This document shows positions 1 to 64,000 of a stretch of DNA of 64,000 nt, piece by piece. The stretch is from Cytidiella melzeri. Its lineage: Eukaryota; Basidiomycota; Agaricomycetes; Polyporales; Irpicaceae. Within the stretch, counting starts at the first letter, position 1. Each line of letters begins with the position of its first letter. The notes beneath the pieces were generated by a model. It made no database searches and had not been told where the DNA came from. It was given only the letters and a program-made list of their open reading frames with translations. Position numbers and translations under genes: made by a program. The stretch is taken from the NCBI GenBank assembly GCA_022592445.1, contig JABYQR010000166.1:1-64000 (forward strand), written 5' to 3'.

Positions 1-157
1 CATCAAATCATTACACCGCACTGTTATGAAATTTATTACCACCTGTATTACCCCATCAAATTCCCACAGTTTGGGGGACAAAAAGGTCACATCTGAAAAA
101 GCATCAATGCGCTGGCGCGAACTGGAACGATTCTTCTTCATTCTTCAGGAATCGTAA
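1..157 (-). repeat. E1 repeat, left end, reverse orientation
   Basis: The window opens inside a copy of the non-coding repeat E1. Read on the minus strand it starts at about 157 with a TTACGATTCCTGAAGAATG-like end and runs off the window edge. It is nearly identical to 345-500 in the opposite direction and to the left ends of the E1 copies at 811 and 38024. No coding capacity is seen. Confidence 0.7.
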
Positions 158-344
158 AACTCAACTTCTGTGATTGGCATCAAGACCCTACCAACCCAGA
201 CAACCTTTGGGAGGCTTGCCAAACCTCTCCATGGCTGAATTGTCTCGACTGTGTTGCCAGAACCTCCCTCGTTTCTACTGGCATGCTGACACCAATCCTA
301 CTCAGATCCCCCGCATACAATGTAACGCCACTGCGTCAACACCG
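158..344. other. Spacer between head-to-head E1 ends
   Basis: These 187 bp lie between two E1 left ends that point away from each other. A short open frame crosses the spacer, but nothing in it is recognisable. It could be old target DNA or a captured fragment. Confidence 0.35.
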
Positions 345-683
345 GTTACCATTCCTGAAGAATGAAGAAGAATCGTTCCAGTTCACGCCAGCGCATTGAT
401 GCTTTTTCAGATGTGACATTTTTGTTCCCCATACCGCGGGAATTTGATGGGGTAATACAGGTGGTGATAAATTTCATAGCAGTGCAGTGTAATGATTTGA
501 TGGTCTTTCATTTACTTTGTTATATGCCATACAAATGTTTGTGATGAACTGAATCTCCCCTCAAAAATCTGTTTCTGATTTTTGTACTGAACACATGTAC
601 ATGGATGGACACAATTTTTACATTATCAGATAGTCCTGCCCTTCAACAACACGCAGACATAAAAACTTTCATGGATGGATCCA
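345..683 (+). repeat. E1 repeat, left end, truncated
   Basis: A forward E1 left end starts at about 345 (TTACCATTCCTGAAGAATG) and mirrors 1-157 through base 500. From 500 to 683 it continues as AT-rich non-coding sequence. At 684 it is cut by the LTR of the gypsy element G-A. Confidence 0.6.
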
Positions 684-1439
684 ACTGACACGGAGACGGG
701 GCTCGATGTTACAAACAGGGACACAATGTGGATTACAACAACAAGGTGGTGGCAGGCGTGAAGCACAATGTGTTCAACAGCTATCAGACTTATTCAGAGA
801 TCTAGCCCAGTTACAATTCCTGAAGAATGAAGAAGAATTGTTCCAGTGTGCTCCAGCACATTGATGCCTTTTCAGATGTGACCTTTTTGTCCCTCAAAGT
901 GTGGGAATTTGATGGCAGAATACAGAAAGTAACAGTGTCAATAACAAAACAATGAATACAGCTGATGGCATCACACTGGCCTTGTTATCAGCCCTTTATG
1001 ACTTTGTATCAGATCACTTTGGCAATAAAAATGCACTTTTTGATTTTTACAGACTGGAAATGGGGACAAATCTGTACATAAAATACACCATTGGATAGCC
1101 CTATCTTGTGGCAACATCCTGGTACAATCATCCTGTCAATTGAAGTGGAATTGGACAAGTTATGACCAGTCTACTGAGAAAAGTCATCCAGACTCAGATT
1201 CAAACTCCACTCCTGCTGGCAAATGATGTCAAATTTTGGACAAGTACATGTGCAGCAATCTACAGACATTGCTTGCTCTCTGAACAAGGAATACAATCAG
1301 AAGACATGTCACAAACATTATTGGCTCTGAGCAAGAATTACCAGTACTTTGGAAGCTAACTACAAATTCTCAACCCCTACATTCTTGGACAATGTAAATC
1401 TATGGCTGCATTAGTAGTGAGTACTGTATCTGATCATTC

Positions 1440-3010
1440 CACAAAGTGTCACAACTGTTAGTTGCTCTCTAAGCAGGAGTTACAATCAGAACACAGCCTG
1501 TGGCAGTTCCAATGGGGGTGAGGCAGTTCAGACATCAACAGGGCATGGTTGCATCAGCAGCAAACACTGCGTCGGATTGTTGCGCAAAGTTTCACAACCA
1601 TTAGTTGCTCTCTAAGGAGGAGTTACAATCAGACCATAGCCTGTGGCAGTCCTAATGGGGGTGAGGCAGTTCAGACATCAACAGGGCATGGTTGCATCAG
1701 CAGCAAACACTGCGTCGGATTGTTGCGCAAAGTTTCACAACCATTAGTTGCTCTCTAAGGAGGAGTTACAATCAGACCATAGCCTGTGGCAGCCCTAATG
1801 GGTCTGAGGCAGTTCAGACATCAACAGGACATAGTTGCATCAGCAGCAAGCACTGCATTTGATTGTTACACAAAGTTTCACAACCAATAGTTGCTCTCTA
1901 AGGAGGAGTTACAATCAGACCATAGCCTGTGGCAGTCCTAATGGGTCTGAGGCAGTTCAGACATCAACAGGACATAGTTGCATCAGCAGCAAGCACTGCA
2001 TTTGATTGTTACACAAAGTTTCACAACCAATAGTTGCTCTCTAAGGAGGAGTTACAATCAGAACACAGCCTGTGGCAGTTCCAATGGGGGTGAGGCAGTT
2101 CAGACATCAACAGGGCATGGTTGCATCAGCAGCAAACACTGCGTCGGATTGTTGCGCAAAGTTTCACAACCATTAGTTGCTCTCTAAGGAGGAGTTACAA
2201 TCAGACCATAGCCTGTGGCAGCCCTAATGGGTCTGAGGCAGTTCAGACATCAACAGGACATAGTTGCATCAGCAGCAAGCACTGCATTTGATTGTTACAC
2301 AAAGTTTCACAACCAATAGTTGCTCTCTAAGGAGGAGTTACAATCAGACCATAGCCTGTGGCAGTCCTAATGGGTCTGAGGCAGTTCAGACATCAACAGG
2401 ACATAGTTGCATCAGCAGCAAGCACTGCATTTGATTGTTACACAAAGTTTCACAACCAATAGTTGCTCTCTAAGGAGGAGTTACAATCAGACCATAGCCT
2501 GTGGCAGTCCTAATGGGTCTGAGGCAGTTCAGACATCAACAGGACATAGTTGCATCAGCAGCAAGCACTGCATTTGATTGTTACACAAAGTTTCACAACC
2601 AATAGTTGCTCTCTAAGGAGGAGTTACAATCAGACCATAGCCTGTGGCAGTCCTAATGGGTCTGAGGCAGTTCAGACATCAACAGGACATAGTTGCATCA
2701 GCAGCAAGCACTGCATTTGATTGTTACACAAAGTTTCACAACCAATAGTTGCTCTATAAGCCGGAGTTACAATCAGAACACAGCTTGTGGCAGTTTCAAT
2801 AGAGATGAGGCAGTTCATACATCAGGCAGTTCTAGTGGAGCTGAGGCAGTTCAGACATCAACAAGATGTGGTTGCATCACCATAGAGCACTGCCTTTGAT
2901 TCTTCCTTACAGTTTCACAACCACCAGCTGCTCTATAAGCAGGAGTTATAATTAGAACACAGTCTATGGCAGTTTCAATGGAGATGAGGCAGTTCATACA
3001 TCAACAGGAC
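1440..3010 (+). repeat. 143-bp tandem repeat array in E1 copy 1
   Basis: A unit containing AGGCAGTTCAGACATCAACA recurs with an exact 143-bp spacing. The same base of the unit falls at 1541, 1684, 1827, 1970, 2113, 2256, 2399, 2542 and 2685. Units between about 1830 and 2690 are almost identical. The outer units, especially after 2750, are degenerate, as expected if the array grows from its centre. The short reading frames inside it are by-products of the repeat. Confidence 0.95.
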
Positions 3011-3643
3011 ACATGTAACTTGCTGTGGGAGTTGATCTAATGAGACACCCTCAAGCCCTTTTTTTTCTTACACAAGCAATTTTCCGTCATCAGCAGGGAA
3101 CACTGCACTAGATTCATGATAAGATATATGAAGCCCCTTGCAACCATTGGTGACTACCCTCATCAATGTATGGCTCGTGTTCCCGCAACCAGACTTATCA
3201 TTTGTAGTACAGTCACTTTATCCCAGATCAAGTTGCCTATCAATGGTGTCACCAATAGAAAATGTTTGTAATACAGTCAATATTATGACCAGATGGCTTG
3301 GCAAGGTCCTTAGTAGAAACAGAGTTGTTGACTGAGGTTCTTTTTGGTAACAAAGTCACACGTGCAATTAACTATTTCATGCTATATGATTTATTCAATT
3401 TGCTATTCATGACATAATCACTTGTAACCCTGCTCCTGCAGTTTACCAAATTTCATCTAGACTATTTCACATAGTTCAACACCATTAAGAAGAAGACGCA
3501 TGTCAAACAATCTTTATCTCCATGCTCTACTCCACAAACCTGTTTTAATTCTGTGCCCACACCCATTGTTGCACTTCAAACAATACAGCACAGTCTCTCT
3601 TCTTTCATGAATGATTGTGTGCTCCAGTGAAGACAAACCACTG

Positions 3644-4399
3644 TGTCATGGATGGCCTGACTAGCCCTTAATTTTCGCAATTTACCTCTTGTTTTTATCT
3701 GTAAAACTCCGGGCTACAACCTAGTTTCAATTCTCTCTGCATAAACTCCTTTGCACGTCTATTAAGCGCCCGTATCACGTGGCTTAGACGCTCCACACGG
3801 TCACATTACTTGCTACTACGTCACACTGGCATGTGACTTAGCTTAAGTAAGACCACATGGCTACAGACACATGGCTCAGCCCATAGCTAGGGTTTGACGT
3901 CATAGATACCATCCACATGGGCTCCTTATTGTTCTTTCCCTATTGTTCTCTTTATGGAAGGATGTTCTCACAGGTGTGGGAATGGAATACAATAGTTGGT
4001 CTCCTTTTAGATAGATTCTCTCACGGGTAGAGTTCTTGGCAAGGTCTAGACAATAGCTATTGTTCTCCTTTAGGTAGTTCTTTTGTTCTTCGTTCACATG
4101 GCTTCTTGCAAAGCCTGCCCTCAACATGGTCTGTGCGCAGGTCCCTGAAGTCTATATATACTGCTGCATGTACGCTCCTAGCCCCCATCTCGACCTCTTG
4201 GTCTTTACTGGGCTAGGTAAGCAACTCCCTCTTGTACTACATAGCTGGTAGTCACAATACTAACTTGGTCTTTACTGGGCTAGATATCTGTATAAGATTT
4301 ATAGCTGGTGAGAGCATTGTGCTATACGCCTGCCACCACCTCGTCGTCGTCTTCCACTCCGTGTCCCTAGTCGTTACGTCGAGCTCCGTCTCCGTGACA
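3644..4399 (+). mobile_element. Solo LTR, gypsy family A, inside E1 copy 1
   Basis: This 756-bp LTR begins TGTCATGGATGG and ends CCGTGACA. It is flanked by the 5-bp duplication CACTG (3639-3643 and 4400-4404). A TATA-like element lies at about 4151. The palindrome ACAATAGCTATTGT is at 4050-4063. E1 sequence resumes on both sides, so this insertion is younger than E1 copy 1. Confidence 0.93.
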
Positions 4400-5185
4400 C
4401 ACTGACTTACTGAACATTACTCATTAAAGAAGCTATTCCCAACAAAATTACTTGTTCGGGCTGCTACCAGCACCAAGTTTACTTACAAATCTGGCTCAAA
4501 AAGTCATATTTCATTCAATCTTCAGGAATTGTACTTGCCGCTTGCCGGCCTTGCTGGCGCTAGCAAAGACCAAGTTAGTATTGTGACTACCAGCTATGTA
4601 GTACAAGAGGGGGTTTGCTTACCTAGCCCAGTAAAGACCAAGAGGTCAAGGTGGGGGGCTAGGAGTGTACATGCAGCATCTTATATAGACTTCGGGGACC
4701 TGCGCACAGACCATGTTAAGGGCAGGCTTTGCAAAAAGCCGTGTGAACAAAGAACAATAGAACTGCCTAAAGGAGAACAATAGCTATTGTCTGGACTCTG
4801 CCAAGACCTCTACTTGTGAGAGAATCTATCTAAAAGGAGACTAGTTATTGTATTACATTCCCACACCTGTCATATCATCCTTCCATAAAGAGAACAACAG
4901 TGAAAGAACAATAGGAGTCCATGTGAGTGGTATCTATGATGTCAAACCCTAGCTATGGGCTGAGCCATGTGGTTGTAGCCATGTGGTCTTACATAGGTTG
5001 AGCCTGTGTGACATAGCAGCAAATAACGTGACCATGTAGAGCGTCTAAGCCACGTGATATGTGCACTTATTAGACATGCAAGGGGTTTGTGCAGAGAGGG
5101 TTGCAACTGGGTTTCAACCTGGTTTCCAGGGTAAAAACTAGAGGTAAAATGCAAAAAATAAGGGCTAGTCAGGCCATCCACGACA

Positions 5186-7260
5186 TTACCCCCCTCCTAA
5201 AATTGAGTGTCTTTGCAAAGCTTCACTGTGCTGTGGTGATAGAGGTCTTCCACCCATCTACAGAGATTCAGCAGAATTGCCCCGATTGTCCAGTCATAAG
5301 GATGCTAGGAAGTTTTTCCCCTTCTGGTGTTGTTGACTGGACGTTACCCGTCATTGTGATGTTCTTGAGATATCCAGACCGATGTGTGTGCCTTCATCCC
5401 AGCTAAGATCGTATATGGATGGATAGATTGTGCAAAGGAAAGCAGGGTCAGTCTGGGTATTGAATTCCCAAAAGTGCAAGTGGAGATCCGCAAAGAGTAA
5501 AGCTTTGATGACCCGGGGTGCTCTGGGGTTTGCTTTGTAGAAGTTGTCAATTGCTTCCTGACTATTCTAGAGGTTTCCAACTGGTTCCCAGCTATCGTGT
5601 TCATCTGAATACCCTACTCATTTGACAAGGAATTGCAATTTCTTCCAACGTCCGTGTAGCCTGCTGTCTAGCACCTTTTTGACAATTTACTGTTCTTATC
5701 CTTCTATGACTATCGGATCAGGAGGTGGAGGTACGTCTTTGCTGTTGTCGTGCCAGGGACTTAGACAGTTGATGTGGAAGACAGGGTGGAGTCGGAGATA
5801 GCTAGGCAGATCGAGCTTGTAGCCAAGATTGCCAATGTGTTCGATGACCTTGTACAGGCCAAGTTGTCGAGGACCGAGTTTAGGAGTAGCCTGGTGGATG
5901 TTAACGTTTTTAGTGTTCAGCCAGATTATGTCCCCTACTTGGAAGACGCGTGGAGATTGCTTCTCAGATTCGTAGAGTTGCTTCATCTTTTCTTTGCTTG
6001 GACAAAGAGCTGCTTCGGTCTCTTTGCGTACTCGAGCCATGTTGTCAAGGTGCTCATTGAGCAATGGGATATTGCTTCACTTGCCAACCAGTATGGTAAA
6101 GTTGGGGTGATATCCGCAGATGACCTCAAATGGTGTTTGTGAGTTACCCGCATGTACTCACAAGTTGAGTGCAAACTCAGCTGCCGGAAGATGATCAACC
6201 CAGTTGTCTTGTTGTTGCTGACAGAATAGACGCAGATACTGTTCAATATCCTGGTTTTTGCGTTCAACTTTGCCATTTCCTTGCAGATGATATGCAGTCG
6301 TGAAACCAGTCTCTATGCCTAGGCGGTGATAGAGCGCATGCATGAAGCATGCTGGAAACTGGATTCCTCGGTCGGAGAACACCATTTTGGGAATGCAGTG
6401 AAGTCAGAATACTTCTTGTAGTGTAGATGGGCAATCTCCTTAGAGTTAACCTTGGCAGTAGTAGGGATGATGTGCGTTTGATTGTGGTAGTGGTCAACGT
6501 AGACCGCAATCAAATCAAATCCCTTAAAGAGTGGCAGCTGAGTGATGAGATCTACACCAATGTGTTCCCAAGGTTCGATCGGAGTTTCCTGAGGCTGTAG
6601 TACCGCTTTAGGATGCGGAGCTGACTTGTAGCGTTGAAAGCAATCACAGCCCAGTACGTAAGTCTCTACAAAGGCATTCATCTTCAGCCACCAATAGTGT
6701 TGTGAGACTAGTTCTATGGTGCTGTGGTTGCCTGGATGACCAGCCAAGGGAGTGTCATGGCAAGATTTGACAATTTTGTAACAGAGCTCTCTGTTGTTAG
6801 GGATGTAGAGTTTTCTCTTGTAATAGATGAATACGTCACTCTCTGCCCATTTGACTAAACCGCCGTCAATTTTGTGAGGACCCTTCTTTAAAAGGGTAGC
6901 AAGAGCTTGTGTGACTTTTGCTTCTTGCTCCGTGCATTCTCGGATCTTTGATTCAAGCAGAGAAGTAGTAGCAAGTGCACTAGTAGCGAGGATCTGGAAG
7001 TGTTCCGGTTTCAGTACAACTTGATCTTTGTTGTCTTCTTTGTTTGTGACAGCGTGGGAGTGAAGACAAGAAAGAGGATTGGTATGTATCATGGTACTGC
7101 CAGGCTTGTGAACCAACACAAAGTTGAAGTCAGCCAAGAGTAATGACCAACGTGCTTGACGTCAAGTGAGGTGTTGCACAGTTTTCCAGTACTGCAGGTT
7201 TGTGTGATCTGTCTGTGATTGAATGGGGTTAGAATGGGAGATGAACCAGCCATAGTTGCA
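5186..7260 (-). pseudogene. G-A pol remnant (RNase H, integrase)
   Basis: From right to left on the minus strand: an RNase H end with a TDHTNLQYW motif (about 7200), an integrase zinc-binding segment, an integrase core with GVDLITQLP, and the integrase C-terminal region (6064-5696, FQVGDIIWL and HPVFHINCLSPWH). Frames change at about 7140, 6385 and 6064, so no complete polyprotein can be read. The family would encode Ty3/gypsy polyprotein functions. No chromodomain could be made out. Confidence 0.75.
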
Positions 7261-7634
7261 GTACTGACTAATTGAACGTACTGAGGAAGGCTTGCATAAG
7301 CCGGGCAATCCTGAAGCACCACGCATGAGCGCGAACCACATAAAGATGTCAGATGTATGCAGGACCTCTTCAATACCATACTCCGTATAAAGGTCATTTT
7401 GAAAGCCGCTACTATTGGCAGACAATGATTGCAAAAAACTCTGCAGGTTGAGGACGAACTTGATATATTGGCGAGTAAGATAAGTCTTCAGGTCCTCTGG
7501 GGTAACAGAAGTAGGGTGAAGGATGCAAGCAAATGCCTCAGAGCCACACGGGTTCATGAGGTTCAGCAACCCGTACTGCTGGATGAGTGAATGGACAAGT
7601 AGACAGCAATTTATGTTCAACAGTAGGAGAGACG
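7261..7634. other. Unassigned segment between G-A and G-B
   Basis: Both strands carry open frames of about 100 codons, and neither resembles a family I know. The stretch ends at the target duplication of G-B (AGACG, 7630-7634). Its continuation beyond G-B would be 19884-19951. It may be a piece of a disrupted host gene or a decayed part of G-A. Confidence 0.35.
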
Positions 7635-8988
7635 TGTTACAAACGGTCTTCACACTCTGCCATTCTCATTCTTTTCTCATATCAGTTGCTATCCATTTCT
7701 TTGCTCTTGTCGCGGAGCAACTGCTGCTATGCTGATAACCCTAAAAAGGGAGTGAAGTAGAGAGGAAGGGGGTGGATCTCCAACGACGACAACGAGGTCA
7801 AAGTCGATGATGAGCAGGCAAGCAGGCACTGAGGCCGGATACTGGCAGTGCAAATGACGAAGTTAGTAAGGTATGATACTAAGTTACATGCAGTAACTCA
7901 CCTGGCAGTGCAAATGACGAAGAGGTCAAGATGCAGAACCAGGGAGGGTAAGGGGTACTATATATACTGTGTCTGGGTGGTCTGTGCACCAGTTCCCACA
8001 CTAGGGACTGGAGTAACTGTGGGGCTGGAGTAACAATAGAACAATAAGGGACCAGGGTAACTGTCAAGGACCTGAGTAACTGTCAAGGACCAGGGTACAT
8101 AGAACAATAGGACTAGAACAATAGAACAATAGACAATAGAACAATAGTATCAGGAACAATAGGACAATAGGAACTGGGGGAATCCCTGGGGAATCCCTGG
8201 GGAATCCCTATCAATGGAAGTTGAACAATAGAACAATAGCCTAGGTTGATCTGGAACCGCTCCAGATTGAGTCTAGGGTTTAGGTCTGGACTATTGATAA
8301 ATAAGGCAGGATATCACGTGACCCGGGTTAGGGTTAGGTCCGGTAACACTCCTAGCCGGAAAATAAGCGCTCTAGATAGGCGCCTAAGGCTGTAAACTGG
8401 TGACATTATTGGAAAAATCCGGTCTCTGTTGGACTATCCATGTCAGCTCTGTCTTGACGATCCAACTCGTCCTTCCCCCATCACTTTCAATCCCTTGTCA
8501 TTTTCATTCAACACAGACTATTATGTCATTGACTTCCCTTTCTTTGTTCTTGTTACTTCGGACCTAACTCCGATTGGTCACCATTGCCTTGGTCCTACCC
8601 TTGGCTCTTCCATAACTCTGTTACCATTCTATTGGGTCAAACCCTATCTATCCCCTGTTTTGGGTTCAACCCCTTTTCTATTGTTCTGTGACTCATGTTC
8701 CATCTCTCTATTGTCTATTGTTCTTTCTTTCCAATCCATTGATTGGTTACCACTACATCGGACTGGTCCATAAGTAGTTAAGTCAACATGTATAAATAGC
8801 TGTTAGACATGGGGCTAGAACCTCAGTCTATCCACTTTGTATCAATATTCCTTCTATCAAACCATCATCTGTCTGCCACTGTGCTTGACAGAAACCGCGT
8901 GGCCTAGACCATCATTCAACCTTGTGTATAGCTACACCAAGGGGTTCTGACTTGACAACTTTTCTCTTGACAATAGTCGGTCTTAACA
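7635..8988 (+). repeat. 5' LTR of G-B (LTR family B), interrupted
   Basis: The LTR matches 19245-19883 except for an extra 738-bp LTR of another family at 7708-8445 and its duplicated GCTCT. It carries several CTATTGT motifs near 8690-8725 and a TATA-like ATAAATAGCTG near 8791. Confidence 0.85.
7708..8445 (+). mobile_element. Solo LTR, family C, inside LTR B
   Basis: This 738-bp LTR starts TGTCGCGGAGC and ends TATCCATGTCA. It is flanked by GCTCT at 7703-7707 and 8446-8450. The undisturbed target is seen in the sister LTR at 19313. The segment 8030-8240 holds about ten copies of ACAATAG, often AACAATAG. A TATATATACTG element lies at about 7961. No other copy of this family is in the window. 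Confidence 0.92.
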
Positions 8989-9137
8989 TTTGGATAGACT
9001 CTTCTGGGTCTACCCCGTGCACCAAGAATATCAACTTGATTGGCAACGACTGCAGTCTTGCTGCAATCCCTTATCATCCTCGCTAGCCTTAACCTAGATG
9101 GGAAGCAGCAACTAGACATATTAGACATCAGAAGCAT

Positions 9138-10832
9138 ATGACAGTAGGAGCCGAAACATCTCTCCCCTGCTACGGAAAACCACACTTTCTATACAAGAAG
9201 AAACAAGACGTCTATCTTGACCACAACAACAATTGGGAACATCGCACAGCTGATATTTGTCCCAATCGCGAACTAGCAAACCAGACAGTAAGACCGCCAC
9301 ACCCAGATTTTGAATTCGTGGACGTTGCCCAAGTTGAGCAACACTTGCGAGAAGCCAGAAGACGTGAGAAGAGACAAGCAGAAGTACCATCTGCTAGTAT
9401 CACAACACCACTATTGTTAAAAGAACTTACAGTAGCATTGAAGCCAACAATGAGCACTCCAAAGAAGCAATACAAACAGAAAGTACCGTGCAACCAACAA
9501 CAGATACTGCCACCCAAGCACCAAGGACTGAAAGAGAACAAAGGCCATTCACACCATTCACAACTCCTGATGATGACGACTTCTCGGCACCAGATCCATA
9601 TTGACCCCTCTTTCGACCCTATGACAGGGAAGGTAATGAGAAGAGGAGACAATCAGATTCTTCCAACCCCGAGTACCCATTTGACAGATACTCCGACACT
9701 CCAACAAATGACCGAGCACCACCTGAAAGCGAGTGGGAGAAGCTCAAACTCCGTGATCCCCAAGACTTTGACGGCAGGGCCCAGAAGTTTGACGAGAGGT
9801 GGACCAACATGTTGATGTACATCAGGATGCAGCCTAAGCGATTTGCTCTAGCCATACACAAGATTGTTTGTGTACTCAGTCACATGAACGGAGGAACAGC
9901 TGGAACATGGGCTATGCTAAAGAAGAAACAGTACCTGATGGAAGACTTCCCACACTGGAGAGAATTCTGCGAAGAAGCCTTGATGTTTTTTTCAAAGATA
10001 AAAGACTCAGAGAACGTGCATTGGCCAAGCTTGAAAGAGAAAATCAGGGTTCACGAACCATCCAAGAATACAACAATGACTTTTCCGTGTTGCTGGGCCA
10101 ATACGGTGAGAACAGAGATGAAACAGCGGTAATGGCTTGGTACAAGCGCAGACTCAAGTGGAGCCTCCTTCACGCCCTCCATAATCTATACCATCAGCTA
10201 GAAAGCCTCGGAGGAATGATGATAGAAGCACTCCGGCTAGAAACAAACCAATAACTCTTGATGCTTGATCTGGCTGCTCATAATGGCCGTGGCAGGAGTG
10301 AGGGGGGGGGGGGGCGGGGTGGAATCAATCTACTCAAACCCCCTACTCCAGCAACAGCCAAGCCACCGCAAGAGTCATGAGTGCTGCAGATTGTGAGTGT
10401 CATTTCAAAGACAACCTATGTTTCAGGTGCCACCAACCAGGTCACAAAGCTAACAACCTCTCTTTCCATCCCAACTACTGGCCAAATCAATGTGCGCAAC
10501 CTCGAGTGCAGAACCCGCCGCCTGCACTGCAAATTGCAACAGTGGTTGAAGGGGAAGAACCTAGCAACAACACAGTGGAGGCAAGAAGGGAGGAGGCTGG
10601 TCAAGAGGACGCCGGAGGAATTATCTGCTGCACGCATATTGGTGTGGAAAGCAATACAGGAGGAGCAAGCACGACTCGCCAAGGCATTTGTAATCAATAC
10701 GGAAGAGAGTGGACCCAGCAAGGTTTGGGGACTGCCGGATCACAAAAGAAGGATCTTCATGACCAGCAAGGACGCAGAAAACATGAGGGAGTGGAGAACA
10801 CAAGTAACTACCCGGGTGGAGCAGGGGGACGT
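9138..10832 (+). pseudogene. G-B gag-like polyprotein, frameshifted
   Basis: The reading runs through three frames. The segment 9138-9815 encodes a hydrophilic N-terminal part. A capsid-like retrotransposon gag region follows (9809-10254; about 9990-10254 reads LERENQGSRTIQEYNNDF, then a YKRRLKWSLL stretch). A zinc knuckle lies at about 10410 (CFRCHQPGHKANN). Changes of frame near 9990 and 10260 break it, and a run of G residues at about 10300 lies near the second break. No protease or RT motif follows before the LTR at 10833. Confidence 0.65.
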
Positions 10833-11338
10833 TGTCACAAACATGCGCACTTTTTCCCTTTTCTTTTCCTTTATTTTCCTTACCTTATCTTATCGATGGC
10901 ACATGGCTCCTGCATGTGATCAAGTACATGTGACAGACTGGTCACATGATCATAGAAGGTGCTGGAACATTGTGGAACATGGTAGAACATCGCATCATAG
11001 CACACCATATGTTCCCACGGCAGTGTTAGGAGTACAGACCCGGTACCAGGGGTCCTTGCTTGAGATGTATATAAACATACCCTGAAGCTCCCTAAGGACC
11101 TCAGATTCTACCTCCTGGTCTTTAGGTGATGTCCACCTTGTACTAGGTCTATCACTGTACTCTGTACTAATATATCCTGGTCTTTAGCTCACTGCTAGCT
11201 GATCCCTCGTCGTTGTGTCTCCATTCCTCCTCATCACACCTATCCTTGTTGTCATCATCCGCGCAAGCTAGCTCGTTGTTCCTGCATCCATCGTTGTCAC
11301 CCCCTTGCTCTGCATAGAGTTTGGTTGTGTTCCTGACA
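10833..11338 (+). repeat. 5' LTR of G-D (LTR family D)
   Basis: It begins TGTCACAAACATGCGC and ends TGTGTTCCTGACA, matching 18738-19235 with scattered substitutions and one small length difference. A TATA-like TATATAAAC lies at about 11068. It is preceded by a purine-rich tract (GGAGCAGGGGGACG) that could equally be the polypurine tract of the preceding gag-only element. Confidence 0.85.
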
Positions 11339-11350
11339 TTAGGTAGAATC

Positions 11351-12172
11351 TCCGTACGCTTGCCCAAACGTCGCGCAACCGCACACCTCCCCTTTACCCC
11401 CAAAGTTTTAAAAAGTTTAGTCCCCCCGGTTTACCAGTACGTTGTATTGGCCAGATCCCTTGATCCCACTTCTTACCTCGTGGTTGTAGTGCCCAAAGAC
11501 GTGCGCATCTGTTGTCGTGCACCCAAGTCCTTCTTTGAGGCTCGACAGGAACTGCGCAAACAAGGCCGTCCCCATCTCTATACAGAGAAAGACCTTGAGG
11601 CCATTGTCTCTTATTTTTTGTGTTGTCCACACTATCAACCTCTAGGCACTATACTTCCCGCCTTTGACCACGAGAAGTTGACTCGTGACAACGAGTCCAT
11701 CAAGAAACAAGCACGTACAGAACGTGCGCAGACCCTTGCTGATTGCATTGAGAAGCCGTCTCTCAGAGACCGCATCTCTCGGGCACCTGCACCACCCCAA
11801 CTAGATGCACAGAAACCGGTGACACTCGATTTCCATAAGTTCTCCATCAAGGATCAAGTCGGCATTCTCAAGCCAAAGATCGAGGCCACTACCAGACGCC
11901 TCAAAATTCTGATTGAACTCACTTGCAATCGAAACAATCCACAGACCAAGGCAATCTTACTCCTCAACGATAAACTTCTGCACCTCATCAATCACACGGA
12001 GGAAGTACTCTCCACGCTCACACCCGCCCAACTCAAAGCACTGAATTGGGGCCTGCAGTCAGTAGGGCAAATCAACTTCACGCAATCGCGCAAGAGGTTG
12101 ACAGAAGTTACAAGTCGAGTTGTGTTTGTAGCAGACAGAGGATACTTCGAAAAACTTCCTTGTAATAGATAG
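11351..12172 (+). CDS. G-D leading ORF, unknown gag-like protein
   Basis: An open frame of about 270 codons follows the 5' LTR. It upstream-extends into the LTR, so the start is not fixed. The product is basic and rich in K/R and leucine, with a possible alpha-helical middle (KPKIEATTRRLKIL). It has no zinc knuckle and no motif I recognise. Position between LTR and the capsid-like ORF suggests the N-terminal part of gag or an accessory protein of this retroelement family. Confidence 0.5.
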   Translation, partial: SVRLPKRRATAHLPFTPKVLKSLVPPVYQYVVLARSLDPTSYLVVVVPKDVRICCRAPKSFFEARQELRKQGRPHLYTEKDLEAIVSYFLCCPHYQPLGTILPAFDHEKLTRDNESIKKQARTERAQTLADCIEKPSLRDRISRAPAPPQLDAQKPVTLDFHKFSIKDQVGILKPKIEATTRRLKILIELTCNRNNPQTKAILLLNDKLLHLINHTEEVLSTLTPAQLKALNWGLQSVGQINFTQSRKRLTEVTSRVVFVADRGYFEKLPCNR

Positions 12173-12378
12173 TCATCATTGAGTGCAATAATCTATTCCA
12201 CGTCTTCAACCCCGACAATCTTCAGGATTGTCACAATAACAAAGAAGACCACGCATATATCGAGGTCTGCAAACAACAGCTGTGTCCAAATTGAAGTCAA
12301 AAGTTTGTAGTATCTCGTCATTTCAGAGAAGGACAATGATACTCTGGTTACGCACCCTGCAATAACATTCAAATCCCG

Positions 12379-14354
12379 TTGATCGTCCAAGTTCCCGGAG
12401 TAGTCGAAGTTCCGGGAGAACCAGAACTTGATACCAGTACAGTCACACCGGTCTCACCTGAAATCACCACTGCTGTTCCTATCCCCAAATTCATACCGGA
12501 AATCTCACCGGTAACTCCCAAATTACCCACAGTTGTCATCACCAATCCCGCCCCTGTCATAATGACAACACCCGCAATAGACCATGCTTTGATTGCTGCT
12601 ATTGTAGCTGCAGTCACACAAGCAATCCCGAGACCGCAAGTTACGGTCAACAACAACAACACCAAGCCCGATAAGTATAAGGGCAAGCATGGCCGCAACT
12701 TGGAAAGGTTTTTATCACAATGCAAGGCTTACTGGGTGACCGCCAGTATCAACGAAGAGAAAACCAAGGTTCTCATGGCAATTTATCAATTGTCAGAGAA
12801 AGCTGCTCAATAAGCGATACCTGTCACGGATCACATGGCTGATAACAATGGTAACTTTGACACAGAGACGGGGCTCAACGTGACAAACAGGGACACGATG
12901 TGGATGACAATGAGGAGGTGGTGGCAGGCGTGAAGCACAATGCATTCACCAGCTATCAAACTTATTCAGAGATCTAGCCCAGTAAAGACCAAGTTAGTAT
13001 TGGGTACTACTAGCTATGTAGTACAGGAGGGTTTTGCTTACCTAGCCCAGTAAAGACCAAGAGGTTGAGATGGGAGCGACTTCAGGGACCTGCGCACAGA
13101 CCATGTTAAGGGAAGGCTTTGCAAGAAGCCGTGTGAACGAAGAACAAAAGAACTACCTAAAGGAGAACAATAGCTATTGTCTAGACCTTGCCAAGAACTC
13201 TACTCGTGAGAGAATCTATCTAAAAGGAGACCAACTATTGTATTCCATTCCCACACCTGTGAGAACATCCTTCCATAAAGAGAACAATAAGGAAAGAACA
13301 AAAGGAGCTCATGTGAACGGTATCTATGACGTCAAACCCTAGCTATGGGCTGAGCCATGTGGTTGTAGCCATGTGGTCTTACATAAGCTAAGTCACATGT
13401 CAGTGTGACGTAGTAGCAAGTAACGTGACCGTGTGGAGCGTCTAAGCCACGTGATACGGGCGCTTAATAGACGTGCAAGGGGTTTGTGCAAAGAGGATTG
13501 CAACTGGGTTGTAGCCCGGAGTTTTACAGGTAAAAACAAGAGGTAAATCGCAAAAAATAAGGGCTAGTCGGGCCATCCACGACAGATTTACCAGCCAACC
13601 TCGATACCTTGGCCAAGTTCAAAACCGAGCTCAAGAAGTACTTTGGTGACGCAACACCTGAAGATACCGCCATCCGTGAGCTGGAGAAACTCTGCGGAGT
13701 AGAGAAAAAGGAGAAGAACGCGCGTGATGTAGAAACATATGTCACAGACTTACGATCCTACATGGGTCGCATCTCCGGATTAAGCAACAAGGACAAGGAG
13801 ATCCGCTTCATCAAGGGTCTCCCAGAGTACATCTATGGTAGATTGGCAACTGCTGAAGCCCCGCCAACGAACTATCAGGGGTGGATTGACAGGTCTCTCA
13901 AGATGGCAGCTGCGTATGCCCGCATCCGGGAAACAACGGAGAGAAAGGTACCTCCTACTCCTTCGTTGACTACGTCGAGGCCCACTGTATCTCAGCCCCG
14001 GTTTACTCCGGCCCCTTGCACTTCCAACGGTCCGGTTCCTATGGAGGTTGATGCCTCCAGAATTCAACAGGGTCGGCAGTGTTACAACTGCCAGGAGCTT
14101 ACAACTGACCCCAACCACATTGCACGCATGTGCACAAAACCAGCAGTTCCCCGTACACCTCCTCGAGGATCCCATGTGGCTGCTACCAATGCAGAGGCAT
14201 CTTCTTCCAGGCCGAAGAAAAGAAGCCTGAGAAAGAAGCAGCATCAAGCTCGTCAAGCATATCAGAAGTAACGCTCAATGCCATACTAGGAGAATTGGAG
14301 AAGCTGAGGGCGGAAAATGCTGACCTTAAGAAAAGGATTGAAGAGGGTTTTTGA
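12379..14354 (+). pseudogene. G-D gag, split by a solo LTR
   Basis: The first part (12379-12857) is proline- and valine-rich and leads into a capsid region (RNLERFLSQCKAYW). A TAA breaks the frame at about 12811. After the inserted LTR the capsid continues from 13585 (FKTELKKYFGD, VETYVTDLRSYMGRISGLS, IRFIKGLPEYIYGRL). It ends with a knuckle-like CYNCQELTTDPNHIARMC at about 14080 and a charged coiled-coil tail (LEKLRAENADLKKRI) at 14300. The product would have been the virion core protein. The last part lies in a shifted frame. Confidence 0.75.
12858..13584 (-). mobile_element. Solo LTR, gypsy family A, in G-D gag
   Basis: A 727-bp family A LTR in minus orientation runs from TGACACAGAGACGG to CATCCACGACA. 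Gag coding is continuous if it is left out. The flanking 5-mers AACTT and GATTT agree at 3 of 5 bases, both differences being transitions, so the duplication is weak evidence only. Confidence 0.82.
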
Positions 14355-15268
14355 TTTGGGCCGTGATTCGAGCTGCGCAAGCACGCGCCCCGCGTATACC
14401 ATGTAACAATAGATTTTCCATACTCGTGTCTGATGTATTAGAAACTGGTTCTGAATTGGAACATTTTCACGTACCCATCACAGTTTCAGGAGTGCAGAGA
14501 TCTAAAGAAGCTGCAGCAATGATTGATAGTGGAGCATTGACACTATTGATTCATAAACAGTTTGTTCGCGAGCATCGTATCAGGACCCGGAAGTTGAAAC
14601 AACCAATTCCGGTCTACAACATAGACGGAACCCCAAATCAAGACGGGGCTATTGATAAAGTTGCCATTCTCAATATGAAGATAGGGGACCACGAGGAAAG
14701 TACTATCTTCACAGCTACCAACATTGGGCCAGAAGATGTAATCATAGGAATCGATTGGTTGAGGTACCACAACCCCACCATTGATTGGTACGAAGGCATC
14801 ATCAGGATGGATGGATGTCCTGATGCGTGCGAACCCAGGGAACGGGTTGAGGAAACAAGGGAGGTTGCAGCTAAGAGAACAGCTGAGCCTAAACAAAAGA
14901 AGAGGTCCTCAGGATTGCGAAAAGTTATGGAACAACTTCCGTACTTGCCTGTGGATATTGAAGAGGCCGAAGAAGATCTTGAGGAAACCACGGAAGGTTC
15001 AGGAAGTTTGGATGGGGCTGAATCACCAAAGTTACAGGCGCAGGCCACTACTCAGCTCGGTGGAAAAGAGACTCCCCGACGCATTCTACGCACACGTCCG
15101 ACACCAATGGTACAGGAAGGCGAACGCTTGTTCACTCTAGCAGGATACACATACTCTAGTGAACTAGCTGAGGTTGAGAATCGGGTCAAACCAGTCAAAA
15201 CCTTTGAGGAGATGGTACCTGAACAATATTGTCAACATGCTCATATCTTCTCCGAGACGGAATCCTAA
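14351..15268 (+). CDS. G-D retropepsin-like protease segment of pol
   Basis: A 305-codon frame. Residues 55-65 contain the aspartyl protease active-site signature DSGA in AAMIDSGALTLLI. The domain ends with the hydrophobic IIGIDWL motif typical of gypsy proteases. The rest is an acidic linker to RT (EEAEEDLEETTEG). In the intact element it would cleave gag-pol. The active-site Asp is present here. Confidence 0.8.
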   Translation: MIWAVIRAAQARAPRIPCNNRFSILVSDVLETGSELEHFHVPITVSGVQRSKEAAAMIDSGALTLLIHKQFVREHRIRTRKLKQPIPVYNIDGTPNQDGAIDKVAILNMKIGDHEESTIFTATNIGPEDVIIGIDWLRYHNPTIDWYEGIIRMDGCPDACEPRERVEETREVAAKRTAEPKQKKRSSGLRKVMEQLPYLPVDIEEAEEDLEETTEGSGSLDGAESPKLQAQATTQLGGKETPRRILRTRPTPMVQEGERLFTLAGYTYSSELAEVENRVKPVKTFEEMVPEQYCQHAHIFSETES

Positions 15269-15307
15269 CAACTTCCAGAACATAAGTCATACGATCATGC
15301 AATTGAG

Positions 15308-16119
15308 TTGATTCCAGAAGCAAAAGGTTTCCATGCAAAGGTTTACCCGCTGTCGCATCCCGAGCAAGAGGAACTTGACAAGTTTATCCAGGAGAACCTA
15401 GAAAAAGGGTACATTCGACCGTCAAAGTCTCCAATGGCGTCACCTTTCTTCTTTGTCAAGAAAAAGGACGGAAAGTTGCAACTGGTTCAGGATTATCAAA
15501 AGTTGAACAAAGTCACCATCAAGAACAGATATCCACTACCGTTAATCTCTGAACTCATGGATAGGCTAAGAGGCGCTAAGTTTTTCACTAAGCTGGATGT
15601 CAGGTGGGGATACAATAATGTCCGCATCAAAGAAGGGACAAACACAAAGCCGCATTTGTCACCAACCGAGGACTGTTCAAACCTACAGTTATGTTCTTTG
15701 GCCTTACCAATTCCCCGGCCACGTTCCAGAACATGATGAACGACATCTTTGCTGACCTCATTGCTGAAGGCAAGGTCACCATATACCTGGATGATATCCT
15801 CATCTACTCCAAGGAGATATCCGAGCACCGCAAGGTGGTACACAAAGTTCTGAGACGACTCAGGCAACATGACCTGTTTTTGAAACCTGAGAAATGCGAG
15901 TTTGAGAGGTCGGAGACAGAATACCTTGGTGTCATCATTAGTCATAACCAGTTACGCATGGACCCTGTCAAAGTAAAGGCAGTGGCTGAATGGCCTGTAC
16001 CGCAGAGCGTCTCCGATATCTGTCGATTCCGTGGGTTTGCAAACTTCTACCGGAGGTTCATCAAAGACTTCGGAAAGATATGTAAGCCCCTAGACCGTCT
16101 CACAGGCAAGGTTCCTTAA
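15308..16119 (+). pseudogene. G-D reverse transcriptase, one frameshift
   Basis: The N-terminal part is read from 15308 ([20 protein letters not shown], then [16 protein letters not shown]). The frame shifts at about 15650. The remainder runs from 15691 ([13 protein letters not shown]) through the catalytic box IYLDDILIYSK at about 15783 to FYRRFIKDFGKICKPL. A TAA at 16117 ends the frame. The YLDD box is intact, but the frameshift should inactivate the polyprotein. Confidence 0.82.
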
Positions 16120-16808
16120 AAATGGGGTCCTGAAGAGCAGTCAGCGTTTGATGAACTCTGCCGACAATTTGTGGAAGCGCCGGTGTTGGCAATGTGGAGT
16201 TTTGATAGACCCACACGTTTGGAAATGGATGCATCCGGATATGCAATGGGAGGGGTGCTGGAGCAACAAGCCGAAGACAGCACGTGGCATCCAGTAGCCT
16301 ATTGGTCTGAAGGCATGACTGAGACCGAACGGAACTATGAGATCTACGACCGAGAACTTATGGCAATTGTACGAGCCCCTGAAGACTGCGTCATTACTTG
16401 GAAGGGCTATCAGAGAAATTCCCTATCTTCTCTGACCACAAGAACCTCGAGTACTCGAAGACAGCTCGTAACTTGACATGCCGTCAAGCACGTTGGTTGT
16501 TGTTCCTCTCACGCTTTAACTTTGAAATCATCCCGAAGCCCGGAAAATCAATGGGAAAGTCGGATTTTATGTCCAGGCTAGGCCAACATGAGGTCAAGGA
16601 CGAAGAAGATAACTTATCACGAACAGTCTTGAGACCAGAGGTCTTCCGAGCTGCTGCTTCTCAACGGGAGCAAGCTAGCGTACAACCAGACAGAGACCTG
16701 TTAAAATGTATCCGTGAATGTTCTCTGCGAGAGACCAAGGTGGCAGAAGCACTTGCCAAAGTCAAGAAACTCGGACCTCGTCTTCTTAGCCGGGGACTCG
16801 AAGAGTGA
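16120..16808 (+). pseudogene. G-D RNase H, frameshifted
   Basis: The domain is split in two frames. The first part contains LEMDASGYAMGGVLEQ (about 16220) and ERNYEIYDRELMAIV. The second, from 16398, contains IFSDHKNLEYSKTA and the usual tail RQARWLLFLSRFNFEI. The break falls at about 16410. A stop at 16806 separates it from integrase. Confidence 0.8.
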
Positions 16809-16811
16809 ATC

Positions 16812-18722
16812 GTGGAGAACGGACTGTTATTGTTCCGGGGAAAAGTTTATGTCCCTAAAGATGACAAAATCCGAAAGGAACTAGTTCGGAGACATCATGA
16901 CTTACCCGCTGCCGGACATCCAGGCAGGTACAAAACACTGGAACTGCTATCTCGGAACTACTGTTGGCCCAGCATGACACGCTTTGTCAATGACTATGTA
17001 GACACGTGTGACACCTGTCAAAGAACCAAGACATACCCCGCTCCACCACGCGGTCCACTCAATCCGCTAGAGCCGCCCAATGCTCCATGGGAAAGCGTCA
17101 CCACGGACTTCATTGTCAAACTACCACCATGTAAAGGATACGATTCCATCACGGTTGCAGTCAATCGAACAACAGCGCAGGTGCATTGTTATCCATCACG
17201 GGAAAGCATGAAAACTCCCAAACACGTGCAGGATTATATTGCAAACGTGTTCCGACTCCATGGTGTACCTCGCCAGATGATCTCAGACCGCGGATCAGTG
17301 TTTGCATCCAAGTTTCTCCGTGCTATCTACGATGCACTCGGAGTAAAGTTGTTCATGTCTACTGCATACCATCCCCAGACAGATGGTAAAACTGAACATA
17401 TGAACCAAGAGATAGAACAGTATCTTCGAGTGTTCTGCTCCTTCAGACAAAATGACTGGGTAGATTGGTTACTGATTGCGGAGTTTGCGCTTAATAGCCG
17501 AGTACACTCATCCACCGGGAAGGCCCCCTTTGAACTGATCTATGGGTATCTACCGGAATTCCAGGTGCCTTTGAACCCAGTGTCCAATGTTCCCGCAGCA
17601 GACGAACGTCTTTGAGTGTTACGAGAAGCCCAAGACACTGGGTAACCACGGCCCAATTTCCGGTGGAAAAACATGAGAAATACGTGAGAAAAAATGGCGA
17701 TTTTACGGTACCTTTTTGTAGCAGAAATAGCGCCAAAAAACACTGAATATTTCATCTTGTTTTTCTTGTGAGCGAATGGATGAAAAAGTGGCTTTTTTCT
17801 CAATGCGTTTTTCCGGCCTTTTGGTTTCTGTTGAAAATACCATTGAGAAACGCTCCGTTTAGGCATCACCAAAAGGCCGGAAAAACGCATTGAGAAAAAA
17901 GCCACTTTTTCATCCATTCGCTCACAAGAAAAACAAGATGAAATATTCAGTGTTTTTTGGCGCTATTTCTGCTACAAAAAGGTACCGTAAAATCGCCATT
18001 TTTTCTCACGTATTTCTCATGTTTTTCCACCGGAAATTGGGCCGTGGTTACCCAGTGAGAAGATGCTAAAGCTGTGCTACAACTTACGGCAGAACACATG
18101 AAATGGTTCTACAATCATGGAGTTGCAAAAGCTCCACAATTTAAATTTGGTGACAAAGTTAACGTGGAACGTGAAAAACATCCAAAGGAACAGCTGGTGG
18201 CAAAGCTAGCACCAAAACAAGATGGTCCCTATGAGGTCTTATAAAAGATTGGGGATTTGAATTATTGGGTTAAACTCACCATTCAGGACAAGCGCCACCT
18301 GGTGTTCCATGTGGATAGGTTGCGACCAGCCAAGACGGCAAGTTTGGTCCCTAACTGGGAATTTCCTGAAACTGAGCCTATTGTGGTAGACAAAGAAGAG
18401 GAGTACGAGGTAGAACAGATTCTTGATTCAAGGATATTTGGGCGAAAGAAGGAGTTTCAGTACTGTGTCAAGTGGAAAGGATACCCAGAATCAGAAAATT
18501 TCTGGGAACCAGCAACCAACGTCACTCATGCCGATGAAGCGGTTAAACATTTCCACAGACGACACCCAGGAGCTCCACGACCAATTGCTGCATCTCTATT
18601 CTTGGCAATGAATTTCCAACCAACCAACAAGAATTTTGATAAATTACCTTCAGAAACTCTACGACGCGTATCCTTGTGGGAAGACGGAAAACCTCAACTC
18701 CTGCCTTCCGGAGAAAAGGCCT
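16812..18722 (+). pseudogene. G-D integrase with C-terminal chromodomain, split by MITE
   Basis: The N-terminal zinc-binding region (HHDLPAAGHPG, then CDTCQRTK) precedes the core (TTDFIVKLPP, ISDRGSVFASKF, AYHPQTDGKTEHMNQEIEQ). The core ends at a TGA at 17613, and the coding sequence is split by the MITE at 17636-18057. Coding resumes at 18061 with AEHMKWFY and FKFGDKV. A TAA at 18242 is another break. From 18257 come HLVFHVDRL and a chromodomain (YEVEQILDSR, FQYCVKWKGYPES, FWEP). Chromodomains of this kind can steer integration to heterochromatin marks. Confidence 0.85.
17636..18057. mobile_element. 422-bp perfect-hairpin MITE, CACTA-like
   Basis: Two perfect inverted arms of 189 bp (17636-17824 and 17869-18057) surround a 44-bp loop. 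Ends are CACTGGGTAACC. A 3-bp duplication AGA (17633-17635 and 18058-18060) flanks it. Omitting the element and one AGA makes the integrase frame continuous. CACTG ends with a 3-bp duplication are typical of CACTA/EnSpm. It has no coding capacity and would need a transposase from elsewhere. Arm identity indicates a very young insertion. Confidence 0.93.
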
Positions 18723-18737
18723 TTAGGCGAGGGGTAA

Positions 18738-19235
18738 TGTCCCAAAAATGCGCACTTTTTCCCTTTTCTTTTCCTTTGTTTTCCTTATCTTAGCTTATCG
18801 ATGGCACATGGCTCCTGCATGTGATCAAGTACATGTGACAGACTGGTCACATGATCATAGAAGGTGCTGGAACATTGTGGAACATGGTAGAACATTGCAT
18901 CATAGCACACCATATGTTCCCACGGCAGTGTTAGGAGTACAGACCTGGTACCAGGGGTCCTTGTCTGAGATGTATATAAACCCACCCTGTAGCTCCCTAA
19001 AGAACTCAAACTCTACCTCCTGGTCTTTAGGTGACGTCCACCTTGTACCTAGTCCCTCACAGTACTAATATAACCTGGTCTTTAGCTCATTGTTAGCTAT
19101 TCCCTCGTCGTTGTGTCTCCATCCTTCCTCATCACATATTCCCCTGTTGTCATTGTCCATGTGAGTTAGCTCGTTGTTCCTACACCCCTGTCGTCACTTC
19201 CTCGCTCTTCATAGAGTTTGGTTGTGTTCCTGACA
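18738..19235 (+). repeat. 3' LTR of G-D (LTR family D)
   Basis: It begins TGTCCCAAAAATGCGC directly after the tract GGCGAGGGGTAA and ends TTCCTGACA. It pairs with 10833-11338. Only nine bases (a purine tract, GGGAGGTAA) separate it from the next LTR. Confidence 0.87.
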
Positions 19236-19244
19236 GGGAGGTAA

Positions 19245-19883
19245 TGTTACAAACGGTCTTCACACTCTGCTATTTTCATTCTTTTCTCATAACAGTGGCT
19301 ATCCATTTCTTTGCTCTGTCTTGACGATCCAACTCGTCCTTCCCCCATCACTTTCAATCCCTTGTCATTTCCATTCATCACGGACTATTATGTCATTGAC
19401 TTCCCTTTCTTTGTTCTTGTTACTTTGGACCTAACTCCGATTGGTTACCATTGCCTCGGTTCTACCCTCAGCTCTTCCATAACTCTGTTACCGTTCTATC
19501 GGGTCCAACCCTGTCTATCTCCTGTTTTGGGTCTAACCCTGTCTATCCCCTGTTTTGGGTTCAACCCCTTTTCTATTGTTCTGTGACTCATGTTCCATCT
19601 CTCTATTGTCTATTGTTCTTTCTTTCCAATCCATTGATTGGTTACCACTACGTCGGACTGGTCCATAAGTAGTTAAGTCAACATGTATAAATAGCTGCTA
19701 GACATGGGGCTAGAACCTCAGTCTATCCACTTTGTATCAATATTCCTTCTATCAAACCATCATCTGTCTGCCACTGTGCTTGACAGCGACCGCGCGGCCT
19801 AGACCATCATTCGACCTTGTGTGTAGCTACACCAAGGGGTTCTGACTTGACAACTTGTCTCTTGACAATAGTCGGTCTTAACA
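19245..19883 (+). repeat. 3' LTR of G-B (LTR family B)
   Basis: A 639-bp uninterrupted LTR B. It starts TGTTACAAACGGTC and ends GGTCTTAACA, followed by AGACA. It serves as the reference showing where LTR C entered the 5' copy. Confidence 0.88.
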
Positions 19884-19951
19884 AGACAATGATATCTGGT
19901 ATGGGAAGGCTGCATTCAGGTGAGCTCTAAACATTAGATTGTGCGCTTCTT
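19884..19951 (+). other. Target DNA fragment between G-B and C2
   Basis: These 68 bp are not part of either neighbour. Read forward they encode DIWYGKAAFR and then a GTGAGC donor-like site. The C2 target duplication TTCTT closes the fragment. It may be exon and intron sequence of a disrupted host gene that continues at 46002. Confidence 0.35.
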
Positions 19952-20122
19952 TGTTTGACTATATTAATTTAGACGCTTAACATACTAGCGCCGTAGTTAC
20001 CGTATATAAGACTTACTCTGATCAATGCAACGACACGCACTTTTGATCCCCAACTCCCACTGCGTGATCCCTCTCAGTCTTGCTCTCTCAACGCTCTCCA
20101 CTACTTTCATAGCCTTCTAACA
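19952..20122 (+). repeat. 5' LTR of C2
   Basis: A 171-bp LTR from TGTTTGACTATATTAA to CCTTCTAACA. A TATATAAGAC promoter-like motif lies at 20003. The equal length and similar sequence of the C3 LTRs place C2 and C3 in one family. Confidence 0.9.
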
Positions 20123-20138
20123 GGTTATGAGCCCCGGA
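20123..20138 (+). promoter_or_regulatory. C2 primer-binding site (initiator tRNA-Met anticodon type)
   Basis: GGTTATGAGCCCCGG follows the LTR immediately. Its first 12 bases are complementary to the anticodon stem-loop region (GGGCTCATAACC) of eukaryotic initiator tRNA-Met, not to the tRNA 3' end. This is the half-tRNA priming type known for Drosophila copia. C1 and C3 have the same site. Confidence 0.75.
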
Positions 20139-20407
20139 TAAGCTCTTTACCTCACTCATACTACTCTCTGCACTTACTATCCATCAGTTGATGAGCTCTG
20201 ATCCCACTGATAAGTCTCAACCTTGTTGTTCTACGCGTGAACAAAAACAAACCGACTTTCTTTGAGGTACCATCCCTCGTACCACCCGCAGGAGACGTAC
20301 CCCGCATCACAGCATCACGTCGAGTCTCAGCACCCCCTGCAGATTGCTGACGCACTCCATTCGACGCACTCCGCGACGACTTCGCCCGTCGTCACCCCAC
20401 TAAGCCA

Positions 20408-21592
20408 TTGTCAGATGATAGCAACAATGCTATGGACAATGACGAGGCGCACAAAAGGCGACGGGGCAAACTGCCCAGAGCCTATTGTGCACCGTCCCCC
20501 TCGCCATCTGGCCCTACTGACTCCGCGCGAGCGGTGTCGTCCCTCCTTTCCGTGCCTCCAAAACACGATGTGAAGTATACTATGTCGGTTAGCGACGTCC
20601 ACAAAGCCTTCGCAGACGTTGGCAAACTTACGGGTCCTGACACCTGGCCGATGTGGAAGTTCCGCGTTGATACTGCAATGTCAACTATTGTCGACTTCTA
20701 CAGCTATAGGGGTGGTCTTACCATTCCTCAAGAGGTCCAACAGGCCGTCTTCAACGTCTTGGCTGGACACATCACAGACTCTGTGATGGCCAACTATCTC
20801 AACAAGACCGCGCCTCACAGACTGATGGAGAAACTCTCCGAACGTTTTGAGCCGACTTCTACTATGTCGGATGCGAACAAAATCTTCCAACTCTTCTCCC
20901 TCCGCCGCCCTGTCCACGAAACGGACAAACTGCTCGACAACGCGCACAACTTGTACTCAAAGATTCTTTCCAAAGGGATTGTATTCCCTCAGCACATCTT
21001 CTACTCCGCCCTTGTCGGCATCATTCCCCCCGCCTATGCTCATACTCGTGCTAGTTACGAGGCTGGTGTGCGTTCTCGTACTCCTGTTGGCGAGAAACAC
21101 GACTACAACCCCATCTTGCTAAGTGTTGAGCTTTGCCGCAACTTCCATAGCTGGCAACTTGCTCACCCACTTGACCGCTCTCGGTATAAGGGTTTGTCAA
21201 CCCTTGTCCCTCGCAATAGGCCCGCTGGTGGTTCTTCTGCCGCGTCGCCAGCAGTTGACAAATGTGTCGAACGTCCGGCAAAAGCCACTTCCTCCGCTCG
21301 TGCGGCTGCTGCTCCTTACTCTAAGGAGAAGTCCGTTTGTGACACTTAGAAGATGAAGTGTTACAACTGTAACAAGACAGGCCACACAACGCCTACTTGC
21401 CCTTCGCCCTGGACAGAGAAGTCCAAGGAGGCGATGAAGAGGAAGGGTATTACCCGGAAGTCTGTTGCTGCTGGTGCCAAGGGCAAAGCTGCCACTGCCG
21501 CCGCTGTTGTTGCCACTCCTGCTGTCGCTGGTCCGTTGACCACTACTCCTTGTTGCAACCAGAGCGCGTGGGTGTCGGCTCTCTCTGAGTCC
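20408..21592 (+). pseudogene. C2 gag, one internal stop, interrupted by LTR
   Basis: A copia-type gag closely resembling the C3 gag (MSVSDVHKAFADVGKLTG, WPMWKFRVDTAMSTI, FNVLAGHITDSVMANYL). A TAG at about 21347 precedes the zinc knuckle CYNCNKTGHTTPTC (21358-21400). The frame is cut at 21592, inside the duplicated AGTCC of the inserted family A LTR. The protein would form the particle shell. Confidence 0.85.
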
Positions 21593-22111
21593 TGTCGTGG
21601 ATGACCTGACTAGCCCTTAATTTTCGCAATTCACCTCTTGTTTTTATCTGTAAAACTCCGGGCTGCAGCTCAGTTGCAACCTTCTCTGCACAAACTCCTT
21701 TGCACGTCTATTAAGCGCCCGTATCACGTGGCTTAGATGCTCCACACGGTCATGTTACTTGCTACTACGTCACACTGGCATGTGACTTAGCTTAAGTAAG
21801 ACCACATGGCTACAAACACATGGCTCAGCCCATAGCTAGGGTGTGACATCATAGATACCGTTCACATGGACTCCTTTTGTTCTTTCCCTATTGTTCTCTT
21901 TATGGAAGGATGTTCTCACAGGTGTGGGAATGGAATACAATAGTTGGTCTCCTTTTAGATAGATTCTCTGACGAGTAGAGTTCTTGGCAAGGTCTAGACA
22001 ATAGCTATTGTTCTCCTTTAGGTAGTTCTTTTGTTCTTCGTTCACACGGCTTCTTGCAAAGCCTGCCCTTAACATGGTCTGTGCGCAGGTCCCTGAAGTC
22101 TATATAAGCAG

Positions 22112-22658
22112 TAACAAATTGGAATATGTGTGCAAGGGGTAGAGGCTGTTAAGCTTCGAAGATGAGTCTTATTATTCTTGCTTCAGCAGCTCTGCTTATA
22201 TACATGTCTGTATCTACTTATGTAAGCAACTACTATACATGTCTACTTCAGCTATTCTACTGTATTACTAAGTGCATGACTCATGCATGACTCATGCTAT
22301 GAGTGCATGACTCATTGTATGACTAGGCTCAGCACTTGTACCAGAGGCGTACATAACGAGTAAATGACTCATGCTAGTACTTGTCCTCAGATGTATGCTT
22401 TAGGCATCCTCTGGAGTTGTACTACATGCTTTCCATGTCATTTCCTATGCTACTAGAACACAGGCGTACATATATGTATAGTACTACTACAACCCATATC
22501 TGTACGTCTCAGCTAATGTGATGGTTACTACTTGAGTTTCCATATACGGCTGCATAATTCCCATATCAAGACTGTGGGAAATCTGCTACCTAAAGCGTCC
22601 TTGTAATAAGGCGTGGGAAACTACATATCATATCATATTATATTATATAGTTTTAACA
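22112..22658 (-). repeat. 3' LTR of C1
   Basis: On the minus strand it begins TGTTAAAACTATATAATAT after the purine tract AAGTGGGAG. It contains clustered TGAGTCAT repeats (22270-22350). That motif matches the bZIP/AP-1 (Gcn4-like) consensus TGASTCA. Identical clusters occur in the LTRs at 41878 and 46030. Confidence 0.9.
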
Positions 22659-22677
22659 CTCCCACTTAACCGTTACA

Positions 22678-24202
22678 TTAGTGAGTGTTTAGATCAATTA
22701 GACCTAATCTCCCACTGAAGTATGATTGCTTCTGAAATGCCAATGACTTTGTCATGATATCAGCAATCTGTTCTTCAGTTGGAACAGCATATAGTTCGGC
22801 ATTCTTATTTTCGACAAACTCTCTAACATAATGATATCGAATGTCAATATGCTTTGAGCGTGACTCTATCTTTGGATTCTTGGTGAAGTAAATAGCACCA
22901 TGATTATCACAGCATAGAATGGTAGGCTCTTGCTGTTTAAATCCAATTCTTTGAGCACGGTGCGCAACCAATAACATTGCTTGGAAGTTTCGCACAAGGC
23001 CATGTATTCTGATTCCATTGATGATAGAGCAACGGTTTTCTGCTTTTTAGAAGTCCAGGAAATTGCTCCTTCAGCCAAAAGAAATACATATCCTGTTGTC
23101 GAATGTCTGTCATCTTTATTCTCAGCCCAGTCTGCATCCGAATAACCAATAATACCAGCATTACTTGATCCATTATACTTGATCGCATAGGACTGCGTTC
23201 CAAGCAAATATCTCAGTATATATTTAGCTGATTTATAATGGTGGTCAGTTGGATTTGACATGTACTGTAAAAGACGTATGACTGCATATGAAATGTCTGG
23301 TCTAGTACCAATCATAACATATATAAGCGTGCCAATCAACGCTTGATACTGTCTCAGTAAACCAGAATCTGCTTTGTAGTCAGAATCTGCCTTCTGTAGT
23401 ACAGCACCTGAAGGTAATGGTGTCCGAGCAGGATTAGCATTTGCCATATTAAATCGTTTTAAAGCCTCTTGAATATACAACTCTTGGTCAAGTAGAATTG
23501 TTTTAGCTTTACGATCTCTCTGCACACGCATGCCTAGAATAAGCTTAGCTTCTCCTAAGTCACGCATCTCATAGCGTCCATAAGATTTTTCTTAAGTGCA
23601 GACATAGCAAGTTTACTATTTCCTATCGGAAATACATCGTCAACATATAGAATGAGAATTAAATTCCCCCCTTGTTGCCGATACACGTAAACACCAGCAT
23701 CTGAATGAATCCGGTCAAAGCCTAATTCTATCAGAGTGTTATGAATTTTGATATTCCATGTTCGTGAAGCTTGTTTAAGTCAATAAATGGCTTTCTTAAG
23801 CAAACAAACATGGTTCTCCGTTCCCTTCTCCACGAAACCTTCTGGTTGTTCCATATAGATTTCTTCATCCAGTTCGCCGTAAAGGAAAGCTGTTTTCACA
23901 TCCAATGCCTCAATTTCCCAATCTTCGAGTGCAGCTATAGCTAGTAGCATGCGTATGGATTCAAAATGTGCGACTGGTGAGAAAGTTTCTTGATAATCAA
24001 TTCCTTCAGCTTGGGTGACTCCTTTTGCAACAAGACGCGCTTTATATCGACCATCAGACTTTATGGTGAAGACCCATTTGCATTTCACAATTTTGCGTGA
24101 TGCGTCTGGTCGTCGTACAAGCGTCCAAGTTTTATTCTTCATTTGAGAATCAATTTCGTCTTGTGCAGCAGCAAACCATTGATCCCGATCATCTCTTTTC
24201 AT
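22678..24202 (-). pseudogene. C1 reverse transcriptase and RNase H
   Basis: Read leftward from 24202: the copia RT start (DQWFAAAQDEIDSQMKNKTW, then KCKWVFTIKSDGRYKARLVA), ALDVKTAFLYGELDEEIYM, and the catalytic YVDDV box at about 23640. A stop near 23780 and another break near 23567 interrupt the frame. The RNase H part has IGYSDADWAENKDDRHSTTG and SSMESEYMALCE, with a further shift at about 22990, and ends at 22678 beside the polypurine tract. Catalytic residues remain but the frame does not. Confidence 0.85.
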
Positions 24203-27151
24203 TGCCTGCTTCCACGTCTGTGGATATTCATTGATTGAATAAGCAGTAATTGAATTAAGAGTCTCATCATCAATTTCTGCAGAATCATCATATCAGTTAA
24301 GCCTCCTGATAGAGTTTGATGTTCTGGACCCGGTTCAACGGAAGGTGATCTCGAGGGTTGACGTGATGACGTTCCTGATCGCAAAGGTATCCGTAATCTG
24401 GATGGCCCTGCAACCGGAGATCTTGCGCGTATTCTCGAGTTCCAGTCAGCTCTCAAACGAAGCTCATTTTGTTCTTCCTTTTTGTCCTTAGCCACTTGCT
24501 TTTCTAAAGCTTTCTGCATATCCGCCGGCCGCATGGAAAGTTTAGGATTTTTTCCAGCAGTTGAACGTTTGTTCTGGTTGATAGGTGGTGGCAAAGGTGG
24601 TTTAGGCTTAGGTCCTCGTTTGATTTGTGGTTGTGGTTCTTTGTCAAGAACCGGAGCTGAAGGGAATTGCTGCTGTTGTCGAGAAGGATGAGTAGGTGCT
24701 TGGTGCTCTGGATGATCATCATCTCCATCATCAGAATCTTGGTGACCTTGTTCATCATTCTCTTCAAAAGGTGAAAAATTATCGTGTGGAGGAACAGTGT
24801 TATTATCACTGTTATCGCCGACTAAAGGTTGTTTGGAAGGAGTAATATCTTTACATACGGGAAATGAGTCTCGTCAAATACTGCATCGCGAGCAATGACG
24901 ATTCGCTGTTTATCCCAGAACCGGTAACCCTTTACACCCGGTTCATATCCAACGAATATCATAGGAGTTGCTTTTGGTGACAACTTGTTCTGACGACTCT
25001 TGATCGGTACATGGACGTATGCACGACATCCAAATACACGAAGCATTGAGATATCTGGTTTTATACCCAGAAAACTCTCTATAGGTGTCTGCCAGTTTAA
25101 TCGTACATTAGGTAGACGGTTATTTAAATATACCGCTGCTTCGCAAGTAAGCTTCCAGAAACCATTTGATAACCCAGCTTGCTGACGCAATGCTTCGGCT
25201 TTATATTTTATGGTCTGTTGCCATCGCTCAGCTCTACCATTTTGTTGTGGAGTATACGGTACAGACATTTGTAATTCTATTCCGTGTTCCTTCAGATAAT
25301 CCTTGAACTCATTATTAATGAACTCTGTTCCACCATCGCATCTGAACTTCTTCATCTTCTTTCCTGTTTGGTTTTCGGCCCATGACTTGTATTCTTTGAA
25401 TCTTGTGAACACTTCATCTTTGTGCTTGAGATAATAGAGCATCCCATGACTAGAAGCATCATCAAGACAAGTCATACCGTATTTGTAACCATCAATAGAA
25501 GTTGTAGAATATTCAATGAGATCGGAATGAGTTAATTCAAGGACTTCTGTAGCTCTCGACATAGATGGTGGAAATGGTTGTCTCTTTCCTTTTCCAACTT
25601 GACATCCGTGACAAGGAGAAATTGTCGATGGAATAGGAATCTTTTCTTTTAATCCCTTTGTTCCTTTGTGAAGATTTTCGACAATCTTATTCCCTGGGTG
25701 TCCTAGTCGATTATGCCACAACGTATAATCATTACGACTAACTTTATTAATTGAGTCTATCTTCCTGACTAGACGTCCTTTAATCCAATAAAGTCCGGCA
25801 TGATCAGGTTGACCATTTATAATCTCTTTTCCTTCATTATAAATTGTCCATCCTTTCGATGTAACACTGCTAGTGCATCCTTGTTGCAGTGCTCTAGAAG
25901 GAGAAAAGAATCTTGTAGTCGCATCTGGTATATAGAGGACATTGTTCAAAGTTGTGCGATGTATTTTATCTTTCACAAGGATCGTGTCAAGTACGACCGT
26001 TCCTTTTCCCAATATTTTGACAGTCATATCTTTACCTGCTACAGAGCATGTACCTGCTACCGTTGCTGGTTGATACGAGATAAAGTCGTCAATTTCATTG
26101 GTAATGTGACTAGTAGCACCACTGTCGATGAGCCATTCAACGCTTTCAGTCTCACACGTGGAATAAAGAGAAACGTTGATGATTTCATTATCGTGCTCGA
26201 AGACAGGTTTGGTATCTACTTGAAGATTATTTACAGTCGCTTTGTCTTTGCCTTTGCCTTTGGACTTCTTTCGTTGTCCTCCTTTCTTTCCTTTATTCTC
26301 CTTGTTACCCTGCTTGTTGTTGGTAGAAGATCCTTGCTGATTATTTCCATTACCACGAGACTTGTTCTGGTTAGGTTTCCCTTTATCCCAGTGCTGACTC
26401 GTAGTATGGTTAGAAAGCCCACACTTCTTGCATTTTTCCTTCGGTAAACGCGTGGTCTGCGTAATCCGATTCGCATTTTCACTGTTTGAACCCTTTCGAC
26501 GTAACTCTTCCGCAAGTATCTTGGGGATGAGCGTGTCAAACTTAATTTCTTCGGGTTTTGCAACAGTGCCAATGTATGCAGAAATGGCGGTTTCATATGA
26601 CGTTGGTAAAGCCCACAAAAGAATATGAACTTTAATTTGATCATCAAGGTCTAACCCAGCAACTTTGGTATCTCCAATCTTAGTACGGAAGCCTTGAATT
26701 TGTACGTTCATATCCTTAGACTCATCAAAAGTTGAGCTAAGTAGGTTTCTGAACGCAACAGAGCTTGCTAAGACTGATGTCTTTTCAAATCTGTTTTCAA
26801 TTTCTTCCACACTTCGGAGGCCAAATCCTCTCCTTCAAGATAGGATTGCAAAGTAATGTCAAGGTAAATATTGAAATAAGCTAAAGCGCGTTGGTTCCGA
26901 ATTTCCCAATCCTTAAGTTCCTTCTTCTCATCAGAAGTGTCAGGAGGTGCAGTAGTCGTACCAGAACCTGAACTGGTAGCTGCTGCAGGTAAGGTAGGTT
27001 TCTTTTCGGTTCCATTCACGATTAACCAAGTGTTTGAATATCTGAACAAGCCAATCATAGCGGTGGACCATTTCTTGTAGTTTGAACCGTCAAAGACAAT
27101 CATTTGACTACCGCTAATCTTTCCTGGTTCAGCCATTATAACCAAAAGCAA
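24199..27151 (-). pseudogene. C1 gag, protease and integrase
   Basis: A UBN2-type gag starts at 27136 or 27151 (IVFDGSNYKKWSTAMIGLF) and shifts frame at about 26800. The zinc knuckle CKKCGLSNHTTSQHW is at about 26400. The protease active site is WLIDSGATSH at about 26130. The GAG-pre-integrase segment contains LWHNRLGHPGNKIVENLHKG. The integrase core has HSDLIEY, RCDGGTEFINNEF and PYTPQQNGRAERWQQTIKYK. A long low-complexity linker (24820-24200) leads to RT and contains frame breaks. Confidence 0.87.
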
Positions 27152-27158
27152 TCAAGGA

Positions 27159-27665
27159 TCAAGTGTAGTACGGAATGTACACTTCAGAGATATGAGGTAC
27201 TACAGGTGCAATTACAGGTGATGACGTCTGTTTAGAAGTTTCTTCTAGAAGATCTTCGACTTTGGTATTTTCTCCGGAATCTGAGTTCTTATCTAGAGAT
27301 TGATTGGATGTGTCACCAATGTAAGTTGTGCCTGTGATGATCTCTGATGGTTCCTGATCTATTACTACTTCTGGTTCGTTGTTCTGTGGTTCTGATTCTC
27401 GACGATTTGCTAAGTCTTGAAAGTATGCAGTGACTAAAGCAGGTACGTCAAGATGCGGTACAGATCCTATGTAACCTCTAATGAGTTCTTTCTGATGTTC
27501 AAAAGGTTCAAGATACCGGTCCTGTGTTACCAATGCAATAATTCTATAAACTTCGTTTAAATCTGCTTCAAACGAATATCTATAGCGGTTAGGGCACGGT
27601 TGTGTTTCACAGGATCTTGCAACACTGTCGACGTCACAAAAGTTCTCTGTGTCAAAGAGGTGCAA
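27159..27665 (-). CDS. C1 small accessory ORF ahead of gag, unknown
   Basis: A 168-codon frame that ends eight bases before the first gag ATG. The first 90 residues look globular (RYSFEADLNEVYRIIALVTQ), and the rest is acidic and serine-rich. No motif is recognised and no zinc finger is seen. It lies between the pogo insertion and gag, inside the LTR-bounded C1 element. It may be the end of the protein begun by ORF0 (39673-41084) or a separate gene. Confidence 0.45.
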   Translation of the reverse strand: MHLFDTENFCDVDSVARSCETQPCPNRYRYSFEADLNEVYRIIALVTQDRYLEPFEHQKELIRGYIGSVPHLDVPALVTAYFQDLANRRESEPQNNEPEVVIDQEPSEIITGTTYIGDTSNQSLDKNSDSGENTKVEDLLEETSKQTSSPVIAPVVPHISEVYIPYYT

Positions 27666-29877
27666 TTCGGAGTTTGTACACGATAATGAAGCCAGAGTAC
27701 AACGTTACAAACTATGTAAAGAAAAGTCATAAAAATTTGTCAGAATGCGCTACGTGATGGTTGTGACTCGAAGCAGAACAAGAGAGAGATACTGTCCCTC
27801 CATGTATGGTGGCAACAGCCAGCCAAGCGTGACACAATTTTTTGGCGCAGAGTTAGCAACCAGTGTGGGGTTATGCGTGACGGTTGCCAGAATTAGCAAC
27901 AGGCCGTCATTGACGGTGACGTCGGCCTCTACCAACTCGGGACCGACAGGGTGCAATCCCTGGCCGGACAATTAATTTTATTACCGTAGTCCGTGTTCAA
28001 TGAAGAAAAAATTCTAGGTCATCTACTCTCCCCTAACAGTCTCTACGGCATGACTCAGAAAAAATCAACAAAGAAACAAGAGGGACCTCCACAGGCTCTC
28101 ATATCTCGCATTACCTTCCTCCAAAAGCTGCTCACAAAACTCCCTGACACATTGCCTCTCAACCCCGACACGTCTTTGTACAATTTCTCGATCGACTCTG
28201 AGAGTATTAAGGAGTTCGGGGCACTCGGCGCCTTCTCCAAAACCATGGAGACATGTTTTGAAACGTTCAAGCGTCGTGATGGTGTCATTGAGTTCACGGA
28301 ACGAGGGCGGCGGCTGGAGAAGGACTTGATTGGGGTGATGAAGGTTGCCGTGAAGGAGATGTCGGATAAGGACCGGGAGGTTTTCCAAGAGGCATGGCTT
28401 GAAAGGTTGATCAAAACAGCTGAGAGGAATGGCGTGAAGGTCGAATGGAAGAAGCGGAAGAATACTGATGATACGAGAGCAGCCGACGCTACGAGTGCGC
28501 CAGCCGCTGATGCTGCCGTCACGCAGCCTCTGCAGAAAAGACCTAGGACAACCGAGTCAGTGATCATCACTGTTGACTCGGACACAGATGACGCACCCAA
28601 TTCATTGTCGATCACCAGGACCCCCTCTATACAGCAAACACGCACCTCTACTCCCGCAACATCTGGTCGAGCCACACATTCACCTTCAGGGGTTAACCAA
28701 GACCTCCAGCCATCCCAGCCTCGCACACAATCCGGCTTAAAGCAAGCTTCCTTGGCCGGACTATGGAGGCCGCTGAAAGATTGGTCTGCAGAAGAGCGAG
28801 AGGCGCTACAGCAGCGTGAGCGCGACAAGGAAAGGGTGGAGCATACTCTTGCCACGGAACGGGAGGAGGACCAGCGAAAGTGGAAGAAGGAGCACCAAAA
28901 GGAGCTCGCACGAGAACGCCAGCGAAGGCACCGTGCCAAACGGGCAGAGGAGAAGGAAGGCGACATGGGGATGGATTCCAACAATGTCAACGACGTCTTG
29001 ATGCAAAACAGCGCCAATCTTGCTAGCGAGTCACCTGGCTTGGATGCTACTGATCTCGCAGAGCTATCGCGGCCTGGGAAAGAGTCGTGGCATCAGTTGA
29101 GGAACGGGAAGCTTGGGGGTACGAAGCAGGCGCGAGCAAAACGTACCAACTGGTTTCATCCATTCCTCTGGGTGCATATTGATTCTGCGATGCGGCGAGG
29201 TGACTGGAGCCCGGCCGCTGCAGCACGCATCCTCCAGCGCGAGCACGAAAAACTATTCAAGAGCATCACGCGCGCGACGGTGTGGAAGTGGAAGGCCAAG
29301 GGTTTGAACAAATGGTCTGATCGGACCACCGAAAACCTCAAGCGGCGACATGCGTTGGCCGGGACTGGGCGAGCTGGCATTCTGGCAAAGCACCCTGAGG
29401 TTGTAACGGAAGTCAGCACGACATTGCGAAATCTCCGGATCTCTGGCATACCTATCAATGTTTGCATCACTCGCTCCATTATGCTCGCAGTGATCAACAA
29501 ACGCCAACCCGAAATACTCTCCCCGCGCTTCCAATGCTCCGAGAAATACGTACGCACATTTCTCCAGAGTGTCATGAACTACACTCCACGTCAGGCTACG
29601 CGCGCTGCGGCGCACATTCCGCCAGATGCTGCCGATGTCTGCGAGCGCACATTCTTTTGCCTCGTATATGCGATGAAATGGGAGAACATCCCGGCATGCT
29701 TGACCGTGAACGTCGACCAGATGGGCATGTACATTCTGCCGAGCAACAGCCGCACATTCCACAACAAAGGGGCCAATCAAGTCGATGCTGTTGCGAAGGA
29801 TGAGAAGCGCGCATACACGTTGTTGGTGGCAAGCACACCAGCTGGGGATATTTTGCCCTTCCAGCAGGTCTGGGGAC

Positions 29878-30135
29878 AGGCTCCTACCCAGCCGCCCTCT
29901 CGAGCGTAAGAGGACTTGTCTCGAGGAAGTTGACCGATACTGATACATAAATAATTGTTTTATGACATATGCCAGATATAGACATGCATCAATGTTCCTA
30001 AGCTTACTAATTGACGTGATTATATAATAATATTACCAAAAAAAGAAATGCATCAATATTTTCAACCTTAATCCTCATACGCTCGATAGGACGGCTGGCA
30101 CCAAACACAAGTAAACAGCGGGCACCGGAATCGTA
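29878..30135 (+). repeat. Left terminal inverted repeat of RecQ/DUF6589 element
   Basis: It pairs with 38037-38302, roughly three quarters identical. It contains its own inverted pair (29889-29914 against 30073-30098, about 26 bp each), so the terminus can fold into a stem with a loop of about 160 bases. The middle is AT-rich. Confidence 0.88.
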
Positions 30136-30248
30136 AACGCTCAAATTCTTCCTTTTACAGCTGCATCACCGCCGTGCATCACCGGCGTAAGCTGCTGCTC
30201 GGTCCTCAATAAAAATGAACGCGAGGCGACTTTTTTTAGTGCACCTCA

Positions 30249-32726
30249 ATGTTGCGTCCGTCGCGTGCAAGAAAGCTGTGTCCGGAAATTCCCAGTCTTG
30301 AAGTCATTCGACGAAAAGGCGAAGGTTTTTTTGGCTGCCGGCCGTGTCTTTGGCAGGCAGAGCTGGACCAGGCTATCCTCGATGGTACCAAGGATGTTGT
30401 CGCGGTATCAGGTACAGGGTCTGGCAAAACACTCACATTCTGGCTGCCCCTGCTATTTTGCCCGGAAGGTATTCAAATTGTTATCACCCCTCTGAATATT
30501 CTTGGCGCTCAGAACAGGGACCAATTGGAGGCTAAAGGAATCAGCGCGATAGCCATCGACGCGCAGAATATGTCATTGGAGGTCATGCAGGTATGTCATA
30601 ATTAATGTCGAGATAATATGACACGCTTTCATCACTTACATAGAACATCCTCACGAGGAAATATCGCGTCATTATTGTGAACCCGGAGATAGCGCTAGCC
30701 TGAGGCGGAAAATTTGAGAAGCTCTGGAAGGACGGCGACTTTGTCTCACATATCATCAGTGTTGTTTGGGACGAAGCGCACTGTGTCAGTACCTGGGGAA
30801 AGTTCCGGAAGGAGTACGCTGAGGCCGGACGCCTGCGCAACCTGCTTGTGGAGAGAGTTCCTTACCTGGTCGTCTCCGCTACATTTCCTGAACAAATTAT
30901 GAAAGACGTTATGAGTACCCTCAAAATGGACCATGATAGAACGAAATACATCCAGCGATCAAATGACCGGCCAAATGTTTACCTCAGTGTCCACCGAATT
31001 CGCCACTCGCTGAAGAGCTTCAAGGATCTTGAGTTTCTTGTTCCAAAAAACTGGAAGTCCGGGGACAAGACTCCGAAGTTTCTGATCTTCTTCGACAGTA
31101 TTCAGGAGTCGGTCGATGCGGTGAAGTCTTTATGGCCGAAGATGCCATCGGAAATCCGAAATCGTCTAGTGTGGTTCAACTCCGACATGACCAAACAGTA
31201 TTGTGAGCTCACCACGCGGCAGTTCAAAGGAGATGATGGCCCGTGCTGCCTCGGCTGCACAGACTCCTTTGGATTAGTGAGTAGCGTGCATCAAAATTAA
31301 AACAAATCTGACACAACATCTAGGGAGTCGACATACCGGATATTGGTTTTGTTGGCCAATGGCGAGCAACGTGCGATATGGATACACTTTGGCAGCGGTT
31401 CGGCCGCGTCGGTTGTGGTCCAGGTACCGAAGGAGTCGCTGTTCTGTTTGCGGAGGGTAAACATTTCGACGACATGAAAGAGAAAGCTGCGTTAGCTGCT
31501 GAAGCAAAGAAAAAAGCGCAAGAGGCTAGAGCAAGCGAGGCGGAGAAACGAAAACGAGGATTGAATGCAGCCGGATCAAGAAAACGTGCACGCACCGATA
31601 ATTCGCCAGCACTACCTCCGAGCACAGACAACAATGAAGAACGTAATAGTCTCGCAGTGATTGATAGCCTCTCTGTGCATGAGGAGCTCAGGGTTCAGTA
31701 CCGACAGTCCCTCGCAGATCAGAAGCAAAAACAAAGTAAAACAAAGAAAATAGCGGGCAATACAGCGCAGCTCCCACCGGGGATAGACAACATCATCAAC
31801 GCTGCAACACGTCCCTTCAATTGCCACCGAGTTCCCATCGCTGCTTACTATCAGAACGATAGAAGATGTAAGTAGCGCTCAATAACTCACATCTCGTGTG
31901 TCGTACTTACCTAAACAGTGCCCGATCATTCTCACTGTGCCCCTGGAATTCCCGCCGGATGTGGCCGCTGCAACTTGATCATGTCTACCACCTGCTGCAA
32001 TCTATGCAACGCCAAATCCGACCATCCCAGCGATATTTTCACTCGCTTCATTCCTCCTCCACCAGACATGGCATCCGAGGCACCTCCAGTTCGACCAGTC
32101 ACTACTCGCGTGTCTCGGCTGTCCAAGTTTGACGCGACGACATCTGACTACGCTCTCCGGAAGAAACTCGACGACTTTCGCTGCGCAAGAATGCAAGAAC
32201 AGTATGGCTACGCCATCGCACTCAACTTAGGGCCAACCGAGATAATGAGCGACGAAGATCTCGAGCGCATTGCATCTTGTGCACGGTCGAAGAAGATCGG
32301 GTCGGTGGAGGATATACAGAGAGAGGCTCCGAAGTGGCGAAGAGCGCAGGAGTATGCCGGAAGTGTGCTCGAATTACTGCAAAGGTACGCTGCCTGTAAA
32401 GATTCGAAACCACTTCATCAGCTTACGCATCAGTAGACATTACCCTATCACCGACCTCTACGCTGTTATGCCACTACATCAACGCCAGCTTACCACGCCA
32501 CTCGATGCAAGTATCAATCGCAACTTACAGGCAGGAGCGAAGAAGACTATGACATGCGGAGCATGCAAACGACAGGGGCACACCCGTAAGTCATTTACTG
32601 TGCTCACGAGCGAACAACTACTAACTATGCAAGCTCTACATAGGACGGAGTATTGAGTGCCCTATGAAAGGACAAACTAGTGCAAGTACGATGGGTACAA
32701 ACAAAGAGAACACTTCAAACGCGTAG
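30249..32726 (+). pseudogene. RecQ-like DEAH helicase, six exons, one internal stop
   Basis: Exons inferred from GT-AG sites: 30249-30590, 30644-31276, 31324-31867, 31919-32384, 32434-32585, 32644-32726, giving 740 codons in frame. Helicase motifs in order: GTGSGKT (Walker A), VVWDEAHCVSTWG (box II, RecQ style), VVSATFPE, FLIFFDSIQ, GLGVDIPDIGF, LWQRFGRVGCG. After the core come a charged nuclear-localisation-like stretch, a Cys-rich cluster (HCAPGIPAGCGRCN) and a C-terminal knuckle (CGACKRQGHTRRSIEC). A TGA lies at about 30700. Motif VI has GRVGC where the family usually has an Arg. RecQ enzymes unwind DNA 3' to 5'; here it may process transposition or replication intermediates. Confidence 0.85.
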
Positions 32727-32731
32727 GTTGA

Positions 32732-35433
32732 TTATAGTGCTCCCTCCGTGGCTAGATCTCGCGCGCTGACCGCATCTGTTAGTCCCCAATAGTCTTCGTC
32801 GCCCACTCCTCTCCCCCCTTCTTTTTCAATCTCGCCCCACATCTGCTGCTCATCATCATCTACCATGGGTTCATCGTCACGTACTACTGCGGATTCCGCG
32901 GTAATAATCGCTGCACTGCAATCTAGTGCATTGGGAATTTCATATTTTGCTTCTCGTCCTGCGCGGTATTTGTTCGGACTCTCTTCCAGACCTTGTATAT
33001 ATTGCTGAACGTCATTGAAAGTTGCAGTCATGTTTTTCGTGCCGTGTGCATAGCTAAGACCAGAAAGCAGGAAGTTCTGTTCAAACACGCGGTGACAGTT
33101 TTGGTAAATCAATACCAGCGCCGATTCGTCCAGAATACGGTTTGTGGTGTAGTTTGACCCTTCACCGCCATACATCTCCTTGATAAACAGGTTCAGCAGC
33201 TCGACCACCCAATCTACCGCGCGGAAATGATGGGCGCGCCCAGTCGGATTAACGAGCATATTGTACCGGACGGCACGTCTAGTGCATGACGGTAAGCATT
33301 TGTGACCTCGCCTTTGATTACCAGGAGTACTTACCTCAATCCGACTGGGTACACATTATACAGCTGATGCATAAACAGTAGCATTCAGTTCGCATACTTA
33401 TGCTTGCCCACAGCGCGGAAAATCTGGATCCACGGTGGGAACATTGTCTCGAGACGGCCGATATCGCCTGCATTCATACTATATGATAGCTCCTCATATA
33501 GCAGTAAGTAATGATGAGTTCGCATGGTGTTTTCGTGCTGCTTATCGCGTTGCGCCGCTGATCTGTTCTTCATCTGGTATAGATTTGTGCCTTCCCCTTC
33601 CACGTACTGGGTCACAAGTTGCGCGGCAACTTTATCTATGGCTTCAAGAGTCGGTTTCGCCTCTGCCCATTTTTCCAAGGTCAGATAGCCGTAACGTCGT
33701 GCTTCGATACGCCATGCATCCAAACGAAGCACTTCCCCCACATGACCGATGAGTTCGTGTTGCTCACGGAACAAAGCATTATTGGTGAGTTTTCCCGAGC
33801 TTGCTGGTCGTAACTTAGTGACAAAAGCCATAAAACTAGACGTGTCTTTTCTTGCTGAATCCGGAGAGACTAATATTCGCCAGATAGCATCCGCAGCTGC
33901 CATCTTGAAATGGAAAAGGCCGAAGACAAAAACAACAAATTGCAGCCAAGAAGTAGGTGTCAGATCAATGGCTCGTCTTTCCATTGCGCTGATCACCCGT
34001 TCCATCGTGCCTAGATCTCCGTGAATGAGCTGAACCATGTCTCCAAGGTCCGTCATATCAACACTCGTTTCTCCTTGTGCATCTGCCTCTCCGACGCCGG
34101 CTTGAGCAAGCATATCCATAAGCACATCAATATTGCCAGATACCGTCGACTGGTTGATCTTCATCGCCTGCAGCGGAACCTGATGTGCTCGACGGATGGG
34201 AATTTGCTCGACAGCATCTGGAGCGGTAAGTGACTCTCTTAAATCTCTAAAGTATTGCGGCCTGTATTCAAATAAACTCTTTTTGAATAGGTATGCACGG
34301 AATAAGCCTCGTCGTGTCAGACGATGAGCGTCCGGATTCCGTGCTTCAAAATGCAAGGTATTCAGAAACTTCATAGTCGCGTGAGGGTGGAACTGAATAG
34401 GATTTGACGCATTAGGATTGTTCGGATTCTTCTCCCAGAGATTGTGGCCGCAACGGAGATTGTGCGCTGTAACACCGTGCTCTAGGCGAATTAGAGTGCC
34501 GGATGTCAAATGAACCAACGTATCCTGCGGCCCCTCTACAGTTGGAATTCCGGTGGAGAACTTCACGTCGAAGTTGTCATACGCATAAGACACCAAAAGT
34601 GTACGTCCTAATGTTCTGATATCTGTGAAACATTCTGACTTCAAAGAGTGGATCGCCCGATGTATCGATGTCAACGAGACGGAAATGCCCATGCGCGTGA
34701 GGACCTTGACGACCTTCTCGGGCGTATTGCACGAGTGAAGAAAAATACCCATAACACTTTGAAGTGCGTTACATTTCCGGTAACGAGAGTGTAGTAGCTG
34801 ACTCAGGATAGTAATAGTCTTCTAATGATATCGAGAGGTAAGTATGTCTATCTCCGGCGCATGGTCATACAAACTTACTATCTCCTTAAACGCACGCGGT
34901 CGGCTGCCACGCATCTTAGCCCACGGACGTTCATCGTCAACCATCTCATCCTCCGACTCGTCATCCACTGTCTCCTCTTCCTCAGAGTCTTCATCGCTGT
35001 CCCTCCCTCCAATAGGCTTCTCGTCGCTGGCTGAGTTGTCTCCTGTAACCAGACGATACACTAAGGACCACAGCATCGGCTGCTGTTCCCACATCTTCAT
35101 CGCCATTTCTTCCATACGGAACTCCCGGATTTGGTGCGGCTGCACGTGGAGAATATTGAAGTGGAGATCGCGATTGTTGTGTGATAGATCGTGTAGAGCA
35201 GATGAGTACTTTGCTGTCATACAGTCATGCGCCCACGAGACAGTGGTACTCTGACATTCCGGGCGATGATAGATCACCCCATGAGTTTCTCTTGCTCGCG
35301 CAATGAGATCCTGCAGCAGGAAAGGAAAGGGATGCTGCAAACCTTGGTGAAGCAAGACCGAGGTGGTGAGATCAACCAAGCTGATTCTGTGGCGCTCCAG
35401 ATGGACCAGGATCTCTCGAATGGCTGTGGCCAT
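32732..35433 (-). pseudogene. DUF6589-family protein, candidate DDE transposase, one internal stop
   Basis: Exons 35433-34879, 34821-33335 and 33278-32732 give 863 codons in frame. Family features: NALQSVMGIFLHSCNTPEKV, GISVSLTSIHRAIHSL, then YAYDNFDVKFSTGIPTVEG, IHGDLGTMERV, and at the C-terminal part YNMLVNPTGRAHHFRAVDW and ELLNLFIKEMYGGEGSN. An acidic low-complexity tract lies at about residues 145-170. A TGA at 33385-33387 breaks exon 2. The stop of the helicase gene lies five bases from the stop of this gene. No function is established for DUF6589 to my knowledge. D(FD), D(GDLGT) and E(IKEMYG) could form a transposase triad; that is inference. Confidence 0.82.
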
Positions 35434-35723
35434 GGTGGTAAGTGATTCTTACTTTGCACGCGGTACAATGATAATGAATTACGCAGGCGTCGCGTGACCT
35501 TCTTGCAGTATTGGTGTGTCACAGGGAAAGGAAAGAATAATATATAACTAATTACTGAGACAAGTAGGAAAAAAGCGGACACCTCCATTGTGTAGAGTAG
35601 GCTAATGATTACGTTGTAGAGTACAAATAAAGCTTACGAAGTAAAGGGGAGAAAGGGGAGGGACAAACGTTAGTAGCGGCGCGCGCTACACATGCTGCGC
35701 CACCAAGCTGATGCCGGTGCTCG

Positions 35724-38024
35724 ACTAGCGTTAGCAAGGCCGGCAAGCAGCAAGTACAATTCCTGAAGATTGAATGAGATATAACTTTTTGAGCCAGATT
35801 TGTAAACAAACTTGCTCCTGGTAGCAGCTTGACTAAGTCATTTTGTTGTGAATAGCTTCTTTGATGAGGAATGTATTGTAAGTGGGTGGTTTGTCTTTAC
35901 TGGAGCACACAATCATTCAGGAAAGGAGAAGGACTGTGCTGTATTTTTTGAAGTGAAACAATGGGTGTGAGTACAGAATCAAAACAAGTTTGTGGAGTGG
36001 AGCGTAGAGATAAAGATTGTTTGAAGTGTGTCTTCTTCGTAATTGTGTTGAACTACATCAAGTAATCTAGATACAATCTGTGTAAGCTGCAGGAGCAGGG
36101 TTACAAGTGATTATGTTATTGATAGCAAATTGAATAAATCATATAGCATGAAATAGTTAATTGCACCTGTGACTTTGTTACTAAATTTACTGTATAACGG
36201 GCATTTGCTATTGGTGACACCTTTGATAGGCAACTTGATCCGGGATACAGTGACTGTACTACAATTGATAAGTTTGATTGCAGGAAAAGGAGCCATACAT
36301 TGATGAAGGTAGTCACCAATGGTGGGAAGGGGCTTCATCTATCTTGTCATTAAACTTGTGCAGTGCTCACTGCTGATTCTAGAAAATTACTTGCTTCCAG
36401 AATGAAGGGCTTAAGGGTGTCTCATTAGATCAATTGCTAGAACATGTTACATGTGTTCTGTTGATGTCTGCACTGCCTCACCCCCATCAGAGCTGCCACA
36501 GGCTGTGTTCTGAGTGTAACTCCTGCTTATAGAGCAACTGGTGGTTGTGAAACTGTATGGAATAATGAAAGGCAGTGCTTTATGCTGATGAAACCACATC
36601 CTGTTGATGTCTGAACTGCTTCAGCCCCATTAGAACTGCCACAGGCTATGTTCTGATTTTGATTCCTCCTTAGAGAGCAACTCATGGTTGTGAAACTTTG
36701 TGCAACCATGCGACACAGTGGTTTTGGCTGATGCAACCATGTTCTGTTGATGTTAGAGCTGCATCACCCCAATTGGAACTGCAACAGATTGTGTTTTGAT
36801 TGTAACTTCTGCATAGAGAGTATTGGTTGTGAAACCTTGTGAAGCAATTGAATGCATTGCTTGCTGCCAATGCAACCATGCACTGTTGATGTCTGAACTG
36901 CCTCACCCCAATTTAAATTGCCACAGCTGTCACTCCTGCTTGGAACTCAGTGGTTGTGAAACTTTGCGGACCAATTGAATGCAGTGCTGGCTGCTGATGA
37001 AACCACATCCACCTGATATCTGTGCTACCTCACCCCCATCAGAGCTGCCACAGGCTGTGTTCTGACTGTAACTCCTGCATATAGAGCAACTGGTGGTCTT
37101 GAAACTGTACGGAAGAATCAAAGGCAGTGCTTTATGCTGATGCAACCACATCCTGTTGATGTCTGAACTGCTTCAGCCCCATTAAAACTGCCACAGGCTA
37201 TGTTCTGATTTTAATTCCTCCTTAGAGAGCAACTCATGGTTGTGAAACTTTGCGCAGCAATTCAACGCAGTGCTTGCTGCTGATGCAACCATGTCCTGTT
37301 GATGTCTGAACTGCCTCACCCCCATTGAAACTGCCACAGGCTGTGTTCTGATTGTAACTCCTGCTTTGAGAGCAATTAACAGTTGTCAAACTTGTGGAAC
37401 AATCAGATGCAGCACTCACTGCTGCCACATCCACAAATTTACATTGTCCAAAATGTAGGGGTTGAGAATTTGTAGTTAGCTTCCAAAGTACTGGAAATTC
37501 TTGGTCAGAGCCAATACTATGTGTGGCATGTCTTCTAATAGTATTCCTTGTTCAGAGAGCAAGCAATGTCTGTAGATTGCTGCACATGTACCTGACCAGA
37601 ATTTGACATTATTTGCCAGCAGGAGTGGAGTTTGAACCTGAGTCTGGATGACTTTTTTCAGTAGACTGGCCATAACTTGCTCAGTTCCACTTCAATTGGC
37701 AGGATGTTGGTACCAGGATGTTGCCACAGGATAGGGCTATCCAAAGGTGTATTATATGCATAGATTTGTACCCATATGCAGTCTATAAAAATCAAAATTT
37801 GCATTTTGATTGCAAAAGTAATCTGATACAAAGTTATAAAGAGCTGATAACAAGGCCAGTGTGATGCCATGAGCTGTATTCATTGTTTTGTTATTGACAC
37901 TATTACTGTCTGTATTCTGCCATCAAATTCCCACACTTTGGGGGACAAAAAGGTCACATCTGAAAAGACATCAATGTGCTGGAGCACACTGGAACAATTC
38001 TTCTTCATTCTTCAGGAATTGTAA
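35724..38024 (-). mobile_element. E1 repeat element, copy 2, inverted
   Basis: On the minus strand it starts at about 38024 (TTACAATTCCTGAAGAATG) and ends at about 35725 in CTAG, with the same tail and GC-rich hairpin as copy 1. It contains the same internal landmarks, including a shared non-functional 65-codon frame (37673-37476). It lies between the DUF6589 start and the right terminal repeat. No target duplication is visible. Confidence 0.75.
36440..37400 (-). repeat. Tandem repeat array in E1 copy 2
   Basis: These are units related to the 143-bp units of copy 1 (GTTGATGTCTGAACTGCCTC on the plus strand), here about six and all diverged from one another. The homogenised core seen in copy 1 is missing, so the array in copy 1 expanded after the two copies separated. 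Confidence 0.85.
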
Positions 38025-38036
38025 TTTGGGTGAATA

Positions 38037-38302
38037 TGGCGCCTGTCACTCCGGAGCCCGCTGTTTACTTGTGTTTGGTGCCAGCCGTCCTATCGAGCTT
38101 GGTAGGAATAAGGTTGAAAATTTTGATCGCGCTTCTATTTATGGTAATATAATTAGATAATCACATCAGTTAATAGTAATATTATTAATCAGTTATCTCT
38201 ATATTCGGTATATCTCATCGCACATTTAGAACATATCATCTTCCGTCAACTCCCGCGAGACGAGTCCTACCAAGCTCGATAGGGCGGCTGGGTAGGAGCC
38301 TG
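38037..38302 (-). repeat. Right terminal inverted repeat of RecQ/DUF6589 element
   Basis: The inverted counterpart of 29878-30135. It holds the same subterminal pair, 38081-38106 against 38266-38291, complementary at 25 of 26 positions. It ends GGAGCCTG at 38302 and is followed by the duplication GTCTGGGGA. Confidence 0.88.
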
Positions 38303-39672
38303 GTCTGGGGAGGGAAAGTGGCGAAATCGTTGCCGAGCCCTCAGGCATCGGGGATGGAGGAAGCGCTTGCACGTGGGTTTCATTTTGCACTAGCGGCAAG
38401 TGAGAGCAGTCCATGGAGCCATTTCAGCACACTCAAAACGATGAAGGAATGGATTGAGAATATCCTGGCTCCTTACCGACTGGGCGTCCTCGAGAGAGAT
38501 GGGCTTGATGATGACCAGCCCATGATATTATACATTGATTGTTATCCAGTCCATGCCGGCGAGCCTTTCCGAGTTTATATCTGGGATACGCATCCATACA
38601 TTATTCTCATCTTCGTACCCCGAAACTGCACGCCTATCTTTCAGCCCGCCGATGTTGGCCTTCATCGTCCCGTCAAGCATATTCTCAAGCAAGAGTTGTT
38701 CCAATATCTCGCAAACGTACATCAGGCACAGATGGAGACGGGATTGAAACCTGAAGACGTCCGCATTACAATGTCCCTTCCTCAGCTTCGAGATGCTTCT
38801 GTTGCTGGACTTGTGCGTGCGTACAATTTTCTCAGTGGCCCAGATGGCCGCGATCTCATCAAAATGGTTAGTTCTTGTATTCTATTAAAACCTCTCGCGA
38901 CGCTAATAAACCGCTTGTTTAAGTCCTGGAGGAAGTCCAAAGCAAAGGAGTGGTGCCTTTCTGAAGAATGTCTTACCAGTAAAGCTGCTCGAAGTGCTTT
39001 GAATGACTATCTCAAACGCGACCCCTCCTTGCGCGACGAAATCGAAGCTCGACTCGGGACTGTTCGGGGCCTGGATGACACTCAGCCAAGCGATGAAAAC
39101 GAGATCGATCACTTTGTCGATGATGATAGTGATGTTCCGCTATCCGCTGTGATCAATGAGACTGTTGGTCAGAGGGTCAGCGAGCACACAGAGCGGGCTA
39201 TGTTCACAGTAAACTCCATCACTCGCGGCGATGCCGGGTTGGGGCTTGTTGCAGCGGGGCCAGATGAGGATGTTTGGCAATTTGATGATGAGGGTCAAAG
39301 GTGGATTGACACTGGTGAGTTACCCGCGGAGGAGGTGGACAATGATGGTGGAGATGACGGAGATAATGAAGAAGAATAAATTAGAGTATTTTACTGAATT
39401 TTACCGAATTTTTTCGCCGCTTTCACTGTCACGCTTCTTGTTTAGCAACGCGCCCCGCGTTATGCGTTACCTAGCCTCGAATTAGCAACGTAACAAGCCC
39501 TGCGTTATGCGTGACCGTTGCCACCATACATGGAGGGACAGTAGAGAAAGTATATACAAGTACACTACGGACTACGCTAATGAAAATGACCGTTTGTAAA
39601 AGTATAAAGGTACACATCGCGATATTTTATAGTATACAGTGCGCGGTATAGTTCGATTTGCAGAGAGTCCGT

Positions 39673-41084
39673 TCAAAGAGAAGACAATCCAGGCTCTAAA
39701 GAAGGCTCGAGCTCAGCGGGCTTGATTTTTACCTCCTTCATTTTGCCTTGAAATTTTTCCTCCCTATGAAAGATACTCATCCAGTCCTCTTTCTTCTCCA
39801 TATGTCTCTGAGTCAGCCAGACCAGCTGGTGATTGCTAAGATGATTGCGACCATTGAAGACCTCCATTGCTGTGTGAAAGTCCGCAACTGAGATGAAGTA
39901 CGTATTCCAGATGTTGTCACAGTCCGGCCACTGTCCCCTCTTGAGCTTGAGGTAGATCCGGGCACAGGCTGTGATCTCCTTGATCCGCTGGGACTTTGCA
40001 AATTCCTCCAACTCCTCAACCATCTCACGATAATGCTCGCATTTGTTGCCCATGCTAACAACCATTGTATCAACAAGTCCCTTGGAGCGTAAGACCAGCT
40101 CATTGGGCGTATAGTTGGGATGGTTGACGTGTTGCATGGCAAGGATGGAACAAACTTGCTCCGGCCTGAAAACCTCCCCCTTTGGTCCATCCACGCCGTA
40201 AACCATACCACACGGATAGACGGGCAAAGCCGGCCTAGTGTCGGTACAACCAACGTGGACCCAGTCGTCGAATGAAAAAGTGGGAATGACTGGTTGGGGA
40301 GCGAATACCGTTGGCCATGAATCTCCAACCTGTCCCTCCTCCTGAGTAGTAGAGGACGGAACCGGAGTAGGCTCGGCAGCAGAAGTGGCCTGGACTACTG
40401 GTTCTGAAGAATCATGAGAAACTGGTGAACTGATATTTAAACCGTTCATACCATCAACGATATCTGGAATGACCGGTGTAGGTGGATTGACCATAGTTGA
40501 AGAAGTCTGTGGAGATGCAAACTTATTTAATGCTTGGGCAACCATGTCCCAAAGCGATAATCCTGCACTCACAAAAGGCGGTGGCATTGGAGTAGGATGA
40601 CAATGAGGATGAGGGTGCGACGGTGACGCAGATCGACGAGGAGGTGCAGCATTAACCCTGGAAGAAGTTTGGGTTTGATGTGCCCTTATTTCCACGCTGA
40701 CATTACGAGGCCTTCGTCTGTATAGATCCAATTCCGCCTCTCGATTGGCTTCATCGATGATACAATTAACCTCTCGGAGGTGCCTTTGCCTATCACTCTG
40801 CCTGAATCTGTCCCAGCCGTGACGACCGAGAAGACTATACTCCATTGGTTCCATGCGCCTGACTCCGTCCCTGTCAACGTAGTTGACATTGATCCTAGCA
40901 TCCTGAGCATCGGTTGACTCATACGGATGGAGATGGGAGTTGGTGAACTCCTTATCTCCATAACGATGGGGTGACCCATACGGTCAAACCGAGTATAGTC
41001 ATGAACGCGGTAGGGATCATTAGGAGAGTGGGGAGCGAAGCGGGCATTGACGCGACAGGAAGTGCGGCGAGAGTTATTAGGCAT
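39673..41084 (-). pseudogene. C1 ORF0, unknown protein between LTR and gag
   Basis: The frame from 40854 to 39673 has 393 codons. A start at about 41084 (MPNNSRRTSCRVNARFAPHS) joins it after a frameshift near 40950. The product has an Arg-rich N-terminus (RRRPRNVSVEIRAH), a Pro/Ser/Thr-rich middle and a predicted globular C-terminal part (EVFRPEQVCSILAMQHVNHP, EVFNGRNHLSNHQLVWL). No family is recognised. A capsid-like role or a captured host gene are both possible. Confidence 0.55.
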
Positions 41085-41877
41085 CTTCAAAAATATAACG
41101 GTCTGGAAGAGAGAATTGAAAGTATAAGATTTATGTCGTCGTATTCAATCCACAACACTTTCCTTGAGAAAGTCCTGGGGATTGCTAATGGAAAAGTCGA
41201 ATGTGAGTAAAAGTTTTCCACAAGTGATTCAAGACGAGTATGACCACTTGCAACTTCGACTTCTACCAGTCGGTATGATACGACGAAAACATAATGGCGC
41301 ATGTAAGAGACACCACGAAGTATAGGAGAGTCCACAATCTCCGTGATACCAAAAGTAAAAGTGGACGACATGCCTCAAGAAATTCTACAGCTACAAAAAG
41401 CGGCAATTTCTAATTCCAGGACTGACTGACGTGCGCCAACACGAAGGTCCTAGGCCTCTAAGTCACGAGCTTAGAGTGCCACTCAACACTACCCTCCTAT
41501 TGTACTACTCCGCCGATCTACCACTTGTACAAGTGGGAGCTTGTTCCTCCACCACCGGATTTTACACTGCGTGTTAGGCAGATTCCGCGTAATGCACGAC
41601 TCGTTAAAGTCGAGAACCACCAAGGGTGGCTTAAGTATTCAGCTGGGTTGGGAGTGCGTACGCAAGGGGCAAGTAGGTGAGGGAATTAGCTGTAGAAAAT
41701 CAGTTGGGAATATTGTATTCGAAGCTGAGGCAGTCAACCAGTACAACTCTACTACTACTATGTGGCCAAACAAAGTAACGTAGAGAAACTTACTTATAAG
41801 AAAGCTTGGGGGATACTGGTTGATGGATGTTGTTGAGAGTGTGGATGTAGTTAAGCTAAAAGCCGGGGCTCATAACC
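41085..41877 (-). other. C1 leader with primer-binding site
   Basis: About 0.8 kb of untranslated leader between the 5' LTR and ORF0. No convincing gene is seen. Next to the LTR, on the minus strand, GGTTATGAGCCCCGGC (41863-41878) is the same tRNA-Met anticodon-type primer site as in C2 and C3. Confidence 0.65.
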
Positions 41878-42424
41878 TAACAAAGTGGAATATGTGTGCG
41901 AGGGGTAGAGGCTGTTAAGCTTCGAAGATGAGTCTTATTATTCTTGCTGCTTCAGCAGCCCTGCTTATATACATGTCTGTATCTACTTATGTAAGCAACT
42001 ACTATACATGTCTACTTCAGCTATTCTACTGTATTACTAAGTGCATGACTCATGCATGACTCATGCTATGAGTGCATGACTCATTGTATGACTAGGCTCA
42101 GCACTTGTACCAGAGGCGTACATAATGAGTAAATGACTCATGCTAGTACTTGTCCTCAGATGTATGCTTTAGGCATCCTCTGGAGTCATACGTGCTTTCC
42201 ATGTCATTCCCTATGCTACTAGAACACAGGCGTACATATATGTATAGTACTACTACAACCCATATCTGTACGTCTCAGCTAATGTGATGGTTACTACTTG
42301 AGTTTTCATATACAGCTGCATAATTCCCATATCAAGACTGTGGGAACTCTGCTACCTAAAGCGTCCTTGTAATAAGGCGTGGGAAACTACATATCATATC
42401 ATATTATATTATATAGTTTTAACA
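41878..42424 (-). repeat. 5' LTR of C1
   Basis: 547 bp, closely matching 22112-22658. Several TGAGTCAT-like motifs lie at 42044-42140. It is followed on the right by the duplicated AGCAG and the second part of the family A LTR. Confidence 0.9.
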
Positions 42425-42665
42425 AGCAGCTGCCTGTACGCTCCTAGCCCCCATCTTGACCTCTTGGTCTTTACTGGGCTAGGTAAGCAAACCCCTCTTG
42501 TACTACATAGCGGGTAGTATCAATCTAACTTGGTCTTTACTGGGCTAGCAACTTGCATAAAGTTTGATAGCTGGTGAGAGCATTGTGCTTCAAGCCTGCC
42601 ACCACCTCTTCGTTGTCTTCCACATCGTGTCCCTTTTAGTTGCGTCGAGCTTTGTCTCCGTGACA

Positions 42666-45600
42666 AGTCCGACGTCACTATGCACATAAGTACTTCGCTT
42701 ACCACTACTTTTCCTACTCTACTTCCACTATATGCAACTTCGTCGACAGACGAGTCAATACATATTCTTGGTACTGGCGCAACTATACACTGTACGCCAT
42801 ATCGAGACTTACTTTTCAATGTTCACTCCGTACCAACTATTGTACTGACTGTTGCCAACTCAGAACAACTAGTTTTGAAACTTGCTGGTGACATGGTACT
42901 CGAGGTGGAACAGGAAAATGGTAAGCTTACTGAACTCTTGCTGAAGAATGTCTACTTCAACTCAACTCTACCTTTTACTTTAATCAGCATTGGAAAACTC
43001 TACTCTGATTATTGGTTTACGTTCTATCATGGACTTTGTACTATATACGACTCCAACTCGACTTGTGTGGCTGTAGTTAGAAAATCATCGAGTGACTTCT
43101 TTAGCAAGCGTGCATAGAACTGGCATTACTTTACTTGAACTACATAAAAAACTCGGTTATCTCAGTTACTTCATGATCAAGAAACTACTTCAAACTTCGT
43201 CAATTATTACTGATCATATAACTGACCATACTGAAACTCCGTGCGAGGACTGTTTACTTAACAATATCCATCGCAATACTGTACCCAAACTTCGTTCTTC
43301 ATCGTTAGCTGAAGCTTTCGGAGATCACTTCCATATTGACATCTTTGGGCCTCTACCCACAGCGTTGATTACTGGTAAACACAAATACTCGTTGAATATC
43401 GTCGACGATGCTACTAGATGGTTAGTACTTGCACCACTAGTTACTAAAGATGACACCTATACTCAATGGGTCATTTTCTCTACTGAACTTTTGATGCAAT
43501 ATGGTATTCGTGTCAAGATACTTCAAGCCGATAACGACGGTGTCTTTACCAGTAAAGCTATGACTGCTTACTTGAAAACTCAAGGAACTATACTACGTCT
43601 TACTGTACACAATACTCCTCAGCAAAACGGTGTTGCTGAGCGTGTACATCAAACTATTATGAACTTGATTCGAGTAAACCTGCATACTGCATCTTTACCA
43701 AATTGACTATGGTGGTACACTGCATTATACGCAATGTATGTGTACAATTGTTCTCCTCGTACTATACTTAACTACAAAACTCCTTACTTTAAGCGATATG
43801 GCACAGACGCTAACCTTGATGGACTTCAAGTCTTTGGTCAGCCGTGCATCGTATATGACAAATATCACACAAACAAACTAGCATCTAAGGGTAAAAGGGG
43901 AGTCTGGATAGGCTTTGCTGAACACTCTAAAGGTCACTACGTTTACTTCAGACAATGTGTCGGAGTTGAACATCACTTGCAATTCGTTGACTCTACAATA
44001 CAAATTGAAGGGGAGAAAGAACCAAATGTTGAGAAACTTACTGTTGAAAAACAACTTGAACTTGAGGACAACCCTCACATAGAACCAATGGAAATCGACA
44101 AGCCTGACCCTACTGGTCCAAGGCGTTCCAACAGAACTCCTCAACTATCGCGTAAAGCTCGTGGTCTAAACTACGACGAAGTAGACACTAACATTGCTTT
44201 CTACTTAACTGAGTTTAACGCTTACTATGCTGAGGACGTCGGTGATCCTGTCACTTTCAAAGATGTACTTAATCACCCTCTCAAAGACGATTGGTTTAAG
44301 TCTATGAAACTTGAGGTTGATACACTAGAACAACTTGGCACTTGGGAATACTGTATCCCGCCGCCAAATGCCAACGTTACTGGTTCTTGCTTCGTCTACA
44401 AGACTAAGTACGAACATGGGAAAGTTACTAAACTCAAGTCAAGACTTGTTGCGCAAGGATACTCTCAGCGCGATGGTATTGATTACTATGCAATCGACTT
44501 GTTTGCTCCAGTCGCGCGCATGAGTTCTATGCGACTCATACTTACACTTGCGGCTTCACTACACTTCGAGATTAACCAACTCAATGTTAAGTCCGCTTAC
44601 TTATACGGTAAGATTAACAATGATGAAGATCTTTATCTTTGTCCGCCGCCTGGCAACTTACTGCGCAACTTGCCTAAGGGCTGGGTACTTAAACTACGCA
44701 AAACTATCTACGGCCTTAAACAAGCCGGACGTTGCCGGTACAAGGTACTATGCGGTATACTTTTCCAACTTGGACTCAAGCGTTCAGACTATGATAACGC
44801 TGGCTTCTACCTTTACAGGGGAGACAAACTAATACTTATACTCACTGTTCATGTCAACGATATTACTCTCTGTACTATTACTTCTGTTGTCGCTGAACAA
44901 TTTGAGATAGCACTTAGACAACATGGCGAGGTAACAAACGGTGGCACTATCCACTGGATGCTTGGCATGAAGATCAATTACGACAAAGCCTCTGGTATTA
45001 TCAAGCTTTGTCAACACAATTATATCCAAACTATACTTAAACAAAACAACTTTGACCACAATCATACACGCTGTACGCCTATGATACACGAGCACAACTG
45101 AGCCCCCCTGACTCGAAAGAACCTCGTCAGGACGCTGACGCTATTGAACAATACATGTCTTTTGTCGGTGGTTTACGATACGTCGCTAACTGTACTCGAC
45201 CAGATGTTGCATACTGCACTGGTCAACTTGCACGGTACTTAGCTGACCCTTCTAAGGAACACTTCGCTGCAGCTAAACAGTGTTACCTATACTTGAAGAG
45301 AACGTGCAACTACTGGCTTGTCCTAGGAAACCAAGCAACTACTACTAATACTTCACTTGTCGGATACGCTGATTCTGACGGTATGACTACATACGGCAAT
45401 AAACCAATAATGGGCTACACCTTCACATACAATGACTTGCTTATCTCTTGGTCAAGTAAGCGCGGTTCACTTGTAACACTATCGGTCACTGAAGCCAAAC
45501 TATATGCCTTAGCGCATGCGTCAACTGAGGCTATATATTTAAAAGCCCTCATTGATGAACTACTTAAGTTTACTATGGATCCTGTCAAAATGTATACTGA

Positions 45601-45823
45601 CAGTGCATCAACTATTGCCATTGTTAGCTCACCTGACGAGCAACATTCACAACAAACTAAACACTTCGAAATTTGTAAGAATTTCATCAGCGATCGTGTA
45701 CTGAAGAAGTATATAACTATTCATCACATATCTTCCAACGATCAACGTGCTGATACACTTACTAAAGCACTACCTCTCGAAAAACTCAAGCACTTCAATG
45801 AACTACTTCATATTTGTGCTTGA
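42666..45823 (+). pseudogene. C2 pol (protease, integrase, RT, RNase H), degraded
   Basis: Protease region from 42666, with ILGTGATIHC where C3 has an Asp, so the active-site Asp is lost. A frame break lies near 43095. Integrase motifs: HFHIDIFGPLP, LQADNDGVFTSK, TPQQNGVAERVHQTIM; a TGA sits at about 43705. RT runs 43734-45101, and its catalytic box reads VHVNDITL where C3 has VHVDD. A stop lies at 45099. RNase H (45155-45823) has GYADSDGMTTYGNKPIMG and SVTEAKLYALAHA. At least two enzymes have lost a catalytic residue. Confidence 0.87.
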
Positions 45824-45830
45824 AGGAGAG

Positions 45831-46001
45831 TGTTCGACTATATTAATTTAGATGCTTAACGTACTAGCGCCGTAGTTACTGTATATAAGACTTACTCTGA
45901 TCAATGCAACGACACGCACTTTTGATCCCCAGCTCCCACTGTGTGTTCCCTCTCAGTCTTGCTCTCTCAACGCTCTCCACTACTTTCATAGCCTTCTAAC
46001 A
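45831..46001 (+). repeat. 3' LTR of C2
   Basis: A 171-bp LTR from TGTTCGACTATATTAA to CTTCTAACA, preceded by the purine stretch GAAGGAGAG and followed by TTCTC. It differs from the 5' LTR at about seven of 171 positions. Confidence 0.9.
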
Positions 46002-46029
46002 TTCTCACCTTTGCTAAGTCATTTGATAT
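46002..46029 (+). other. Target DNA fragment between C2 and a solo LTR
   Basis: This 28-bp remnant includes TTTGCTAAG, which would complete a 3' splice site if joined to 19884-19951. It ends with the duplicated GATAT of the following LTR. Confidence 0.35.
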
Positions 46030-46576
46030 TGTTAAATCTATATAATATAATATGATATGATATGTAGTTTCCCACGCCTTATTACAAGGACGCTTTAGGT
46101 AGCAGAGTTCCCACAGTCTTGATATGGGAATTATGCAGCTGTATATGAAAACTCAAGTAGTAACCATCACATTAGCTGAGACGTACAGATATGGGTTGTA
46201 GTAGTACTATACATATATGTACGCCTGTGTTCTAGTAGCATAGGGAATGACATGGAAAGCACGTATGACTCCAGAGGATGCCTAAAGCATACATCTGAGG
46301 ACAAGTACTAGCATGAGTCATTTACTCATTATGTACGCCTCTGGTACAAGTGCTGAGCCTAGTCATACAATGAGTCATGCACTCATAGCATGAGTCATGC
46401 ATGAGTCATGCACTTAGTAATACAGTAGAATAGCTGAAGTAGACATGTATAGTAGTCGCTTACATAAGTAGATACAGACATGTATATAAGCAGAGCTGCT
46501 GAAGCAGCAATAATAATAAGACTCATCTTCGAAGCTTAACAGCCTCTACCCCTCGCACACATATTCCACTTTGTTA
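46030..46576 (+). mobile_element. Solo LTR of the C1 copia family
   Basis: 547 bp, plus orientation, starting TGTTAAATCTATATAATA and ending CCACTTTGTTA. It is flanked by GATAT at 46025-46029 and 46577-46581. The sequence is close to both C1 LTRs, including the clustered TGAGTCAT motifs. Confidence 0.93.
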
Positions 46577-46603
46577 GATATCACATATCCTACGCGAATG
46601 TTT

Positions 46604-49600
46604 TAACAAGGTATCAGGAGAGTTGAGAGCGTTGAGAGAGAAGACTGAGGTGGTGGTCACACAGAGAGTTGGGGATCAAAAGCGATAGCAGTGCATTGAT
46701 CAAAGTAAGTCTTATATACGGTAACTACGGCGCTAAGCGCGCGCTAAGTAGTACGAAGACAGAATAGTTAAACACTCCCCTTCAAGCCTGAACATGAAGT
46801 AGTTCATTGAAGTGCTTGAGTTTTTAGAGAGGTAGTGCTTTAGTAAGAGTATCAGCACGTTGATCGGCAGAAGGTACGTGGTGCACAGTGATGTACCCTT
46901 TAGTTACACGATCGCTGATGAAGTTCTTGCGAATGTTAAAGTGTTTAGTACGTTGAGAGTGTTGTTCCTCGGGGGAACGAACAATCGCAAGAGTTGACGC
47001 ACTGTCGGTATATAGTTTGACAGGGTCCATAGTGCAGTTAAGTATTTCATCTATGAGGCTCTTCAAATAGATGGCCTCTGTGGACGCATGAGCGAGTGCG
47101 TACAGTTCGGCTTCGGTGACCGATAAAGTTACAAGTGAACCACGCTTACTTGACCAAGAGATAAGCGAGTCGTTGTATGTGAAAGTATAGCCCATTATTG
47201 GTTTATTGCCGTACGTAGTCATACCATCAGAGTCGACATAACCTACGAGTGAAGTAGAAGTAGGGTTGGCTTGGTTTCCTAGGACAAGCCAGTAGTCGCA
47301 CGTTCCCTTGAAGTAAAGGTAACACTGTTTAGCTGCAGCGTAGTGTTCCTTAGCAGGGTCAGATAAGTATTGTGCTAGTTGACCAGTGCAATAAGCAATG
47401 TCTGGTCGAGTACTGTCGGCGACGTAGCGTAAGCCACCAACAAGAGACATGTAGTGTGTAATGGCGTCAGCGTCCTGACGTGGTTCGGTCACAGCACGGG
47501 GGGCTAAGTTGTGCTCGTGTACCATTGGTGTACGGCGTGAATGTTTGTGGTCAAAGTTGTATCGCTTAAGTATGTTCAGGATATAATCCCTTTGACGAAG
47601 CTTGATAATGCCTGCGGCTTTATCATAAGCAACTTCCATGCCAAGCATCCAGTGGATAGTTCCACCGTTAGTAAGTTCGACGTGTTGTCTGAGTGCAATC
47701 TCAAATTTTTCGGCAACAGTAGTAGTGATAGTGCCAAGAGTAATGTCATCGACATGGACAGCAAGTAGAAGTATAAGTTTATCACCTTGATAGAAGTAGA
47801 AGACTGCATTGTCGAATTCACAACGCTTCAGTCCAAGTGCGAAGAGTATGTCGCATAGTACTTTGTACCAACGACGTCCGGCTTGCTTAAGGCCGTAGAT
47901 AGTCTTCCGAAGTTTAAGTACCCAACCAGGTGGCAGGTTTGGAAGTAAGTCACCAGGAGGTGGACGAAGATAAAGGTCTTCATCGTCGTGGATGTTACCG
48001 TATAAGTATGCGGACTTGATATCAAGCTGAGTGATCTCGAAGTGTAGTGAAGCCGCGAGAGTAAGTACAAATCGTAGTGAACTCATACGCGCAACAGGTG
48101 CGAATAAGTCGTTCGAATAGTAATCAATGCCGTCACGCTGGGAGTATCCTTGCGCAACAAGTCTTGACTTAAGTTTAGTGACTTTGCCATGTTCGTATTT
48201 TGTTTTGTAGACAAAGCGCAAACCAGTGATGTTCGCATTTGGCGGCGGGATACAGTATTACCAAGTGCCAAGTTGTTCGAGGGTATCAACCTCAGTTTTC
48301 ATCGACTTGAGCCAGTCAATTTTGAGTGGGTGGTTAAGTACGTCTTTGTAAGTAACTGGATCACCGACGTCTTCAGCGTAGTATGCGTTGAATTCAGTCA
48401 AGTAGAAGGCAATGTTTGTATCGACTTCATCATAGTTTAAGCCTCGAGCTTTGCGCGAAGGCTTAGGCTCTCTAGTAGTACGCCTAGGACCAGAAGGGTC
48501 AGGCTCGTCGATGTCCATGGGTTCAACATGAGGATTCTCCTCGAGTTGAAGTTGTTTTTCAAGAGTAGGTTGTTCGATATTTGGTTCTTTCTCCCTTCAA
48601 TTTGTGCCGTAGAGTCAACAAATTGCAAGTTTCGTTCGACGCCTACGCGTGTTCCGAAGTAAACGTAGTGGCCTTTGGAATATTCAGCAAAGCCTATCCA
48701 AACGGCGCGCTTGCCTTTTGGCGCGAGTTTATTGGTTTGGTATTCGTCGTATACGATACACGGTTGACCAAACTTTTGAAGCGCATCAAGGTTCGCTTCA
48801 GTACCATAGCGTTTAAAGTAAGGAGTTTTATATTGAAGAGGAGCACGAGGAGTGCGATTATAGAGATAAACCGCATGAAGCGCAGCGTACCACCATAACC
48901 AGTTTGGTAAAGCAGCTGTGTGTAGGTTTACACGAACCAAGTTCATAATAGTCTGGTGTGTGCGCTCAGCAACACCATTTTGTGCAGGAGTATCGTGCAC
49001 AGTAAGCCGGGGTATAGTACCTTGTGACTTCAAGTAGTTTGTCATATTTGCACCAGTGAATACGCCATCGTTGTCAGATTGAAGAATCTTGACGCGAATA
49101 TTGTATTGCGTAAGAAGCTCAGTAGAGAAGATAACCCATTGAGTGAAGGCATCATCTTTAGTTTTTAATGGCGCAAGTGTTAACCATCGAGTTGAGTCGT
49201 CGACGATAGTCAACCAGTACAGATAATGACCAGTAATCGACGCAGTGGGTAGTGGCCCAAAGATGTTGATATGAAAGTGATCACTGAAGGAAGTAGCCAA
49301 CGGCGAAGTACAAGCTTTGGGGACTGGAGTACGATGAATATTATTCAAGATACAGTCCTCGCACGGAGTTTCTGTGCGGTCAGTGATATGAGTAGTAATG
49401 ATAAGTTTGGACGTTTCAAGTAGTTTGTTTATCTGGAAATAACTGATGTGACCGAGTTTTTTATGAAGTTCAAGCATCGTTATACCAGACTTATGCACGC
49501 TTGCTAAAGAAGTCACGCGAGTAGAGTTGAGTGAATACAAATCGTGTATTTTTCGTATCACAGCTACACAAGACGTGTTCGAGTCATATATAGTACAAGT

Positions 49601-51861
49601 ATTTGAAAAGAAAGTAAAGCGATAGTCAGCGTCCAATTTTGAAACACTGATAAGCGTAAAGGGTAGTTGTGAGTTAAAGTAGACATTCTTTAGCATAAGT
49701 TGATTATGCGTACCATTTTCTTGTTCAACCTCCAGTACCATGTCGCCGGCGAGTTTGAGACTTATTTGCTCTGAGTTGGCGACAGTAAGTAAGATAGTCG
49801 GTACAGAGTGAACGTTGAAAAGTAAGTCACGATATGATGTACAGTGTATAGTAGCACCAGTATCGATGACATGAATGCACTTGTCAGACGACGAAGTTGC
49901 GAACAGTGGAAGTAAAGTAGAAGAAATGGTACGAGGACTTACGTGCATCGTGACGTCCGAGTTGGAAACAGACTTCACCCACGCGCTTGGGTGAGGATTC
50001 TCGAGGACCTCTTCGTCCGAGTCAGCAGCGGCAGTAACGTTGGCCATGAAGCCAGTAGCAGTGGAAGAGCCGGCAGCGGCGGACTCTTTCTTCTTGCCTT
50101 GAGCGGCGGCAGCAGTGGATTTGCGAGTGATGCCCTTCTTTTTCATCGCAGCTTTGGACTTCTCAGTCCAGGGCAGAGGGCAAGTCGGCGTCATGTGGCC
50201 AGGCTGACCACAGTTGAAGCAGTTGCCCTGACCAGAAGTGGAGGGCTTGCTCGACGAGTAGGGGGCTGCAGCCGCGCGAGCAGTAGTGGTAGTTTTGGTC
50301 GAGCGTTCGACCGCGGCCTTGCCCTTGGCGTGCGAAGCCGAAGGAGCGTGAGCTTTGTCTTTTGGGACGAAAGTGGTAGGCCCCTTGGACTCGGAAGTCT
50401 TTGGGGGGTGCGTGAGTCGCCAGTTGGTGAACTCGCGACGAAGCTCAGCAATGAGTGCGTTGGGCCTGTAGCGGAACTTTTCTCCAGCCGGAGTAGAAGA
50501 ACGTACGCCAACCTCGTAGTTTTGGCGCATAGCAGCGTAGGCTGGAGGGATGATCCCGACAATAGCAGCGTAGAAGATATGGTCGGGGATGTCGACACCA
50601 GCAGCAATAAGCTTGCTGCAGATATTGGTGGCGTCGTCGAGCAGCTTGTCCATCTCATAGATAGGACGACGAAGATGGAACAGCTGGTAAATTTCGTTTG
50701 CGTCAGACACAGTGGTCTTCGGATCGTAACGTTCACGCAGCTTGTCCATGAGTACGTGGGGCTTGTACTCGTTTAGATAGTTAGCCATGACCGAGTCAGA
50801 GATATGACCGGTCAGGACGTTGAAGACAGCCCGCGTAACCTCTTGAGGTACGGTCAGGCCACCTCGGAGTGTATGAAACTCCAGTATGGTGGACATAGCG
50901 GTCTCGACACGGAACTTCCACATTGGCCAAGTCTCAGCCCCAGTAAGCTTGCCAACATCAGAGAAGGCTTTGTTGATGTCGCTGAGCGACATAGTGAAGT
51001 TGTTGTTGTGGCCAGGTGGCACAGACAGAAGTTGCAACACTTCGCGTGTCGACCTAGTGCCTATGGAGCTAGGCGGAGGAGGCGGCGGCGAGCCACCAGG
51101 AGAGCTGCCCGGAGGAGGGGGAGTCGTCGGACGGCGAGCAGGACGCTTCTCACGTCGTCGTCGAGGCCTCTCATCCTCATCCATACGGTCGTCGTCACTG
51201 TCATCGTCTCCTCCATGAGGGTGACGACGGCGATCATCATTGCGAAGAGTATCGAAGGGGGTGCAACGGCGATCAGCTGGGGGAGCAGAGACATGGCGAG
51301 CACCTGGGATTGCCTCACGATCCTCAGAGCTAGAAGAGTGGTTGTCGTTGTGACTGGGTTGGGGTTCAATGTCAGGGACGTTAGAGTTGGATGGTCCAGC
51401 TGAGGGAGCATTGGTTTTTGTGATAGTGGTGGCAGACATCGAGGGAAGAGGTGTAGTAGGAGCAGGAGAGGGAGTAGGAGTGAAAATGGGAGTTGTCCTG
51501 CGAGTGGTGGTTGTTCTTTGGCGGGGTTGAGCTCTGGTACCCCTAAGGAAGTTGGTTTGGTGACGCTCTCTAGTGGAGCGACGAAGTTGAGCTTGATCAG
51601 CGAGATCAGAGCTCATAAACAGAGAGGAGTAGGTGTAAAAGTGAAGTAGAGTGAAGATATGAGCTTTAGGCGGGGCTCATAACCTTTTTTTAACAAGGTA
51701 TCAGGAGAGTTGAGAGCGTTGAGAGAGAAGACTGAGGTGGTGGTCACACAGAGAGTTGGGGATCAAAAGCGATAGCAGTGCATTGATCAAAGTAAGTCTT
51801 ATATACGGTAACTACGGCGCTAAGCGCGCGCTAAGTAGTACGAAGACAGAATAGTTAAACC
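46604..51861 (-). mobile_element. Ty1/copia retrotransposon C3, minus strand
   Basis: 171-bp LTRs lie at 46604-46774 and 51691-51861. Gag-pol lies between them in one main frame. The primer site GGTTATGAGCCCCGCC lies inside the right LTR (about 51668-51683 on the plus strand, reverse). Flanking 5-mers do not match, so one end may be rearranged. It is of the C2 family but much better preserved. Confidence 0.87.
46824..51616 (-). pseudogene. C3 gag-pol polyprotein, one frameshift and one stop
   Basis: About 1590 codons. Gag: MSLSDINKAFSDVGKLTG and the knuckle CFNCGQPGHMTPTC (about 50210). Protease: HVIDTGATIHC, active Asp present. Integrase: HFHINIFGPLP, LQSDNDGVFTGA, TPAQNGVAERTHQTIM. A frameshift lies at about 48590 and a TAA at 48257 (a Glu codon in C2). 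RT follows from 48221 with LLAVHVDDITLG. RNase H has GYVDSDGMTTYGNKPIMG and ends at 46824. It would encode all copia functions if not for the two lesions. Confidence 0.9.
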
Positions 51862-52087
51862 GCCACATCTATTAGGCGCCAATAACCGTTGCGGATCAAC
51901 CAACTGTTTGGCTGTGATTGGCTCAGGCCCGGTCAACTGCCTATTCAGGCAATCGTCAAGTTAAACACGCCCATCGTGCACCTCAAGTTAAACTGAGACT
52001 CAAACCTCGCCCTGATCCGCGAGGTATCTGCAGTTACAAAGTCCCCGCAAAATGGACTGTGAGTATCTCTCAGAGTGCTCACCATCA
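51862..52087 (+). other. Segment between C3 and the FunK1 gene
   Basis: A short open frame (KHAHRAPQVKLRLKPR) ends at a GTGAGT donor-like site at about 52059. It may be a separated exon of the gene hit by the nest, or 5' sequence of the FunK1 gene. Nothing else is supported. Confidence 0.35.
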
Positions 52088-52568
52088 TGGGTACAAAAGA
52101 CGTTCTTCCTTCCACTCCCGTCAAAGCTCACGCCAGCTATCATGCTCGTTTGTCTGGCTATCCTCAATCAACTCAACAACTCTCCGTCAACACGCCCGTC
52201 GCTCGCAAACTTGCGCCACAGTACACCAGGTTGGATTGGACGGTTCACAAGTCCCGCACCGCTGTGAAAGACGACCTGGGGCCTTACATTCCAGAACTGC
52301 CCTACGAGTTCTTCAAGGACAACATCCTTCCTCCTCTCCACAGGAAAGCGAACGTCAAGGGCACGATCACCCGACTGAAGAAGGCTGGCGTCATCACGAA
52401 CGCCGGCGACAGTTCTCGCTGGACGGCCTTTCCCGAGGATCCTCACAAACAGAGCGACGAAAACAAGGTCTTCGCCAAGCTCGCAACCGTCGTTAACGCG
52501 ATTTTCGACAATTCCGGCTGTCCCAAGAAACAAGAGCGGATCGTCGTATACGAGAGTCTTCCCGATAA

Positions 52569-55261
52569 GGTGCGGTCAATTCTAACCTGTTCGTCGTGTT
52601 CGTCTGTTCGTCGTGTTCGTCGCAATGGTGAAATTGCTTCCGAGAGCATGCCGGCTTGCCGTGATCTGAGTCATCTCTCGCAGATCTCGCACGCCCGCCC
52701 TGCTGGCGGGAGTCCGCTGGTTATTCCGCCTTTGGGATGCCCGTCGGGACTAGCTTTCATGTAGAAAAGAATGGTAGTTGTTTTTGAAATTTTATGGATA
52801 TTCGTACGAGGGATAACAAAATTGGCTTGCGCGCACTTCCCGCAATAGACGCCGAACGTTTACCACGACAACGAGAGAATTTCGAACGACCTGTTCCGCG
52901 GTTTCCCGGCTGCTCCCAAACATCTTCCTCCTGCTACCAGTATGAGCTCTCGTCCTATTCCTCAAACTCAGCTTCAAGATATTCTCTGTGCCCACAGTGC
53001 CAACATCCAGTTTCTCGCAAGTTCTCTTGAAGATGAATTGGATATTGAGGCACTTATAGATAGCCTTGTGCCAGACGAGGTACTAAACAACATTCCAGAT
53101 GAAGCAGCAACTTTCCTGCGCCATCTAGGGATTGACATTCTTTCAATGGCATACATGCTAAATGCCAGAGGTCCGCGGGGGCCTTACAATCAGATTGAGA
53201 AATGTCATGAGTTCTTCAACAAAGCACTGTCATGGCCTGACAGCGATTTCCGTCATGAATTTCGGTAAGCTGTTTATTTATACTACATGAGTTGTGGCTT
53301 GTATTCAATATACCACAGAGTTAGCCGTGCGACCTTTGATTTTCTTGTTGGTTGTTTGGAGGAAAATGATCTTTTTCTCTCGACTGGGCGTAAGCCACAG
53401 CATCCTGTCCGTTACCAGCTGGGCTGCTTTCTCATGCGGTATGGGCAGCTTGGTTCAAATGCGCAGTCGGTAGCGCATTGTATGGGTCTTGGCAAAGGTA
53501 CAGTGCATGTATTCTGCAGGTATGTGACTTGACTTTGGAGAAGCAATTGAGGTTGTTCATAAGCAGCTATGTTATACAGGCGAGTAACCCGAGCTCTTCG
53601 AGAGCTTGGTCAAGACATCCTGGTATGGGGAGACAATGCTCGCCATGAGGAGTCAAAGCAGCATTTTGGTGCAAACGGCTTTGACCGATGCATTGGTGTT
53701 GTTGATGGAAGTCTTATACGGCTTACTAGCATGCCTCACGAACAAGGACCATCATATTTATGTCGCAAAAAATTTCCTGCGGTAAGATTTGGCTTTGCAA
53801 TATTTTATGGCATTTGTGTAACACTATTGTAAGGTTAATATTCAGGCTATTGTGGATCATCAGAAGAGATTCATAGCTTTTGAAGGTGGTTGGCCAGGAT
53901 CTGTACCAGATGTTACAATATGGAAAAGATCTTATGTCTGGATGCAGCGACATCGACTATTCCAGCCTGGTGAATACCTGCTTGCAGACAAAGGTGTGTA
54001 GTTAGTTTGACAGGCTGTATGTATACTAAAAACATGGCATAGGGTATCCATCAAGCCCATTTGTGTTACGACCATTCAATGAGCCTGAGGTCCAGCAAGC
54101 AAACGGCAATGAGAAGATTCGCAGACGAGACTTCAACAAAAACCTCTCCAACAAACGCATTTATGTTGAGCATGCATTTGGAATGCTCAAGCGCCGGTTT
54201 CCTGCGCTGGAACTCCTCTCAACACCACAGGACATTAATGATGCCTATCGCATTATTGAGGCATTAATGGTTCTCCACAATGTTTGCATTGATCTTGAAG
54301 ATCATCCACAAGTAACTGGAGATCACTCTTCTGATGACTTGCAAGAAGATGGTCTGGAGCTGCCTGCCTATGGGGGAGACTTAGCAGAAGATGAAGAGGT
54401 GGACATTCCTGATGGGGAAAATGATGTTAATTTGCGTCTTGCAGGCCTGGCATTTCGTAACACAATGCTAGACAAACTATTTCCTATTTAGATCACTTGA
54501 ACATATGACTAGACTCCTAAACTATAGACGTAATTAGATATCATTATGGAACAGTAATGTAGAAAATCGAGCGCCAGGTACGGGGTAAAAGACGCGAGTC
54601 GATTTCGCTATGTCCATTCAAGGTACAAAACCCGTAGCTATATACTGATACAAGTACTCCTATGTACGACCGATCGAGTCACGAGGAGATTGTGGCGCTA
54701 AAGCGCTGCAGCTTGAAACTCGAACCGTAATCTTCAATAAGTAATGAGTGAGTAATGTGGGTAAGTAATGAATGAATAATGTGGGTAAGTAATGAGTGAA
54801 TTAATTAAAGAGAATAAGACTTACCCCCCATTGTTACCCCAGTTGTAGCTGGATATCCCTCCCTAGCTCTTGAGTAAGTCAATTAAGATTAGATGGGTAC
54901 GAGTAGAACAGAACCGAAGGAGACCGTTCGAGTTTGCAAGTCCCAACTGGTGTCGAAATCGCCGTGGTAAACGTTCGGCGTCTATTGCGGGAAGTGCGCG
55001 CAAGCCGATTTTGTTATCCCTCGTACGAATATCCATAAAATTTCAAAAACAACTACCATTCTTTTCTACATGAAAGCTAGTCCCGACGGGCATCCCAAAG
55101 GCGGAATAACCAGCGGACTCCCGCCAGCAGGGCGGGCGTGCGAGATCTGCGAGAGATGACTCAGATCACGGCAAGCCGGCATGCTCTCGGAAGCAATTTC
55201 ATCATCGCGACGAACACGACGAACAGACGAACACGACGAACAGGTTGGAATTGACCGCACC
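52569..55261. mobile_element. PIF/Harbinger DNA transposon in the FunK1 gene
   Basis: 2693 bp with near-perfect inverted ends of about 300 bp (52569-52880 and 54950-55261), starting GGTGCGGTCAATTC. The outer part repeats TGTTCGTCGTGTTCGTC. Flanks are TAA and TAT; omitting the element and three bases keeps the FunK1 frame open. The usual Harbinger duplication is TWA. Only one gene is seen. The Myb/SANT-like second protein of many family members is not evident. Confidence 0.88.
52942..54491 (+). CDS. Harbinger transposase (DDE_Tnp_4), five exons, apparently intact
   Basis: Exons 52942-53264, 53319-53519, 53580-53781, 53846-53993 and 54043-54491 join in frame to 441 codons, with GT-AG introns of 48-64 bp. 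The N-terminal part has YNQIEKCHEFFNKAL and a helix-turn-helix-like LGKGTVHVFCRRVT. Catalytic region: GVVDGSLIRL (first Asp), LLADKGYP (second Asp) and YVEHAFGMLKRRF (Glu), matching the family's D-D-E pattern. An acidic C-terminal tail follows. No stop or frameshift is seen. The enzyme would bind the element's ends, cut and reinsert it in the nucleus. Confidence 0.9.
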
Positions 55262-57680
55262 TATAGTATCCCACTCGGCTGCATCGACGAGAAGCTTGGA
55301 AGACCCGACGGGTATCTGCTCTTCAAGAACCGCTTCCTTTCAGACCGCGAGGATGGTCGTCGGTATTGGCGCGACATCGCGACGCCTGCGGAGTTCAAGC
55401 TCCAAGATACTCGGGACACCTTGCAAGACGTAAGCAGCGAGGTCTCTTACTGCCGCCCGATTGATTGACACTGACACAATATGTTGGCGCAGGACGTGAA
55501 CAAGATATGCTGGAACATGTACCAAGTCATGCAAGAGGATGCTCGCCGCCGCTTCGTTTTCGCGTTCACCATCGAGAACACTCAGATGCGGGTCTGGATG
55601 GCGAACCGATCGGACGTTCTGGTCTCTCAGCCTTTCAACTTTATAGAGGCGAGTCGTCTTTGAGTCTTACCCTCCCGTGTGTTCCATTCACTGACGTGTC
55701 ATGTTCAGGATCACGAGAAGTTTGTACACTTCTTTTTATCCCAAGCCTACGCGGAAGAGCACGAGCTCGGACTCGATCCAACGATGACCATGGTCAGCGC
55801 GGAACCTAACAAGGTGCCGATGTACGATATCGTCGTTCGCGTTGTTAGCAAGATCAACGGGAGGGAGAAGATCGAGAACCAGACGTACCGCACGCAGAAG
55901 CTGATCAACGATGACGGAGCGAAGGCTCTTCGCGGGAGAGGCACTCGTGTGTGGAAGGTGCACAGAGTGGTGCGCAATGTGGTGGATTTTCGCAAGCCAG
56001 GTGTTCTGAAGGACGCCTGGGTGGACGAGGATCGCGAGAGAGAAGGCGACATTCTAGAGGCGATCAGAGACCAGAAGTGTCTCAGCGAGGAAGCCAAATC
56101 AGCATTGAAGTCGCTGTTCCTCACGCCTATTGCTAGAGGCGACGTCTTCGTAGGAAACACGCCCGACGGGACCCGCACCCTGATCACCCGTGGAGCCAAG
56201 GTCCCTGACAATGCCACTCAGTTTCCTCTACATGTACCTCTCAGTCATCAATCTTCGCATGCCAAGACCACCACCCTCGACGCAGTTGCGGGTGCTGGTG
56301 GTACCACCGGCCAACTCAATCCCATGATACAATCCCAAAAACTCGTCAAGTACTTCAGCAAATTTCACCATCGACTTGTTTTTGAGGAGGAACGTAAACC
56401 CCTATCCCAAGTTGACTCCTTACATACCGTATTCCTTGCTCTTCTTCAAATAACCACCGGTAAGCTAACATCCTTTATAAGCCGCGCTGCTCCTTTTGAA
56501 CTAAGGATGATCGGATAGGGTTGATGATCATACACCAGAATGGCCCAGGTTGGGTGCATCGCGATCTTAGTGCTGGCAACATTCTTGTCATTGGGGACGA
56601 GACGAAGCTCTCTGATTTTGAATACGCCAAAAGGCTTGATGTAAAGACTGCGCACGAGATACGGACGGTACGTAAAGACAATCCTTGAGCGACTCACTGG
56701 ACTGACGTTTCTGTAGGGAACAGCGAACTCGTTGGCTGTAGAAGTCGACACAGAAGGATACCTCTACGGCGTAGATCCTGCACTATCTAAAGGAGAAGTT
56801 CGCGATGAGGCTACTCTTCTAAGAACTGCTTTTAGCAGGGGAAATCGTGCACCGTCCGGACACCGCCCCATTTCTGTGGCACCCTGTATCCCTCCGAAGT
56901 CGGATGAGATCTTTCAAATACAATCCTACTCACGACCTTGAGTCTCTTTGGTGGGTTGCGGCATATTTTGTGGTGAACAAGGAAACGTTTCTCGCTTCTC
57001 CAAGGAGCTCCTCGGACAGTCCTGTCACCCCCACCGATCTGCATTCCAGTCTCACCGAAGAGCAGCGCACGTACGCAAGGAGTCTTTTCTATGGCTATCC
57101 CGAAAGGCTCGTTGCAATGAACAGCACTCGGTCAACTCCTATCGATGAACACATGCGTTCTTTGCCCTCTTATCTTTCCGACGTTTGCGAGGGGTTGATA
57201 AAGCTTAGACAGAAGCTCCGCGCCCACTACGAGAAAATAGAAAGGCCGGGGTACTCGATCGACAAGACAGTATGCAGCAGACTCTACAAGGTCTTCATAG
57301 ATACCTTTGCAGCGCTGGTGCAAGGCTTGGAAACCCAGGATATCATCGTCAAGCCAATCCCCCGCGATCCCGATCAGGAAGGTCTCAGGGTCGACACTGC
57401 TCGTGCATCTACTACGGCTGCTATGAAAACAAGGGCGAAACGGCAACTCGAGGACGAAGCCGATACGTCGACTGGGTTTAAGCGGCAGAAGACCCACGCT
57501 GAGGTTCATCCCTAAGCGGAGGCAGTGGCGGAGGCTTCAAATTCTATCCCAAAGCCGAAGAAGACCAAAGGCGGCGGGAGGAAGAAGAAGGGTGCTAGTC
57601 AGAAAGCCAAGGTGGCTACAGAAACTACTAGCTCGAGGGTGACGCGCAGCAGGAGAAGAAATCCGTTGAGGAAATCATAG

Positions 57681-58263
57681 ACACGGGTGGCTCAGATTGC
57701 GGTGATGTTATCACCACTTTCCACTTTCCAGATTCTTGTTCCCCTCGCCCCATGATACGTACAAGGCATGTATGTACGTCCATCGTGTTTTGGCTTGACG
57801 GTTTCCATATAGTATGAGGATGTACGCAATACGCAGCTACAGAGTTCTTCAGAGTTCTTCAGAGTTCGAATCGACCTCGACATTGTGCAGGCCGCTACGA
57901 ACCGTGCGTGTATTCTCTAACACCCAAGCTGTCTCTGGTATATGATCTCTCTTCCGACGTGAGCGATAGGATAATAGGCTGCTGATGAACAAAGAACAGA
58001 ATACAGCGCATGGTACAGATACAACGTCGAACATTCTCCACCAGAGAGAGAGAGGGTAACAAAACTATGTATGTTTGAGACGAAATTTTGCGATTCCGAT
58101 CCTGTGTGGGTGGGGTTACAAAGAGCCAGAGGTATATACATGTGCAGTAGTATCACTCAAAAAAAAAAGACAACGAGGAGGGGGGTAAAAACCGAAGCAA
58201 CACATGCATGAGCAGTACCAAAAAAACCCCCAACTTTCCAAGTACTCAAAAACCGTCACGGTC
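57681..58263. other. Intergenic region, no gene seen
   Basis: Between the convergent ends of the FunK1 and SKN7 genes. It contains short direct repeats (AGAGTTCTTC at 57840-57865) and an A-run at 58160. No supported feature. Confidence 0.6.
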
Positions 58264-61200
58264 TCACTCAATAACCTCAAACCTCCCCCTCTTCAACCCC
58301 CTCGCCCCATCCCTCCCATCCCTCCCGTCCCCCTCTCCCCCATCCAACGCCCTCTTCCCACCACCACCATCCATCCCACTCAACCCCCCAACAACATCCA
58401 TCCCCATCCCCAACCCACCACCACCACCAAGCACAAACGAATCATTCGCCACCATATTCTGCAAAATCATCGTATACTGCTCGTCACTCAACCCCATCCC
58501 AGCAAGAGGGTTAATCTTCCCCACTTCGTCCTCCCCTCCCAAACTAAACATCATCCCCCCACCAGAACCAGTGGAACCATTGGAACCACTAGCACCGACA
58601 AGCATGTTGGCGGCTTGGATGGAAAGTGCCTGGTCAAAATTGCTATCCGACAACGGGGGTATCCCCACCGAACGCGGGATCCGTTGCATCGTCTGGATCA
58701 CTTTCAAATGCATAAGGTGGCGCTGTCAAAGAAGAATGAACATGAGAACAGCGAAAGAGAGAGAGTTTTTTGACGAAACAAGTTGATAATAAAAAAAGAA
58801 AGAAAGAGAGAGAAAAACGGTACCTCGAGCATCTGCAAAAGCCCATCCTTCGTAAACGGTTTCGGCAAAATATCGTTCATCCCCGACGAATAATACTTGA
58901 TAATCTCGCTCGGCGTCGAATTGCTCGTCATCGAAATGATAGGCGTCATGTGGTCAAACTGTCGGATGAGCGACGTCGCAGACACCCCGTCCAGCTTTGG
59001 CATCACGATGTCCTGCCCACCAATAAAAATCAGCATCCGTATCCTCATAATAAAAAAGAGGGGAGAGAGAGAGAAAAAAACTAACCATCAACACCAAATC
59101 ATACTTCTCCAAATTCATCTTGTTCACAGCTCCAATCCCGTCCACAGCAACATCAATCGCACACCCAAACACCTGCAAAAACTTGCTGCTCAACTTCCTG
59201 CTCACAGCGTCGTCGTCCACAAGTAACACCCTCGGCGGTACAGCCCACCCAGGCACGTACGTGCTCCTCCTCACCCTCAACTTTTTCGTCCCAGGCGGCA
59301 ACATCATCACTCCCCCACCTCCCCCACCACTCCCACCAACCCCACCAACACCGCTACTGTTTAGGGGAGTTCCAGAGATAGGCTGGGAGGTAGCCTCGTC
59401 GACGAGTACAATCGGCTGCTGCCTCTCATTCTCTCCCTCCTGAGGCGGGTCCCCTCCCATCCCCTGAGGCGTAGGCATAACAACAGCATCCTTCAACCCC
59501 CCCTCACCCTGCTCCCCATCCCCATCAAAAACACAACTCCAACCAGCAGCAGCAGCCTCCTCCAAACCAACACCACACAAAGAAGAAGAAGAAGACTTGG
59601 GCATCAAATGCCCAACAGTAAACACCTGCAACCCTTCGTGCGACAGCGTACTGCTGTTCATCGGAACACCGTACCGTTCATCAATCCCCGTCCCCCCAGG
59701 TCCCAACATCCCCACAAAATCGTACACACCACCACCCCCTCCCGCCGCCGCCGAAGAGGATGAAGAGGAGGAGGAAGAGGAAGAGGATGATGAAGCGGTG
59801 TTGGTATTATCTTGCCTTTGACCTTGCGCAGACATCGGCCTCGCCCTCTGAAGTTCTTCAATCCTCGCAAGCGCGTCTTGCCTGCTCAACGGTCGATCAG
59901 GCATGAGCCCTGCAGCGGCAGCAGCAGCAAAGATCCTACTCGCGCTCGACTCCTGCCCCTGAGTTGCTTGTTGTTGTGTTTGTGTCGGTAATGGCTGCTG
60001 CGAAGAAGAAGAAGAAGAAGACGCAGAATTATTACTCTGCGGTGGTGGTGGAGCAGCAGCAGCAGCACCCCCACTCCCAAACGTCAACCCAGCAACCTCC
60101 GCCCTCCTCGAAATCTCGTTCATCTGCGCCAACGAAGCCCTAGCAATATCCGCGTCAGAATAAGAAGCACCAATCATCCGTTGCGCCTCTGTCACAGGCA
60201 AAAACGGGTTGTTGTTGTTCGCATCGCCGACACCACCACTACCGAACGGCCCACCACCGCCACCACCACCACCGCCGTCTTGAGGTTGACTCCCCGAGAG
60301 TTGTTGTTGTTGTTGTTGTTGTTGTTGTTCCTCGACTTGTTGTTTCGATTTCGCTGTTGATTGATGGAAACATTAAACGTCAAACGTCATAGGGGGAGAG
60401 GGGAGGGGAAAGGGGGGTCCAAGCCCAAAAGCGTCGTTCCAATTCCAACAACAACATCAAAGGATCAAAGAGAAGGAACACACAACCCAAACAACGCCAC
60501 AACGCCCAAGTTGTTCCCGATTCGGATTCGAGAGCGCACCAGGCCCAGGTCGGTCGGTCGAGAGAAAGGGAGAGAGATAGAGACCGTTCGAGACCCGCCG
60601 TGGGAGCAAAAAAATTTCGTTCGTTTTTGCGTTTTTTTTTGGTGGGCATCAAAAGGTTCCAGGCATGGGGTGTTTGTTTGTTCGTTCGTTCGTTCGTTCG
60701 TTGGCGGGCATTGATTTCGGATTTCCATGTTTGATTTTTGATTTTTTTGGGGCAGACGTTATAAAAAAAAAGAAAGGGAGAGATCAAAAAAGAATACAAT
60801 TAGCGTTCGTTGTTTCGTATACCGAGCCCAGAGAGAAGTGAGAGAGAGATTAAGGAAACCCAAAAAAAAAAAAACATAATAATAAGCCGGAGAGAGAGAG
60901 AGAGGAAGGAAGATTTTAAACTACTACAAGCGGGTTGGAGCCAGTGAGGGGCGGCGAGGCTACTCCAGAGGAGAGTGCCAAAAGCGCGTTCATCGCCCGC
61001 TGGTTCACCACAATCCCCCCCATCGTCGACTCGTCCAACATCATCCGATCCGATCCATCCACAGCAGCAGCAGCACCAACGCTGTTATTCATCGATCCAT
61101 GTTGTTGATGGTTCATCATCATCCCATCACACGAATTTTGCGAATTGTGTAGAACGGGAACAGCAGAGGAAGAAGGAGGAGGACAAGAAGAAGAAGAACA

Positions 61201-62481
61201 AGAAGGAAGCCCACCATTCTCCAACTGCAAAAAGTAGCTGATCAAGTTCTGCATCAACCCGTCCTGCTGAGCCATGTTCCGCTGGAAACACACCATCTCG
61301 TTCAACACGTTCTGGTAGTTGACTTCGAGGTTCCGGATGTGCGCCGTCATTTCGTCTTGGGCACGTGCCATCCGCTCGATTTGGGATTGCATCGCGTCGA
61401 CGGTGGACGAGGTCGGGGAGGGTGACGTGTTGCGTCCGCCCCCTCCGCCTCCGCCGTGGTGGTGGTGATTGGTGGACGAGGTGGATTTGCGTGCTGCGGG
61501 GACTTTGCGTTTGATGTTTTCGAGTGCGTCGCGACGGTCGGCGTGAAAGTCGGGATGGCGGAATGTCCAGCTCTAAGTAGATAATACAATTATGTCAGAA
61601 TGCGTTCAAGAGAGTCTAACAAAGGGAGGAAAAACTTGCATGTTCGCCAAAGGCATTGTCGTCGGTGTTTTTCACCTTAGGTAGAGAGTATTAAGCAAAA
61701 GAAGCGCCAAAAAAACACGGTCCGAAAAAGAACACACACACCTTGTGAAAATCATACTTGTTGAGTTGCCTGACAAAGCTGGCGAAATTGGAATGCTTGA
61801 ACATGCGAGGCAAAATGGATTTTGTAAACTCGTTCATGTCCTTGACGACAAAGCAGTCGCCGTGGGGGCCCCACGAGACGACGTGAGCAAACGAAGTGTC
61901 CTCGAGCATCCTGCAAATCGCAATCGTGAATCAGATTCGCAGAGATAGTGAAAAAAAAGAAAAGAAAGAAAAGAGAGAAACGGTGTACGCAACTTGTAGA
62001 GTTTCTTTACGAAATCACTCGTGGAAGGCATGCCGTCCTCTCCCTCGTGTTTGAGGTGCTGAGCGGAAGACGCAGACTGGGGTGTGGGCGGGGGGTCATC
62101 TCGCTGGTGGTGGTGATGGTGATCGTCCCTGTCAGCAAGCTTTGATCTGGAATCGGAATGGCGTAGGGAGAGTGGAGGGGATATCTGGTCGTCTCTGGAG
62201 TTGCTGGTGCGATGTGAGGGCCAGGGAAGGGTTGAGCTGGAGGAAAGGGAGGAGAGAGGGAGGGGTGAGGCAGCGGTGTTGGAGAGCGAGGGGTGGGAGT
62301 AGGTGGGTGGTGGGTAGCGAGCAGCGGAAGGAGAGAGGGCAGCGAGAGGCGGGAGGGTGTTTGAGCGTGCAAAGGAGAGGGATGAGAGTGCGGAGGGCGG
62401 GGGGAGCTGTGAGGACTGGAAGAGCTGCTGGCGCTGGGACATGTTGTTGTTGTTGTTTGAGTACTGTCCAGACGCGTCCAT
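58264..62481 (-). CDS. SKN7: Skn7-type transcription factor: HSF DNA-binding domain plus response regulator
   Basis: ATG at 62481. Inferred exons: 62481-61994, 61910-61742, 61675-61640, 61572 to about 60928, about 60354 (or 60330) to 59086, 59012-58824, 58722-58264. The HSF domain contains FAHVVSWGPHGDCFVVKD, ILPRMFKHSNFASFVRQL and NKYDFHK, then SWTFRHPDFHADRR. A coiled coil follows (IRNLEVNYQNVLNEM), then Q-, N-, S- and G-rich linkers. The receiver has LLVDDDAVSRKL, the phosphate-accepting Asp in LVLM-DIVMP, and LPKPF. Skn7 acts in oxidative and osmotic stress downstream of a histidine phosphorelay. One intron (61639-61573) uses GC-AG. The intron between the two halves (about 0.57 kb) has an uncertain acceptor, and separate genes are a less likely alternative. 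Confidence 0.87.
60355..60927 (-). other. Long low-complexity intron in SKN7
   Basis: It separates the HSF and receiver coding halves. It contains tandem TTCG units (60680-60705), several A/T homopolymers and GA-rich runs. Without splicing here the HSF part would stop at 60916 and the receiver frame would lack an ATG. A phase-0 donor at 60927 (GTAGTA) fits an acceptor near 60331 better than the one at 60355. Confidence 0.5.
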
Positions 62482-63432
62482 GCGACTAGAGAGAGGGAGA
62501 GAGAAAGAAATGTGTGTGTTGTGTGTGTGTGGTAGGGAGGACGAGAGCGCAGGACAGAAGCGAGGCGCACGGAATTATATCCACCTCGCAATACAAATTC
62601 CTCGCTCCTAGCCGCCGCAAAGCAGAAAACGACTCGGACTTGGTCTTTCCTTTTCCGCTCTTGCGTAAAATAATTATAGTTATTGCACGCTACACCCGCC
62701 GACGCTCCTGGTCGTCGTCCGCGACAGTGAGCAGCAGAGGATTAACGTTGGAAGAGGCGAGGAGAGCTCCACAACGGCTACGAAGGAGTGGACGAGGTTT
62801 GGGAGCAGCAGGGCCTAGACCGTCCAGACAGAGTCCACGGGGTCTAGGCCCTCGTCGACCCATCTTCACTCTCCTTACCACTCGACTGTTTCTAACCACT
62901 CCTCCGTTATCACAACCACATCCCGCTCCCACCTTCCATTGCTTCCGCACCTCCGCCATGATAACAGTAACCACCCTCGGCCGACCCAACCAAACTTGTC
63001 ATCGATGACATCGGCACTCCCGAGCCGCACTGTGTCCGTCTTAGGGGAGTGTCCTACATATGCACAGCAAAAGGCTCAAGGGTTGTGCCCAAACTCTACG
63101 GAGCAGACGGCTGTGTGTGTACAACACAATGACGAGAGCTCGCCGAACCTTTGCAATCCACAAGAAACACGTATAGTCATAGCTTCAGCGAGAAGAGTGG
63201 GTGAAGACGATATTCGAGAGAAGGGAGAACAAGAAGAAAAACAGCTGAGCAATGGTCTCTTTATACTTGTACGCTGTCGTTGTGCTCCAGATCCCTTGCT
63301 AGTGTGTCCAATCACATCGCTTTTGGAGGACGACGTCGAATACAAATGCTTATTACACTCCCAAACGAGCCGCAACAACAAGAACCCACAAATCATCGTA
63401 CACCACAATCAAACACAACTCCCAACCCACCT
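62482..63432. other. Intergenic region upstream of SKN7
   Basis: This probably holds the SKN7 promoter and 5' UTR (GA and GT microsatellites at 62489-62535) and the 3' end of the dehydrogenase gene. A 174-codon plus-strand frame (62939-63463) has no recognisable content and overlaps the dehydrogenase, so I do not call it. Nothing else is supported. Confidence 0.55.

Positions 63433-64000
<568 letters not shown>

Follow-up and report, generated by a model that had tools for sequence, protein, structure and literature searches.

The window analysed here, a stretch of 64,000 nucleotides from Cytidiella melzeri (Polyporales), is a nest of transposons in which an insertion of 8.4 kb occupies positions 29877-38302 and carries two convergent genes, one for a RecQ-like helicase on the plus strand (30249-32726) and one of the DUF6589 family on the minus strand (32732-35433), lying tail to tail. 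Genes of Copia-type retrotransposons (gag, integrase and RVT_2) were found around the element at 24825-26834 (minus strand), 43707-45098 (plus strand) and 46827-51676 (minus strand). The insertion begins and ends with terminal inverted repeats at 29877-30135 (plus strand, starting with CAGGCTCC) and 38050-38302 (minus strand, ending with GGAGCCTG), which are 78% alike over 256 aligned columns and identical in their first 12 bases (CAGGCTCCTACC); three inverted arms of 78, 69 and 43 nt were returned when an ungapped repeat finder was run on the window. Each end of about 260 bp holds an inner 27-bp inverted repeat with arms 157 nt apart, corresponding to positions 11-37 and 195-221 of the ends referred to below as family 1 (29888-29914 with 30072-30098 on the left and 38081-38107 with 38265-38291 on the right). 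A perfect 9-bp duplication, GTCTGGGGA, brackets the element at 29868-29876 and 38303-38311. The original prediction had placed the element at 29878-38302; its inverted termini of about 260 bp were recovered, and the start was moved one base earlier.

The element interrupts a transposase-like open reading frame on the plus strand, the 5' part of which (27990-29876) gave no Pfam match, while the 3' part in the same frame (38312-39376) matched DDE_1 with 20.9 bits, under the cut-off of 22. When both parts were joined by a script a long frame with no internal stop was restored, which agrees with the exact interruption originally claimed, whereas the name pogo for this target is that prediction's own label, accompanied by the DDE_1 match of the 3' part. 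Among the matches listed, each flank had one other match in the genome, in both cases on contig C9, and the two C9 matches overlap by exactly 9 bp. The joined flanks aligned to C9 with 97.9% identity over 565 bp, gapless, and GTCTGGGGA is present once at the C9 junction; this single copy and the ungapped match show the empty site directly. With inverted ends, a perfect duplication at both flanks that is single on C9, and an empty site, both the 9-bp duplication and the mobile unit with defined ends that had been proposed were confirmed.

The exons of both genes were inferred by hand. The helicase gene was modelled with six exons and five short introns with GT...AG ends, encoding 738 aa, and the DUF6589 gene with three exons and two introns, encoding 862 aa, with the PF20231 match extending over two exons. 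In the helicase, DEAD and Helicase_C domains (PF00270 and PF00271, both above cut-off) and a CCHC zinc knuckle were matched, and no RQC, HRDC or RecQ zinc-binding domain was detected at E <= 0.1. Its best NCBIfam match was TIGR00614 (recQ_fam; E 1.7e-38 and 132.6 bits, under the family cut-off of 219.8), and the nearest solved chains to its second exon alone were those of WRN, RecQ, RecQ5 and BLM. In a plasmid search with a piece of the helicase, 11 records matched weakly and in part; those listed (5) were helicases of the RecQ or DEAD kind and a single place with no annotation. In a separate genome search with TIGR00614, the family cut-off was exceeded on contig C87 only among the 32 matches listed (best 30 of 184 candidates scored), and with the exception of C87, C668 and C68 these matches fell in the same places as those of the transposon-type helicase. 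The predicted gene pair was thus recovered in its tail-to-tail arrangement, with PF00270 and PF00271 on the plus strand and PF20231 on the minus strand. In addition to what had been predicted, one in-frame TGA was found in each reading frame of the window copy, at codon 134 of the helicase and codon 664 of DUF6589, so that this copy is probably not active on its own.

Part of the 8.4 kb belongs to a nested insertion of 2.3 kb with 143-bp tandem repeats (35725-38024, minus strand). It is absent from the copies L009, L010 and L011, in each of which window positions 35724 and 38024 align to one base, and the element proper therefore measures about 6.1 kb. The nested repeat was inserted between an A and a T without duplication, and on the minus strand it starts with TTACAATTCCTGAAGAATG, ends with CTAG and has a short subterminal inverted repeat; going by the usual features of such elements, it is presumably a non-autonomous Helitron- or Helentron-type element. 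More copies of it were seen in L010, L014 and L023. In L014 (C179:24200-33400) a family-1 element lies inside a copy of the tandem-repeat element and is flanked by the 9-bp duplication CCTCAGAGA, so that, taken with the window, the two repeat types are seen to nest in each other, both ways.

Further copies were collected with the ends as queries. The search with the left end of the window element gave 32 genome matches, the window's own two ends included. At a distant DUF6589 gene (C151), an inverted repeat was found to bracket both genes within an 8-kb stretch; this repeat had 37 genome matches, and the ends of this second family, when extended outward, begin with TAGTCTCG or a near variant. 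Duplications of 6 to 12 bp were then assessed on the elements for which both ends had been found, namely 10 of family 1 (one of which, on C195, is split by an insertion) and 8 of family 2; elements for which a single end was found were left out. A perfect 9-bp duplication was present in 12 of these 18 elements and an exact duplication of any other length in none; six of the 12 belong to family 1 and six to family 2, in which one further element has 8 of 9 and another 7 of 9 matching positions. No duplication of their own was found for the copies on C705, C15, C112 and C334. The right flank of the C705 copy (L009) and the left flank of the C15 copy (L010) agree in all 9 bp (TTGCTCTTC), which points to an exchange between copies or an assembly mis-join. 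The left end of the window copy is of the C705 type (98%) and its right end of the C15 type (94-95%). The window element thus has ends of two different subtypes, and both subtypes also occur together in the copy on C579.

The gene content of these elements differs between the two families. Sequence of both genes was present in eight of the ten family-1 elements, the other two being short derivatives of 2.06 kb (C413), which was inserted with a 9-bp duplication within the end of another family member, and of 418 bp (C579), which comprises little beyond the two ends. In family 2 both genes were found in only two of the eight elements (C22 and C151) and no match to either gene in the other six, which fits gene-less derivatives moved in trans; the answer to whether the termini occur without the genes as a rule is therefore mixed. 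Matching ends and perfect 9-bp duplications are also present in gene-less copies (C579, C413, C128 and C263), indicating that such ends can be mobilised in trans, and past movement of the family is shown by the related copies on other contigs together with deleted copies having duplications of their own. Six of the 18 elements (window, C179, C466, C195, C22 and C151) combine both genes with a perfect 9-bp duplication. The original prediction had proposed a search for other DUF6589 genes beside a RecQ gene, between inverted ends and with 9-bp duplications, and these six elements with their two families of ends agree with it, but at the DUF6589 loci L028, L029 and L030 no inverted repeat bracketing the genes was found within 8 kb. 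Ten DUF6589 clusters lie no more than 6 kb from a family-1 end match and nine from a family-2 end match; defined ends are shown for part of the DUF6589 clades.

The association of the two genes was examined across the genome using PF20231, which gave 120 matches merged into at least 82 clusters (a lower bound, the best candidates having been scored), and using helicase queries from the window and from a distant clade, which gave 172 matches merged into at least 88 clusters (likewise a lower bound). A helicase was present within 6 kb in 60 of the 82 DUF6589 clusters listed, always downstream and on the opposite strand, that is, convergent; no other arrangement of the two genes within 6 kb was seen among these 82 clusters, and the other 22 had no helicase within this distance. 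By chance, about two such neighbours would be expected (an estimate assuming uniform density of 88 clusters in 49.7 Mb). Among the 88 helicase clusters listed, 28 had no DUF6589 partner, and some of these are on contigs that end inside the element (for example C636 and C519). The helicase is therefore a regular partner of DUF6589, as was claimed when it was proposed to travel with it. That the helicase, or both genes, could be cargo carried between ends that are moved by another transposase is suggested by the gene-less copies with perfect duplications, the ends of which can be moved in trans. However, the same convergent arrangement is found again and again, in clades whose ends are of two different kinds, and the DUF6589 fold is itself predicted to be transposase-like (see below), and we regard cargo as a very improbable explanation.

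The evidence on DUF6589 comes from a structural model and from conservation. A DUF6589 protein of the same genome (P0008), which is without about 20 residues that its relatives have after Asp451, was modelled using an alignment of 79 sequences and a confident model was obtained. In a structure comparison with this model, transposases and RAG recombinases took the first 35 places among the best 50 matches listed, and the model resembles P-element, Hermes, Tn5 and RAG-type enzymes. The result of Foldseek alone was weak, a PDB profile search with the DUF6589 alignment gave two matches (E 0.99 and 2) that were taken as chance, and no match at E <= 0.001 was returned from the viral structure library. 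The conserved acidic residues of P0008 are Asp262 on a strand, Asp451 after a strand, and Glu586, Glu587 and Glu601 on later helices, an order along the chain that fits a DDE enzyme; Asp262, Asp451 and one of the three glutamates accordingly form a candidate DDE site. By its modelled fold and these residues, DUF6589 is a strong candidate for the role of transposase in these elements, and the role that had been assigned to it is supported as likely. Many mushrooms besides this one have DUF6589 relatives (267 proteins with E <= 0.001, of which 120 were listed). The search with both query sequences joined end to end gave a single protein in which DUF6589 and the helicase are combined (P0122, Paramarasmius palmivorus, 1568 aa), and because a search with P0122 gave no further protein with both domains, it may be a merged gene model. 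In P0121 (Pleurotus pulmonarius) the DUF6589 gene model is joined to an F-box-like domain; each of the two joined models may reflect either separate genes merged in annotation or a genuine fusion.

On this basis, the DUF6589 protein would bind the inverted ends, cut them by the putative RNase H-like DDE site and join them to target strands 9 bp apart, after which the 9-bp duplication would arise as the host fills the gaps. Unwinding of the ends, or of the intermediate formed on joining, would fall to the helicase. Folded as single-stranded DNA, the left end of the window element was better than 200 of 200 shuffled sequences (z -3.66), while the first 65 nt of one family-2 end folded no better than shuffles (z -0.10). 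With these two values set against each other, a fold-back function of the ends was rejected as an established feature, and an action of the helicase on fold-back ends is a guess.

The insertion was compared with described transposons. The nearest solved folds of the DUF6589 model are those of the P element and hAT (Hermes) transposases, at 8-12% identity. P elements and hAT elements produce 8-bp duplications and are not known to have a helicase partner. The AcademH lineage of the Academ superfamily was reportedly described by Kojima in 2020. In papers that cite this lineage, its members are DNA transposons of fungi and animals. AcademH has 9- or 10-bp target-site duplications and a helicase, as opposed to AcademX with 3- or 4-bp duplications and a nuclease (PMC10045372), and AcademH elements are low-copy in Basidiomycota, Ascomycota and Mucoromycota (PMC10799480); putative non-autonomous Academ elements are also described as widespread in the mushroom Marasmius oreades (PMC8290104). 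AcademX, the transposase of which is possibly related, was rejected, as the window element has a helicase and a 9-bp duplication, and Pfam gave no nuclease family for either gene. KolobokH, described in PMC9587614 as a fungi-only lineage with a Kolobok transposase and a RecQ helicase, is similar in being a fungal DNA transposon with such a helicase, and one red-alga Kolobok in the same source has its helicase on the complementary strand. However, Kolobok elements make TTAA-specific 4-bp duplications and have 5'-RR...YY-3' termini (PMC9587614), in contrast to the duplications found here, 9 bp long and variable in sequence, and to the ends beginning with CA or TA (CAGGCTCC, TAGTCTCG), and the KolobokH helicase lies downstream of the transposase domain rather than on the opposite strand. 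KolobokH was therefore rejected on duplication length, and an identity of the element with it is scarcely credible.

The features checked for AcademH, namely the duplication (9 bp wherever it is exact), the helicase, the terminal inverted repeats of a DNA transposon and the host range in Basidiomycota, all agree with the description in PMC10045372 and PMC10799480, and AcademH was therefore taken as the most likely placement of the element, in preference to a new type. The undescribed transposon type of the original prediction was accordingly given up as first choice, a lineage of this description being already in print. This placement rests on the printed description from citing papers, and a relationship of DUF6589 to the Academ transposase is inferred. 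A separate superfamily of DUF6589 and RecQ-like helicase elements, for which the helicase and the 9 bp would be shared with Academ by coincidence, is suggested by several points: Academ was set beside these elements by description, a literature text search gave no mention of DUF6589 and PF20231 in an unrelated context only, the relatives by fold in the PDB, namely P element, hAT and RAG-like enzymes, share little sequence identity with it, and AcademH is low-copy according to PMC10799480 as against at least 82 DUF6589 clusters here. The combination of helicase, 9 bp and Basidiomycota is nevertheless that of the printed AcademH description (PMC10799480, PMC10045372), and we consider a separate superfamily unlikely. 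Little weight is likewise given to the fuller proposal that DUF6589 would be the DDE transposase of a large mushroom helicase-transposon lineage apart from Academ, with two families of ends of which those of family 1 could form a hairpin of about 210 nt for the helicase.

With AcademH as the preferred placement, the kind of element is probably already known and the useful news is the likely job of DUF6589: PF20231, a Pfam family of unknown function, gains a testable role as the transposase of AcademH-kind helicase transposons, together with a fold-level view of the predicted enzyme. If this is true, many 'hypothetical' DUF6589 genes and the RecQ-like genes adjoining them would be reclassed from host to transposon genes, and the copies with known duplications, some full, some deleted and some reduced to the two ends, form a natural set for asking what the helicase does in transposition. 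Set against the known systems, the insertion is most likely a DNA transposon of the AcademH lineage, with DUF6589 as its predicted DDE transposase and the RecQ-like helicase probably assisting.
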